This document shows, piece after piece, positions 1 through 33,100 of a stretch of 33,100 nucleotides of DNA. The position numbers and the translations under genes are program-made. Each line of letters opens with the position of its first letter. The first letter of the stretch is position 1. The notes under the pieces were generated by a model. That model ran no database searches, was not told the origin of the DNA, and saw only the letters and a list, made by a program, of their open reading frames with translations. This stretch comes from an uncultured Clostridia bacterium (GTDB lineage: Bacteria > Bacillota > Clostridia > TANB77 > CAG-508). The stretch covers positions 1 through 33,100 of the forward strand of contig CAMKSF010000016.1 in assembly GCA_946415375.1 (NCBI GenBank), given 5' to 3'.

Positions 1-1
1 T

Positions 2-871
2 AAGATTTTACCTGAAATAAAAGAATTAAATATTGATGAAGAAAAATGGGAAAAATCAAAAACAATAAATGTTAAAGGAACAGATAATATTAGAATATAT
101 GGATGGAATATTACAAAAACAAAAGATGTTCCGAAAGATTGGAAGAAAGTTAAGAATATAACCAATAATTTAGATGAAAAAGATGAAATAAAAGAAAATG
201 GAACGTATTTTATTTGGGTTACAGATAGTGCAGGAAATGTAGCTTATTTAACAAAGGATGTTACAAAAATTGATACTGTAGCACCAACAATCCAGTATAC
301 AATTGATGACACTAAGAAAGAAACAGAAAAATATGTAACTATACGAGTTACAGCGACAGATACTGGGGCTGGTCTTCACCAAATGCCATATAGTTGGGAC
401 AAACAAAGTTGGGGTACAGACAATAATAATTTAAGTATTACAAAAAATGGAACATACACAATATATGTAAGAGATGCCTTAGAAAATATCTCAGAAAAAA
501 AGATATCAATTAAAGTTTTTCCACAAGAAGGAACGGCGACTCTTGATCAAGGTGACGTAATAAAAGACATTAGAGTTTCTTCAAATTGGGAAGGAAATAA
601 AAACAATGAGGTAATTATTATTCTACAAGATAATATGGATATAGAAACATGGAAAATAACAGAGTCAGCTATAGCACCACAGGAATTTGAAGATACAGAA
701 GTGGAAAACATGGTTGATTTAAATCAAACACAAACAAACGAAGGCTCACAAGGATTCTCAAATGTTACAATTACAGCAGCATTAGAGACTGATAAAAAAT
801 ATTATGTTTGGGTAAAATTAAGAAATAGGACAATTAATTCACAAGGATTTATAATTAAGAAAACAAATTAG
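2..871 (+). CDS. C-terminal part of a large Ig-like repeat surface protein (5' end outside window)
   Basis: The reading frame is open from the first bases, so this is the 3' end of a longer gene; about 289 residues are visible. Two successive beta-rich modules of roughly 85 residues can be seen. Each ends in a phrase of the type NGTYxIxVxDxxxN (NGTYFIWVTDSAGN, then NGTYTIYVRDALEN), typical of bacterial Ig-like/Big domains in Gram-positive surface proteins. The second module begins after a DTVAPT linker, which is also characteristic. The final ~110 residues are a different, acidic segment ending in another beta-like stretch. There is no LPXTG motif or C-terminal membrane anchor, so attachment must depend on the missing N-terminal part. 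Function beyond an extracellular structural or adhesive role cannot be inferred. Confidence 0.75.
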   Translation, partial: KILPEIKELNIDEEKWEKSKTINVKGTDNIRIYGWNITKTKDVPKDWKKVKNITNNLDEKDEIKENGTYFIWVTDSAGNVAYLTKDVTKIDTVAPTIQYTIDDTKKETEKYVTIRVTATDTGAGLHQMPYSWDKQSWGTDNNNLSITKNGTYTIYVRDALENISEKKISIKVFPQEGTATLDQGDVIKDIRVSSNWEGNKNNEVIIILQDNMDIETWKITESAIAPQEFEDTEVENMVDLNQTQTNEGSQGFSNVTITAALETDKKYYVWVKLRNRTINSQGFIIKKTN

Positions 872-873
872 CA

Positions 874-902
874 GAATAAAATCTAAAAAGTCTCCATATA
901 AT
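874..902 (+). promoter_or_regulatory. Candidate sigma-E-type sporulation promoter of ytvI
   Basis: GAATAAA (874-880), a 14-base spacer and CATATAAT (895-902) resemble the mother-cell sigma-E consensus (GHATATT, about 14 bases, CATACAAT). The -10 matches 7 of 8 positions; the -35 matches only its first five. Transcription would start near 908-911, in the loop of the hairpin at 885-931, giving an mRNA without the 5' arm and with a free ribosome binding site. This is inferred from sequence only. Confidence 0.4.
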
Positions 903-931
903 TATTATATAGTTATATGGGAGATTTTTTT
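885..931 (+). terminator. Terminator-like hairpin that contains the ytvI ribosome binding site
   Basis: TCTCCATATAA (891-901) pairs with TTATATGGGAGA (913-924), with one bulged G. The stem is extended by an AAAAAG/TTTTTT base, and T7 (925-931) follows directly. It would terminate the upstream surface-protein mRNA. The 3' arm includes GGGAGA, the only plausible Shine-Dalgarno sequence for the ATG at 932, so any read-through RNA would have this site paired. Confidence 0.75.
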
Positions 932-2020
932 ATGTCGAATCAAAATATATATTGGACAAGCATAATAAAAAAAATACTTTATATAGTGTTAATATTTGCT
1001 TCAGTTTTTCTAGCACTTAAATTGGCAGTATTTTATATGCCATTTTTAATTGCATTTATTATATCTTTAATGATGGAACCAGCAATAAAAAGAATAATGG
1101 AGAAGTTTAATTTTTCAAGAAAGATAAGCTCAATAATTATGTTTTTAATTGTATTTGGAACAATACTAGGGCTTTTAATATGGGGAATATCAACTGTAGT
1201 CTCTGAAGCAAGTAATTTACTTTCGGGCTTTAACGAATATTATGAGAAAATATCTAGCCAAATTCAAAGACTAATAAATAGTATAGATTTAGGAAAAATA
1301 AATATATCAAATGAAATATCACAAATAATTCAAGAGACAATAACTTCATTATTTCAATGGTCTTCAATATATATACAAAAACTTTTAAATCAATTAATAG
1401 TATTTGTTACATCACTTCCTTCAATTGCAATATATTTTGCAGTAACGATTTTAGCTTTATACTTTATTTGTACAGATAAAATATATATGATAGATGAGCT
1501 AGAACATCATTTACCAGAAAAATGGGTGAAAGAGATAACTATACATTTAAAACAAATAACAAAAACATTAGGTGGATATTTAAAAGCTCAAATAATTCTA
1601 ATAGTTATATCATTTATCATATCTTTGGTAGGACTTTATATAATGCATTTTGTAGGATTAAATGTAGGATTTCCACTGCTTATAGCTTTAGGAATAGGCT
1701 TTGTAGATGCTCTACCAATACTAGGTTCAGGAGCAGTAATGATACCTTGGGCAATTTTTTCTGGATTAAATGGAGAGTTAGAACTTGGAATTTCGATAAT
1801 TGTTCTACTTTTTATTATGAGTGTTACAAGACAATTAATTGAGCCTAAAATAGTAAGTGGGAATATTGGAATACATCCTATTTTTACTATTATTGCAATG
1901 TACACGGGTTTTAAAATAATAGGTGTAATTGGAATGTTTATAGGGCCAATTCTTTTAATAGTATTTAAAAACATATTTAGTGATTTTATTGATAATGGGA
2001 TAATAAAGTCATTTTTTTAG
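932..2020 (+). CDS. ytvI: AI-2E family membrane protein, YtvI-like (sporulation integral membrane protein)
   Basis: A polytopic membrane protein of 362 residues with about eight hydrophobic segments: an N-terminal pair, a long amphipathic middle (about residues 75-140), then clustered membrane spans. It belongs to the AI-2E transporter/permease family. The segment ALGIGFVDALPILGSGAVMI (about residue 245) is typical of the YtvI branch (about 370 residues in Bacillus), known as a sporulation membrane protein of unclear mechanism. I chose ATG 932 over the in-frame ATG at 917, because 917 lies inside the hairpin and GGGAGA (919-924) is correctly spaced for 932. A candidate sigma-E promoter overlaps the hairpin. 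The gene is followed closely by a convergent gene. Family assignment is confident; YtvI orthology is likely. Confidence 0.8.
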   Translation: MSNQNIYWTSIIKKILYIVLIFASVFLALKLAVFYMPFLIAFIISLMMEPAIKRIMEKFNFSRKISSIIMFLIVFGTILGLLIWGISTVVSEASNLLSGFNEYYEKISSQIQRLINSIDLGKINISNEISQIIQETITSLFQWSSIYIQKLLNQLIVFVTSLPSIAIYFAVTILALYFICTDKIYMIDELEHHLPEKWVKEITIHLKQITKTLGGYLKAQIILIVISFIISLVGLYIMHFVGLNVGFPLLIALGIGFVDALPILGSGAVMIPWAIFSGLNGELELGISIIVLLFIMSVTRQLIEPKIVSGNIGIHPIFTIIAMYTGFKIIGVIGMFIGPILLIVFKNIFSDFIDNGIIKSFF

Positions 2021-2032
2021 AAAAGTTGGAAA

Positions 2033-2053
2033 AGGGGACGGTTATTCTTTTCC
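2033..2053. repeat. REP-like intergenic motif, copy 1
   Basis: GGGGACGGTTATTC followed by TTTTCC lies just after the ytvI stop (TAGAAAA context). GGAAAAG (2028-2034) can pair with CTTTTCC (2047-2053), giving a small hairpin between two convergent genes. It resembles motifs at 7618-7672, 11430-11446 and 31804-31834. It overlaps the last codons of the reverse-strand gene. Confidence 0.4.
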
Positions 2054-2554
2054 AGGAGGGTTAACAAAGATATGCTTAGGTTTAGAGACTTCTCTTATTG
2101 ATGTTACTTCTAATATAGCTAATTCTTCGTATAGTTTCCCTCTTTTTATTATTCCCACAACCTCAACCCAAGTTCCATCAGGATATTTAAAAGCATTTTT
2201 GGACTCACACAAGAATCCTACAATTAAAGATTGTGAAGAATCATTTAGCTTCATATCACGAGCTACAACAAATTGAGATTTATTAAAAACAATAAGTCTA
2301 TACATATATCCAATAACTTTTACTTTTACGCCAATATATGAATCAATGTTCTCATTTGCAGCTTTTAATATATTAGTATAATTTGATTCATTTAAATCGA
2401 TGATATTATTTTTATATGAATCACAGGTCTGACTTTTTTTGAAGAATATAACATAAAAGCTATATAAGATAATAAAAAAAACAACAAACAAAGATAGAAC
2501 AATAAATGTTCTACAAAGCACTTTTTTATTTAGTTTAAGATTATAAATAAACAT
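2042..2554 (-). CDS. Single-span membrane protein resembling the C-terminal domain of TIGR03943/YcgQ (DUF1980)
   Basis: 170 residues. An N-terminal membrane span (about residues 14-38) is followed by an extracytoplasmic domain. That domain contains the pattern of the TIGR03943/YcgQ C-terminal domain: a xIGVKVKVIGYMYR strand, NKSQFVVARDMKL, VGFLCES, DGTWVEVVGI and a final LEVTSIREVSKPKHIFV. Family members usually pair with a DUF318 permease (YcgR) and have more N-terminal spans. Here the protein has one span and no permease is adjacent, so it looks like an orphan reduced form. The ATG at 2554 is preferred to the GTG at 2563, because AAAAGGTG (the GTG is part of it) is the ribosome binding site for 2554. 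Biochemical role is unknown. Confidence 0.65.
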   Translation of the reverse strand: MFIYNLKLNKKVLCRTFIVLSLFVVFFIILYSFYVIFFKKSQTCDSYKNNIIDLNESNYTNILKAANENIDSYIGVKVKVIGYMYRLIVFNKSQFVVARDMKLNDSSQSLIVGFLCESKNAFKYPDGTWVEVVGIIKRGKLYEELAILEVTSIREVSKPKHIFVNPPGKE

Positions 2555-2605
2555 ACAAATCACCTTTTAAAATATATGAAATACCAAGAGGGAAAAGTAC
2601 AAAAT

Positions 2606-2634
2606 TTGCTTTTTTAAAAATAATATGGTATAAT
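2606..2634 (+). promoter_or_regulatory. Sigma-A promoter for the M23 peptidase gene
   Basis: TTGCTT (2606-2611), a 17-base spacer and a perfect TATAAT (2629-2634) preceded by TGG, an extended -10. Predicted start is near 2641. Confidence 0.65.
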
Positions 2635-2671
2635 AGTGGATGTCGCGTGAAAAAATAACTATAAAAGGAGA

Positions 2672-3673
2672 GTGTATAATATTTTAAAACTAAAATCAAT
2701 ATTTGAAACAGTTACTAAAGAAACGCCCAAGGTTTTGAAGATAATGATATTAGGCTTTATATTAATAATCGCGATATTAATAATAAAATATAAACCAGTA
2801 TACGAAGTAAAAGAAAATGGAAAAACAATAGGATATATTCAAAATAAGAATGTATTTGAAGGACTAATAAATGGACAAATTATTAACGAAGAGTTAAAAA
2901 ATGTGGATAATATCTCACTTTTGAGTGAACCACAGTATGAGATGGTTTTAATTCAAAGAAACCAAAATACAAACGAAAATGAAATATTAAATAAGTTAGA
3001 TAAAGAAGCAGTTATAACATATAAATTTTATGCAGTAAATGTAAATGGAAAGAATAAAGCATATGTTGATACAATAGAAGAAGCGGAAGAAGTAGTAAAA
3101 GAATTAAAAAAAGAACACAAAAATGATGACATAGATTTAGATATTACTGTTAGCGAAAAATACACACAAAAATTAGAAGAAGTAAAAACAGATAAAATTG
3201 AGGTTGCAGAAAAATCTGTAAACAATGAAATAGAACATCTTTTAGATGAAAAGGAAGCAAAAGAAGCAATTGCAGTTATTAATGGAATTAATGTTTCAGT
3301 TTTACCTGTTTCAGGAAGAATTTCTTCAAGATTTGGAGTATCGAGTTCAATAAGATCTGGTGCTCACACAGGATTAGACATTGCATGTGAAGAAGGAACT
3401 GCAATAAAAGCTGTTTCAAAAGGAAAAGTAGTATTTGCAGAAATGAATGGACCTTATGGTAATTTAGTAAAAATTGACCATGGAAACAATGTTGAAACAT
3501 GGTATGCACATTGCAGTAAAATATATGTAAAAGTTGGACAAAAAGTAAAAGCAGGAGATAAAATAGCGGCAGTTGGCTCAACAGGAAACTCAACAGGTTC
3601 TCATTTACATTTAGAAATAAGGATAAAAGGAACTGCAATAAATCCACAAAAGTATTTATATAAGAATAAATAA
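2672..3673 (+). CDS. Membrane-anchored M23 (LytM-type) zinc endopeptidase
   Basis: Up to 333 residues. One membrane span (about residues 24-40) anchors an extracytoplasmic stalk region (about 45-200) with two short repeats of the type GKTIGYIQNKNVFEGLIN and KNKAYVDTIEEAEEVV. The C-terminal peptidase M23 domain (about 215-328) keeps all metal and catalytic landmarks: HTGLD (HxxxD), WYAH and HLHLE (HxH). It should therefore be an active peptidoglycan hydrolase of the cell wall, unlike degenerate LytM factors. In sporulating clostridia, M23 proteins such as SpoIIQ have a similar anchor-plus-M23 layout, but the longer stalk makes that orthology unproven. The start is odd: GTG 2672 sits one base after AAGGAG, and the next well-spaced in-frame codon is ATT 2681. 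No ATG lies upstream before a stop at 2648. Confidence 0.85.
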   Translation: MYNILKLKSIFETVTKETPKVLKIMILGFILIIAILIIKYKPVYEVKENGKTIGYIQNKNVFEGLINGQIINEELKNVDNISLLSEPQYEMVLIQRNQNTNENEILNKLDKEAVITYKFYAVNVNGKNKAYVDTIEEAEEVVKELKKEHKNDDIDLDITVSEKYTQKLEEVKTDKIEVAEKSVNNEIEHLLDEKEAKEAIAVINGINVSVLPVSGRISSRFGVSSSIRSGAHTGLDIACEEGTAIKAVSKGKVVFAEMNGPYGNLVKIDHGNNVETWYAHCSKIYVKVGQKVKAGDKIAAVGSTGNSTGSHLHLEIRIKGTAINPQKYLYKNK

Positions 3674-3680
3674 AACTTAA

Positions 3681-3727
3681 AAGAGAGTATTTTATAATTG
3701 TGTATAAAAATATTCTCTTTTTTTATT
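3681..3727 (+). terminator. Intrinsic terminator after the M23 gene
   Basis: AGAGAGTATTTTATA pairs with TATAAAAATATTCTCT, and a run of T residues follows (3718-3725). Confidence 0.75.
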
Positions 3728-3762
3728 AGGTAACATATTTTTATACAAAGTAACATATATAC

Positions 3763-3790
3763 TTGATTTTCTATGTATTTATGATATAAT
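3763..3790 (+). promoter_or_regulatory. Sigma-A promoter for prfB
   Basis: TTGATT (3763-3768), a 16-base spacer and perfect TATAAT (3785-3790). The predicted start lies about 25 bases before the prfB GTG. Confidence 0.65.
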
Positions 3791-3819
3791 AATACCATTG
3801 AAAAGGAAGTGATGATTTA

Positions 3820-4921
3820 GTGGATTTTGAAGAAACAAAAAGATGTTTATCAGAATGTGAAATAAAACTAAAAGACTTAGGTGATTCACTTTGACATACC
3901 TAAACTTGAAACAGAGCTAAAGGAATTAGAAGATAAAACAATGCAAGATGGTTTTTGGAATGATCAAAAAAACAGTAATAAGGTTTTGACAGAAATAAAA
4001 AGTAGAAAAGGAAAAGTAACTAAATATAAAGAACTTTTAAATGAATTAAATAATATAAAAGAACTAATTGATTTAGTAGAAATTGAAGATGATAAGTCTT
4101 TGGAAAGTGAAATAAATTCTAGTACAAAGAAAATAGAAAAAGAGATTGAAAAATTTGAATTAGAAACCCTTTTATCTGGGAAATATGATTCAAATAATGC
4201 AATTTTAACACTTCATCCAGGAGCAGGAGGAACAGAATCCCAAGACTGGGCAGAAATGCTATATAGAATGTATACAAGATGGGCTTCAAAAAATGGGTAT
4301 GAAGTAAAAGAACTTGACTTCTTAGAAGGTGATGAAGCAGGAATTAAAAGTGTTACATTTGAAGTAAATGGAGAAAATGCTTATGGATATTTAAAAGGAG
4401 AAATGGGAGTACATAGATTAGTTAGAATTTCACCATTTGATAGTGGAGGAAGAAGACATACTTCATTTGCTTCATTAGAAGTAATTCCAGAAATAGAAGA
4501 TGATGTAGATTTATATATTAATCCAGATGATATAAAAATGGATGTATATAGAGCATCAGGTGCAGGAGGACAACATATTAATAAAACATCATCAGCTGTA
4601 AGACTTACACATATTCCAACAGGAATAGTAGTTGCATGTCAAACACAACGCTCACAAATTCAAAATAGAGAAAATGCAATGAAAATGTTAAAATCTAAGT
4701 TATTAGATTTAAAGGAAAGAGAAAATAAAGAAACAATAGAAGAATTAAAAGGAGTACAAAGAGATATAGCTTGGGGAAGTCAAATTCGTTCTTATGTATT
4801 TTGCCCATATACAATGGTAAAAGATCATAGAACAAATTTTGAAACAGGAAATATAGAAGCGGTTATGAATGGAGAAATAGATGGCTTTATTGAAAGCTAT
4901 TTAAAAAATAATATTAATTAA
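3820..4921 (+). CDS. prfB: Peptide chain release factor 2, expressed by programmed +1 frameshift
   Basis: RF2 recognises UGA and UAA stop codons and triggers peptide release. The gene is read as 3820-3891 joined to 3893-4921, 366 residues, the normal family length. The first frame starts at GTG 3820 (AAGGAAGTG upstream) and runs 24 codons to CTT TGA (3889-3894). Shifting +1 at CTT-TGA-C joins it to the main frame, as in most bacterial prfB genes. The tripeptide SPF of the UGA-specific anticodon-like loop occurs in ISPFDSGGRRHTSFAS, and the catalytic GGQ occurs in RASGAGGQHINKTSSAVR. A continuous reading from GTG 3881 would omit the N-terminal helix and is not the true start. Translation is autoregulated by RF2 level at the internal TGA. 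Confidence 0.95.
3876..3895 (+). promoter_or_regulatory. Programmed +1 frameshift signal of prfB
   Basis: An internal Shine-Dalgarno-like AGGTGA (3879-3884) lies 4 bases before CTT TGA C (3889-3895). The canonical arrangement is AGGGGG, three bases, CTTTGAC. The slippery core is identical; the stimulator is weaker and one base farther away. The TGA at 3892 is the RF2-sensing stop. Confidence 0.9.
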
Positions 4922-5005
4922 CAAACTAAAATAAAAAACAATATAATAAAAATAGGAATGTTTATAATTAAATATTCTTTTGAAATTAAAAAAGAAGGTG
5001 CCAAT

Positions 5006-6196
5006 ATGGACACAGTAACAGTAGTATTAAAATTTGGAGGTAGTTCAGTTGCAGATAATATAAAATTAAATTTTGTGGCTGAGAAAATAAAGGAGTTTTA
5101 TAATAACAAACAAAGAGTTGTTGCAGTTGTATCTGCACAAGGGAAGACAACAGATAATTTGATAAAAGAAGCATCAACACTTTCTAATATGCCAAATGAA
5201 AGGGAAATGGATGTACTTTTAAGTACAGGAGAGCAAATGAGTATGGCAAAATTAAGTATATTATTAAATAGGGATAATATACCTGCAATTTCTTTAACTG
5301 GATGGCAAGCAGGAATAATAACAAACAATACAAATCAAGATGCAGTTATTGAATATATAGATACAACAAGAATAGAAAAAGAGCTTGATAAAGGAAAAGT
5401 GGTTATAGTAGCAGGATTTCAAGGAATAAACGAAGAAGGAGATATTACAACATTAGGTCGTGGAGGATCTGATACAACTGCTGTTGCAATTGCAGCTAAA
5501 ATTAAAGCAAATCATTGCTATATTTATTCAGATGTAGATGGAGTATATACAACAGATCCAAACCAAGTAACAATTGCAAGAAAAATAGATTCGTTATCAT
5601 ATAAAGAAATGTTAGATATTTCAGATGAGGGTGCAAAAGTTTTACACAATAGATGTGTAGAAGTTGGAGAAAAATTTGGAGTTCCAATAATTGCAAAATC
5701 AACTTTTAAAGAGGGAAATGGAACAGAAATAAATGATAAACCAATTGAAGGAACAGTTATTAAAAATATCGTAAAAAATGACAAATTAATATATGTGCAT
5801 GGAATTGCAGTTGATTATTCTGCACAAATTTTTAATAATATTTATAACAAATTTGTAGAAACTGAAATTGGTGTAAAAAATTTAATAAATAATAGTGAGA
5901 ATTATTTAGATATTTCATTTACTATTGCAAAAGATAAATTTAGCAAATTTGCAAATTTATTAGAAACAGAGCTACCAGATCTAGAATGCACATATAGAGA
6001 TATTACGAGAATTTCTATAATAGGAAATGGAATAATGAGCAATAATTCAGTTTTAAAAAAAATAATGAAGATATTAGATGAAGAAAAAAAAGAAGTATTA
6101 AGTATTGAAGTTACTGAATCTAAAATATCTATAATGTTTAAAGAGATAATTTCTAATGATATATTACAAAAGTTGCACGAAATATTGATTAAATAA
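5006..6196 (+). CDS. lysC: Aspartate kinase
   Basis: Phosphorylates aspartate, the first step of the lysine (and diaminopimelate), threonine and methionine pathway; diaminopimelate also feeds peptidoglycan. 396 residues. The N-terminal kinase core carries KFGGSSVAD (substrate/ATP site), VAGFQGINEEGDITTLGRGGSDTTA (split across the active site) and the YSDVDGVYTTDP nucleotide loop. The C-terminal ~130 residues form the two ACT regulatory modules (from about residue 270), so feedback control by an amino-acid end product is expected. I chose ATG 5006 because AAGAAGGTG sits 5 bases upstream; the ATG at 4958 has no site. It follows prfB by 84 bases with no terminator between them, so co-transcription is possible. 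lysC is the conventional symbol; the isozyme class is not certain. Confidence 0.9.
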   Translation: MDTVTVVLKFGGSSVADNIKLNFVAEKIKEFYNNKQRVVAVVSAQGKTTDNLIKEASTLSNMPNEREMDVLLSTGEQMSMAKLSILLNRDNIPAISLTGWQAGIITNNTNQDAVIEYIDTTRIEKELDKGKVVIVAGFQGINEEGDITTLGRGGSDTTAVAIAAKIKANHCYIYSDVDGVYTTDPNQVTIARKIDSLSYKEMLDISDEGAKVLHNRCVEVGEKFGVPIIAKSTFKEGNGTEINDKPIEGTVIKNIVKNDKLIYVHGIAVDYSAQIFNNIYNKFVETEIGVKNLINNSENYLDISFTIAKDKFSKFANLLETELPDLECTYRDITRISIIGNGIMSNNSVLKKIMKILDEEKKEVLSIEVTESKISIMFKEIISNDILQKLHEILIK

Positions 6197-6224
6197 AAAT
6201 ACATCTCTTCAGAGATGTATTTTT
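6195..6224 (+). terminator. Intrinsic terminator after lysC
   Basis: A perfect 14-base inverted repeat: AAAAATACATCTCT against AGAGATGTATTTTT, with a tiny loop. It begins within the lysC stop codon. It is symmetrical, so it could act in both directions. Confidence 0.85.
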
Positions 6225-6240
6225 AAAATAAGGAGGAAAA

Positions 6241-7311
6241 ATGGCAAATATTAATGATTATTTAGATTGGAGAGGAGATATCCCAATCAGTGAAGAATAT
6301 GGGATAAATGAAATAGATAATATGATTTTCGCAAGAATCTCATATCTAATTTTTGATAAAATTCATTTAGAAGAAAAAGAGACAATAGAAAGTATTTCAA
6401 ATAAAATGAAGAATTTTCAAAATGAAGAATTTAATTTTAATGGAGATAAAGACCTAATTACAAAATTAGGGCAAAGCAAAAGATTCAAAGATTTAATACT
6501 TACAGATTATGTTAAGAATAATGATTATGAAGCTGTAAGACAATTTTCTGCAATTACAATTCATATATCTAAAAAACTAATGTATTTGTCTTTTGAAGGA
6601 ACAGATGGGACTATTTTAGGATGGAAAGAAGATTTCAACATGGCTTTTATGAAAAACATTCCTGCACAAATATCAGGTAAAGAATATTTAGAAAAAATCG
6701 CTGATAAATATAGAGGAAAAAAGATAATACTTGGTGGCCATTCAAAAGGAGGAAATGTAGCAATATATGCAGGAGCAACTACTACAAAGAAAATCCAAGA
6801 TAGAATTATTAAGGTATTAAATTATGACGGACCTGGCTTTGATGAACAATTTTTTAAAACAACCGAAAATAACAGTTTTGTTGAAAAAATATATACATAT
6901 ATTCCACAAGATTCAATAATAGGAAGAATATTAGAACATGAAGAAGGATTTAGGGTTGTAGAAAGCACGCAAAAAGGAATCTATCAACACGATATTTATT
7001 CTTGGCAAGTTAAAGGAAGACAAATGGTAAAATTAAAGGATACATCTAAATCAAGTGACGTAATGAATGAAACAATGAAATCATGGTTAAAAAACACCAC
7101 AATAGAACAAAGAAGATTATTCTTTGATGCAATATTTGACATTTTTGATTCTACATCTGCATCAAAGATTTCAGAACTTTTAATTACATGGAAAACAAGT
7201 ATGCCCAAAATTGTAGAAACATATAAAGGATTATCAGAAGAAGATAAGAAAAACATTGCAGAAATGGTAAAACTTTTTGGAAAATCATATTTTTCAAGTA
7301 TAAGAGGGTAA
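6241..7311 (+). CDS. DUF2974 (Mbeg1-like) alpha/beta-hydrolase-fold protein
   Basis: 356 residues with an ideal AGGAGG ribosome binding site. The lipase-like nucleophile elbow GGHSKGGN (around residue 167) follows a strand IILG, and an earlier LSFEGTDGTILGWKEDFNMAF segment matches the FxGT...GWxED pattern of lipase-class-3-like DUF2974 proteins. The later NYDGPGFDEQFF supplies the likely acidic residue. No signal peptide or membrane span is visible, so it is probably cytoplasmic. These proteins are common in Clostridia but have no established substrate; an esterase activity is plausible only by fold. It stands between the lysC terminator and a possible sporulation pair of small genes. Confidence 0.8.
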   Translation: MANINDYLDWRGDIPISEEYGINEIDNMIFARISYLIFDKIHLEEKETIESISNKMKNFQNEEFNFNGDKDLITKLGQSKRFKDLILTDYVKNNDYEAVRQFSAITIHISKKLMYLSFEGTDGTILGWKEDFNMAFMKNIPAQISGKEYLEKIADKYRGKKIILGGHSKGGNVAIYAGATTTKKIQDRIIKVLNYDGPGFDEQFFKTTENNSFVEKIYTYIPQDSIIGRILEHEEGFRVVESTQKGIYQHDIYSWQVKGRQMVKLKDTSKSSDVMNETMKSWLKNTTIEQRRLFFDAIFDIFDSTSASKISELLITWKTSMPKIVETYKGLSEEDKKNIAEMVKLFGKSYFSSIRG

Positions 7312-7366
7312 CATAAAAATAAAACCTGCAATATAATATATAAAAAGAAATATTGGAGGTAATGTT

Positions 7367-7519
7367 ATGATTTTTTATGCACTGAAAAAAACAATAGGTG
7401 TATGTTTTATTGGATTAGGGCTAGGAATACTATTAGTATTATTACTTCCAATCGCTGGGTGGCTTTTTATAATAGGCTTAGCAATAACAATTGTTGGGTT
7501 TACATGGCTTACCTGCTAG
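7367..7519 (+). CDS. Small two-span membrane protein upstream of spoVM
   Basis: 50 residues with a strong GGAGG site (7355-7359). After a short basic start (YALKK) almost the whole chain is hydrophobic: two spans separated by the turn LPIAGW (about residues 28-33). It is 16 bases upstream of the SpoVM-like gene and in the same orientation, so the two are likely co-transcribed. I do not recognise a named family; a sporulation-associated membrane role is an inference from position only. Confidence 0.7.
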   Translation: MIFYALKKTIGVCFIGLGLGILLVLLLPIAGWLFIIGLAITIVGFTWLTC

Positions 7520-7535
7520 AAAGGGAGGTACATAA

Positions 7536-7610
7536 ATGACGATAGTTGTGAAAAAAGTTCCAAAAGCATTTCGAGGAATCATAAAGTTTTTATTTGGAAT
7601 TAAAGATTAG
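7536..7610 (+). CDS. spoVM: SpoVM-like amphipathic sporulation micro-protein
   Basis: 24 codons behind a near-perfect site (AAGGGAGGT, 7521-7529) and ATG 7536. In Bacillus, SpoVM (26 residues) is an amphipathic helix that recognises the curved forespore membrane and anchors the SpoIVA coat basement layer. Gap-free alignment places Pro9, Lys10, Gly14, Ile15, a basic residue at 17 and Gly21 at the same positions as the Bacillus peptide, and both end in KD. The core reads VPKAFRGIIKFLFG. The convergent neighbour is rpmB, which also adjoins spoVM in Bacillus subtilis, so gene order supports the call. At 24 codons it is easily missed by gene finders. The identification rests on a short alignment, but length, key proline and position agree. 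Confidence 0.8.
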   Translation: MTIVVKKVPKAFRGIIKFLFGIKD

Positions 7611-7617
7611 AAAAGGG

Positions 7618-7672
7618 TATGGCTCTCTTTTAAAAAAAGAAATTGGAAAAGAGAACTGTCCATTTTTGCAAA
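7618..7672. repeat. REP-like imperfect hairpin, copy 2
   Basis: Directly after the spoVM stop (TAGAAAAGGG). GGCTCTCTTTT (7621-7631) pairs in part with AAAAGAGAACTGTCC (7657-7671). Read on the reverse strand, the right arm is GGACAGTTCTCTTTT, close to the motifs at 2033, 11430 and 31804. ATTTTT follows on the forward strand, so it may also terminate spoVM transcription. Confidence 0.4.
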
Positions 7673-7685
7673 CAAGAAATAATAT

Positions 7686-7720
7686 AAAAAAAGAGAGCTT
7701 ACTTATAAAGCTCTTTTTTA
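7686..7720. terminator. Bidirectional terminator between spoVM and rpmB
   Basis: AAAAAAGAGAGCTT and AAAGCTCTTTTTT form a stem with A- and T-runs on both sides, placed between convergent genes. Confidence 0.75.
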
Positions 7721-7731
7721 AAACGTTTTAA

Positions 7732-7932
7732 TTAAGAAACTCTTTTTACTTTACCATTCTTTAAGCATTTAGCACAAACGTGAATTCTTTTAACTTCTCC
7801 ATCAATTTCTGCTTTAACACTTCTTAAGTTTGGTTTCCATGTACGAGTTGTTCTTTTACTTATATGTGAACGTGTAATACTTAGTTTATTTCCATAAACA
7901 GGTTCTTTTTGACATATTGCGCATTTTGCCAT
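7732..7932 (-). CDS. rpmB: 50S ribosomal protein L28
   Basis: 66 residues, the usual length. It begins MAKCAICQK, with the family pattern GNKLSITRSHISKRTTRTWKPN and a C-terminal IHVCAKCLKNGKV. The two CxxC pairs (residues 4/7 and 57/60) mark the zinc-binding form of L28. The start is ATG 7932; the GTG at 7944 is part of the GGAGGTG ribosome binding site. Convergent with the spoVM pair, a conserved arrangement in Firmicutes. Single-gene transcript with its own promoter at 7979-8007. Confidence 0.95.
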   Translation of the reverse strand: MAKCAICQKEPVYGNKLSITRSHISKRTTRTWKPNLRSVKAEIDGEVKRIHVCAKCLKNGKVKRVS

Positions 7933-7978
7933 GATTTTTTGCACCTCCTATATTAAATAATAAACATGACTAATAAAT

Positions 7979-8007
7979 AGTTTATCATAAAATCTAGAAA
8001 AATACAA
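7979..8007 (-). promoter_or_regulatory. Promoter of rpmB
   Basis: On the reverse strand TTGTAT (8007-8002), a 17-base spacer and TAAACT (7984-7979) with an upstream TG, an extended -10. Confidence 0.55.
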
Positions 8008-8035
8008 GTAATTTTGAAAAATATTTGAAATTTTG

Positions 8036-8063
8036 TTGCAATTTTCTAAAAATATGATATAAT
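8036..8063 (+). promoter_or_regulatory. Sigma-A promoter of tig
   Basis: TTGCAA (8036-8041), a 16-base spacer and perfect TATAAT (8058-8063). It is divergent from the rpmB promoter. Confidence 0.65.
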
Positions 8064-8100
8064 AATAAGGCGTATTAAAAGAATGAAAGGAAGATTTTAA

Positions 8101-9399
8101 ATGAATTGTAAAGTAGAAAAAACAAAAAACGCAAATGAAATAAAAATGGAAATCACAATAGAGGCAGAAAAATTTGAAAATGCAATAAAGAAAGTTTATT
8201 TCAAAAATGCAAAATATTTTAATATACCAGGATTTAGAAAAGGAAAAGCACCACAAAATATAGTTGAAAAATATTATGGAAAAGAAATTTTCTATGAAGA
8301 TGCTTTTAATGAGATTGCTGGTGAAGAATATGCAAATGCTGTTGAAGAAAATAAACTTGAAGTTGTAAGTAAACCACAAATAGATATTGTTACAATGGAA
8401 AAAGGACAAGACTTAGTTTTTACAGCAACAGTTGCTACAAAACCAGAAGTTGAACTTGGTAAATATAAAGGTATAGAAATAGAAAAAATAGAGTATAATG
8501 TTGAAGATAGCGACATTGAGAATAATTTAAAACAAATGCAAGAAAAAAATTCAAGAGTTATAAGTGTTGAAACACCTGTTGAAAAAGGAAATATAGCTGT
8601 AATAGATTTTGAAGGGTTTGTTAATGGAGAAGCATTTGAAGGTGGAAAAGGTGAAAACTACAGCTTAGAAATAGGAAGTGGTTCATTTATACCTGGATTT
8701 GAAGATCAAGTAATTGGAATGAAGATTGATGAAGAAAAAGATATAAATGTTAAATTTCCTGATGAATATTTTTCAAAAGATTTAGCAGGAAAAGATGCAA
8801 CATTTAAAGTTAAAGTTCATGAAATAAAGAAGAAAGAGTTACCAGAATTAGATGACGAATTTGCAAAAGATGTTAGTGAATTTGATACTTTAAAAGAACT
8901 TAAAGATAGCATTAAAGAAAGACTAGAAAAAGATAATGAGCAAAAAGCAAAATATGAAAAAGAAGATGCTATAATGAAGGTTATTACAGAAGGAATGAAA
9001 GTTGATATTCCAACTGGAATGATAGAAGCAGAAGTAGATAATATGGTAAAAGATATGGAACAAAGAATGTCATATCAAGGACTTAAATTAGAACAATATT
9101 TAAAAATGCTTAATAAAACTGAAGCAGAGTTTAAAAAAGACTATGAACCTCAAGCAATTCAAGCAATCAAATCAAGACTTGCATTAGAAGCAATTATTAA
9201 AGCAGAAAAAATAGAAGTTACAGAAAAAGAAATTAAAGAAAAATTAGAAGAAATGGCTAAAAATTATGGAAAAACAGCTGAAGAATTAGAAAAGAATGAA
9301 AGCATAAAAGACTACATAAAACAAGGAATTGAAAGTGAAAAAGCAATTAGTTTCTTAGTAGAAAATGCAAAAGAAGTTGCAAAGAAAAAATCAAAATAA
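8101..9399 (+). CDS. tig: Trigger factor (ribosome-associated chaperone and prolyl isomerase)
   Basis: 432 residues, the normal length. The N-terminal ribosome-binding domain (about residues 1-110) contains the signature GFRKGKAP (residues 44-51). A FKBP-type prolyl isomerase domain follows (about 150-235, with IDFEGFVNGEAFEGG and GSFIPGFEDQVIGM), then the long helical C-terminal chaperone domain rich in Lys and Glu. It binds nascent chains at the L23 exit-tunnel site and helps folding. In Firmicutes tig precedes clpP/clpX, as here, linking folding with Clp proteolysis. A terminator lies between tig and clpP, so clpP may have its own initiation or be expressed by read-through. Confidence 0.97.
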   Translation: MNCKVEKTKNANEIKMEITIEAEKFENAIKKVYFKNAKYFNIPGFRKGKAPQNIVEKYYGKEIFYEDAFNEIAGEEYANAVEENKLEVVSKPQIDIVTMEKGQDLVFTATVATKPEVELGKYKGIEIEKIEYNVEDSDIENNLKQMQEKNSRVISVETPVEKGNIAVIDFEGFVNGEAFEGGKGENYSLEIGSGSFIPGFEDQVIGMKIDEEKDINVKFPDEYFSKDLAGKDATFKVKVHEIKKKELPELDDEFAKDVSEFDTLKELKDSIKERLEKDNEQKAKYEKEDAIMKVITEGMKVDIPTGMIEAEVDNMVKDMEQRMSYQGLKLEQYLKMLNKTEAEFKKDYEPQAIQAIKSRLALEAIIKAEKIEVTEKEIKEKLEEMAKNYGKTAEELEKNESIKDYIKQGIESEKAISFLVENAKEVAKKKSK

Positions 9400-9407
9400 A
9401 GGAAAGG

Positions 9408-9449
9408 AGAGGTTTAAAAAATTTTATTAATTTTTATGAACCTCTTTTT
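9408..9449 (+). terminator. Terminator between tig and clpP
   Basis: AGAGGTT (9408-9414) and AACCTCT (9439-9445) form the stem of a 24-base AT-rich loop; TTTT follows. The long loop suggests a weak terminator or attenuator. Confidence 0.6.
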
Positions 9450-9482
9450 GTTTAAAATAATCATTTTTATAGGAGGAATTTT

Positions 9483-10085
9483 ATGATAGATAATAGTTTA
9501 GTACCATATGTAATTGAACAAACAAGTAAAGGAGAAAGATCTTATGATATTTTCTCAAGATTATTAAAAGATAGAATTATATTTTTAGGAGAGGATGTAA
9601 ATGCAACAACAGCAAGTTTAGTTGTTGCGCAACTTCTATTTCTAGAGTCAGAAGATCCAGACAAAGAAATTAATTTATATATAAATTCACCAGGAGGAAG
9701 TGTAACAGATGGTTTAGCTATAGTAGATACAATGAACTATATTAAATGTCCAGTATCAACAACTTGTATTGGATTAGCAGCAAGCTTTGGAGCAGTATTA
9801 CTTGCTAATGGTGAAAAAGGAAAAAGATATGCAACACCTAATGCAGAAATTTTAATACATCAACCATTAATTGGAGGACATGGAATTACAGGTCAAACAA
9901 CAGATATTAAAATCCATGCTGAAAATATGATTAAAACAAGAGAAAGATTAAATAAAATTTTAAGTGATTGCACAGGAAAACCATTAGAACAAATAATGCA
10001 AGATACAGAAAGAGATTACTATATGACAGCAGAAGAAGCTTTGGAATATGGATTAATTGATGAAATATTAACAAAGAGAAAATAG
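9483..10085 (+). CDS. clpP: ATP-dependent Clp protease proteolytic subunit
   Basis: 200 residues; assembles into the 14-subunit barrel that degrades unfolded or tagged proteins with ClpX or ClpC. The family start [26 protein letters not shown], here in two pieces, is intact. The nucleophile serine lies in [11 protein letters not shown], where most ClpPs have ASMGA (a Met-to-Phe change next to the serine). The catalytic histidine is in [11 protein letters not shown] and the aspartate in DTERDYYM. The site AGGAGG stands 7 bases before ATG 9483. clpX follows after 17 bases, so the two form an operon. Confidence 0.97.
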
Positions 10086-10102
10086 AGAAAGGAATTGTTA
10101 AC

Positions 10103-11425
10103 ATGCCAAAAACTAATCAACCAAAAAACATAAGATGTTCTTTTTGTGGGCAACCACAAGATAGTGTAAGAAAGATAATTGCAGGACCAGGAGTATATAT
10201 TTGTGATGAATGTGTAAACCTATGTAATGGAATTATAGAAAACGAATTATTAAATGAGATAGATGAAGAGTATATAGAAGAAAGCGAAAAAATAATAAGT
10301 CCAAAAGAAATAAAAGCAATATTAGATGATTATGTAATAGGGCAAGAAGAAGCTAAGAAAATACTTGCTGTTGCTGTATATAATCACTATAAAAGAATAT
10401 ATAATGAAGATGTAATAAAAAATAAAGATGATGTAGAAATTCAAAAGAGTAATATTTTACTATTAGGTCCAACAGGATGTGGAAAAACTCTTTTAGCAAG
10501 TACACTAGCTAAAATATTACAGGTCCCATTTGCAATAGCAGATGCAACTACTTTAACAGAAGCAGGATATGTTGGAGAAGATGTTGAAAATATACTTCTA
10601 AAATTAATTCAAGCAGCTGATGGAGATATATCAAAAGCAGAAAGAGGAATTGTATATATTGACGAGATTGACAAAATAACAAGAAAATCTGAGAATCCAT
10701 CTATTACAAGAGACGTTAGTGGAGAAGGTGTTCAACAAGCATTACTAAAAATAATTGAAGGAACTGTTGCATCAGTACCACCACAAGGAGGAAGAAAACA
10801 TCCACATCAAGAAATGCTACAGATAAATACAGCCAATATCTTATTTATTTGTGGAGGAGCTTTTGAAGGTTTAGAAAACATTATAAAAGATAGAACAGGT
10901 AAAAAATCAATAGGATTTGGTTCTAAAATAGAAAGTGAAAAAGAAGTAAGCAAATATAAAGTATTTGAAGAACTATTACCACAAGACTTATTGAAATTTG
11001 GATTAATTCCAGAATTTATAGGAAGACTTCCTGTAATTGCAACTTTAAAAGAACTTGATAAAGAAGCATTAGGTAAAATTTTAGTAGAACCTAAAAACTC
11101 TTTAGTAAAACAATATAAAAAGCTATTTGAAATAGACAATGTTGAACTTGTATTTGAAGATGATGCAATATCTGCGATAGTTGATAAAGCTGTGGAAAGA
11201 AAAACAGGAGCAAGAGGATTAAGGTCAATAATAGAAGAAAAGATGACAGACATTATGTTTGAAATTCCATCAAATCCAAAAATTGCAAAATGTACAATTA
11301 CAAGAGAAACAATATTAAATGGTAAAGAACCAGAGGTTGTAATTGATGAAACAAGAGAACAAAAAGTTAATAATACAACAAATATCAGAAAAGCAAAACC
11401 AAAAATGAAACAAGAAACAGCTTAG
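10103..11425 (+). CDS. clpX: Clp protease ATP-binding unfoldase ClpX
   Basis: 440 residues. An N-terminal C4 zinc finger (residues about 11-40: CSFCG...CDEC) binds substrates and adaptors. The AAA+ domain follows with Walker A GPTGCGKT, pore loop GYVGED, Walker [11 protein letters not shown], and an IGF-like ClpP-docking loop around KKSIGFGSK. The C-terminal small domain has the sensor-2 segment [12 protein letters not shown]. It unfolds substrates and threads them into ClpP. In sporulating bacteria ClpXP also affects Spo0A and sigma-factor levels, a known general link rather than something shown here. Confidence 0.97.
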
Positions 11426-11449
11426 AAAAGAAGACGGTTTTCTTTTTAA
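11424..11449 (+). terminator. Terminator after clpX, with REP-like motif copy 3
   Basis: AGAAAA (11424-11429) pairs with TTTTCT (11438-11443), and further T residues follow. The loop contains GAAGACGG, so the element reads GACGGTTTTCTTTTT, like the motif at 2033. Confidence 0.5.
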
Positions 11450-11465
11450 AAAGAATTAATATGGA

Positions 11466-11493
11466 TTGTCGAAAAGTGTCAAATTTTGCGATG
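11466..11493 (+). promoter_or_regulatory. Phased Spo0A boxes upstream of small RNA 1
   Basis: TGTCGAA (11467-11473), a perfect Spo0A box, is followed after AAG by TGTCAAA (11477-11483) and, after TTT, by TGCGATG (11487-11493). Starts are exactly 10 bp apart, the geometry of tandem Spo0A dimer sites such as that at abrB (7-mer, 3-bp gap, 7-mer). The last element ends 18 bp before the -35, as in copy 2. Confidence 0.6.
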
Positions 11494-11511
11494 AAAAGAA
11501 TTCTTAAAATA

Positions 11512-11540
11512 TTGACTTTTTCCAAATTTTGTAGTATTAT
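11512..11540 (+). promoter_or_regulatory. Sigma-A promoter of small RNA 1
   Basis: TTGACT (11512-11517), a 17-base spacer and TATTAT (11535-11540). No open reading frame follows before the terminator at 11583. Confidence 0.7.
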
Positions 11541-11546
11541 AATTAT

Positions 11547-11619
11547 AGACAATAAAAATGTATTAAATGAGCATTTACATCAAAAATAACCTCGCTGTCA
11601 AGAAGCGAGGTTATTTTAT
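11547..11619 (+). ncRNA. Predicted ~70-nt antisense RNA 1 (antitoxin-like)
   Basis: It runs from the promoter at 11512-11540 to the GC-rich hairpin at 11583-11617. Bases 11556-11581 are an imperfect direct repeat of 11669-11695 (AAATGTATTAAA, GCATT and ACATC shared). That makes this RNA complementary to the ribosome-binding/start-codon region of the reverse-strand peptide mRNA. Size, convergent layout and shared terminator match RNA II of the Fst/par locus of Enterococcus plasmids. No transcript data are available; ends are predicted. Confidence 0.65.
11583..11617. terminator. Shared bidirectional terminator of module 1
   Basis: A 14-bp perfect stem, AAAATAACCTCGCT against AGCGAGGTTATTTT, with the 7-base loop GTCAAGA. 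It ends the + strand RNA and, read on the other strand, the peptide mRNA. The stem is identical in module 2 while the loop differs. Confidence 0.85.
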
Positions 11620-11622
11620 GTA

Positions 11623-11688
11623 TTAATTATCTAATTTTGCAATTAAATAAATTAATACAATTGCAATTAAATGTATTAAAGTATGCAT
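11623..11688 (-). CDS. 21-residue hydrophobic peptide 1 (candidate type I toxin)
   Basis: 22 codons including stop. ATG 11688 is preceded by AAGGAGGTGAT, a near-perfect Shine-Dalgarno sequence. The peptide is almost all Leu/Ile/Val/Ala from residue 4, with Tyr14 and a charged end, and finishes IYLIAKLDN. The paralogue at 18107 finishes VYLIAKLDK. A single membrane helix of this size recalls type I toxins such as Ibs or the core of Fst. A sigma-A promoter (11765-11737), a conserved 5' stem-loop (CTCTT/AAGAG) and the bidirectional terminator define a ~150-nt mRNA. Toxicity is inferred, not known. Confidence 0.7.
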   Translation of the reverse strand: MHTLIHLIAIVLIYLIAKLDN

Positions 11689-11736
11689 TCACATCACCTC
11701 CTTAAAAAGATACTCTCTTAAAAAGAGGCACTAATA

Positions 11737-11765
11737 ATTATATAATGGAAAGTGACAAAAATCAA
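11737..11765 (-). promoter_or_regulatory. Promoter of peptide 1 mRNA
   Basis: On the reverse strand TTGATT (11765-11760), a 17-base spacer and perfect TATAAT (11742-11737). The -10 lies in the palindrome ATTATATAAT, whose other half could serve ylmH on the + strand. The same -35, spacer length and -10 occur in module 2. Confidence 0.7.
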
Positions 11766-11774
11766 GAAAAATCG

Positions 11775-11791
11775 TTCGACAAAAATCGACA
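11775..11791 (-). promoter_or_regulatory. Tandem Spo0A boxes upstream of peptide 1 promoter
   Basis: On the reverse strand TGTCGAT, TTT, TGTCGAA (11791-11775): two boxes 10 bp apart, the nearer one perfect, 9 bp upstream of the -35. Module 2 has TGTCGTT, TCC, TGTCGAA at the identical distance. Site and spacing match known Spo0A dimer operators; binding is not demonstrated. They also lie just before ylmH and could affect it. Confidence 0.6.
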
Positions 11792-11804
11792 GAAAGGTAG
11801 TAAA

Positions 11805-12608
11805 ATGAATAGAAACGAGATACTAGAAGAGTATAAAAATCAAGAGCAAAGACTACTAGCTGCTAAAATATTAGACAGGTTAGAATTTTCGAAAACTAAA
11901 AATAAAATACAATCAACCGATTTTTTGAATTTAAATGAACAAGAATTGGCAATGAAATTATTAAAAAAAGTAGATTGTGAAAACTACTATTTTTTTGGTG
12001 GTAAAGACAACACTGAAAGAAAGATTCTAATTATTTATCCTGAAAAATTAACAGAAGAAATGTCTAGAAAAAATGATGACAAAATCATATCAATAATTAG
12101 AATAAAACTTCCAAATGAACTAGAAGGACAATATGACCACAGAACATATTTAGGTTCATGTATAAAGATTGGAATAGAAAGAGAAAAAATAGGAGATATA
12201 TTAGTAGAAAGAACAGGATCAGATATTATTGCTAAAACAGAAGTAATAGACTTTCTATATCAAAACCTTACAGGTTTAACTAGATTTAAGAGTTCAGAAA
12301 TATCAATTGAGAATATTACTGAAATAAAAGATGTAGAAGTAGCAAAAGTTGAGATATCAGCAATTGTTGCATCTATAAGACTAGACAATATTGTATCTAC
12401 ACTTGCAAAAACTTCAAGAAGTAAGGCACAAGAAATTCTAAAACAAGAAAGAGTATTTTTAAATCATCAGGTAGAAACAAAATCTTCAAAAGAAGTAAAA
12501 GTTGGAGATATAATTACAATTAGAGGCAAAGGAAGATTTGAATTCAAAGAAATTGCAGGAAATACAAGAAAAGGAAGATTTGTAATAAAGATTGATAAAT
12601 ATGTATAA
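11805..12608 (+). CDS. ylmH: YlmH-like S4-domain RNA-binding protein (RqcP2 family)
   Basis: 267 residues from ATG 11805, which has AAAGGTAG upstream. An in-frame ATG at 11745 is rejected because it lies in promoter/operator sequence and has no ribosome binding site. The N-terminal ~180 residues form the YlmH fold (ENYYFFGGKDNTERKILI, LTGLTRFKSSEI). The C-terminal S4 domain (about 190-255) reads SIRLDNIVSTLAKTSRSKAQ, then VFLNHQVETKSSKEVKVGD. In Bacillus, YlmH binds stalled 50S-peptidyl-tRNA complexes and takes part in ribosome-associated quality control. It usually lies in the sepF/divIVA cluster; here it is separated from it and follows clpX and module 1. Length is slightly above the family average. 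Confidence 0.88.
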   Translation: MNRNEILEEYKNQEQRLLAAKILDRLEFSKTKNKIQSTDFLNLNEQELAMKLLKKVDCENYYFFGGKDNTERKILIIYPEKLTEEMSRKNDDKIISIIRIKLPNELEGQYDHRTYLGSCIKIGIEREKIGDILVERTGSDIIAKTEVIDFLYQNLTGLTRFKSSEISIENITEIKDVEVAKVEISAIVASIRLDNIVSTLAKTSRSKAQEILKQERVFLNHQVETKSSKEVKVGDIITIRGKGRFEFKEIAGNTRKGRFVIKIDKYV

Positions 12609-12717
12609 TTGATTGAGTGAAATGTAATAAAAGTGTAATTAAAAAGATATATAAATGTAACAATTGCATTTTGGCCTAATAAATCAATAAAAAATGATAT
12701 GTAAATATTTTTGGAAT

Positions 12718-12745
12718 TTGCATTTTTATAAAAAAATGGTAAAAT
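12718..12745 (+). promoter_or_regulatory. Promoter of the 414-residue hypothetical gene
   Basis: TTGCAT (12718-12723), a 16-base spacer and TAAAAT (12740-12745) with TGG before it. Predicted start near 12752, leaving a ~55-nt leader that contains AGAGGAGGAG and a TAGTTT/AAACTA stem-loop. Confidence 0.5.
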
Positions 12746-12807
12746 AAAGATGAAAATAGGTGAAGAGGAGGAGCTAGTTTTTTTAAAAAGAAACTACAAA
12801 TAAAATT

Positions 12808-14052
12808 ATGGGAGAAGAAAATTTAAGTCCGTATCAACAGGTTGCATTATCTGCATTACAAGAATTTCATGGAATGAGTTATGAGGAAGCTTTAGCTGAG
12901 GCTAAAGAATGTACAACTCCAGAAAAAATTGCAGAGATGGATAAAAAAATAGAAGCGAAATATTCTATGGATTCAGCTATTTATGGATTATGCTTTGAAT
13001 TAGAATATAAAAATATGCAGTTGGAAAGATGTATTAAACTAGCAGAAGATGGAAAAGAAGCAATAGAAGAAAAAAAGAAAAGTGCTTTGGCTTTTATGTA
13101 CAAAAAACAAATAAAAGCTATGGAACAAGAAGTGGAAGATTATTATAAAACTGCTGCAAACTATGGAGATGTAGATAAAGACTTACCAATTTATAAAGAA
13201 ATGTTTAAATTATTTGAGGGTGAAGATAAAACATTAAGTGATTATGTTAGTGAAGCTATTTATGGAGGAGAAGATATTTCTAAGTTTGTAGAATTACTTA
13301 AAGAATTAAATTTAGATGAAAATGAACTTGTAATAGATGTTTTAGAGCATATTCACTCTAAATGGATTGAACAAGCAGATGAAGATGGCAAATTTTTTAA
13401 TCCAAAAAGAGAAAATAGAAAATTTCAATTTTCAAGAGGTTTGCTTATAGGATTCGAAGAATTTAAAAAAGATTTGCTTTTTGCAAAACCTATATTAGAT
13501 AAACTAGGTATAGAATATACAGAGGAAGGAATAAAAGCATTATATGAAAGTAAGGTTCGAGATTTCATGGAAGGCATTGAATCAAAAGAGGACTTACAGA
13601 AGTATATAATAGATAGAGCAAAAAGACAGTTAGCGTATAAAGGGCTAGAAGAAAATAAAAAAAGAAGATTAGAAGCGCAAACTGATCCAGAAGTTGCTAT
13701 GCAAATTACAGAACAAATATTAGAAAATAATCCGATAATAAGAGATATAATTAAAGAAAAAGAAAATGAAAATAAAAAAGAAGTAAAAAGTATGAAGAAA
13801 ACATCTCTATGGGATAAAGTACGTGCCTTCTTTGTTAGGGAAAATGATAAAGAAGAATCAACAAAAGGTAATGGAGAAAAAACAGAAATTAAGAAGAAAA
13901 GTTTCCGTGAGGATATAAAACATGAATCAAGTGGTAATGAACCAAAGAGTGAAGAACCAAGAGGTAATGAGAGAGAGGATGATAAAGCACTTGATAGTAA
14001 TAGTGAAAACAACAATGATAAAATTCCGGAAGATGAAGATAGAATTGATTAA
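12808..14052 (+). CDS. Uncharacterised acidic, helical 414-residue protein
   Basis: I do not recognise a family. No signal peptide or membrane span is visible. Residues 1-325 are predicted helical and highly charged, opening with LSPYQQVALSALQEFHGMSYEEALAEA, here quoted in overlapping pieces (LSPYQQVALSA, FHGMSYEEALAEA). Residues ~340-414 form a low-complexity tail rich in Glu, Lys, Asn, Asp and Ser, beginning with a basic SLWDKVRAFFVREN segment. The ATG at 12808 has no adjacent ribosome binding site: the strong GAGGAGG is ~37 bases upstream, beyond a small hairpin, and a stop at 12784 limits upstream extension. A clear terminator follows, so it is a single-gene unit. Codon use matches its neighbours. 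Confidence 0.7.
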   Translation: MGEENLSPYQQVALSALQEFHGMSYEEALAEAKECTTPEKIAEMDKKIEAKYSMDSAIYGLCFELEYKNMQLERCIKLAEDGKEAIEEKKKSALAFMYKKQIKAMEQEVEDYYKTAANYGDVDKDLPIYKEMFKLFEGEDKTLSDYVSEAIYGGEDISKFVELLKELNLDENELVIDVLEHIHSKWIEQADEDGKFFNPKRENRKFQFSRGLLIGFEEFKKDLLFAKPILDKLGIEYTEEGIKALYESKVRDFMEGIESKEDLQKYIIDRAKRQLAYKGLEENKKRRLEAQTDPEVAMQITEQILENNPIIRDIIKEKENENKKEVKSMKKTSLWDKVRAFFVRENDKEESTKGNGEKTEIKKKSFREDIKHESSGNEPKSEEPRGNEREDDKALDSNSENNNDKIPEDEDRID

Positions 14053-14069
14053 AATGATAAAAATATAGT

Positions 14070-14100
14070 AAAAAGCACCAAGTATATATGGTGCTTTTTA
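14070..14100 (+). terminator. Terminator of the 414-residue gene
   Basis: AAAAAGCACCA and GGTGCTTTTT form a stem with a ~9-base loop, and T5 ends the right arm. Confidence 0.8.
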
Positions 14101-14156
14101 CGTGGTAATAATTAATTTTTTATAAAATAAAAACAAAAATATTTTATGAAAAATTG

Positions 14157-14185
14157 TTGAAATGAATTAACTAAAAATGTATAAA
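14157..14185 (+). promoter_or_regulatory. Sigma-A promoter of the Spo0E-like gene
   Basis: TTGAAA (14157-14162), a 17-base spacer and TATAAA (14180-14185) with TG one base upstream. Confidence 0.55.
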
Positions 14186-14220
14186 AAAAATGTATATGAA
14201 ATAATAAAGAGGTAAAGAAT

Positions 14221-14364
14221 ATGCAAATTAAAAGTGATGATATAAGAATAGAATTAGAAAAACTAAAAAAGATAATTGAAGAAAACGGAGATGTAGAAGA
14301 AATAAAGTCTAAACAGTTAAAAATTAACGAAATGTTAGAACAGTATTTAAAAGATATGAAATAA
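14221..14364 (+). CDS. Small coiled protein, possibly Spo0E-like
   Basis: 47 residues with GAGGTAAAG upstream of ATG 14221. Two short helices are predicted: RIELEKLKKIIEENG and KSKQLKINEMLEQYLKDM. This length, helix-turn-helix hairpin and a C-terminal xKINEMLEQY resemble Spo0E-family phosphatases, which dephosphorylate Spo0A~P through the motif SQxLD. Here the aligned residues read QLKIN, so the catalytic Asp would be Asn and the Ser-Gln pair is missing. It may be an inactive or diverged Spo0E, or an unrelated small protein. Family call is tentative; that it is a gene is better supported by the promoter and ribosome binding site. Confidence 0.5.
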   Translation: MQIKSDDIRIELEKLKKIIEENGDVEEIKSKQLKINEMLEQYLKDMK

Positions 14365-14448
14365 AATCGTAAATCACTGTAAATGAAATCCTTTTATAAC
14401 TTTTGATTATTTGATAACATAAATAAAAAAAGAAAAAAGGTGATATAT

Positions 14449-14783
14449 ATGAGAAAATCTAGCACTGTAAAAATAGGTAAGTTCTTCAAGATATTAGAAA
14501 AAGTTTTGGATATACACAAGAGAAAATGGCAGAGATGATTGAAGTCTCAACTAGATATATAGGAGATATAGAACAGGATAGAGCAAAACCTTCTTATGAA
14601 GTTTTAATTGATATATGTAATTTATATAATACAAGTATGGATCAAATATTTAGTAATTATTTAAAATGTGAAAAAAATAAAAGTTTGAAATATGGATTAG
14701 CAGGATTCGATAACTTAAAAGAAGTTGATAGAATGGCAATGGAACATTTAATAAGCTATTTTTATAAAGCAGATAAGAGTTAA
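14449..14783 (+). pseudogene. XRE-family HTH regulator with a 1-base frameshift near its start
   Basis: The main frame contains a typical HTH_3 domain: GYTQEKMAEMIEVSTRYIGD, then IEQDRAKPSYEVLIDI, followed by a helical tail. Its N-terminal strand and first helix (VLQDIRKSF) continue upstream to 14481 but are blocked by TAA at 14478, with no start codon. A perfect start (AAAAAAGGTG then ATG 14449) opens the other frame and reads MRKSSTVKIGK, the expected beginning. Joining the two near 14479 needs one extra base in GGTAAG. So either a base was lost (true mutation) or the assembly has an error. An intact version would be a ~112-residue DNA-binding regulator. Starting at ATG 14526 would remove helix 1. 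Confidence 0.7.
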
Positions 14784-14825
14784 AAAAAGCTACAACTAGT
14801 TAGAAATAATTGGTTGTTTTTTTTA
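14783..14825 (+). terminator. Terminator after the XRE gene
   Basis: ACAACTAGTT pairs imperfectly with AATTGGTTGT, flanked by A7 and T8. Confidence 0.65.
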
Positions 14826-14857
14826 TTTTAAAAAACGAAAAAATGTTTGAAAAACTA

Positions 14858-14885
14858 TTGACATTTTTTAAAAGTAATATATAAT
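14858..14885 (+). promoter_or_regulatory. Strong sigma-A promoter of recN
   Basis: Perfect TTGACA (14858-14863), a 16-base spacer and perfect TATAAT (14880-14885). It gives a ~70-nt leader before ATG 14963. Confidence 0.75.
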
Positions 14886-14962
14886 AATTATACCAAACAA
14901 AAGTTTTTAGATTTATATTTTATATAATTTAAAGTTAAGTATAATAGTGCGGAGGTATAGTT

Positions 14963-16594
14963 ATGATTACAAATTTGCATATAAAAAATATAGGAATAAT
15001 TGAAGACTTGGAGATTGATTTTAATAATGGATTAAATGTATTAACAGGTGAAACAGGAGCAGGAAAAACTTTAATAATAGGTTCACTTGGTATAATATCA
15101 GGAGGAAGATTTTCAAAAGAAATGATTAGAAAAGGAGAAACAAATTCATATGTAGAGCTTTGTATGTATGAGCCAGAAAGCGACTATTCCATTGATGGAA
15201 ACATTATTATTTCAAGAGAAATAAATAATAATGGTCGTAACATGTGTAAAATAAATGGCAGAATGGTAACTGTAAATGAACTAAAAGATTTTATGAGTAA
15301 ATTTATAGAAATACATGGTCAAAATGATAATCAGAATTTATTTGATATAAAAGAACATCAAAAGTATTTAGATGGATTTATTGGTGAAAAAATTGATATT
15401 TTAAAAAAAGAGTATTTAGATTATTATAATAGATATAATGAAATAAATAAAGAACTAAAAGAAAATTTTGGTGATGACAAAGAAAGACAAAGGAAAATTG
15501 ATTTACTAAGATATCAAATAAAAGAAATAGATGTAGCTAATTTAAAAGAAGCAGAGGAAGATGAATTAGAAGAAAAAAGAAAGACTATATTAAACACAGA
15601 AAAAATTGCTCAATCTTTAAATGAAGCTGATTTAGCTATTGGAGAAAATACAATAGATTTATTAAGTACAAGTATTAGAGCATTAGAAAAAATAGAACAA
15701 ATAGATAAAAAATATGAACAAACAGTAAGTAGCTTGAAAAGTGTATATTATGAATTACAAGAAATATCAAAAGATATTTCAAACTATAAAGAAGATATGT
15801 ATTTTGACGAAGAAGAAAGAAATGAAATAGAAGAAAGATTAGATTTGATTTATGATTTAAAAAGAAAATATGGAAATTCAATAAAGGAAATTCTAGAATA
15901 TAATGAAGAAGTAAAGAAAGAGATAGATAAAATAGAAAATTTAGAAGAAAGAAATAATAACCTAAAAAAAGAAAAAGAAGAAATAAAATCAAAAATGAAT
16001 GAAATAGCTATACAAATTCACAAGTTAAGAAAAGATAATGCAATAAAGCTATCTAGCGAAATAAATAAGAACTTGCAAGATTTAGAAATGAAAAATGCAA
16101 AGATAAATATTCATGTAGATTATATTGAAGATGAATTCTATAGTACAGGAAAAGACAAAATAGAAATATTTATTTCAACAAACCTTGGCGAAGATGAAAA
16201 AGAACTTTCAAAAATAGCATCAGGGGGAGAAATGTCAAGAGTAATGCTTGCGATAAAAGCAGTGCTTGCAAATATTGATGAAATGCCAATTCTAGTATTT
16301 GATGAAATAGACACAGGAATTAGTGGAAAAGCTGCAAATAAAGTGGCAGAAAAACTTAGCAAAATTGCAAAAAAACATCAAGTTTTATGTATTTCACATT
16401 TGCCAAATATTGCAGCAATTGCAGATTATAATTATTTTATTAGTAAAAATGTAAAAAACGAAAGAACAAATACAAATATAAAACTATTAAACGAAAATGA
16501 GGTAATAAACGAAATTGCAAGAATTTCTTCTGGTGAAATAAATGATGCAACAATTAAATATGCAACAGAACTTAGAAACAAAAAAGCATGCTAA
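14963..16594 (+). CDS. recN: DNA repair protein RecN
   Basis: 543 residues, SMC-like ATPase acting early at double-strand breaks. The N-terminal half has Walker A GETGAGKT (about residues 30-37) and the family opening LHIKNIGIIEDLEIDFNNGL. A long coiled coil rich in Glu/Lys/Ile spans about 155-370. The C-terminal half has the ABC signature ASGGEMSRVMLAIK and Walker B LVFDEIDTGISG. The end is slightly shorter than the ~570-residue Bacillus protein. GCGGAGG precedes ATG 14963. Commonly found beside sporulation genes (argR-recN-spoIVB); that order is not kept here. Confidence 0.95.
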   Translation: MITNLHIKNIGIIEDLEIDFNNGLNVLTGETGAGKTLIIGSLGIISGGRFSKEMIRKGETNSYVELCMYEPESDYSIDGNIIISREINNNGRNMCKINGRMVTVNELKDFMSKFIEIHGQNDNQNLFDIKEHQKYLDGFIGEKIDILKKEYLDYYNRYNEINKELKENFGDDKERQRKIDLLRYQIKEIDVANLKEAEEDELEEKRKTILNTEKIAQSLNEADLAIGENTIDLLSTSIRALEKIEQIDKKYEQTVSSLKSVYYELQEISKDISNYKEDMYFDEEERNEIEERLDLIYDLKRKYGNSIKEILEYNEEVKKEIDKIENLEERNNNLKKEKEEIKSKMNEIAIQIHKLRKDNAIKLSSEINKNLQDLEMKNAKINIHVDYIEDEFYSTGKDKIEIFISTNLGEDEKELSKIASGGEMSRVMLAIKAVLANIDEMPILVFDEIDTGISGKAANKVAEKLSKIAKKHQVLCISHLPNIAAIADYNYFISKNVKNERTNTNIKLLNENEVINEIARISSGEINDATIKYATELRNKKAC

Positions 16595-16597
16595 TTA

Positions 16598-16627
16598 TTG
16601 ACTTTTATAGCCCATTTATGATAAAAT
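16598..16627 (+). promoter_or_regulatory. Promoter of proS
   Basis: TTGACT (16598-16603), an 18-base spacer and TAAAAT (16622-16627), with TG upstream of the -10. Confidence 0.5.
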
Positions 16628-16662
16628 AAGGTACATCAAAGATTAGAAAGAAGGAATATTAG

Positions 16663-17943
16663 ATGAGATTATCAAAAACAGGAATGGGAACAATAAAGCT
16701 AAATAATATAGATGAAATGTATCCTGGACAAAGTATATTACTACAATCAGGACAATTAGTACAATATGGAGCAGGAATATTTGCATACAACAATATTCCA
16801 CTTTTAGTAAAAAGAAGGTTAGAAGAAATAATAGTAAATACTTTAAACAAATATGATTGCATAGAAGTACTACTTCCAACATTACAACCAGATAAACTTT
16901 GGAAAGATTCAGGAAGATATGATGGATATGTAAATGATGGAACAATGCTTACAGTAGATTCAAATAAAGGGAGTTTTTGCCTAGCTCCAACAGCAGAAGA
17001 AGCTATGCTTGAATTTGCGAGAGAAAAATTAAAAACATATAAGAATTTACCTGCAACATTTTATCAAATAGGTGAAAAATACAGAAATGAAATTAGAACA
17101 AGAGGATATCTATTAAGAGGTAAATGTTTCCCAATGCTTGATGCATATAGTTTTGACAAAGATGAAGAAGGAATGGTAAAATCATATCAAAATTTAAGAA
17201 AGGCATTTCTAGAAATATTTGAACAACTAGGTTTAAAAGTAATGCCAATAGCTGCAGACAATGGAGCAATTGGAGGAAAAAAATCAGAAGAATTTATGTT
17301 TAAATCTCCAATGGGAGAAGATAAAATATTAATTGATCAAAATACAGGAATTGGACTAAATACAGAAATATTAGAAAGAGAAGACTATAAAGAATACTTA
17401 GAAAAAGAATATGGAATAACAGATATATCTAAATTAGAAGAGGTAAGAACAATAGAATTAGGACATATTTTCCAAATAGGATTGAAATATTCAGAGATGA
17501 TGAATGGAACATTCATAAATCAAGAAGGGAAACAAAGTCTATATTATATGGGATGCTATGGAATAGGAGTAAGTAGAACAGTTGCAACTTTATATGAAGC
17601 ATGTGTAATAAATGATAAAAATGGTACACCATGTGGATTTGCATTACCTAAAAATATAGCTCCATATAAATTACAAATAATACCTAAAATAGAAGATACA
17701 CAAAAGATTAAACTTGCAGAAAAAATATATAGTACATTAAAAGAAAATGGAATAGATTCAATTTTAGATGATAGAGAAAACTTATCAATTGGAGCTAAAA
17801 TAAAAGATGCAAAAGTATTAGGTACTCCATATATTCTTGTATTAGGAGATAAAATGGAAGGAGAAACATTAGAAGTTGAAGATATTAAAACAGGAGAAAA
17901 GACATCTATGAATTTAGATGAATTAATTAAATTTTTAAATTAG
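16663..17943 (+). CDS. proS: Prolyl-tRNA synthetase, short form without the editing insertion
   Basis: Class II synthetase charging tRNA-Pro. 426 residues. It starts MRLS, as bacterial-type ProRS does, with GQLVQYGAGIFAYNNIPLLV (proline/ATP region), motif 2 around YRNEIRTRGYLLRGKCFPML, and motif 3 GCYGIGVSRTVATLYE. The C-terminal anticodon-binding domain follows (about 335-426). The ~180-residue INS editing domain, usually between motifs 2 and 3 in the ~565-residue enzymes of Bacillus and many Clostridia, is absent: AADNGAIGGKKSEEFM runs on to motif 3 after about 110 residues. Mischarged Ala-tRNA-Pro would need a separate YbaK/ProX-type deacylase. A second full-length proS elsewhere is also possible. 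Confidence 0.9.
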   Translation: MRLSKTGMGTIKLNNIDEMYPGQSILLQSGQLVQYGAGIFAYNNIPLLVKRRLEEIIVNTLNKYDCIEVLLPTLQPDKLWKDSGRYDGYVNDGTMLTVDSNKGSFCLAPTAEEAMLEFAREKLKTYKNLPATFYQIGEKYRNEIRTRGYLLRGKCFPMLDAYSFDKDEEGMVKSYQNLRKAFLEIFEQLGLKVMPIAADNGAIGGKKSEEFMFKSPMGEDKILIDQNTGIGLNTEILEREDYKEYLEKEYGITDISKLEEVRTIELGHIFQIGLKYSEMMNGTFINQEGKQSLYYMGCYGIGVSRTVATLYEACVINDKNGTPCGFALPKNIAPYKLQIIPKIEDTQKIKLAEKIYSTLKENGIDSILDDRENLSIGAKIKDAKVLGTPYILVLGDKMEGETLEVEDIKTGEKTSMNLDELIKFLN

Positions 17944-17954
17944 AGATAAATAAT

Positions 17955-17972
17955 TTGTCGAATATTGCGATG
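17955..17972 (+). promoter_or_regulatory. Phased Spo0A boxes upstream of small RNA 2
   Basis: TGTCGAA (17956-17962), TAT, TGCGATG (17966-17972). The first box is perfect and the second diverged; starts are 10 bp apart. The second ends 18 bp before the -35, exactly as the corresponding TGCGATG does in module 1. Confidence 0.55.
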
Positions 17973-17990
17973 AAAAGATATTGATTAATA

Positions 17991-18019
17991 TTGACTTTTC
18001 ACCAAAAATGTAGTATTAT
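17991..18019 (+). promoter_or_regulatory. Sigma-A promoter of small RNA 2
   Basis: TTGACT (17991-17996), a 17-base spacer and TATTAT (18014-18019), the same elements as module 1. Confidence 0.7.
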
Positions 18020-18025
18020 ACTAAT

Positions 18026-18096
18026 AGCAATAGTAAACAAAATGTTCATAAGAATTCAAAAAATAACCTCGCTCTTAACCAGCGAGGTTATTTTAA
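18026..18096 (+). ncRNA. Predicted ~70-nt antisense RNA 2 (antitoxin-like)
   Basis: Non-coding stretch between the promoter and the hairpin at 18060-18094. ATGTTCATAAGAATTC (18042-18057) is a direct repeat of 18165-18181 with one base fewer, so the RNA can pair with the start codon and spacer of peptide 2 mRNA. AGCAAT (18026-18031) repeats at 18146-18151, within the peptide codons. The pairing segments differ from those of small RNA 1. Confidence 0.65.
18060..18094. terminator. Shared bidirectional terminator of module 2
   Basis: The same 14-bp stem as module 1 (AAAATAACCTCGCT/AGCGAGGTTATTTT) with a different loop, CTTAACC. Confidence 0.85.
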
Positions 18097-18106
18097 TTGA
18101 TATGTA

Positions 18107-18172
18107 TTATTTATCTAATTTTGCAATTAAATAAACTAATATCATAGCAATTATTTTAGCAATGATGTTCAT
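18107..18172 (-). CDS. 21-residue hydrophobic peptide 2 (candidate type I toxin)
   Basis: 22 codons from ATG 18172, preceded by AAGGAGGTG. Single predicted membrane helix with Lys6 near the start, ending VYLIAKLDK. It shares the LxYLIAKLD ending, length and all flanking signals with peptide 1, which supports both as real genes. The mRNA 5' end has the same CTCTT/AAGAG stem-loop (18203-18215). A long open frame continues upstream, but no start signals there are credible: the promoter at 18250-18222 lies inside that extension. Confidence 0.7.
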   Translation of the reverse strand: MNIIAKIIAMILVYLIAKLDK

Positions 18173-18221
18173 AAGAAATTCACCTCCTTGTAAAGATACT
18201 CTCTTAAAAAGAGGCATTATT

Positions 18222-18250
18222 ATTATAACACCAAAGTAGCTATAAATCAA
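18222..18250 (-). promoter_or_regulatory. Promoter of peptide 2 mRNA
   Basis: On the reverse strand TTGATT (18250-18245), a 17-base spacer and TATAAT (18227-18222) with TG one base upstream. Confidence 0.7.
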
Positions 18251-18259
18251 CAAAAATCG

Positions 18260-18276
18260 TTCGACAGGAAACGACA
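18260..18276 (-). promoter_or_regulatory. Tandem Spo0A boxes upstream of peptide 2 promoter
   Basis: On the reverse strand TGTCGTT, TCC, TGTCGAA (18276-18260), starts 10 bp apart, with the perfect box 9 bp upstream of the -35. Spacing and position are identical to module 1 although the gap bases differ. Confidence 0.6.
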
Positions 18277-18350
18277 AAATAAAGCATAATAAAAATAAAA
18301 GGATTATAAAAAGTATAAATATAATAGAGCAAATAAAAGCAAAAAAATCA

Positions 18351-18379
18351 TTGACAAAAAAGATATAAAAATATAAAAT
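18351..18379 (+). promoter_or_regulatory. Sigma-A promoter of the pilin-like gene
   Basis: Perfect TTGACA (18351-18356), a 17-base spacer and TAAAAT (18374-18379). It gives a ~245-nt leader. The leader (18410-18633) is very AT-rich, with one GGAGGAATGTAA at about 18513 that encodes nothing; I recognise no riboswitch in it. Confidence 0.55.
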
Positions 18380-18390
18380 AAAAGTGATAT

Positions 18391-18409
18391 ATTCGTAATA
18401 GATACGAAT
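18391..18409. promoter_or_regulatory. Inverted repeat, operator candidate for the pilin-like gene
   Basis: ATTCGTA (18391-18397) and TACGAAT (18403-18409) are perfect inverted 7-mers with a 5-base centre. They lie at about +5 to +24 from the predicted start, a typical repressor position. It is too short and AT-rich to be a terminator. Confidence 0.4.
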
Positions 18410-18633
18410 AAATTTCAAAAAGTTTAGAATTTATGCACATTGAAAACTAAATAAGAGTAATTTAAATAAAAAATCTATAAAGTACATAATAGATGTGTAT
18501 AAATTAAAAGCTGGAGGAATGTAAAATTATTTTGAAACAGAAAAAGATGTAAAACAAAATTAAATAAAGACGAACAAAAATAAAAAAACAATTATAAAAA
18601 ACTTATGATAAAAACAGAAAGGAGAAACAAAAA

Positions 18634-20224
18634 GTGAAGATAAATAAAAAATCAAAAATAAATAGAAAAAGAAATAGTCGGAATTACTCTTATAGCTTTA
18701 GTTATTACTGTTATTGTCCTTCTCATTTTAGCTGGAATATCAATATCAATGCTATCAGGTGATAACTCTATACTAAACCAAGCAGGAAGAGCAAGAGATA
18801 TAACAGGGGAAAAGTCAATTGCAGAAAGAGTACAAATTGCATATTTAGGAGCGCTAGCGAATGGAAAGGGAAATGTCGAAAGAGCAGATTTGTTAACAGA
18901 ACTAAAAAAAGAATTTGGAGAAGATAAAATAAAAGATGGAGATATAGATGGAGCCTTAACCAAAGTAACAATAGACGGAACTGATTATAACTTTGATGGA
19001 AATTCACCTGGAGGTGGAGGAAGTACACATACAGAAACAGTAAATGGAATAGAGGTAGTAGTTCCAATACCTAGTGGATTTACAAAATCAACTGAAACAG
19101 GAGAAACAAGTGTAGCAACTGGTTTAGTTGTAAAAGATTCAAGCAATAATGAGTATGTATGGATACCAGTATTTGAATATGATAGTACAAAATGTACATG
19201 GGGAGCAGATTATACAAATGTAAGAAGTGCAACAGAAGGTTCGTCGGAATACTATACATCAATAGAAACAGCATTAAAGAATTATACAGCAACATATAAA
19301 GATTCAAGTTATACAGATGTATGGTATGGAAATTCTAGTTATGGAAAATATGGATATTATGATGGAACACAATTTGTATATTATACAAATGGAAATATGA
19401 CTCAGGCTGAATATACAGCTCTATATCACGGAATGTTGAAAAGTGTATATGAAAATGGTGGTTTCTATATTGGTAGATATGAAATGGGAATAGCAGTAGT
19501 AGATAATGTAAATGATGCAAGTACAAATACAAGAGTTGCACTTACAGAATATACACCAAGTAATTCAACATCATCTACAACAAATACAGCTTCAACAAGC
19601 GCAGTCTCAATTTCTGGAATGACAGCACCGTTAAGTAAGCAAAATGCGATAGCATATACAAGAATTACTCAATCACAAGCAGAAATGTTAGCTGAGATGT
19701 TAAATTATAGTGGAGTAACAAGCTCTCTTATGTTTGGAGTGCAATGGGATGCAGTATGTGTATATTTAGAACATTTTGGTAAAATAGATAGTAGTGCAAC
19801 AGCAAGTGGAGGAACAAGTTTTGATTCATCATATTTAACAAGTAATAATTATAGTAAACTTTGGGGAAATTATAAAAATGCAACATTTGTAATGAATAGA
19901 GGATTTTTTAGTACAACATATAGTAACACAACAGCAGTAACTTGGAATCAATATACATCTACTGCAAAAGACACGAGTACAGCATGGCTTTGTACAACAG
20001 GAGCATCTGACCAAAATAGAGCGTGTAATATATATGATTTTGCAGGAAATTTAGCTGAATGGACTCTCGAAAGGTATAGCGATGCGATCCGTCCGTGTGT
20101 CTATCGTGGCAGCGGTTTCAGCGGTAGCGGTTATGCCTCTAGCAGGTACGACGATTACACTAACTTCAGTGGTTACGGCCTTTCAGCTAGGCCCTCACTT
20201 TATATAGGTAGCCCTGTAAGCTAA
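18634..20224 (+). pseudogene. Pilin-like FGE/C-type-lectin-fold surface protein, frameshifted at its leader; DGR variable-protein type
   Basis: The main frame (~520 residues) opens with a prepilin-type helix, GITLIALVITVIVLLILAG, common to clostridial surface proteins processed by prepilin peptidase. A variable central part and a C-terminal formylglycine-enzyme/lectin-like fold follow, with NIYDFAGNLAEWTLE and a terminal RPSLYIG. That is the architecture of variable proteins of diversity-generating retroelements. The leader is broken: AAAGGAG then GTG 18634 starts MKINKKSKINRK in one frame, while EIVGITL is in another, open only from 18662 (TAA at 18659). Removing one A from the A5 run at 18666-18670 restores a perfect fusion. 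Mutation, phase variation or assembly error are all possible. Otherwise the first ATG is 18749, inside the helix and without a ribosome binding site. Confidence 0.7.
20060..20224 (+). other. Putative DGR variable region at the 3' end of the pilin-like gene
   Basis: After TGG 20060 base composition changes abruptly: codons such as CTC, GCG, ATC, CGT, CCG, GTC, GGC, TTC and GCC appear in a gene otherwise full of A/T endings. Between 20075 and 20179 about 20 of 35 codons are TAY, AGY, GAY or GGY, exactly what adenine mutagenesis of AAY codons in a template repeat would give. It encodes the ligand-face end of the FGE fold, where known variable regions lie. GGCCT/AGGCC (20177-20193) forms a stem-loop near the 3' end, possibly part of the homing signal. 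No template repeat or reverse transcriptase is in the window. Confidence 0.65.
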
Positions 20225-20298
20225 AAGCGATAAAGCAAAATGAGCTAATAATTTTAATTTGTAGATAGTCTAAACAAATATGTTTATAATGGAATATG

Positions 20299-20330
20299 AA
20301 AAAAGATGATTCTTTTGAACCATCTTTTTT
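20299..20330. terminator. Bidirectional terminator between the pilin-like and SPFH genes
   Basis: AAAAAAGATGATTC and GAACCATCTTTTTT pair across a short TTTT loop, between convergent genes. Confidence 0.75.
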
Positions 20331-20351
20331 GTGTGCTTGTTTTATTTTACT

Positions 20352-21269
20352 TTATTTCTTATCATTTTTCTTATCATCTTTTAATATTTCTTTTGCTGTA
20401 CCAAGTGCTCCTAACGCTGATGTTGCATCAAATGGAATAAATACTTTATTAGATTCACCATTTGCAATATCTTTAAGAGCTTCTAAAGATTTAAGCTGAA
20501 CTAATTTTTCATCTGGATTTGCTTTCATCATTGCATCATAAACCATTTCAATCTCTTTTGCTTTTGCTTCTGCAACTTGTTTTATAGCATTTGCTTCACC
20601 AGTTGCTTTTCTTATTTTTGCTTCACTTTCAGCTTCAGCTTCTAATATTGCAGCTTCTTTTTTACCTTGTGCGACTGTAATATCAGATTGTTTTTGAGCT
20701 TCAGCTTCAAGAATTAATGCTCTTTTATTTCTTTCTGCGTTCATTTGCTTTTCCATTGCGTCTCTGATGTCTTCTGGTGGATTGATGTTTTGAACCTCTA
20801 CTCTGTTTACTCTACAACCCCATTTATCTGTTGCATCACCAAGCATTGTACATAATTGATAGTTGATAGAATCACGTGAACTAAATGTTTCATCTAAGTC
20901 CATTTTACCAACAATATCACGAATTGATGTAATTGCTAAGTATTCAACACCTTTCTTTAAGTTTTGAATCTCATAAACAGCTTTTACTGGATCTGTTATT
21001 TGATAGAAAACAACTATATCTATATTGATAGTAACATTATCCTTAGTAATAACACCTTGTGGTGGAATATCCATAGTTTGTTCCTTTAATAAAACAACTG
21101 AGCTTACTCTGTCTACAAATGGAATAATTATTGTAAGACCTGCATCAGCAGCTTTATGAAATTTACCTAATCTTTCAATAATATATACCTCTGCTTGTTT
21201 TACAACCTTAATTGATGCTACTGCAAGAATAATAAATATAACTAATAATATTAATAAAAATATATGCAT
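20352..21269 (-). CDS. SPFH/Band 7 (stomatin-like) membrane scaffold protein
   Basis: 305 residues. A single N-terminal membrane segment (residues 3-20) is followed by the Band 7 domain (about 22-190), with AEVYIIERLGKFHKAADAGL, then VSSVVLLKEQTMDIPPQGVI (here in separate pieces), DVVFYQITDP-like IVVFYQITDPVKAVYEI, and VEVQNINPPEDIRDAM. A long Ala/Glu/Lys coiled coil (about 195-265) drives oligomerisation. It is of the QmcA/paraslipin type that organises membrane microdomains and membrane-bound proteases. No NfeD partner is adjacent. AAGGAGG precedes ATG 21269. Confidence 0.9.
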   Translation of the reverse strand: MHIFLLILLVIFIILAVASIKVVKQAEVYIIERLGKFHKAADAGLTIIIPFVDRVSSVVLLKEQTMDIPPQGVITKDNVTINIDIVVFYQITDPVKAVYEIQNLKKGVEYLAITSIRDIVGKMDLDETFSSRDSINYQLCTMLGDATDKWGCRVNRVEVQNINPPEDIRDAMEKQMNAERNKRALILEAEAQKQSDITVAQGKKEAAILEAEAESEAKIRKATGEANAIKQVAEAKAKEIEMVYDAMMKANPDEKLVQLKSLEALKDIANGESNKVFIPFDATSALGALGTAKEILKDDKKNDKK

Positions 21270-21349
21270 TTTTATTTCCTCCTTATATTTTCATACAAAT
21301 ACATTATATCATAAAATTCCAAAAATAGCAATAGTTATGTAAATTATAA

Positions 21350-22156
21350 TTATAAAGATTTTTTATTTATTGTAAAATTAATAGTAAATATGCCTAAAAA
21401 TAAACATAGAATACAAAGAATAAATTCAGTTGAAGACGAAATATGAGGTGAAAGTACAAAAATTGAACCTATTGTAAATCCAATTATACAAAAAAAAGTT
21501 TGAATGTAGAATTTATCTAATAAAACCTTAATTAATTTCATACAAAAAATAGAACCTATAATAATACCTATTGCTAAAGGTAAAAGAAAAGGTAAATATA
21601 AAGTAGAAACTGAAAGTAAGTAAGCATCATAAACACCTAAAAGCATTAATATAAGAGTACTACTAACTCCAGGGACTATTATTCCAGCAGACATAAGAAA
21701 TCCGGAAAATAATAGATACAAAAAACTAAAATGACTATTTATACTTACTAACTTAAACCTACGCTCAATATATACTAAAAAAAGGCCTATACAAAATGAT
21801 ATAACTAAATAGATTAAAAACGAAAATCTAAATTTAGTTTTAGAATTTACTTTTTTTAATAATTCAGGAATACTACCAATTATTAATCCAATAAAAATAG
21901 ATTTTGTTTGGATAGGATATGCATAAAATACATATTTTAATATATTTCCAAATAGTACGATTCCTACAAATGCACCTAATCCTATTGGAAATAACAGTTT
22001 AAAGTTATATTTTATGTTTTTAAAAAAATCAAGAATACAATTAAGTAATGTTTCATAAATCCCAAAAACTACACAAAGAACACCACTACTAATGCCAGGT
22101 AATATAGCACCTGCACCTATTGCAACGCCTTTAAAAAAATCTAATAAAAAATGCAA
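21350..22156 (-). CDS. DUF368 polyprenyl-phosphate transporter (PopT family)
   Basis: About 268 residues with eight or so membrane spans in two related halves. Each half has the DUF368 re-entrant motif: GVAIGAGAILPGISSGVL near the N-terminus and AGIIVPGVSSTLILMLLGVY in the second half. The family recycles undecaprenyl-phosphate across the membrane for cell-wall synthesis. The best-spaced start is TTG 22156, 6 bases after GAGGTG; the alternative GTG 22165 lies inside that Shine-Dalgarno sequence. It is 80 bases upstream of the SPFH gene on the same strand, so co-transcription is possible. A promoter was not clear in 22166-22250. Confidence 0.88.
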   Translation of the reverse strand: MHFLLDFFKGVAIGAGAILPGISSGVLCVVFGIYETLLNCILDFFKNIKYNFKLLFPIGLGAFVGIVLFGNILKYVFYAYPIQTKSIFIGLIIGSIPELLKKVNSKTKFRFSFLIYLVISFCIGLFLVYIERRFKLVSINSHFSFLYLLFSGFLMSAGIIVPGVSSTLILMLLGVYDAYLLSVSTLYLPFLLPLAIGIIIGSIFCMKLIKVLLDKFYIQTFFCIIGFTIGSIFVLSPHISSSTEFILCILCLFLGIFTINFTINKKSL

Positions 22157-22253
22157 AATAATCACCTCTATGATATTAAAATATATGAAGATAGAAGAAA
22201 GATATTAACAATTTATTAATTAAAAATATTAAGACAGAATAAAGATATTATCA

Positions 22254-22282
22254 TTGACTTTATTTTTTCAAAAATATATAAT
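22254..22282 (+). promoter_or_regulatory. Sigma-A promoter of the ECF sigma/A2M operon
   Basis: TTGACT (22254-22259), a 17-base spacer and perfect TATAAT (22277-22282). The ~155-nt leader contains ACATCAAA (22352-22359) and TTTTGATG (22392-22399), which can pair into a long-loop hairpin. I saw no ECF-type autoregulatory promoter. Confidence 0.65.
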
Positions 22283-22442
22283 TTTAATTAATGATAGAAT
22301 AATATTTGAATAGTTAAATTTTAAATATAATAAATTTTTTTATAAAAAATGAACCTACATCAAAGCAGAAATATCTAAAAAGTATAAAACAGTTTTGATG
22401 CACAAAAAATACTAATAAACATAAAAGGGGATGGTATAAAAA

Positions 22443-22991
22443 ATGAACATTGAACGAGTTAGGAAGGCTAAAGAGGGAAATGCAGATGAAATAGGCAATA
22501 TTATTATGGAAAATATGCAATCAATGTATAGAGTGGCGTTTAGTATTTTAAAAAATGAAGAAGAAATATATGATGCTATTTCAAACACTACTGTAATTGT
22601 TTTTGAAAAAATAGCTACCCTAAAAAAAGAAGAGTTTTTTAAAACATGGATTACAAGAATCCTAATAAATGAATGCTACAAAATATATAATCAAAACAAA
22701 AAGATTATATATTTAGAAAATTGTAGTCCAGAAACATTAGAAGGAATGCAATTTACTGAAAAAGATAGATTAGACGAAATAGATACACGAAATCTAATAA
22801 AAGGACTTACAAAAGATTTAAAAGAAACAGTAACTTTATATTATTTAGAAGACTTTAGTGTAAAAGAAATTGCAAAAATTTTAGAAATTCCAGAGGGAAC
22901 AGTTAAGTCAAGACTTTCAAGAGCTAGGAAGGATTTAGAAAAAATTCTCATTAAAAATGAAGAAATGGAGAGGAGGGATTTAAATGGATAA
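22443..22991 (+). CDS. ECF-type RNA polymerase sigma factor
   Basis: 182 residues with only regions 2 and 4, as in extracytoplasmic-function sigma factors. Region 2 (about 20-85) reads MQSMYRVAFSILKNEEEIYD, then WITRILINECYKI. Region 4 (about 120-175) has LKETVTLYYLEDFSVKEIAK and the DNA-recognition helix IPEGTVKSRLSRARKDLEK. The next gene begins at 22984, overlapping by 8 bases, so the pair is translationally coupled, as is normal for a sigma and its anti-sigma. GGGGATGG upstream of ATG 22443 is a modest ribosome binding site. The regulon is unknown. Confidence 0.92.
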   Translation: MNIERVRKAKEGNADEIGNIIMENMQSMYRVAFSILKNEEEIYDAISNTTVIVFEKIATLKKEEFFKTWITRILINECYKIYNQNKKIIYLENCSPETLEGMQFTEKDRLDEIDTRNLIKGLTKDLKETVTLYYLEDFSVKEIAKILEIPEGTVKSRLSRARKDLEKILIKNEEMERRDLNG

Positions 22992-25900
22992 TAACGAGTT
23001 AGATAAAATTATTAAAGAAAAATTAAATAATAATATTAAACCATCGAAAGAATTTGAACAAAAAATAGCGCAAAAAATTGAAGAAGAGAAACAAAAAGTA
23101 GAAACAAATAAAAAATTTACAAAATTGCAAGTAGTAAAAAAGACTAACAACTATAGTAAATTAGCAAAGATACTATCTATGGCTGCAGTTGTGATATTAG
23201 TATTTACACTCGGAATGAATTTAAGAACTGCTCCAATTATTGGAGATGAAGCTACAGCTAATTTAATCAGTATTAAAGCAATTGAACCAACAAAATTAGA
23301 GGGTGGAATCGTTGCAAATAATTCTGACTTTACAATTTATGTTGAAGGAGACAACGTAAATGCAGAAGCAGTTCAAAAAAGTGTATATGTTGAGCCTGCT
23401 TTAGATTACACAATAGAAAAAACTTTAAATAAAAATGAATATAAATTAAGATTTAAACAAAATATACCTGATAATACAATTGTAAAATTACAGTACGTAA
23501 AAAATCAGATAACACAAGACAGTTGGGCTTATCAAACATCAAATAAATTTAGTATTACAAAAACATATCCATATAATGGAGCAACAGCAGTTTCAAAAAA
23601 TACAATAATAGATATTGAATTTTCTTATGCATCAGTAAAGGATATAGAAAAATATGTTAAGATCACACCAAAATTAAATGGAACATGGAAACATCTAGGA
23701 AAAATTTGGAGATTTATTCCAAAAGGAGTTTTAGAAAATGGAAGAAAATATACAGTTATAGTTTCTAGACAAATTACTGCTGAGGAGCAGAATTTAGAAA
23801 ATGACTATAGATTTAGCTTTAAAATTGATGATGATAATTCAGAATATGCATATCACAAAAATATATCAATGGATGGTATTATAACTGCAAAAACTAATGA
23901 ATTAATAAAAATTAATTATGATGCTTCTTCAAATGCTGAAATAGGAAAAATAGAAGTTGCAAGATTTACAAGCAAAGAAGACTTTATTGAATATATTGAA
24001 ACTACCAATTATGATAAAAGTGCAAGACATGAAGAAATAAAATTTAACAATATAAAAAATCAAATTTTGGAGTTTAAACAAACATTGCCAAAAGGATATT
24101 ATGTTGCAATAATAAAGAGTAAAAAAGGAAAAGAATTATTTAACTGCCCTATTCAAATAAGTGATATTTCAGTTTATGCAATGGAGACAGAAAGAGATGC
24201 ATTAGTTTGGGTTGCTCAAGGAAATGAGTTAGCAACAAATATAAATGTAGAATATAACGGAAAAAATGTTAAAACAGACAAACAAGGAATTGCAAAATTT
24301 GAAAACATTGCAGACGGATCAGAAAAAGTTAAATATGCAACAGTTGCAGGAGAATTAGTAATTGGATTATTTAACTTTAAGTTAGAAAACTATCCACAAG
24401 CATATATCTATACAGATAGACCTTTATACAAAAACACAGATACAATTAATATTTGGGGAGTTGTACCAAGAAAACTATTTTATGAAAAAATAGAAGAAGA
24501 TAAGTTCTATATTGAACTAAATGAAGAAGGAAAGAAAAGAATAAGTATAGATGAAGATGGAAATTTCACATATAAAATAGATTTAAATAATCATATAGAT
24601 ATTGATTTTGCAAGCGTTAGTCTATATTATAAAGATACTGAAATAGCAAACAGATATATACAAATTCAAAATTATGAATTGCAAAACTATACCTATGAAG
24701 CAACAACTAATAAAAATTATGGATTTGCAGGAGATAAAATAAACTTTGATGTAAAAGTAAAACATATAACAGGACTATTAGTTCCGAATAAAAATGTAAC
24801 TGCAAAATATGAAGGAAAAATATATAGAGCAAAAACAGGAGAGGATGGAATTGCACATTTTACAATTACATTAAAAGAAGAGGATGATACAGAATATACT
24901 GAACTAAGATATCAAGGAGTAAGTATATATAATGGCGATGACATAGAATATACAGATGCAGAAGTATATTTACCAACATATCTTTTATTAAGAGATGTGT
25001 ATGCAAAAGATGAATTTGTAGGAGATAATAAATATAAAGCAACATTGTATAAACTTGATACAAATAAAAATGCAAATATTGAATATGAGGCAAAAGAACT
25101 ATATAACGGAACTTATGAGACAGATGTTGAAATAGATTTAGTAGAAAGTGTTTATACAGCAGTTCAAACTGGAGAAGAATATAATGAATATACAAAACAA
25201 ATGGAGCCGACATATGAAAGAGTAAAATCAGATAATAGAACTAAAATAAGAACAATTAAATCAACAAATGGAGTAATAGAATTCGATAAAAATGAGATAA
25301 AAACAAAAGAAGATACAGAATTAATATCATATTATTATGAACTTGAATTTAAATTTAAAGACTCAAAAGGAAGAAATATAAAAGAAACAGAATCAATATA
25401 TAAAAACTGGTATAATGAATCTCAATATGGATATAATACAGTAACTGAAATTGATTCAAGTGGAGATAGAATATGGGAAAATTCTGAAAAAGACTTTAAT
25501 GATGATTATTATTCATATAGATATTTATGGGATTTTGATTATTCTAAGTTTGCAGTAGGCGAAAAAGTAAACTTTAAATTACAAGAAGCAACTACTACTG
25601 GACTTAAAGATATAGAGAATAATGGAAAAATATTAAATATATTCTTTAAAGAAAATATAGAAGATACAAGTATATTAACAGAAAACAACTTCAGCAGGGA
25701 ATACACAGATAAAGACTTCCCAGGATTTAAAATGACATCAGCATATTTTAAAGATGGTAAATTCTATAGAATGCCTAATAAGTATTTTGACTTTAATGAA
25801 GAAAAAAATAAGGTTGATATAGATATCACAACAGATAAAGAGCAATATAAACCAGGAGACACTGTTACGGTAAATATTAAAACAACAAAAGACGGAAAAG

Positions 25901-27786
25901 GTGTTAAATCATTTGTAAATATAAGTGTTGTAAATGAAGCAGTATTTGAATTGCAAGAAGATATGACAAATATATTAGAATTGATTTATTCGGATAAAAA
26001 TCTAGCTGTATATACATTTTCAAGCTATTTTGATGATATAAGATCAATTAGTGGTGGAAAAGGAGGAGGAGATGGCGAACCAAGAGGAGATTTTGCCGAC
26101 ACTGCTCATTTTGAAACTATCCGTACAGACAGAAATGGAATAGCAAAAATAGAATTCAAATTACCTGATAATGTTACAACATATAGGATAACAGCACAAT
26201 CAGCAAATGAGGATTTAGAAATAGGAGTAAATACAAAACAGATAACTTCAAAATTGGATTTCTTTGTTCAATCAGTTGAACCAAGAGGAATTAAAACAGA
26301 TGATGATTTAGTATTAAATGCAACTTCTATTGCAGAAAAAAAATATGATGTTGAATATGAATTTACTATAAAAGAACTAAATAAAACTTTGACAGCAAAG
26401 GGTAAAACAAATAGTTTAGTAACAGTTAATTTTGGAAAACTACCATTAGGAATATATACAGCAATAATAAAAGGAAAACATGGAGACAAACAAGATGCAA
26501 TAGAATATAAGTTTAACGTTGTAAAAACTAGTCAAGAAGTTAAAACAAAAACAACATTGGATATAAATACTGATACAAAAATCAAGCCATCAAAAAATCC
26601 AATTGTATTAGAAATATATAACAAGAAGATGGAAAAATATGTAGAGTATATGGACTTTATAGAAACGACACCTACTGAAAGATTAGATACACAGATAGCA
26701 TATAATGAAATACAGAATTTAAAGAATAAGTATTATGGAACTGAGATTAATTCTGTAAACAAACTAAATATGGAAATATATCAAGCAGAAGGAGGAAAAC
26801 TAAGAAATATAAGAAGCGGAAAAGGAGATTTAGTTTTAACAGCATTGACAACATACTATGCAAGAGAATATACAAAGGATAACGCTTTAGAAGAATTAGG
26901 AAAAGATGATAATATAGTTGAATACTATTTGTGTTTAGCAGCAAAACAGGAACCAGTTTTACAAGACTTAGAATACTTAAAAGAAGAAAATGATATTTCA
27001 AATTATAACAAATTACTTATAACTCTAAGTTATGAATTTATGGGAGACTACAAAAATGCAAAAGAATTATATAGTACAATATCTTTAACAGATGCAGAGG
27101 CAAAGCAATACAAATCAATTGTTGCTATAATAGAGACATTTATAAACAAAGATAAAGTTACAGAGAAAATTGATGATGTAATTAAAATTAATCCTGCAGA
27201 TGAGTATATAAGATTTGCTATACTATCATTCTTCCAAAATAATTCAAACGAAATTGGAAAAGAAGAAACAGTAAAGGTTAAAACACCAAATGGAGAACAA
27301 ACAGAAAAAATAAATGGTGTTCAAATAAAAACAATAACACTAAATAATGAAGATTTATCAGAAATTAGTTTTGAGACAGAATCAAATGATATGAAGGTTT
27401 CATACTATTATCAAACAATGCTAGAAGAAATTTCAGGAAGTAATATTACAAAAGATATTAAGATTAGCTTAACTGGAAACTATAAAGTTGGAAGTACAGT
27501 AAAACTTAAAATTGAATTTAGTGGAAACTATGAGGGAGATTTAAGAATTGCTTTACCAAACTCATTAAGACTTTCAAAGGCACAAGATGAAATAAATGAG
27601 AATTCTAGATACTATATACAAAATAATATAATAAACTATTTAACAATTTATAAAACTAAAAAATGTCAATCAATTACATTACCATTAACAGTTATAAACC
27701 AAGGAAGCTATAAATTTGAGAATATAGTATGTAATGTAGATGGTAAATATCATATTTCAAATTCTCTAAAATTGAATTTTAAATAA
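22984..27786 (+). CDS. Transmembrane anti-sigma factor fused to a thioester-less alpha-2-macroglobulin ectodomain
   Basis: 1600 residues. Residues 1-60 are a charged cytoplasmic domain (LDKIIKEKLNNNIKPSKEFE) like the N-termini of clostridial ECF anti-sigma factors. One span lies at about 61-80 (AKILSMAAVVILVFTLGMNL). The rest is extracytoplasmic and built of bacterial A2M (YfaS-like) domains: IYTDRPLYKNTDTINIWG (about 475-492, MG2-type), EQYKPGDTVTVN (about 953-964), a Gly-rich bait-like loop GGKGGGDGEPRGD (about 1024-1036), and LPDNVTTYRITAQ opening the next domain. Where A2Ms carry CxEQ, this has F1225-I-E1227-T, so no thioester can form. The layout suggests an outside sensor whose cleavage or deformation frees the sigma factor. 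The fusion is seen directly; the mechanism is inference. Confidence 0.85.
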   Translation: MDNNELDKIIKEKLNNNIKPSKEFEQKIAQKIEEEKQKVETNKKFTKLQVVKKTNNYSKLAKILSMAAVVILVFTLGMNLRTAPIIGDEATANLISIKAIEPTKLEGGIVANNSDFTIYVEGDNVNAEAVQKSVYVEPALDYTIEKTLNKNEYKLRFKQNIPDNTIVKLQYVKNQITQDSWAYQTSNKFSITKTYPYNGATAVSKNTIIDIEFSYASVKDIEKYVKITPKLNGTWKHLGKIWRFIPKGVLENGRKYTVIVSRQITAEEQNLENDYRFSFKIDDDNSEYAYHKNISMDGIITAKTNELIKINYDASSNAEIGKIEVARFTSKEDFIEYIETTNYDKSARHEEIKFNNIKNQILEFKQTLPKGYYVAIIKSKKGKELFNCPIQISDISVYAMETERDALVWVAQGNELATNINVEYNGKNVKTDKQGIAKFENIADGSEKVKYATVAGELVIGLFNFKLENYPQAYIYTDRPLYKNTDTINIWGVVPRKLFYEKIEEDKFYIELNEEGKKRISIDEDGNFTYKIDLNNHIDIDFASVSLYYKDTEIANRYIQIQNYELQNYTYEATTNKNYGFAGDKINFDVKVKHITGLLVPNKNVTAKYEGKIYRAKTGEDGIAHFTITLKEEDDTEYTELRYQGVSIYNGDDIEYTDAEVYLPTYLLLRDVYAKDEFVGDNKYKATLYKLDTNKNANIEYEAKELYNGTYETDVEIDLVESVYTAVQTGEEYNEYTKQMEPTYERVKSDNRTKIRTIKSTNGVIEFDKNEIKTKEDTELISYYYELEFKFKDSKGRNIKETESIYKNWYNESQYGYNTVTEIDSSGDRIWENSEKDFNDDYYSYRYLWDFDYSKFAVGEKVNFKLQEATTTGLKDIENNGKILNIFFKENIEDTSILTENNFSREYTDKDFPGFKMTSAYFKDGKFYRMPNKYFDFNEEKNKVDIDITTDKEQYKPGDTVTVNIKTTKDGKGVKSFVNISVVNEAVFELQEDMTNILELIYSDKNLAVYTFSSYFDDIRSISGGKGGGDGEPRGDFADTAHFETIRTDRNGIAKIEFKLPDNVTTYRITAQSANEDLEIGVNTKQITSKLDFFVQSVEPRGIKTDDDLVLNATSIAEKKYDVEYEFTIKELNKTLTAKGKTNSLVTVNFGKLPLGIYTAIIKGKHGDKQDAIEYKFNVVKTSQEVKTKTTLDINTDTKIKPSKNPIVLEIYNKKMEKYVEYMDFIETTPTERLDTQIAYNEIQNLKNKYYGTEINSVNKLNMEIYQAEGGKLRNIRSGKGDLVLTALTTYYAREYTKDNALEELGKDDNIVEYYLCLAAKQEPVLQDLEYLKEENDISNYNKLLITLSYEFMGDYKNAKELYSTISLTDAEAKQYKSIVAIIETFINKDKVTEKIDDVIKINPADEYIRFAILSFFQNNSNEIGKEETVKVKTPNGEQTEKINGVQIKTITLNNEDLSEISFETESNDMKVSYYYQTMLEEISGSNITKDIKISLTGNYKVGSTVKLKIEFSGNYEGDLRIALPNSLRLSKAQDEINENSRYYIQNNIINYLTIYKTKKCQSITLPLTVINQGSYKFENIVCNVDGKYHISNSLKLNFK

Positions 27787-27798
27787 ATATAATTTTTC

Positions 27799-27874
27799 TA
27801 TATAACGAATTCTTTATATAGATGAAATAAAAAAAACAAAAATACACTTCTATATTAATAGAGGTGTATTTTTA
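27799..27874 (+). terminator. Terminator region after the A2M gene
   Basis: Two hairpins in series: CTATATA/TATATAG (27799-27822), then AAATACACTTCTAT against ATAGAGGTGTATTTTT (27840-27873), the latter with a T-run. The second is the likely terminator. Confidence 0.75.
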
Positions 27875-27880
27875 TAGTCC

Positions 27881-27940
27881 ATGCACTTTTCATATTTTCA
27901 GGCATAAAATAAGTTATGAAAATATGGGGGTGCATTTTTT
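27881..27940 (+). terminator. Terminator-like hairpin containing the sigK ribosome binding site
   Basis: ATGCACTTT, a bulged T and CATATTTTCA (27881-27900) pair with TGAAAATATG, GGGG and TGCAT (27917-27935). That is about 19 pairs, three of them U-G. T6 (27935-27940) abuts ATG 27941. The right arm holds GGGGG, the sigK Shine-Dalgarno sequence. Read-through RNA from upstream would terminate or hide the site. Confidence 0.7.
27885..27911 (+). promoter_or_regulatory. Candidate sigma-K/sigma-E promoter of sigK
   Basis: AC (27885-27886), a 16-base spacer and CATAAAATA (27903-27911) fit the sigma-K pattern AC-N16/17-CATAnnnTA. The -10 also fits sigma-E, though no sigma-E -35 is present. Predicted start near 27917, at the first base of the hairpin's right arm, so this transcript could not form the hairpin. 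Confidence 0.45.
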
Positions 27941-28642
27941 ATGTTTTCTAATATATGTTTAGCAGGCTTTTTTGAGTTTTTGAAAACAGCTATCTTTGTT
28001 GTAGGATATATTTCAGGAGGAACACTTTTTCCTGAACCATTAAGTGCTGAAGAAGAAAAAAATGCTTTATTAAAAATGAAACAAGGTGATGAAGAGGCAA
28101 GAAATCTTCTTATAGAAAGAAATTTAAGATTGGTTGCACATGTGTGTAAGAAATATGCGAATACTAATGTTGAACAAGATGATTTATTATCAATAGGGAC
28201 AATAGGTTTGATTAAAGGAATAAAAAGTTTTGATATAGATAAAGGTGCGAGACTTTCTACATATGTTTCAAGATGTATAGATAATGAGATTTTAATGTAT
28301 TTAAGATCTATAAAAAAATTAAATGCAGAAGTATATTTAAATGATACAATTGGAAAAGATAAAGATGATAATGTGGTAACATTAGAAGAAGTATTAGAAA
28401 ATGATGAGAAAAGCATTGAAGAATTGGTTGATTTGAAAATGAAAATAAAGAAATTATATAAAAAAATGAAAGAAGTTCTAAAAGATAGAGAAAGAACAAT
28501 AATTGAGCTAAGATTTGGATTAAATGGCCAAAAACCAAAAACTCAACACGAGATTGCTTCTTCTATGGGAATTTCACGTTCTTATGTTTCAAGAATTGAA
28601 ACAAAGGCAATTGGAAAATTAAGTGAGGAGTTTAAAGAATAG
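27941..28642 (+). CDS. sigK: RNA polymerase sporulation sigma factor SigK (pro-form)
   Basis: 233 residues, continuous, so not interrupted by a skin-type element. The first ~20 residues are the hydrophobic pro-sequence (FFEFLKTAIFVVGYISGG), which keeps the factor inactive at the membrane until SpoIVFB-type cleavage. FPEPLSAEEE then follows, as in Bacillus and clostridial SigK. Region 2 includes ARNLLIERNLRLVAHVCKKY and DDLLSIGTIGLIKGIKSFD. Region 4 ends HEIASSMGISRSYVSRIETK. It directs late mother-cell transcription for coat and cortex formation. Its ribosome binding site lies in a hairpin overlapping a sporulation-type promoter. Confidence 0.93.
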   Translation: MFSNICLAGFFEFLKTAIFVVGYISGGTLFPEPLSAEEEKNALLKMKQGDEEARNLLIERNLRLVAHVCKKYANTNVEQDDLLSIGTIGLIKGIKSFDIDKGARLSTYVSRCIDNEILMYLRSIKKLNAEVYLNDTIGKDKDDNVVTLEEVLENDEKSIEELVDLKMKIKKLYKKMKEVLKDRERTIIELRFGLNGQKPKTQHEIASSMGISRSYVSRIETKAIGKLSEEFKE

Positions 28643-28677
28643 GCAGTCTAATTAGAGAAAGATTTAAACGATTTTTA

Positions 28678-28706
28678 TTGAAAAAAATAGAATTTAGTGA
28701 TATATT
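28678..28706 (+). promoter_or_regulatory. Sigma-A promoter of the ABC transporter operon
   Basis: TTGAAA (28678-28683), a 17-base spacer and TATATT (28701-28706) with TG one base upstream. Confidence 0.55.
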
Positions 28707-28755
28707 TTATTATATATTATAAAAATAAATTATATAAAATACGAAAGGAGAAGAA

Positions 28756-29664
28756 ATGGAAACAGTTTTAGAATGCAAAAACTTAAATAAAAAGATAGGG
28801 AAAAAAGACATTTTAAATAATGTATCTCTAGAAGTGAAAGAAGGAGACATTTTAGGCTTTATAGGTCCAAATGGCGCAGGAAAAACAACAACTATAAAAT
28901 TGATATTAGGACTACAAAAGATAAATTCAGGAGAGGTAAAAATAAATGGATATGATATAGAAAAACAGTTTGAAAAAGCAATAGAAAGGGTTGGAACAAT
29001 TGTAGAAAATCCAGATTTATATCTATATATGTCAGGTTTAGAAAACCTAAAAATAATAGCAAGACTATATAAAAATGTTGATGAAAAGAGAATTGAAGAA
29101 GTAATAAAATTAGTAGGTCTAGAAAATAGAATAAAAGATAAAGTTTCAAAATATTCTTTGGGTATGAGACAAAGACTGGGAATTGCACAGGCAATATTAC
29201 ATAAACCAAATTTATTAATATTGGACGAGCCTACAAATGGATTGGATCCAGAAGGAATAAAACAACTAAGAGATTTATTAACTAAATTAGCAAAAGAAGA
29301 GAATATGGGAATATTAATTTCTAGTCATAATTTAGCTGAACTTGAAAGCTTTTGTAATAAAATCTCAATAATACAAAATGGAAAAATTATTGAAACATCT
29401 TCATTAGAAGATGCAAAAAGAGTAAAAGGTAAAATAATTTACGAAATAGAATTAGACAGTACAGATGGTGTTGATAAGATAATTGAAAATGAAATAAATA
29501 TAATTGATTCTCATATTATAAAAATAAATTTAACAAAAGAAGAAATCCCTGAAATAGTATCAAAACTTGTAAATGAGAATAAGAAAATATATAAGGTATG
29601 CGAAGATACAATTAGTTTAGAAGATGCATTCCTTAAAAAGACAGGGGGTAATGTAATTGATTAA
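28756..29664 (+). CDS. ABC transporter ATP-binding protein (BcrA-like)
   Basis: 302 residues. Walker A GPNGAGKTTT (about 38-47), signature YSLGMRQRLGIAQAIL, Walker B LLILDEPTNGLDPEG and the switch histidine in ISSHNLAELES are all intact. A ~85-residue C-terminal extension, after IIQNGKIIETSSLEDAK, is typical of BcrA/NatA-type exporter ATPases that pair with ABC-2 permeases. It overlaps the permease start by 8 bases, so the two are translationally coupled. The substrate cannot be told; antimicrobial-peptide or drug export is common in the group. Confidence 0.92.
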   Translation: METVLECKNLNKKIGKKDILNNVSLEVKEGDILGFIGPNGAGKTTTIKLILGLQKINSGEVKINGYDIEKQFEKAIERVGTIVENPDLYLYMSGLENLKIIARLYKNVDEKRIEEVIKLVGLENRIKDKVSKYSLGMRQRLGIAQAILHKPNLLILDEPTNGLDPEGIKQLRDLLTKLAKEENMGILISSHNLAELESFCNKISIIQNGKIIETSSLEDAKRVKGKIIYEIELDSTDGVDKIIENEINIIDSHIIKINLTKEEIPEIVSKLVNENKKIYKVCEDTISLEDAFLKKTGGNVID

Positions 29665-31129
29665 TTTAGTAAAAAATGAATTAACAAAGATTTTTCATAA
29701 GAAAACATTATATATTATTTTGATAGTTGCAATAGGATTTATGATTTTAAATATAGTAATGACTAAATATTTTGAAAGTAGCGTAAGTAATTATTATGGA
29801 CAAGAAGATTTGAGTTACTATAATGAGGTATTAAACCAGCTAGATAAAAATGATCCGTATTATAAAGAAACATATACTAGTATAAAAACACAATTAGAAA
29901 CTGCAAAACTAAATCAAAAATATAATTATGATACATGGCAATGGAAAGTAGTAAATGAAAATTCTGATAAATACATATATCCTATGATAGAAGCAGAAGG
30001 TACTGAAAAGTATGAAAAAGCAAAAAAAGATTTTGATACTTTTGCTCAAAGACTTGAAAATGGAGATTGGAAAAGTTTTGTACAAGCAGAATTAAATGAT
30101 GTAAAAAATCAAATTGAAGAAATAGAAAAACAAGAATATACAGCTATTGGTATTAGCAAAGATATTCAACTAATAGAACCAAATATTAGAAAACAAGTTT
30201 TGGAAATGAGACTTGAAAAAGATATTCCTTATGGTAATGACAATAAAAACTTCATTATAGAACAGTGGGAGCAAAGTAAAAGAGATATAGCAAACTATAA
30301 AGAAACTGAGAAAACAAAAGCATTAACCTATGAAGAAAAAATTTCAAAACAAAATGCTGAAGCTTTATTAAGTTTATGTGAGTACCACCTAAAAAATAAT
30401 TTAGATGAAGATATTTCTTTAGCTGATTATAACCAAAGATGGAATTTAGCTACTGAAGCTGATTCTAGTTTAATTAATGTATTTACGGATTTTGGATTGT
30501 TTATAACTATTGCAATTGTTGTAATAGCAGGAACGATTATCAGTGAAGAGTTTAATAAAGGAACAATCAAACTATTATTAGTAAGACCATATAAAAGAGC
30601 AAAAATTTTAATTGCTAAATTTATTGCTTGTATAGTTGTATTATTCTTAGCATATATTGTAACCGTCATTTTACAACTAATTATGGGAGGAATAACTAAT
30701 GGATTTGGAAATTATATTGGAAAAGCTATGATTTATAATTATAAGACAAACGCAGTAGAAGAGATAAGTACAATAAAATATTTAATAATATCAGGAATTG
30801 CTATATTACCACAATATATATTAATTATGACATTGGCATTTTCATTTAGCGTTATATTTGTCAATTCACCATTAGCTATTGCCTTGCCACTTTTAGGAAT
30901 GATGGGGGCAGAAATTATAAATGAACTAGCATATCATTATGAAAAAGCAAAATTCTTAAGATTTTTTGTAACTCCAAATTGGAAACTAGATATCTATCTA
31001 TTTGGAAAGTTACCAGAATTCGAACCAATATCATTGACATTTTCAATAACTATATGTGTAATTTACTTTGTTATTATGATTGCAACTAGTATATTTATTT
31101 TCAAAAGGAAAGAGATAAAAAATATATAG
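29657..31129 (+). CDS. ABC-2 type permease subunit
   Basis: 490 residues. The first span (about residues 18-35) follows a basic N-terminus (KNELTKIFHKKT). A large, mostly hydrophilic extracellular section (about 40-265) is rich in Lys, Glu and Asn. Five further spans follow between about 270 and 485, with the ABC-2 coupling segment ISEEFNKGTIKLLLVRPYKR (about 295-314). It partners the preceding ATPase. The big loop suggests handling of a peptide or envelope substrate, which is inference. Confidence 0.88.
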   Translation: MINLVKNELTKIFHKKTLYIILIVAIGFMILNIVMTKYFESSVSNYYGQEDLSYYNEVLNQLDKNDPYYKETYTSIKTQLETAKLNQKYNYDTWQWKVVNENSDKYIYPMIEAEGTEKYEKAKKDFDTFAQRLENGDWKSFVQAELNDVKNQIEEIEKQEYTAIGISKDIQLIEPNIRKQVLEMRLEKDIPYGNDNKNFIIEQWEQSKRDIANYKETEKTKALTYEEKISKQNAEALLSLCEYHLKNNLDEDISLADYNQRWNLATEADSSLINVFTDFGLFITIAIVVIAGTIISEEFNKGTIKLLLVRPYKRAKILIAKFIACIVVLFLAYIVTVILQLIMGGITNGFGNYIGKAMIYNYKTNAVEEISTIKYLIISGIAILPQYILIMTLAFSFSVIFVNSPLAIALPLLGMMGAEIINELAYHYEKAKFLRFFVTPNWKLDIYLFGKLPEFEPISLTFSITICVIYFVIMIATSIFIFKRKEIKNI

Positions 31130-31178
31130 AGTTACTTTTGGGGATGTAGAAAAAAAGTAGCCTTAAAAAGGAGTTTGT

Positions 31179-31796
31179 ATGATTACTATAAAAGGGCCTA
31201 TACAAAGCGAAATTGTGGAAAAGAAATCTAAATTCATTGCAAATATTTATTATGTTGAAAGCATAGATGAAGCAGAAGATAAGATAAAAGAAGTAAAAAA
31301 GAAATATCATGATGCGAGACATAATTGTAGTTGCTATAGAGTTTTAGAGGAAGGAAAAATAGTAGAAAAATCTAGCGACGATGGAGAACCATCAGGAACA
31401 GCTGGAGGACCAATGCTCAATATTCTTCAAAAAAAGGAATTAGTAAATATTGTAGTTATAGTAACTAGATATTTTGGTGGAATTCTACTTGGGACAGGGG
31501 GACTTGTTCGAGCATATTCAGATGTAACTCAAAAAGCAATAGAAGAAGCAGAAAAAATGAGTGTTATTTTGGGCAAGGAATATGAAGTAAAGCTAAACTA
31601 CAGTGAACTTGAAAAACTTAAATATTATGCAAAATTAAATGATATAAATATTGTAAATTCTAAATTTGAAAATGAAATAATATGTTATTTACAAATTCCG
31701 AATGAAAAGATTTCAAGTTTTATAGATGATATTGAAAAAAAGAATCTAAATATTTTAGAGTATAAAGAAATTTGTGAAAAATACATATTAAGTTAG
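31179..31796 (+). CDS. YigZ/IMPACT (UPF0029) family protein
   Basis: 205 residues. The N-terminal UPF0029 domain (about 1-120) contains the diagnostic DDGEPSGTAGGPML and VTRYFGGILLGTGGLVRAYS. A C-terminal DUF1949-like ferredoxin-fold domain follows (about 135-195). Cytoplasmic; family members are linked to translation control, but the bacterial role is unclear. AAAGGAG precedes ATG 31179; it is 49 bases after the permease gene and may be co-transcribed with it. Confidence 0.9.
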   Translation: MITIKGPIQSEIVEKKSKFIANIYYVESIDEAEDKIKEVKKKYHDARHNCSCYRVLEEGKIVEKSSDDGEPSGTAGGPMLNILQKKELVNIVVIVTRYFGGILLGTGGLVRAYSDVTQKAIEEAEKMSVILGKEYEVKLNYSELEKLKYYAKLNDINIVNSKFENEIICYLQIPNEKISSFIDDIEKKNLNILEYKEICEKYILS

Positions 31797-31803
31797 AAAA
31801 TAG

Positions 31804-31834
31804 GGCAGTTCTCATTTGAGAGAATTGTCCTAAA
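31804..31834. repeat. REP-like hairpin, copy 4
   Basis: GGGCAGTTCTC and GAGAGAATTGTCCT pair across an ATTT loop, following the TAGAAAA of the YigZ gene. It lacks a good T-run, so it is more REP-like than terminator-like. Confidence 0.45.
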
Positions 31835-31877
31835 TTTATGAAATTTGTAAAATATGGAAAAAATTTCCAAAAAAGTA

Positions 31878-31906
31878 TTGCAATTCTATTTTTAATATAC
31901 TATAAT
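31878..31906 (+). promoter_or_regulatory. Sigma-A promoter of spo0A
   Basis: TTGCAA (31878-31883), a 17-base spacer and perfect TATAAT (31901-31906). The leader is ~95 nt. I found no Spo0A box or convincing sigma-H promoter in 31835-32008. Confidence 0.65.
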
Positions 31907-32008
31907 AAAAATTGTAAAATTTTTCCATTTATTTTAACAGAAAAAATATAGAAAAATGTTAAAAAAGTACAAAAGATTTTACAATTAAGAAAAAGGAGGA
32001 AAGAAACA

Positions 32009-32821
32009 GTGAAAGAAAAAATCACGGTATTAATTGCGGATGACAACCAAGAATTTAGCAAAACACTTGCCACATATCTTGGAAATGAAAATGATATGGA
32101 GGTAATTGGAATCGCCAAAGATGGTGTAGAAGCAGTAGAACAAATAAAAGAATTGTTACCAGATGTTGCAATACTTGATGTTATAATGCCACATCTAGAT
32201 GGATTAGGAGTATTAGAAAGAATAAATAATAGTAATATAGTAAAAACACCAATTTGTATTATGTTATCAGCAGTAGGTCAAGACAAAATTACACAAAAAT
32301 CAATTGAGTTAGGGGCAGATTATTATGTAGTGAAACCATTTGATATTGAACTTTTGATTAAAAGGATTAGAGAAATAAAGAATTTTAAGCCAACGCCAAA
32401 TAATAGCTTTATAGCAAGAGAAGTTCCTGTAAGAAAGTACATAGAAATAAGTGATAATAAATCACCAGAAAATTTAGAAGCACTTGTTACAAACGTAATT
32501 CATGAGGTAGGTGTACCTGCACATATTAAAGGATATCAATATTTAAGAGAAGCTATAATGATGGTAATAAATGATATTGATGTATTAAATCAAATTACTA
32601 AGAGCCTTTATCCACAGATAGCACAAAGATTTGACACAACGCCATCAAGAGTTGAACGCGCAATTCGCCATGCAATTGAAGTTGCTTGGGGCAGAGGTGA
32701 ACAAGATATGGTTGAAAACATTTTTGGATATACAGTTTCAGCTTCAAAAGGAAAGCCAACAAATTCAGAATTTATTGCGATGATTGCAGATAAGTTGAGG
32801 TTAGAATTAAAGAGTGCATAG
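32009..32821 (+). CDS. spo0A: Sporulation master regulator Spo0A
   Basis: 270 residues. The receiver domain (about 1-120) has the acidic pair in LIADDNQEF, the phosphoacceptor Asp in [13 protein letters not shown], and the conserved Lys in YYVVKPFD. The DNA-binding Spo0A_C domain (about 150-268) carries the diagnostic [20 protein letters not shown], the helix that reads Spo0A boxes. Phosphorylated Spo0A commits cells to sporulation. GTG 32009 has AAGGAGG 9 bases upstream. The usual upstream neighbour spoIVB is absent. Spo0A boxes occur at both modules near 11.5 and 18 kb, so this protein may control them. Confidence 0.97.
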
Positions 32822-32835
32822 AACTTAATGCGTAA

Positions 32836-32994
32836 ACGTTGTGGAAGAACGAATACGGAGATAGTGAAATTTTACCATTATACCAACAAACTCGTGAGTT
32901 TATAGCTATAAAACAAGGTGGAAATGGTCAAAAATACCTACAAACACTTTATAAAAATATCAACAAATACTTAAGATTTATTGGGTATATATAA
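32836..32994 (+). pseudogene. Open 52-codon fragment, likely a gene remnant
   Basis: An open frame without ATG or ribosome binding site (only TTG 32839) encodes a plausible protein-like stretch: EYGDSEILPLYQQTREFIA, then NGQKYLQTLYKNINKYLRFI. It looks like the C-terminal end of a decayed gene. I do not recognise the family. Confidence 0.3.
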
Positions 32995-33060
32995 AAAAAG
33001 ACCTTTTGTTTATTGGATTTTTTATTAAATTAGAAATTTCAATAAATGGGAGGTTTTTTT
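32995..33060 (+). terminator. Terminator-like hairpin containing the ribosome binding site of the last gene
   Basis: AAAAAG (32995-33000) and ACCTTTTGTTTATTGGA (33001-33017) pair with TTTCAATAAATGGGAGGT (33037-33054) and T6. That is 23 contiguous pairs including several U-G. GGGAGG (33048-33053), the only Shine-Dalgarno sequence for ATG 33061, is fully inside the stem. It may also terminate spo0A transcription, for which no other terminator was seen. Confidence 0.7.
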
Positions 33061-33100
33061 ATGCGAGAATTTGACATACATATTGATGATTTTATGACTG
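33061..33100 (+). CDS. Start of a further gene (cut by window end)
   Basis: Only 13 residues are visible: MREFDIHIDDFMT. The acidic opening followed by FM recalls the beginning of tyrosine recombinases, but this is too short to support a function. Confidence 0.5.
   Translation, partial: MREFDIHIDDFMT

Follow-up and report, generated by a model that had tools for sequence, protein, structure and literature searches.

The DNA block at positions 11466-11791 of the window (the whole stretch that was analysed, 33,100 nt of contig CAMKSF010000016.1) is probably, with a likelihood that we put at about 83%, a chromosomal type I toxin-antitoxin module, which would follow the regulatory plan of par/pAD1 and produce an unrelated, very short toxin. 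The decisive evidence is the repeat within the putative antitoxin, which co-varies copy by copy with the start region of the toxin gene. The observation made in the earlier note is real and its extent is greater than was stated there, as the module belongs to a large and apparently undescribed family, which is frequent in a single family of uncultured Clostridia from the gut, often with several copies per genome. No description of this module family was found in the open-access literature, which was available mostly as abstracts and is weak evidence in this regard, and the core peptide strings had no match in a text search of papers.

Architecture, copies and distribution of the module

Both convergent sigma-A promoters lie exactly where the earlier note had placed them, the antitoxin promoter (TTGACT-17-TATTAT) at 11512-11540 on the plus strand and the toxin promoter (TTGATT-17-TATAAT) at 11765-11737 on the minus strand. 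The bidirectional terminator between them (11583-11617) indeed has a perfect 14-bp stem with the arms 11583-11596 and 11604-11617 and a loop of 7 nt, and the 21-residue frame, MHTLIHLIAIVLIYLIAKLDN, runs on the minus strand from 11688 to 11623 behind the near-consensus Shine-Dalgarno sequence AAGGAGGTGA. With 5' ends deduced from the promoters, the toxin mRNA would comprise about 148 nt (11583-11730, minus strand) and the antitoxin RNA about 71 nt (11547-11617, plus strand). These elements stand as they had been described; overlooked were the direct repeat of the start region, a leader predicted to mask the Shine-Dalgarno sequence, the TGTCGAA boxes on the outer sides of the two promoters and the extent of the family.

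Taken by themselves, the promoter matches of copy 1 are at chance level (4 found versus 2.6 +/- 1.7 in shuffled sequences), and the case therefore depends on conservation. We gathered 67 related modules, all from one bacterial family, which have in common convergent sigma-A-type promoters, a shared terminator and a hydrophobic peptide of about 20-24 residues with the core LIYLIxK. On the toxin side, 59 of the 67 modules match at 9 or more of the 12 promoter positions, where shuffled sequences would give 5.6; on the antitoxin side 65 of 67 do so, where 15 would be expected. Two covariance models were built for the family searches. In the taxonomic family 24 of the 59 genomes had matches, as did 21 of the 39 genera; in the genus, 24 of 39 genomes were matched by model R2. 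None of 78 genomes sampled from the rest of the class matched at E 1e-4 under strict filters. The relatives that have names belong to uncultured Clostridia, and several come from animal guts. At one locus (L161, G000:C13:17404), TGTCGAACGGTGTCGAG directly precedes a CTAGTC-type terminator that resembles those of the wider family.

The earlier note had proposed to look for conservation of the promoter-terminator-peptide block, and this search came out in its favour: the block recurs in relatives and the reading frame is conserved as a coding sequence. Among 15 ORFs of equal length pN/pS is 0.56 overall and 0.37 for codons 9-21, whereas the remaining frames give 0.93 and 1.70. The N-terminal codons that vary are part of the antisense repeat. 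An alignment of 42 peptides shows that Y-L-I and K are nearly invariant and that the hydrophobic core and the near-consensus Shine-Dalgarno sequence are kept.

The peptide had not been recognised as a member of any family, and this assessment holds. It had no acceptable match among the models of Pfam, NCBIfam, PHROGs and PADLOC, and PF13955 (Fst/Ldr) found nothing in the source genome. The model for the type I toxins of C. difficile, NF047374, reached at best 15.2 bits against a cut-off of 60 and did not match any of nine further peptides. In Rfam there was no match at threshold; the weak ones (E up to 10) all remained far under the cut-offs, among them the BsrG model with 10.8 against a threshold of 55. 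A tblastn search of plasmid and phage sets with the consensus peptide gave no match, for which a query of 22 residues has little power, and a DNA pattern search found none in viral contigs. The tryptophan that characterises Fst/Ldr toxins between membrane helix and charged tail is missing at that position in the aligned peptides, as is the PXXXG motif; the prototype Fst itself has a V in place of this signature W. As the Fst/Ldr signature is missing and no library model matched, we do not file the peptide as Fst and reject an assignment to this family, even though its regulation is par-like. Type I toxins are commonly too short for annotation, and these peptides of about 20-24 residues matched no library used. 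In one separate case (L046:1103-1265 on G041:C19, and also L106), leader, terminator position and start-region repeat are alike but the peptide, MTSYELIFFLIILLLEKDNDKSQD, is unrelated, which looks like an exchange of the toxin.

By DNA search, five copies in the source genome proved to be intact; the window contains two of them, and C20, C1 and C6 have one apiece. A sixth copy, on C12, is degenerate. The complete second copy in the window (17956-18276, both strands) has its antitoxin promoter TTGACT-17-TATTAT at 17991-18019 (plus strand), the bidirectional terminator at 18061-18095, the peptide ORF MNIIAKIIAMILVYLIAKLDK at 18107-18172 (minus strand) and the toxin promoter TTGATT-17-TATAAT at 18222-18250 (minus strand). 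The modules of this genome adjoin housekeeping genes, named from their translations as clpX and ylmH, proS, grpE, sufS and mnmA, and metK. The suf (iron-sulfur) operon also houses modules in five related genomes (L038, L039, L041, L042 and L043), with the toxin on the opposite strand; the shared terminator of these modules would fall inside the operon. Prepilin-like proteins adjoin two of the five copies (window 18749-20224 and L050:2516-4171, the latter protein containing KGITLIALVITIIVLLILAGISISMLSGDN). Elsewhere (L184 and L205, G212:C99:2251-3046), three modules follow each other with a spacing of about 320 bp.

Some sites carry only remnants of a module. In the genome G091, ORF and terminator are kept at the orthologous clpX-ylmH site, while the toxin promoter, the leader, the Shine-Dalgarno sequence and the antitoxin promoter are lost; at the orthologous proS site little remains beyond the antitoxin-side end. 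In these relics the antitoxin has been lost only jointly with toxin expression, which is a prediction of a toxin-antitoxin pair. The degenerate copy on C12 and the locus L111 resemble deletions between the two direct repeats. Two near-identical modules, L097 and L099, have an apparent early nonsense codon in the toxin ORF, and their antitoxin repeat is still recognisable.

Cognate antisense repeats and the proposed mechanism

Every copy carries, between the antitoxin promoter and the terminator, a repeat of the toxin start region, by which the antitoxin can pair with the mRNA over the start codon. In the duplex predicted for copy 1 (-28.1 kcal/mol), positions 11549-11582 of the antitoxin pair with positions 11697-11663 of the toxin mRNA, i.e. 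the end of the Shine-Dalgarno sequence, the start codon and the first nine or so codons. Within the source genome, cognate duplexes range from -28 to -36 and non-cognate ones from -11 to -22.

The family offers dozens of natural toxin/antitoxin pairs, in which base-pairing specificity can be read off the sequence. We compared 18 modules that had been selected because their DNA resembles the module, without any filter on the repeat. Their repeat alignment score is on average 21.2 for cognate and 10.6 for non-cognate combinations, and the mean duplex energy is -30.1 versus -14.0 kcal/mol. When the pairing was permuted 100,000 times, the observed sums were not reached once (p <= 1e-5). In the larger set the own antitoxin is the best partner in 55 of 67 modules, a result that is supportive only, since this set had been filtered on the presence of a repeat. 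What generally characterises a type I toxin-antitoxin system, a gene for a small hydrophobic peptide together with an antisense RNA, is thus found here as far as the sequence can tell. The Par/Fst-like regulation suggested by the earlier note is borne out by the conserved block and by the complementarity of each antitoxin to the start region of its own toxin.

In the leader, the 5' start of the toxin mRNA, CCUCUUUU, is predicted to pair with AAGGAGGU in a hairpin (11696-11729, minus strand) and thereby to mask the Shine-Dalgarno sequence; the fold of the whole mRNA has a z-score of -6.75. Among the 23 modules that form the clade with TGTCGAA boxes (box clade), the paired probability of the Shine-Dalgarno core is 0.91, compared to 0.66 with shuffled leaders, and 22 of the 23 lie above their shuffled counterparts (p 4.5e-6). 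In the 44 modules outside this clade masking does not exceed that of the shuffles (0.68 versus 0.69). A U-turn motif (YUNR), which is not universal in the par family, occurs in 43% of the toxin terminator loops versus 29% +/- 5% of shuffled ones, a weak enrichment.

Transcription, toxicity, translational block and control by Spo0A are what we infer for the module from these features. The minus-strand mRNA would encode a membrane peptide of 21 residues, whose overproduction should stop growth. The plus-strand RNA of about 71 nt would act as the antitoxin; the terminator hairpins of the two RNAs are complementary, and the repeat of the antitoxin, which the sequences show to be complementary to the toxin start and to co-vary with it copy by copy, would pair over the start codon and block translation. 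The toxin leader is predicted to fold on its own Shine-Dalgarno sequence, which should keep the free mRNA silent until the antitoxin binds. As the repeats differ between copies, an antitoxin would be expected to act on its cognate toxin, and several copies could therefore coexist. In the box clade, finally, the most likely purpose of the TGTCGAA boxes would be to let Spo0A, the master regulator of spore formation, change toxin/antitoxin output upon entry into stationary phase or sporulation, although this last step is less certain than the toxin-antitoxin reading itself.

TGTCGAA boxes and a possible link to sporulation

Directly upstream of the toxin -35 element of copy 1, two boxes of the 0A type, TGTCGAT and TGTCGAA, lie 10 bp apart (11775-11791, minus strand). 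Upstream of the antitoxin promoter there is another tandem, TGTCGAA/TGTCAAA, the second box being imperfect (11467-11483, plus strand), followed by a TTTTGCGATGAAAA element (11484-11497, plus strand) that is conserved at the antitoxin promoters of the source genome. In 22-23 modules, TGTCGA-type boxes precede the toxin start codon by about 86 to 113 nt, often paired 10 bp apart, and a search over 200 nt found antitoxin-side boxes in only about half of the modules of the box clade. The majority of modules in the wider family have no boxes, and control by Spo0A is therefore not general.

Spo0A of B. subtilis and C. difficile binds TGTCGAA as its core 0A box (PMC3485338). The window itself encodes an intact Spo0A (32009-32821, plus strand; PF08769 with E 7.2e-47, PF00072), a candidate regulator of both promoters. 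Both sequence features of a Spo0A regulon are present, with TGTCGAA near a promoter and Spo0A encoded in the genome, and Spo0A may bind here. The extended motif of the toxin side is confined to the five toxin promoters of the source genome, whereas tandem boxes with up to two mismatches show only a moderate excess genome-wide (39 versus 23 for a reversed-pattern control). Elements of the TTTTGCGATGAAAA type also lie upstream of genes for a PD-(D/E)XK transposase-family protein and a protein without confident family (L069, G000:C47:2222, and L063, G000:C1:81529).

We tentatively propose that Spo0A acts at the toxin and often also at the antitoxin promoters of these multi-copy, antisense-controlled toxins, membrane peptides of 21 residues, so that the sporulation decision might shift the toxin/antitoxin balance genome-wide, for instance to stop growth or to kill a part of the population; on present evidence this is somewhat less likely than not. 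If true, the boxes would link the sporulation decision directly to chromosomal type I modules, which makes for a testable hypothesis. What such modules do is a question that the par field has yet to answer (PMC7472228). The abstracts found describe no Spo0A control of a type I toxin-antitoxin system.

Nearly an even chance has to be granted to the idea that some regulator different from Spo0A recognises the boxes or that they merely serve DNA structure, which would leave the toxin-antitoxin reading intact and is incompatible only with the last step of the proposed mechanism. The extended motifs CGATTTTTCTTG and TTTTGCGATGAAAA exceed the known 7-bp 0A core and point in this direction, but the core agrees fully with the above 0A box, spo0A is present and an antitoxin-type element was found upstream of spoVS. 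The boxes also bear on a quite different and unlikely explanation, by which the peptide is a small, useful and non-toxic membrane protein that takes part, for example, in envelope stress or in sporulation, its amount being merely tuned by the antisense RNA. Besides the boxes of a sporulation regulator, it would account for core chromosomal sites by housekeeping genes, some of them common to different species (suf operon, clpX-ylmH), and for the lack of matches in the plasmid and phage sets. However, many copies with cognate-specific antisense repeats are typical of toxin-antitoxin systems, and the frequent decay, with relics, an apparent nonsense codon and the joint loss of toxin expression and antitoxin, likewise argues against it.

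Far less probable still is a non-coding regulatory or mobile repeat, a MITE-like element of TGTCGAA inverted ends and a terminator in which the ORF is incidental. The dispersed copies with 75-83% identity and inverted TGTCGAA ends would fit such an element, as would solitary end-like matches elsewhere in the genus. Nevertheless, we reject this explanation, because the ORF is under coding selection and the ends keep a fixed distance from the promoters and are absent from most family members; the near-consensus Shine-Dalgarno sequence and the hydrophobic core maintained over 42 peptides, and two sites common to another species as relics, also speak against it.

Comparison with known type I systems

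The toxin-antitoxin reading allows a comparison with three groups of known modules. Those of the TxpA/BsrG type from Bacillus subtilis likewise pair a small hydrophobic toxin with an antisense RNA that is convergent and overlapping, but their toxins have 28-60 residues. Their antisense RNA overlaps the 3' end of the toxin mRNA and is not known to contain a repeat of the start region.

The type I modules of C. difficile (CD2517.1-RCd8 and others, NF047374) are also found in Clostridia and share overlapping convergent toxin and antisense RNAs, a hydrophobic toxin, several paralogues and cognate specificity (PMC6563280). In contrast, their toxins comprise 34-59 residues, and they are tied to CRISPR arrays, prophages and Sigma B, whereas the modules described here are tied to housekeeping genes and TGTCGAA boxes.

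The closest parallels in regulation are with the par locus of the plasmid pAD1 (RNA I/RNA II, Fst) and its chromosomal relatives. The toxin of about 20-24 residues differs, without tryptophan signature, PXXXG or a match to PF13955 or Rfam at threshold, as do the TGTCGAA promoter boxes in one clade and the lack of matches on plasmid and phage sets. Convergent promoters and one bidirectional terminator are common to both (PMC7472228). The leader hairpin over the Shine-Dalgarno sequence recurs in the box clade, including copy 1, but not in the rest of the family (PMC7472228). Finally, in both systems direct repeats provide for antisense pairing at the toxin start, and repeats that are poorly conserved between paralogues keep these apart (PMC7472228).

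What the first reader, a model, noticed from the sequence alone, without database searches (positions are those of the whole stretch)
17955..18276. Second paralogous module 6.5 kb away, with identical architecture
Every element recurs at nearly the same spacing: TTGACT-N17-TATTAT, the same terminator stem with a different loop, a 21-codon frame ending YLIAKLDK, the 5' CTCTT/AAGAG stem-loop, TTGATT-N17-TATAAT and flanking TGTCGAA boxes. Conservation of signals with divergence of the peptide body argues for selection rather than a recent accidental duplication. Two copies in 33 kb suggest many in the genome.
Basis: seen in the sequence. Interest (0 to 1): 0.8.

Follow-up and report, generated by a model that had tools for sequence, protein, structure and literature searches.

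The report
Sporulation-linked peptide toxin with antisense antidote
The genome of this uncultured gut-type Clostridia bacterium carries five intact copies of a small gene pair that looks like a membrane-peptide toxin held silent by its own matching antisense RNA, and both genes sit behind DNA sites of the sporulation master switch Spo0A; the toxin type appears undescribed, and the pairs look built not to silence one another.

Summary
Window 17955-18276 is a complete module: a 21-codon hydrophobic ORF on the minus strand, a convergent ~70-nt antisense RNA, one shared bidirectional terminator, two sigma-A promoters, and TGTCGAA boxes outside both promoters. The genome holds five intact copies and a remnant; related modules occur in at least 34 genomes of the order (10 genera, 2 families). 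Cognate duplexes average -25.2 kcal/mol against -10.5 for non-cognate pairs (39 modules, none of 200,000 permutations). This is the architecture of the par_pAD1/Fst type I toxin-antitoxin system. The 19-24-aa toxin (MxxxxxLIAMILIYLIxKSDN) lacks the Fst signature and matches no Pfam, NCBIfam or Rfam family, yet evolves as a protein (pN/pS 0.36 over codons 7-18). TGTCGAA is the core Spo0A box; Spo0A is encoded in the window with the B. subtilis recognition helix, and the antitoxin-side operator also precedes spoVS. I file it as a new par-like type I TA family, probably under Spo0A control. Toxicity, transcription and Spo0A binding are inferred, not shown.

The parts
17956..17974 (+). Antitoxin-side operator TGTCGAA-N4-GCGATGAA (Spo0A-box type)
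   Evidence: 9 such operators in the genome against 0 in the reversed-pattern control, and only spacings N4 or N14 of the N2-N24 allowed
17991..18019 (+). Antitoxin RNA promoter TTGACT-N17-TATTAT
   Evidence: sequence; same promoter class in all 19 genus modules
18026..18096 (+). Inferred antisense antitoxin RNA, about 70 nt; ends approximate
   Evidence: promoter and terminator positions; terminator hairpin folds strongly (z -6.5)
18041..18058 (+). Direct repeat in the antitoxin RNA, complementary to the toxin translation start
   Evidence: cognate duplex -22.7 kcal/mol, non-cognate -5.8 to -9.9
18062..18092 (.). Shared bidirectional terminator AATAACCTCGCT-N7-AGCGAGGTTATT
18107..18172 (-). 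Toxin ORF, 21 aa, MNIIAKIIAMILVYLIAKLDK
18165..18182 (-). Direct repeat over the toxin start codon, the antisense target
18180..18189 (-). Shine-Dalgarno AAGGAGGTGA
   Evidence: sequence; conserved in A4
18207..18215 (-). Toxin mRNA 5' leader GCCTCTTTT, predicted to pair with the Shine-Dalgarno
   Evidence: MFE fold; 98.7% of cells paired over 19 modules, 50-80% when slid by 1-3 columns
18222..18250 (-). Toxin promoter TTGATT-N17-TATAAT
   Evidence: sequence; aligned across 19 modules
18260..18276 (-). Toxin-side tandem 0A boxes TGTCGTT-N3-TGTCGAA, the second 9 bp upstream of the -35
11467..11495 (+). First copy: antitoxin-side operator (N14 form)
11512..11540 (+). First copy: antitoxin promoter TTGACT-N17-TATTAT
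11585..11615 (.). First copy: shared terminator
11623..11688 (-). First copy: toxin ORF MHTLIHLIAIVLIYLIAKLDN
11737..11765 (-). First copy: toxin promoter TTGATT-N17-TATAAT
11775..11791 (-). First copy: tandem 0A boxes TGTCGATTTTTGTCGAA
32009..32821 (+). spo0A, the likely regulator, in the same window
   Evidence: PF08769 7.2e-47; helix [15 protein letters not shown] identical to B. subtilis Spo0A 1LQ1

Best explanation
Each module is a chromosomal type I toxin-antitoxin locus with the par_pAD1 (Fst) layout but a different toxin. The minus strand makes an mRNA for a 21-aa membrane peptide. Its 5' leader (CCUCUUUU) folds onto the Shine-Dalgarno and keeps the fresh transcript silent. The plus strand makes a ~70-nt antisense RNA that ends at the same terminator, read from the other side. 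Its 5' part is a copy of the toxin's start region, so it can bind the mRNA at the terminator loop and across the start site and block translation. Because the toxin's first 5-6 codons are also the address tag, tag and target diverge together and paralogues do not silence one another. Both sigma-A promoters carry upstream Spo0A boxes at set positions, so the pair is probably switched with entry into sporulation or stationary phase. Shown by sequence: anatomy, protein-level selection, co-variation, operator conservation and link to spoVS. Inferred: transcription, toxicity, membrane insertion, translational block, Spo0A binding and its direction.
For: Convergent promoters, shared terminator, ORF and direct repeats in 5 copies of this genome and in 19 modules of 10 species of the genus. 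Cognate antisense:start duplexes average -26.8 kcal/mol against -11.4 in the genus and -25.2 against -10.5 over 39 modules, with no permutation of 200,000 as good. Within this genome all non-cognate pairs are about -6 to -15. Peptide consensus MxxxxxLIAMILIYLIxKSDN, pN/pS 0.36 and hydrophobic core. Shine-Dalgarno lock: in the MFE fold (z -6.0 for the whole RNA), 98.7% of cells paired. Boxes: TGTCGAA is the core 0A box and C. difficile Spo0A binds it (PMC3485338); toxin-side TGTCG-N5-TGTCGAA-N9-TTGATT is aligned across the genus; antitoxin-side operator 9 against 0 in control and also before spoVS; Spo0A helix identical to 1LQ1. The par_pAD1 layout is as described in PMC7472228.
Against: No transcript, toxicity or binding data exist here. 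The Shine-Dalgarno lock shows no compensatory changes, because the Shine-Dalgarno cannot vary. Many order-level relatives lack any 0A box although all 33 genomes checked have Spo0A_C domains, so Spo0A control is not part of the core module. G309, G332 and G380 carry box-bearing modules but only weak Spo0A_C matches. The regions upstream of spo0A and spoIIGA in this genome show no TGTCG box. The toxin matches no known toxin family.
Confidence: 0.83

Rival explanations
1. The peptide is not a toxin but a small membrane regulator or signal (for example acting on a kinase or protease at sporulation), with antisense RNA tuning its dose.
For: Chromosomal copies in housekeeping neighbourhoods, Spo0A-type operators, no mobile-element link.
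Against: Multi-copy, diversifying, mutually orthogonal antisense pairs plus a locked leader are the habit of toxin loci; decayed copies occur.
Confidence: 0.12
2. The flanking TGTCGAA boxes belong to another regulator, and the link with sporulation is coincidental (this rival concerns the control only; it is compatible with the TA reading).
For: No box at spo0A or spoIIGA here; box-less relatives; three box-bearing genomes with only weak Spo0A_C matches; the antitoxin operator has an extra GCGATGAA part not in the classical 0A box.
Against: Exact 0A core with the contact bases G2, C4, G5 conserved (PMC3485338), tandem 10-bp spacing, identical recognition helix, operator shared with spoVS.
Confidence: 0.25
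3. A dispersed repeat element whose inverted terminator and boxes recur by copying, with no function for the ORF.
For: Several copies per genome, similar size, decayed copies.
Against: Purifying selection on codons 7-18; antisense-target co-variation; the copy near mnmA is found at the same place in three species.
Confidence: 0.03
4. A generic bidirectional terminator between neighbouring genes, with the ORF and promoters there by chance.
For: The stem is a good terminator.
Against: The whole architecture recurs in 39 modules with different flanking genes.
Confidence: 0.01

Closest known systems
par_pAD1 (Fst/RNA I-RNA II) and Fst-family chromosomal loci
   Same: Convergent promoters, shared bidirectional terminator, direct repeats giving antisense complementarity at the toxin start, 5' structure hiding the Shine-Dalgarno, small hydrophobic peptide (description in PMC7472228)
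   Different: Toxin of 19-24 aa without the tryptophan, PxxxG motif or charged tail; no Pfam match; antisense tag diverges between copies; 0A-box operators on both promoters
C. difficile type I modules (CD2517.1-RCd8 and relatives)
   Same: Convergent toxin and antisense RNA on a Clostridia chromosome (PMC6563280)
   Different: Those share a long complementary region with the toxin mRNA; NCBIfam NF047374 is hit once, far below cut-off (15.2 bits against 60)
TxpA/RatA and BsrG/SR4 of Bacillus subtilis
   Same: Convergent antisense control of a membrane peptide (from general knowledge)
   Different: There the antisense overlaps the 3' end of a longer toxin gene; here contact is by terminator plus a direct repeat at the start codon
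Ibs/Sib of Escherichia coli
   Same: Very short (18-19 aa) toxins in several copies with copy-specific antisense RNAs (from general knowledge)
   Different: Sib RNAs lie fully antisense to the ibs ORF; no shared terminator or direct repeats
Spo0A regulon
   Same: TGTCGAA core boxes, tandem, upstream of sigma-A promoters; operator shared with spoVS
   Different: A type I TA pair with boxes on both promoters was not found in the papers searched

Membership tests
par_pAD1-type type I TA (architecture) | Convergent promoters with a shared bidirectional intrinsic terminator | tested here: met
par_pAD1-type type I TA (architecture) | Direct repeats that place antisense complementarity over the toxin translation start | tested here: met
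   cognate -25.2, non-cognate -10.5 kcal/mol, 0 of 200,000 permutations
par_pAD1-type type I TA (architecture) | 5' structure in the toxin mRNA that sequesters the Shine-Dalgarno | tested here: inconclusive
   predicted in the MFE fold and 98.7% paired, but without compensatory changes
Fst/Ldr toxin family | Conserved tryptophan between TM helix and charged C-terminus; P/D/S/TxxxG motif | tested here: not met
   alignments; features as listed in PMC7472228
Fst/Ldr toxin family | Match to a Pfam or NCBIfam toxin model | tested here: not met
   (very short peptides limit sensitivity)
Type I toxin-antitoxin system | Peptide inhibits growth when expressed; antisense RNA relieves it | not testable with these tools
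   needs an experiment
Type I toxin-antitoxin system | Short protein-coding ORF under selection | tested here: met
   pN/pS 0.36 over codons 7-18
C. difficile type I toxin NF047374 | Score over the curated cut-off | tested here: not met
   15.2 bits against 60, one of 13 peptides scanned
Spo0A regulon | TGTCGAA 0A boxes at set positions upstream of the promoters | tested here: met
   consensus from PMC3485338
Spo0A regulon | Spo0A with a conserved DNA-recognition helix in the genome | tested here: met
Spo0A regulon | Direct binding and altered expression in a spo0A mutant | not testable with these tools
   needs an experiment

The most novel reading that the evidence does not exclude
Spo0A~P directly controls both promoters of a multi-copy family of mutually orthogonal type I toxin-antitoxin pairs, making a sporulation-coupled timer: when Spo0A-driven transcription ends, the labile antisense RNA decays first and the locked toxin mRNA becomes active in cells that have not completed, or have passed, commitment.
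Probability: 0.35. Interest if true: 0.8.

Novelty: new variant of a known kind. Interest (0 to 1): 0.63.

Why it matters
The role of chromosomal type I TA loci is a long-standing open question; PMC7472228 calls it largely obscure. Here the loci are numerous and spread over an order of uncultured gut Clostridia, and in this clade their promoters carry the boxes of a well-understood developmental regulator. That gives a concrete, testable hypothesis (sporulation) for when they act. The 39 natural cognate and non-cognate antisense pairs are also a ready data set for how antisense specificity evolves between paralogues, and the peptides are among the shortest candidate toxins.

Tried and rejected
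Rfam at gathering and at E<=1: nothing relevant on the modules. Pfam and NCBIfam on 13 peptides: nothing over cut-off. PDB profile search: only chance matches. Mobile-element origin: no match of leader or peptide in viral contigs, plasmids or phages. The CTCTT/AAGAG hairpin as the main leader fold: fits worse than the Shine-Dalgarno lock. TTGTCGAANATTGCGA as a genome-wide operator pattern with mismatches: no better than control; the refined two-part pattern separated cleanly. TGTCGAA-N4..16-TTGA as a whole was not enriched over control (18 against 15); only spacing 9 stands out (6 of 18). Spo0A presence does not separate box-bearing from box-less modules: all 33 genomes have the domain. Weak hits of model R2 (E near 0.01) were not counted as modules; of 26 further loci read, 24 show the module and 2 (L138, L140) do not. 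In one search the automatic anchoring of the antitoxin side picked a wrong TTGAC in a few rows; the listing is the one used.

Full report
What is there. Window 17955-18276 holds a compact two-gene module. On the plus strand, TTGACT-N17-TATTAT should start a short RNA near 18026 that ends at the stem 18062-18092. On the minus strand, TTGATT-N17-TATAAT should start an mRNA near 18217 that carries a strong Shine-Dalgarno, a 21-codon ORF and the same stem as its terminator. A second copy lies at 11467-11791. The stem occurs exactly at these two sites in the window.

How many copies. Searching the whole genome with the module DNA gave five intact modules on four contigs (two in this window, and one each on C1, C6 and C20) and a decayed copy on C12 that keeps the antitoxin promoter and toxin leader but not the rest. 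A covariance model of leader plus ORF found 19 intact modules in 10 of 210 genomes of the genus. A broader sequence-only model led to 24 more loci that show the module on reading; 20 of these passed an automatic dissection, giving 39 modules with the first 19. Counting genomes in which a module was read, there are 34, in 10 genera and 2 families of the order. No relative was found in viral contigs, plasmids or phages.

The missed element. In each copy the antisense RNA contains a copy of the DNA around the toxin's start codon. In the window this is 18041-18058 and 18165-18182. The antisense RNA can therefore pair with the toxin mRNA just downstream of the Shine-Dalgarno and across the start codon. 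The repeats differ between copies but stay matched within each copy. In this genome cognate duplexes are -22.7 to -29.3 kcal/mol and non-cognate ones about -6 to -15. Over 39 modules the means are -25.2 and -10.5, none of 200,000 random pairings reaches the observed sum, and 32 of 39 antisense RNAs have their own toxin as best partner. Most of the other seven prefer the toxin of a close relative; G160.b is a genuinely weak case. This co-variation is strong evidence for base pairing in function, and it fits the fact that codons 2-6 diverge (pN 0.47, pS 0.61) while codons 7-18 do not (pN 0.14, pS 0.39).

The peptide. All 39 are about 19-24 aa, with consensus MxxxxxLIAMILIYLIxKSDN in the genus and roughly MxxxxxLIALLLIYLILKLFDN elsewhere. 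They are strongly hydrophobic in the middle, with a lysine and polar residues at the C-terminus. No Pfam, NCBIfam, Rfam or PDB match is convincing. HMM searches with 21-aa peptides are weak, so absence of a hit is a limited statement; the lack of the Fst tryptophan and PxxxG motif is direct.

The leader. The MFE fold of the toxin mRNA pairs the 5' CCUCUUU with AAGGAGG of the Shine-Dalgarno. On 19 modules this helix is 98.7% paired against 50-80% when slid by 1-3 columns. It shows no compensatory changes, so it is supported but not proven.

The boxes. TGTCGAA is the core Spo0A box, bound by both B. subtilis and C. difficile Spo0A, with specific contacts to G2, C4 and G5 (PMC3485338). On the toxin side the genus modules align as TGTCG-N5-TGTCGAA-N9-TTGATT. 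On the antitoxin side the operator is TGTCGAA-N4 or N14-GCGATGAA, the two forms being one helical turn apart. In this genome it occurs 9 times against 0 for the reversed control: five intact modules, the decayed copy, the promoter of spoVS (PF04232, 1.7e-38) and two others. Spo0A is encoded in the window at 32009-32821, and its recognition helix [15 protein letters not shown] is identical to that in the B. subtilis structure 1LQ1. SpoIIGA is present, so the organism probably sporulates. Against this, no box was seen upstream of spo0A or spoIIGA, many relatives in other genera lack boxes although Spo0A is present, and three box-bearing genomes have only weak Spo0A_C matches. Spo0A control is thus probable for this clade and not part of the core module. 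Whether it activates or represses either promoter is unknown; the upstream position of the boxes on both favours activation of both (inference).

Mechanism. The best-supported reading is a type I toxin-antitoxin locus that works like par_pAD1: silent leader-locked toxin mRNA, antisense RNA that meets it at the terminator loop and the start-site repeat, and translation block. PMC7472228 describes each of these parts for par_pAD1. The toxin does not meet the Fst/Ldr signature, so I do not file it in that family; I file it as a new toxin family with the par architecture. A published survey found Fst-like sequences in only a few Clostridia (PMC6563280), and I found no paper that joins Spo0A with such a pair.

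Limits. All evidence is sequence-based. Transcript ends are estimated. E-values of the two models are rough, and weak hits were not counted. Assemblies are incomplete (this one 92%).

Noticed in passing
L009/L123, G000:C12:39640-39804: Decayed copy of the module: antitoxin operator, promoter and toxin leader kept, toxin C-terminus and terminator lost.
   Followed up: partly
L077, G058:C7:88843-88944: Promoterless remnant (toxin C-terminus plus terminator) beside clpX, the same neighbourhood as the first window copy; points to an old shared site.
   Followed up: partly
L033 around 1501-1900 (G044): The operator TTGTCGAATATTGCGATGAAAAG stands upstream of an unrelated small hydrophobic ORF with its own terminator (MVILSYDCFLILIILLTIIIKLIIHNIKK), perhaps another Spo0A-linked peptide gene.
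   Followed up: no
L085 and L098: Two small ORFs of one type (MSTSDLIWNLVTMLIDRIE.., MTSADVIWNLLQMYFAEKEKNSKKEKETNDKNDEC) lie beside tandem TGTCGAA-like boxes.
   Followed up: no
L102, G000:C5:77006: Toxin-type operator and promoter with N9 spacing, followed by no long ORF: a candidate small RNA.
   Followed up: no
L119 and L121: Two more antitoxin-type operators, each before a promoter-like sequence; the one in L121 lies before a gene that by eye resembles PD-(D/E)XK transposase-family proteins.
   Followed up: no
G150, G058, G074, G157, G160: Modules often come in pairs 0.7-2 kb apart on one strand, each pair with distinct antisense tags.
   Followed up: partly
window 18650-20224: ORF with a pilin-like N-terminal helix (GITLIALVITVIVLLILAGISISMLSGDNSILNQAGRARD) directly downstream of the module; no Pfam match.
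   Followed up: no

What the first reader, a model, noticed from the sequence alone, without database searches (positions are those of the whole stretch)
22443..27786. ECF sigma factor coupled to an anti-sigma/alpha-2-macroglobulin fusion
The 8-base overlap and the short cytoplasmic domain plus single span are typical of sigma/anti-sigma pairs. The ~1500-residue ectodomain is A2M-like, with a Gly-rich bait-like loop (about 1020-1045) but no thioester Cys (FIET in place of CxEQ). Established: bacterial A2Ms trap or sense proteases, and anti-sigma factors are released by regulated proteolysis. Inference: a host or competitor protease cutting the bait could change conformation and trigger intramembrane cleavage. 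I know of no described system with this fusion.
Basis: partly seen in the sequence, partly recalled or inferred. Interest (0 to 1): 0.8.

Follow-up and report, generated by a model that had tools for sequence, protein, structure and literature searches.

The report
Protease-trap-like sensor fused to anti-sigma factor
A gut Clostridia-type bacterium and several of its relatives carry a gene switch whose membrane-spanning control protein has, outside the cell, a whole protein resembling the immune protease trap alpha-2-macroglobulin, which suggests (but does not yet show) that the cell reads an attack on this trap as a signal to change its envelope.

Summary
The finding is real. An ECF sigma gene (22443-22991) overlaps by 8 bases a 1600-residue protein with a 56-residue cytoplasmic anti-sigma domain, one membrane span and an alpha-2-macroglobulin (A2M) ectodomain. 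Pfam, profile and fold searches all return A2Ms. The thioester is absent. The same pair occurs in 9 of 210 genomes of the genus. (1) One relative has exchanged sigma and anti-sigma domain together for those of an ordinary pair while keeping the A2M ectodomain, which ties the N-terminus to its sigma. (2) All nine ECF genes carry a conserved promoter, GAAC[CT]-N18-TCTA (N19 in one), so the pair is probably autoregulated. (3) The same promoter type precedes a Dlt-like envelope-modification operon in three of the four genomes found with it, and a VanW gene in two; C. difficile sigma-V partly controls dlt. Most likely this is a sigma-V/RsiV-like receptor circuit whose sensor is a thioester-less A2M, with regulated intramembrane proteolysis releasing sigma. 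That a protease cutting the bait is the trigger remains inference: the Gly-rich bait position is short, conserved and poor in cleavage sites. No description of such a fusion was found in the papers searched. New variant of a known kind.

The parts
22350..22378 (+). Conserved ECF-type promoter TGAACC-N18-TCTAA, 64 bases before the ECF start codon (probable autoregulation)
   Evidence: Only match in the window; 0.05 expected from shuffles; same element upstream of 9 of 9 fusion-linked ECF genes, spacer 18 (19 in one)
22443..22991 (+). ECF sigma factor, 182 aa, TIGR02954/SigV-like
22971..22977 (+). Shine-Dalgarno-like AGGAGGG inside the 3' end of the ECF gene
   Evidence: Read from the sequence
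22984..22991 (+). 8-base overlap of the two reading frames
22984..27786 (+). Anti-sigma/alpha-2-macroglobulin fusion protein, 1600 aa
22984..23151 (+). Cytoplasmic anti-sigma domain, residues 1-56 (predicted helices 3-14 and 22-41, low confidence)
   Evidence: Profile match to 25 non-A2M anti-sigma N-termini: hhalign probability 80.6, E 1.3e-5; helices
23152..23223 (+). Single transmembrane span, residues 57-80
   Evidence: Hydropathy
23224..23283 (+). Juxtamembrane stalk, residues 81-100; candidate signal-peptidase motif ATA at 90-92 not conserved
23545..23823 (+). Ig-like/MG-like domain (Big_5), residues 188-280
24400..24543 (+). MG2 domain match, residues 473-520
25537..25953 (+). A2M bait-region-domain family match (A2M_BRD), residues 852-990
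26053..26091 (+). Gly-rich loop at the bait position, residues 1024-1036
26107..26349 (+). A2M family domain (PF00207), residues 1042-1122
   Evidence: PDB A2M profile match at the same place
26623..27243 (+). All-helical domain in the thioester-domain position, residues about 1214-1420
   Evidence: Secondary structure of the model; fold match to the MG7-to-C-terminus fragment of E. coli A2M 4ziu, Z 12.3, rmsd 7.1 over 494 residues
26656..26667 (+). FIET in place of CxEQ, residues 1225-1228
27445..27783 (+). C-terminal beta domain (CTMG-like), residues about 1488-1600

Best explanation
A sigma-V/RsiV-like receptor circuit with a new sensor. At rest the cytoplasmic N-terminus of the 1600-aa protein holds the ECF sigma at the membrane. 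The ectodomain is a thioester-less (type II-like) A2M on the cell surface. A change in it, most probably caused by an attacking protease or by a ligand that A2M captures, exposes the juxtamembrane stalk to a site-1 protease. The RseP/RasP-type protease then cuts within the membrane and sigma is released. Sigma switches on its own operon from a GAAC[CT]-N18-TCTA promoter, together with a small set of envelope-modification genes: a Dlt-like adenylation/carrier/MBOAT/decarboxylase operon and, in some species, VanW. Shown by sequence: the gene pair and its conservation, the topology, the A2M fold, the missing thioester, homology of the N-terminus to anti-sigma domains, joint exchange of sigma and anti-sigma domain in one genome, the conserved promoter, and promoter-like sites before the envelope operons. 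Inferred: sequestration, proteolysis, the trigger, and control of the target genes.
For: Pair conserved in 9 of 210 genus genomes, each with ECF upstream. Family-wide, related ECF genes are followed by single-span anti-sigma-like proteins with the same kind of short N-terminal domain and other ectodomains: 30 of 31 loci read had such a downstream ORF, with a predicted span near the N-terminus in all 30 (one of the 30 is the window itself). Fusion N-termini against 1000 shuffles each: no shuffle as high for 6 of 9; 1, 6 and 23 of 1000 for the other three. Cassette exchange: in G055 (L028) the ECF is 78% and the cytoplasmic domain 76% identical to an ordinary pair in G058 (L134), against 37% and 38% to the window, while its ectodomain is 54% identical to the window's. 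Trees agree: the 9 fusion ECFs form one clade in 0% of 200 bootstraps, while the L028 ectodomain falls inside the fusion group (97/99). Promoter 9 of 9. Dlt-like operon: site present in G000, G150 and, as GGAACC-N18-TCTAA with CG before TCTAA like its exchanged sigma's own promoter, in G055; absent in G058. VanW: G150 and G058. RseP family over cut-off in the own genome. C. difficile sigma-V partly controls dlt and RsiV is cut by RIP (PMC9044953, passages read). The thioester-less A2M MagD still traps a protease (PMC5764988, passages).
Against: No experiment. The bait-position loop is short, nearly constant and Gly/Asp-rich, unlike a broad bait. No conserved site-1 motif. The juxtamembrane DUF4179 region reported to guard RsiV from signal peptidase (PMC6066255, passages) was not detected in the fusion at E up to 1; but it is weak or undetected in ordinary relatives too (listed in 3 of 6 scanned). 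Genome-wide counts of the first promoter pattern are no higher than its reversed control. The base before TCTA differs between the promoters of two near-identical ordinary sigmas (L067, L069), so the promoter switch in G055 is only suggestive. The Dlt-like operon is missing in five of nine fusion genomes at high identity.
Confidence: 0.6

Rival explanations
1. The A2M ectodomain is a receptor for a non-protease ligand (for example lysozyme, an antimicrobial peptide or a cell-wall fragment), as RsiV is for lysozyme; no bait cleavage is involved.
For: RsiV, the anti-sigma of a sigma in the same broad similarity range (SigV model 92.8 bits), binds lysozyme (PMC9044953 and PMC6066255, passages). 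The loop at the bait position is short, conserved and Gly-rich; no thioester. The candidate targets are envelope genes.
Against: The A2M architecture, including the bait-domain and MG7 families, is kept, which would be much scaffold for a simple binder. The thioester-less A2M MagD still reacts to bait cutting (PMC5764988, passages).
Confidence: 0.28
2. The protein is mainly a protease trap or envelope-protection protein, and the anti-sigma domain only meters its own amount (feedback), so consumption of the trap by proteases raises its own synthesis.
For: Own-operon promoter conserved in 9 of 9; stand-alone membrane-anchored A2Ms without anti-sigma domain exist in related genera and families (L053, L008, L009).
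Against: Promoter-like sites also lie before other envelope operons. The trap itself would be destroyed by the proteolysis that signals.
Confidence: 0.2
3. The N-terminus is not a working anti-sigma domain and the overlap with an ECF gene is incidental.
For: Residues 1-56 of the window give no anti-sigma Pfam hit, and the profile match is modest (hhalign probability 80.6).
Against: Conserved pairing in nine genomes, joint exchange of sigma and N-terminus and the same gene order with homologous N-termini in ordinary ECF loci.
Confidence: 0.06

Closest known systems
Sigma-V/RsiV (B. subtilis, C. difficile)
   Same: ECF sigma next to a single-span anti-sigma gene, own-operon promoter, dlt-type envelope target, site-2 protease encoded
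   Different: Ectodomain is a 1500-residue A2M instead of the small lysozyme-binding ectodomain; no DUF4179 detected at the membrane; the SigV family model is not reached (92.8 against 190 bits)
Type II bacterial A2M (MagD of Pseudomonas aeruginosa)
   Same: A2M fold without the CxEQ thioester, membrane-associated (PMC5764988 passages)
   Different: Here fused to an anti-sigma domain and paired with an ECF sigma; no mag-like six-gene neighbourhood noticed around the nine loci (by eye)
Type I bacterial A2M (E. coli YfhM/ECAM)
   Same: Best fold match (5a42, E 5.3e-39); bait-region domain, MG7, helical domain in the thioester-domain position, C-terminal beta domain
   Different: No thioester; anchored by an N-terminal span that carries a cytoplasmic domain
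Ordinary ECF/anti-sigma pairs of the same bacterial family (e.g. L134, L090)
   Same: Sigma, promoter type and cytoplasmic domain
   Different: Non-A2M ectodomains, some with DUF4179

Membership tests
ECF (group 4) sigma-70 factor | Regions 2 and 4 only, ECF superfamily model over its cut-off | tested here: met
   Sigma70_r2, Sigma70_r4_2; TIGR02937 73.9 against 42.9 bits
SigV equivalog | NCBIfam SigV model over its cut-off | tested here: not met
   NF053879 92.8 against 190 bits; so works like, not filed as
ECF30 group | Placement by the published ECF classification models | not testable with these tools
   No ECF group models in the libraries at hand
Single-span ECF anti-sigma factor | Gene next to or overlapping the sigma gene | tested here: met
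   8-base overlap; adjacent in 9 of 9 genomes
Single-span ECF anti-sigma factor | Cytoplasmic N-terminal anti-sigma domain, one span | tested here: met
   by homology and hydropathy only
Single-span ECF anti-sigma factor | Binds and inhibits its sigma | not testable with these tools
   Needs a binding or reporter test
Alpha-2-macroglobulin family | MG domains, bait-region domain and MG7 (PF07703, PF00207, PF01835) | tested here: met
   All three over their cut-offs; fold searches
Alpha-2-macroglobulin family | Helical thioester domain between CUB segments | tested here: inconclusive
   All-helical stretch at the right place in a low-confidence model; no Pfam thioester-domain hit listed at E up to 1
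Type I (thioester) A2M | CxEQ motif | tested here: not met
   F[IV][EQ] at the aligned place in 10 of 10
Type II A2M of the mag type | Six-gene mag operon | tested here: inconclusive
   No such partners noticed among the ORFs around the nine loci, read by eye; most ORFs were not searched against a family library
Type II A2M of the mag type | Protease trapping without thioester | not testable with these tools
   Needs purified protein

The most novel reading that the evidence does not exclude
An A2M used as a signalling receptor: a protease cutting the surface A2M is itself the signal, turning the widespread protease-trap fold into a switch that releases an ECF sigma and recoats the envelope (Dlt-like and VanW genes), with sigma and anti-sigma domain exchangeable as a cassette behind a fixed A2M sensor.
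Probability: 0.4. Interest if true: 0.88.

Novelty: new variant of a known kind. Interest (0 to 1): 0.72.

Why it matters
Bacterial A2Ms are known as traps; a role as receptor in transcriptional signalling would be new and would give a direct route by which gut bacteria could sense attack on their surface. It also offers a natural experiment: sigma plus anti-sigma domain were exchanged while the sensor stayed, so sensor and output can be separated in tests. The predicted Dlt-like target makes the circuit directly testable with a reporter.

Tried and rejected
Considered and set aside: (a) chance overlap or assembly error: rejected, since nine genomes agree. (b) Large regulon from pattern counts: TGAACC-N17..19-TCTAA is no more frequent than its reversed control in nine genomes. 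(c) A strict base before TCTA marking each sigma: weakened by siblings L067 and L069. (d) A conserved signal-peptidase site: not found. (e) Matches to the first 200 residues in G454 are pilin-like proteins matched through the membrane stretch, not anti-sigma factors. (f) CGEQ in L030 at 1159 lies outside the thioester place. (g) The ORF before L053's A2M that a script labelled ECF is a thioredoxin-like protein. (h) The model of residues 1-620 matches A2M/complement but also generic Ig strings, so I rest on the C-terminal model.

My error: one search used a spacer one base too long; it was kept as an off-by-one control. Sites outside open frames with a start codon within 160 bases: with the right spacer 16 of 37 places, 7 of these the fusions' own ECF promoters, so 9 of 30 others; with the wrong spacer 2 of 24, one of them G108's own ECF promoter, so 1 of 23 others (one-sided Fisher p 0.018). 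One search counts one place twice (L229 and L130); two of its places (L200, L130) were added because already known, and five others were fetched later to complete the set.

Rows dropped: L074, L081, L089, L054 from the anti-sigma profile, and the window's own row (L087); L088 had no ECF hit by BLAST. L002-L007 appear to be the same genomes as six of the eight G-handle relatives (matching protein and contig lengths), so I do not count them again.
Full report
WHAT IS THERE. Window 22443-22991 codes for a 182-aa ECF sigma factor. It overlaps by 8 bases a 1600-aa gene, 22984-27786, which has an AGGAGGG ribosome-site-like stretch at 22971-22977. The large protein has 56 residues before its only predicted span, 57-80, then about 1520 residues outside. 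Pfam finds A2M_BRD, A2M (PF00207), MG2 and Big_5 over their cut-offs. A single-sequence search of the PDB finds nothing at E up to 1, but a six-sequence profile finds human A2M at E 1.4e-5 and, weakly, E. coli YfhM (0.12). The AlphaFold model of residues 401-1600 is poor overall (mean pLDDT 56.6, pTM 0.34). Even so, all 50 listed Foldseek matches are A2M, complement or close relatives, led by E. coli A2M (5a42, E 5.3e-39). VIA-align gives Z 12.3-12.7 for the bacterial A2Ms 5a42, 4u4j and 4ziu (rmsd 9.7, 7.8 and 7.1 over 671, 607 and 494 residues). An all-helical stretch near residues 1214-1420 sits between beta segments, where the thioester domain should be. Near its start FIET replaces CxEQ. 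All ten aligned proteins (nine fusions and L053) have F[IV][EQ] there, and ten ORFs of more distant stand-alone A2Ms from the order (some of them pieces of one gene) have no CxEQ at all. The lineage is therefore thioester-less.

HOW WIDESPREAD. In the genus, 9 of 210 genomes (own included) carry it, all with an ECF gene directly upstream. In 385 genomes sampled from the order, 18 match the first 200 residues: the own genome and seven further fusion genomes of the same genus, one stand-alone A2M in another genus of the family (G287), distant A2Ms in other families, an ordinary anti-sigma N-terminus (G399) and pilin-like proteins (G454). L053 (from G287) starts at the span, has no anti-sigma domain and no ECF gene. 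It falls among the fusions in the ectodomain tree, place unresolved, so loss or gain of the anti-sigma part cannot be decided. The named records come from gut-type samples by their titles (for example goat omasum, 'Lapin').

IS THE N-TERMINUS AN ANTI-SIGMA DOMAIN? Related ECF genes are found in 213 of 292 family genomes. I read 31 loci. In 30 a downstream ORF starts between 62 bases before and 32 bases after the ECF stop; several overlap by exactly 8 bases, and all 30 have a span near the N-terminus. One of the 30 is the window itself. A profile of 25 non-A2M N-termini matches the fusion N-termini (hhalign probability 80.6, E 1.3e-5). No shuffle of 1000 reaches the score in 6 of 9 fusions, while 1, 6 and 23 shuffles do in L031, L026 and L025. 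The best evidence is an exchange. In G055 (L028) the ECF and the cytoplasmic domain are 78% and 76% identical to an ordinary pair in G058 (L134), but only 37% and 38% to the window's, while the ectodomain is 54% identical to the window's. The ECF tree excludes L028 from the clade of the other eight (no bootstrap tree of 200 joins all nine), and the ectodomain tree places it with the window, L024, L025 and L026 (97/99). Sigma and anti-sigma domain have moved together behind a conserved A2M sensor. The exact order of events remains open.

PROMOTER AND CANDIDATE TARGETS. Upstream of all nine ECF genes lies [TA]GAAC[CT]-N18-TCTA (N19 in one) in otherwise unlike sequence; shuffled upstream regions contain it in 0-1% of cases. 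In the window it is 22350-22378. The same element occurs before 11 of 27 ordinary ECF genes. Genome-wide counts do not exceed the reversed control, but position does. With the right spacer, 9 of 30 non-ECF sites lie outside open frames with a start codon within 160 bases; with a spacer one base longer, 1 of 23 (p 0.018, one-sided). Among them: G000 and G150 before a Dlt-like operon; G150 and G058 before a VanW gene, followed in G150 by a DltA-like gene. The Dlt-like operon holds an AMP ligase (DltA subfamily model 291 bits against a cut-off of 476, so DltA-like only), a PLP decarboxylase, a 76-aa carrier, an MBOAT protein (DltB model 167.5 against 375) and a 325-aa membrane protein. It is present at 75% identity or more in 4 of 26 genomes tested, all fusion carriers (4 of 9; 0 of 17 others). 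Three of the four are close relatives, so this is not independent evidence. G058's copy lacks the site. In G055, with the exchanged sigma, the operon has GGAACC-N18-TCTAA preceded by CG, as in that sigma's own promoter. This is suggestive, but A and G before TCTA are both seen at two near-identical ordinary sigmas (L067, L069).

HOW IT PROBABLY WORKS. In C. difficile, lysozyme causes RsiV to be cut at site 1, probably by signal peptidase, and at site 2 by RasP, freeing sigma-V, which partly controls dltABCD (PMC9044953, passages read). Here the layout is the same, and an RseP-family protease is present (TIGR00054 219.4 against 147.55 bits). The sensor differs. In E. coli A2M, bait cleavage untethers a segment and the thioester domain shifts by 36 angstroms (PMC4498604, passages); MagD traps a protease without a thioester (PMC5764988, passages). 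I infer that capture or cutting of the ectodomain exposes the 13-26-residue stalk to a site-1 protease. Against a simple bait: the loop at 1024-1036 is short, Gly/Asp-rich and almost constant among species; its one Arg is shared with stand-alone A2Ms, so it may be structural. No site-1 motif is conserved. The DUF4179 region proposed to guard RsiV (PMC6066255, passages) was not detected.

NOVELTY. Searches of the held library for alpha-2-macroglobulin with anti-sigma factor and ECF (0 papers), macroglobulin with anti-sigma (3 papers; passages unrelated) and macroglobulin with extracytoplasmic function (3 papers: listing only, except PMC5063857 read) gave no such fusion. Subscription papers are largely not held. 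I rate it a new variant of a known kind: an ECF/anti-sigma receptor with an A2M sensor.

Noticed in passing
L200 3015-8844 (G000 contig 44): Dlt-like operon that includes a PLP decarboxylase of the LysA/exosortase-associated type between ligase and carrier; what is attached to the envelope is unknown.
   Followed up: partly
L130 4472-6811 (G150 contig 20): VanW gene followed by a DltA-like ligase, with a sigma-type promoter before VanW; VanW reading frames in G158, G186 and G013 hold stops.
   Followed up: partly
L088 139-2016: In the window's own genome an ECF-like N-terminus is part of a 625-aa protein, perhaps a sigma fused to its own regulator.
   Followed up: no
L053 4799-9421: Stand-alone membrane-anchored A2M without anti-sigma domain in another genus, next to CcdA/thioredoxin-like genes (names by eye).
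   Followed up: partly
L095 1471-2208: RseP-family protease only 245 aa long; Pfam lists the peptidase domain alone and no PDZ domain.
   Followed up: no
window 27941-28642: A second sigma-70 gene (looks like a sporulation sigma, from memory) directly downstream; the same neighbour follows the fusion in L024 and L025.
   Followed up: no
window 12808-14052 and 18749-20224: Two long ORFs (414 and 491 aa) without a Pfam match at 1e-6.
   Followed up: no
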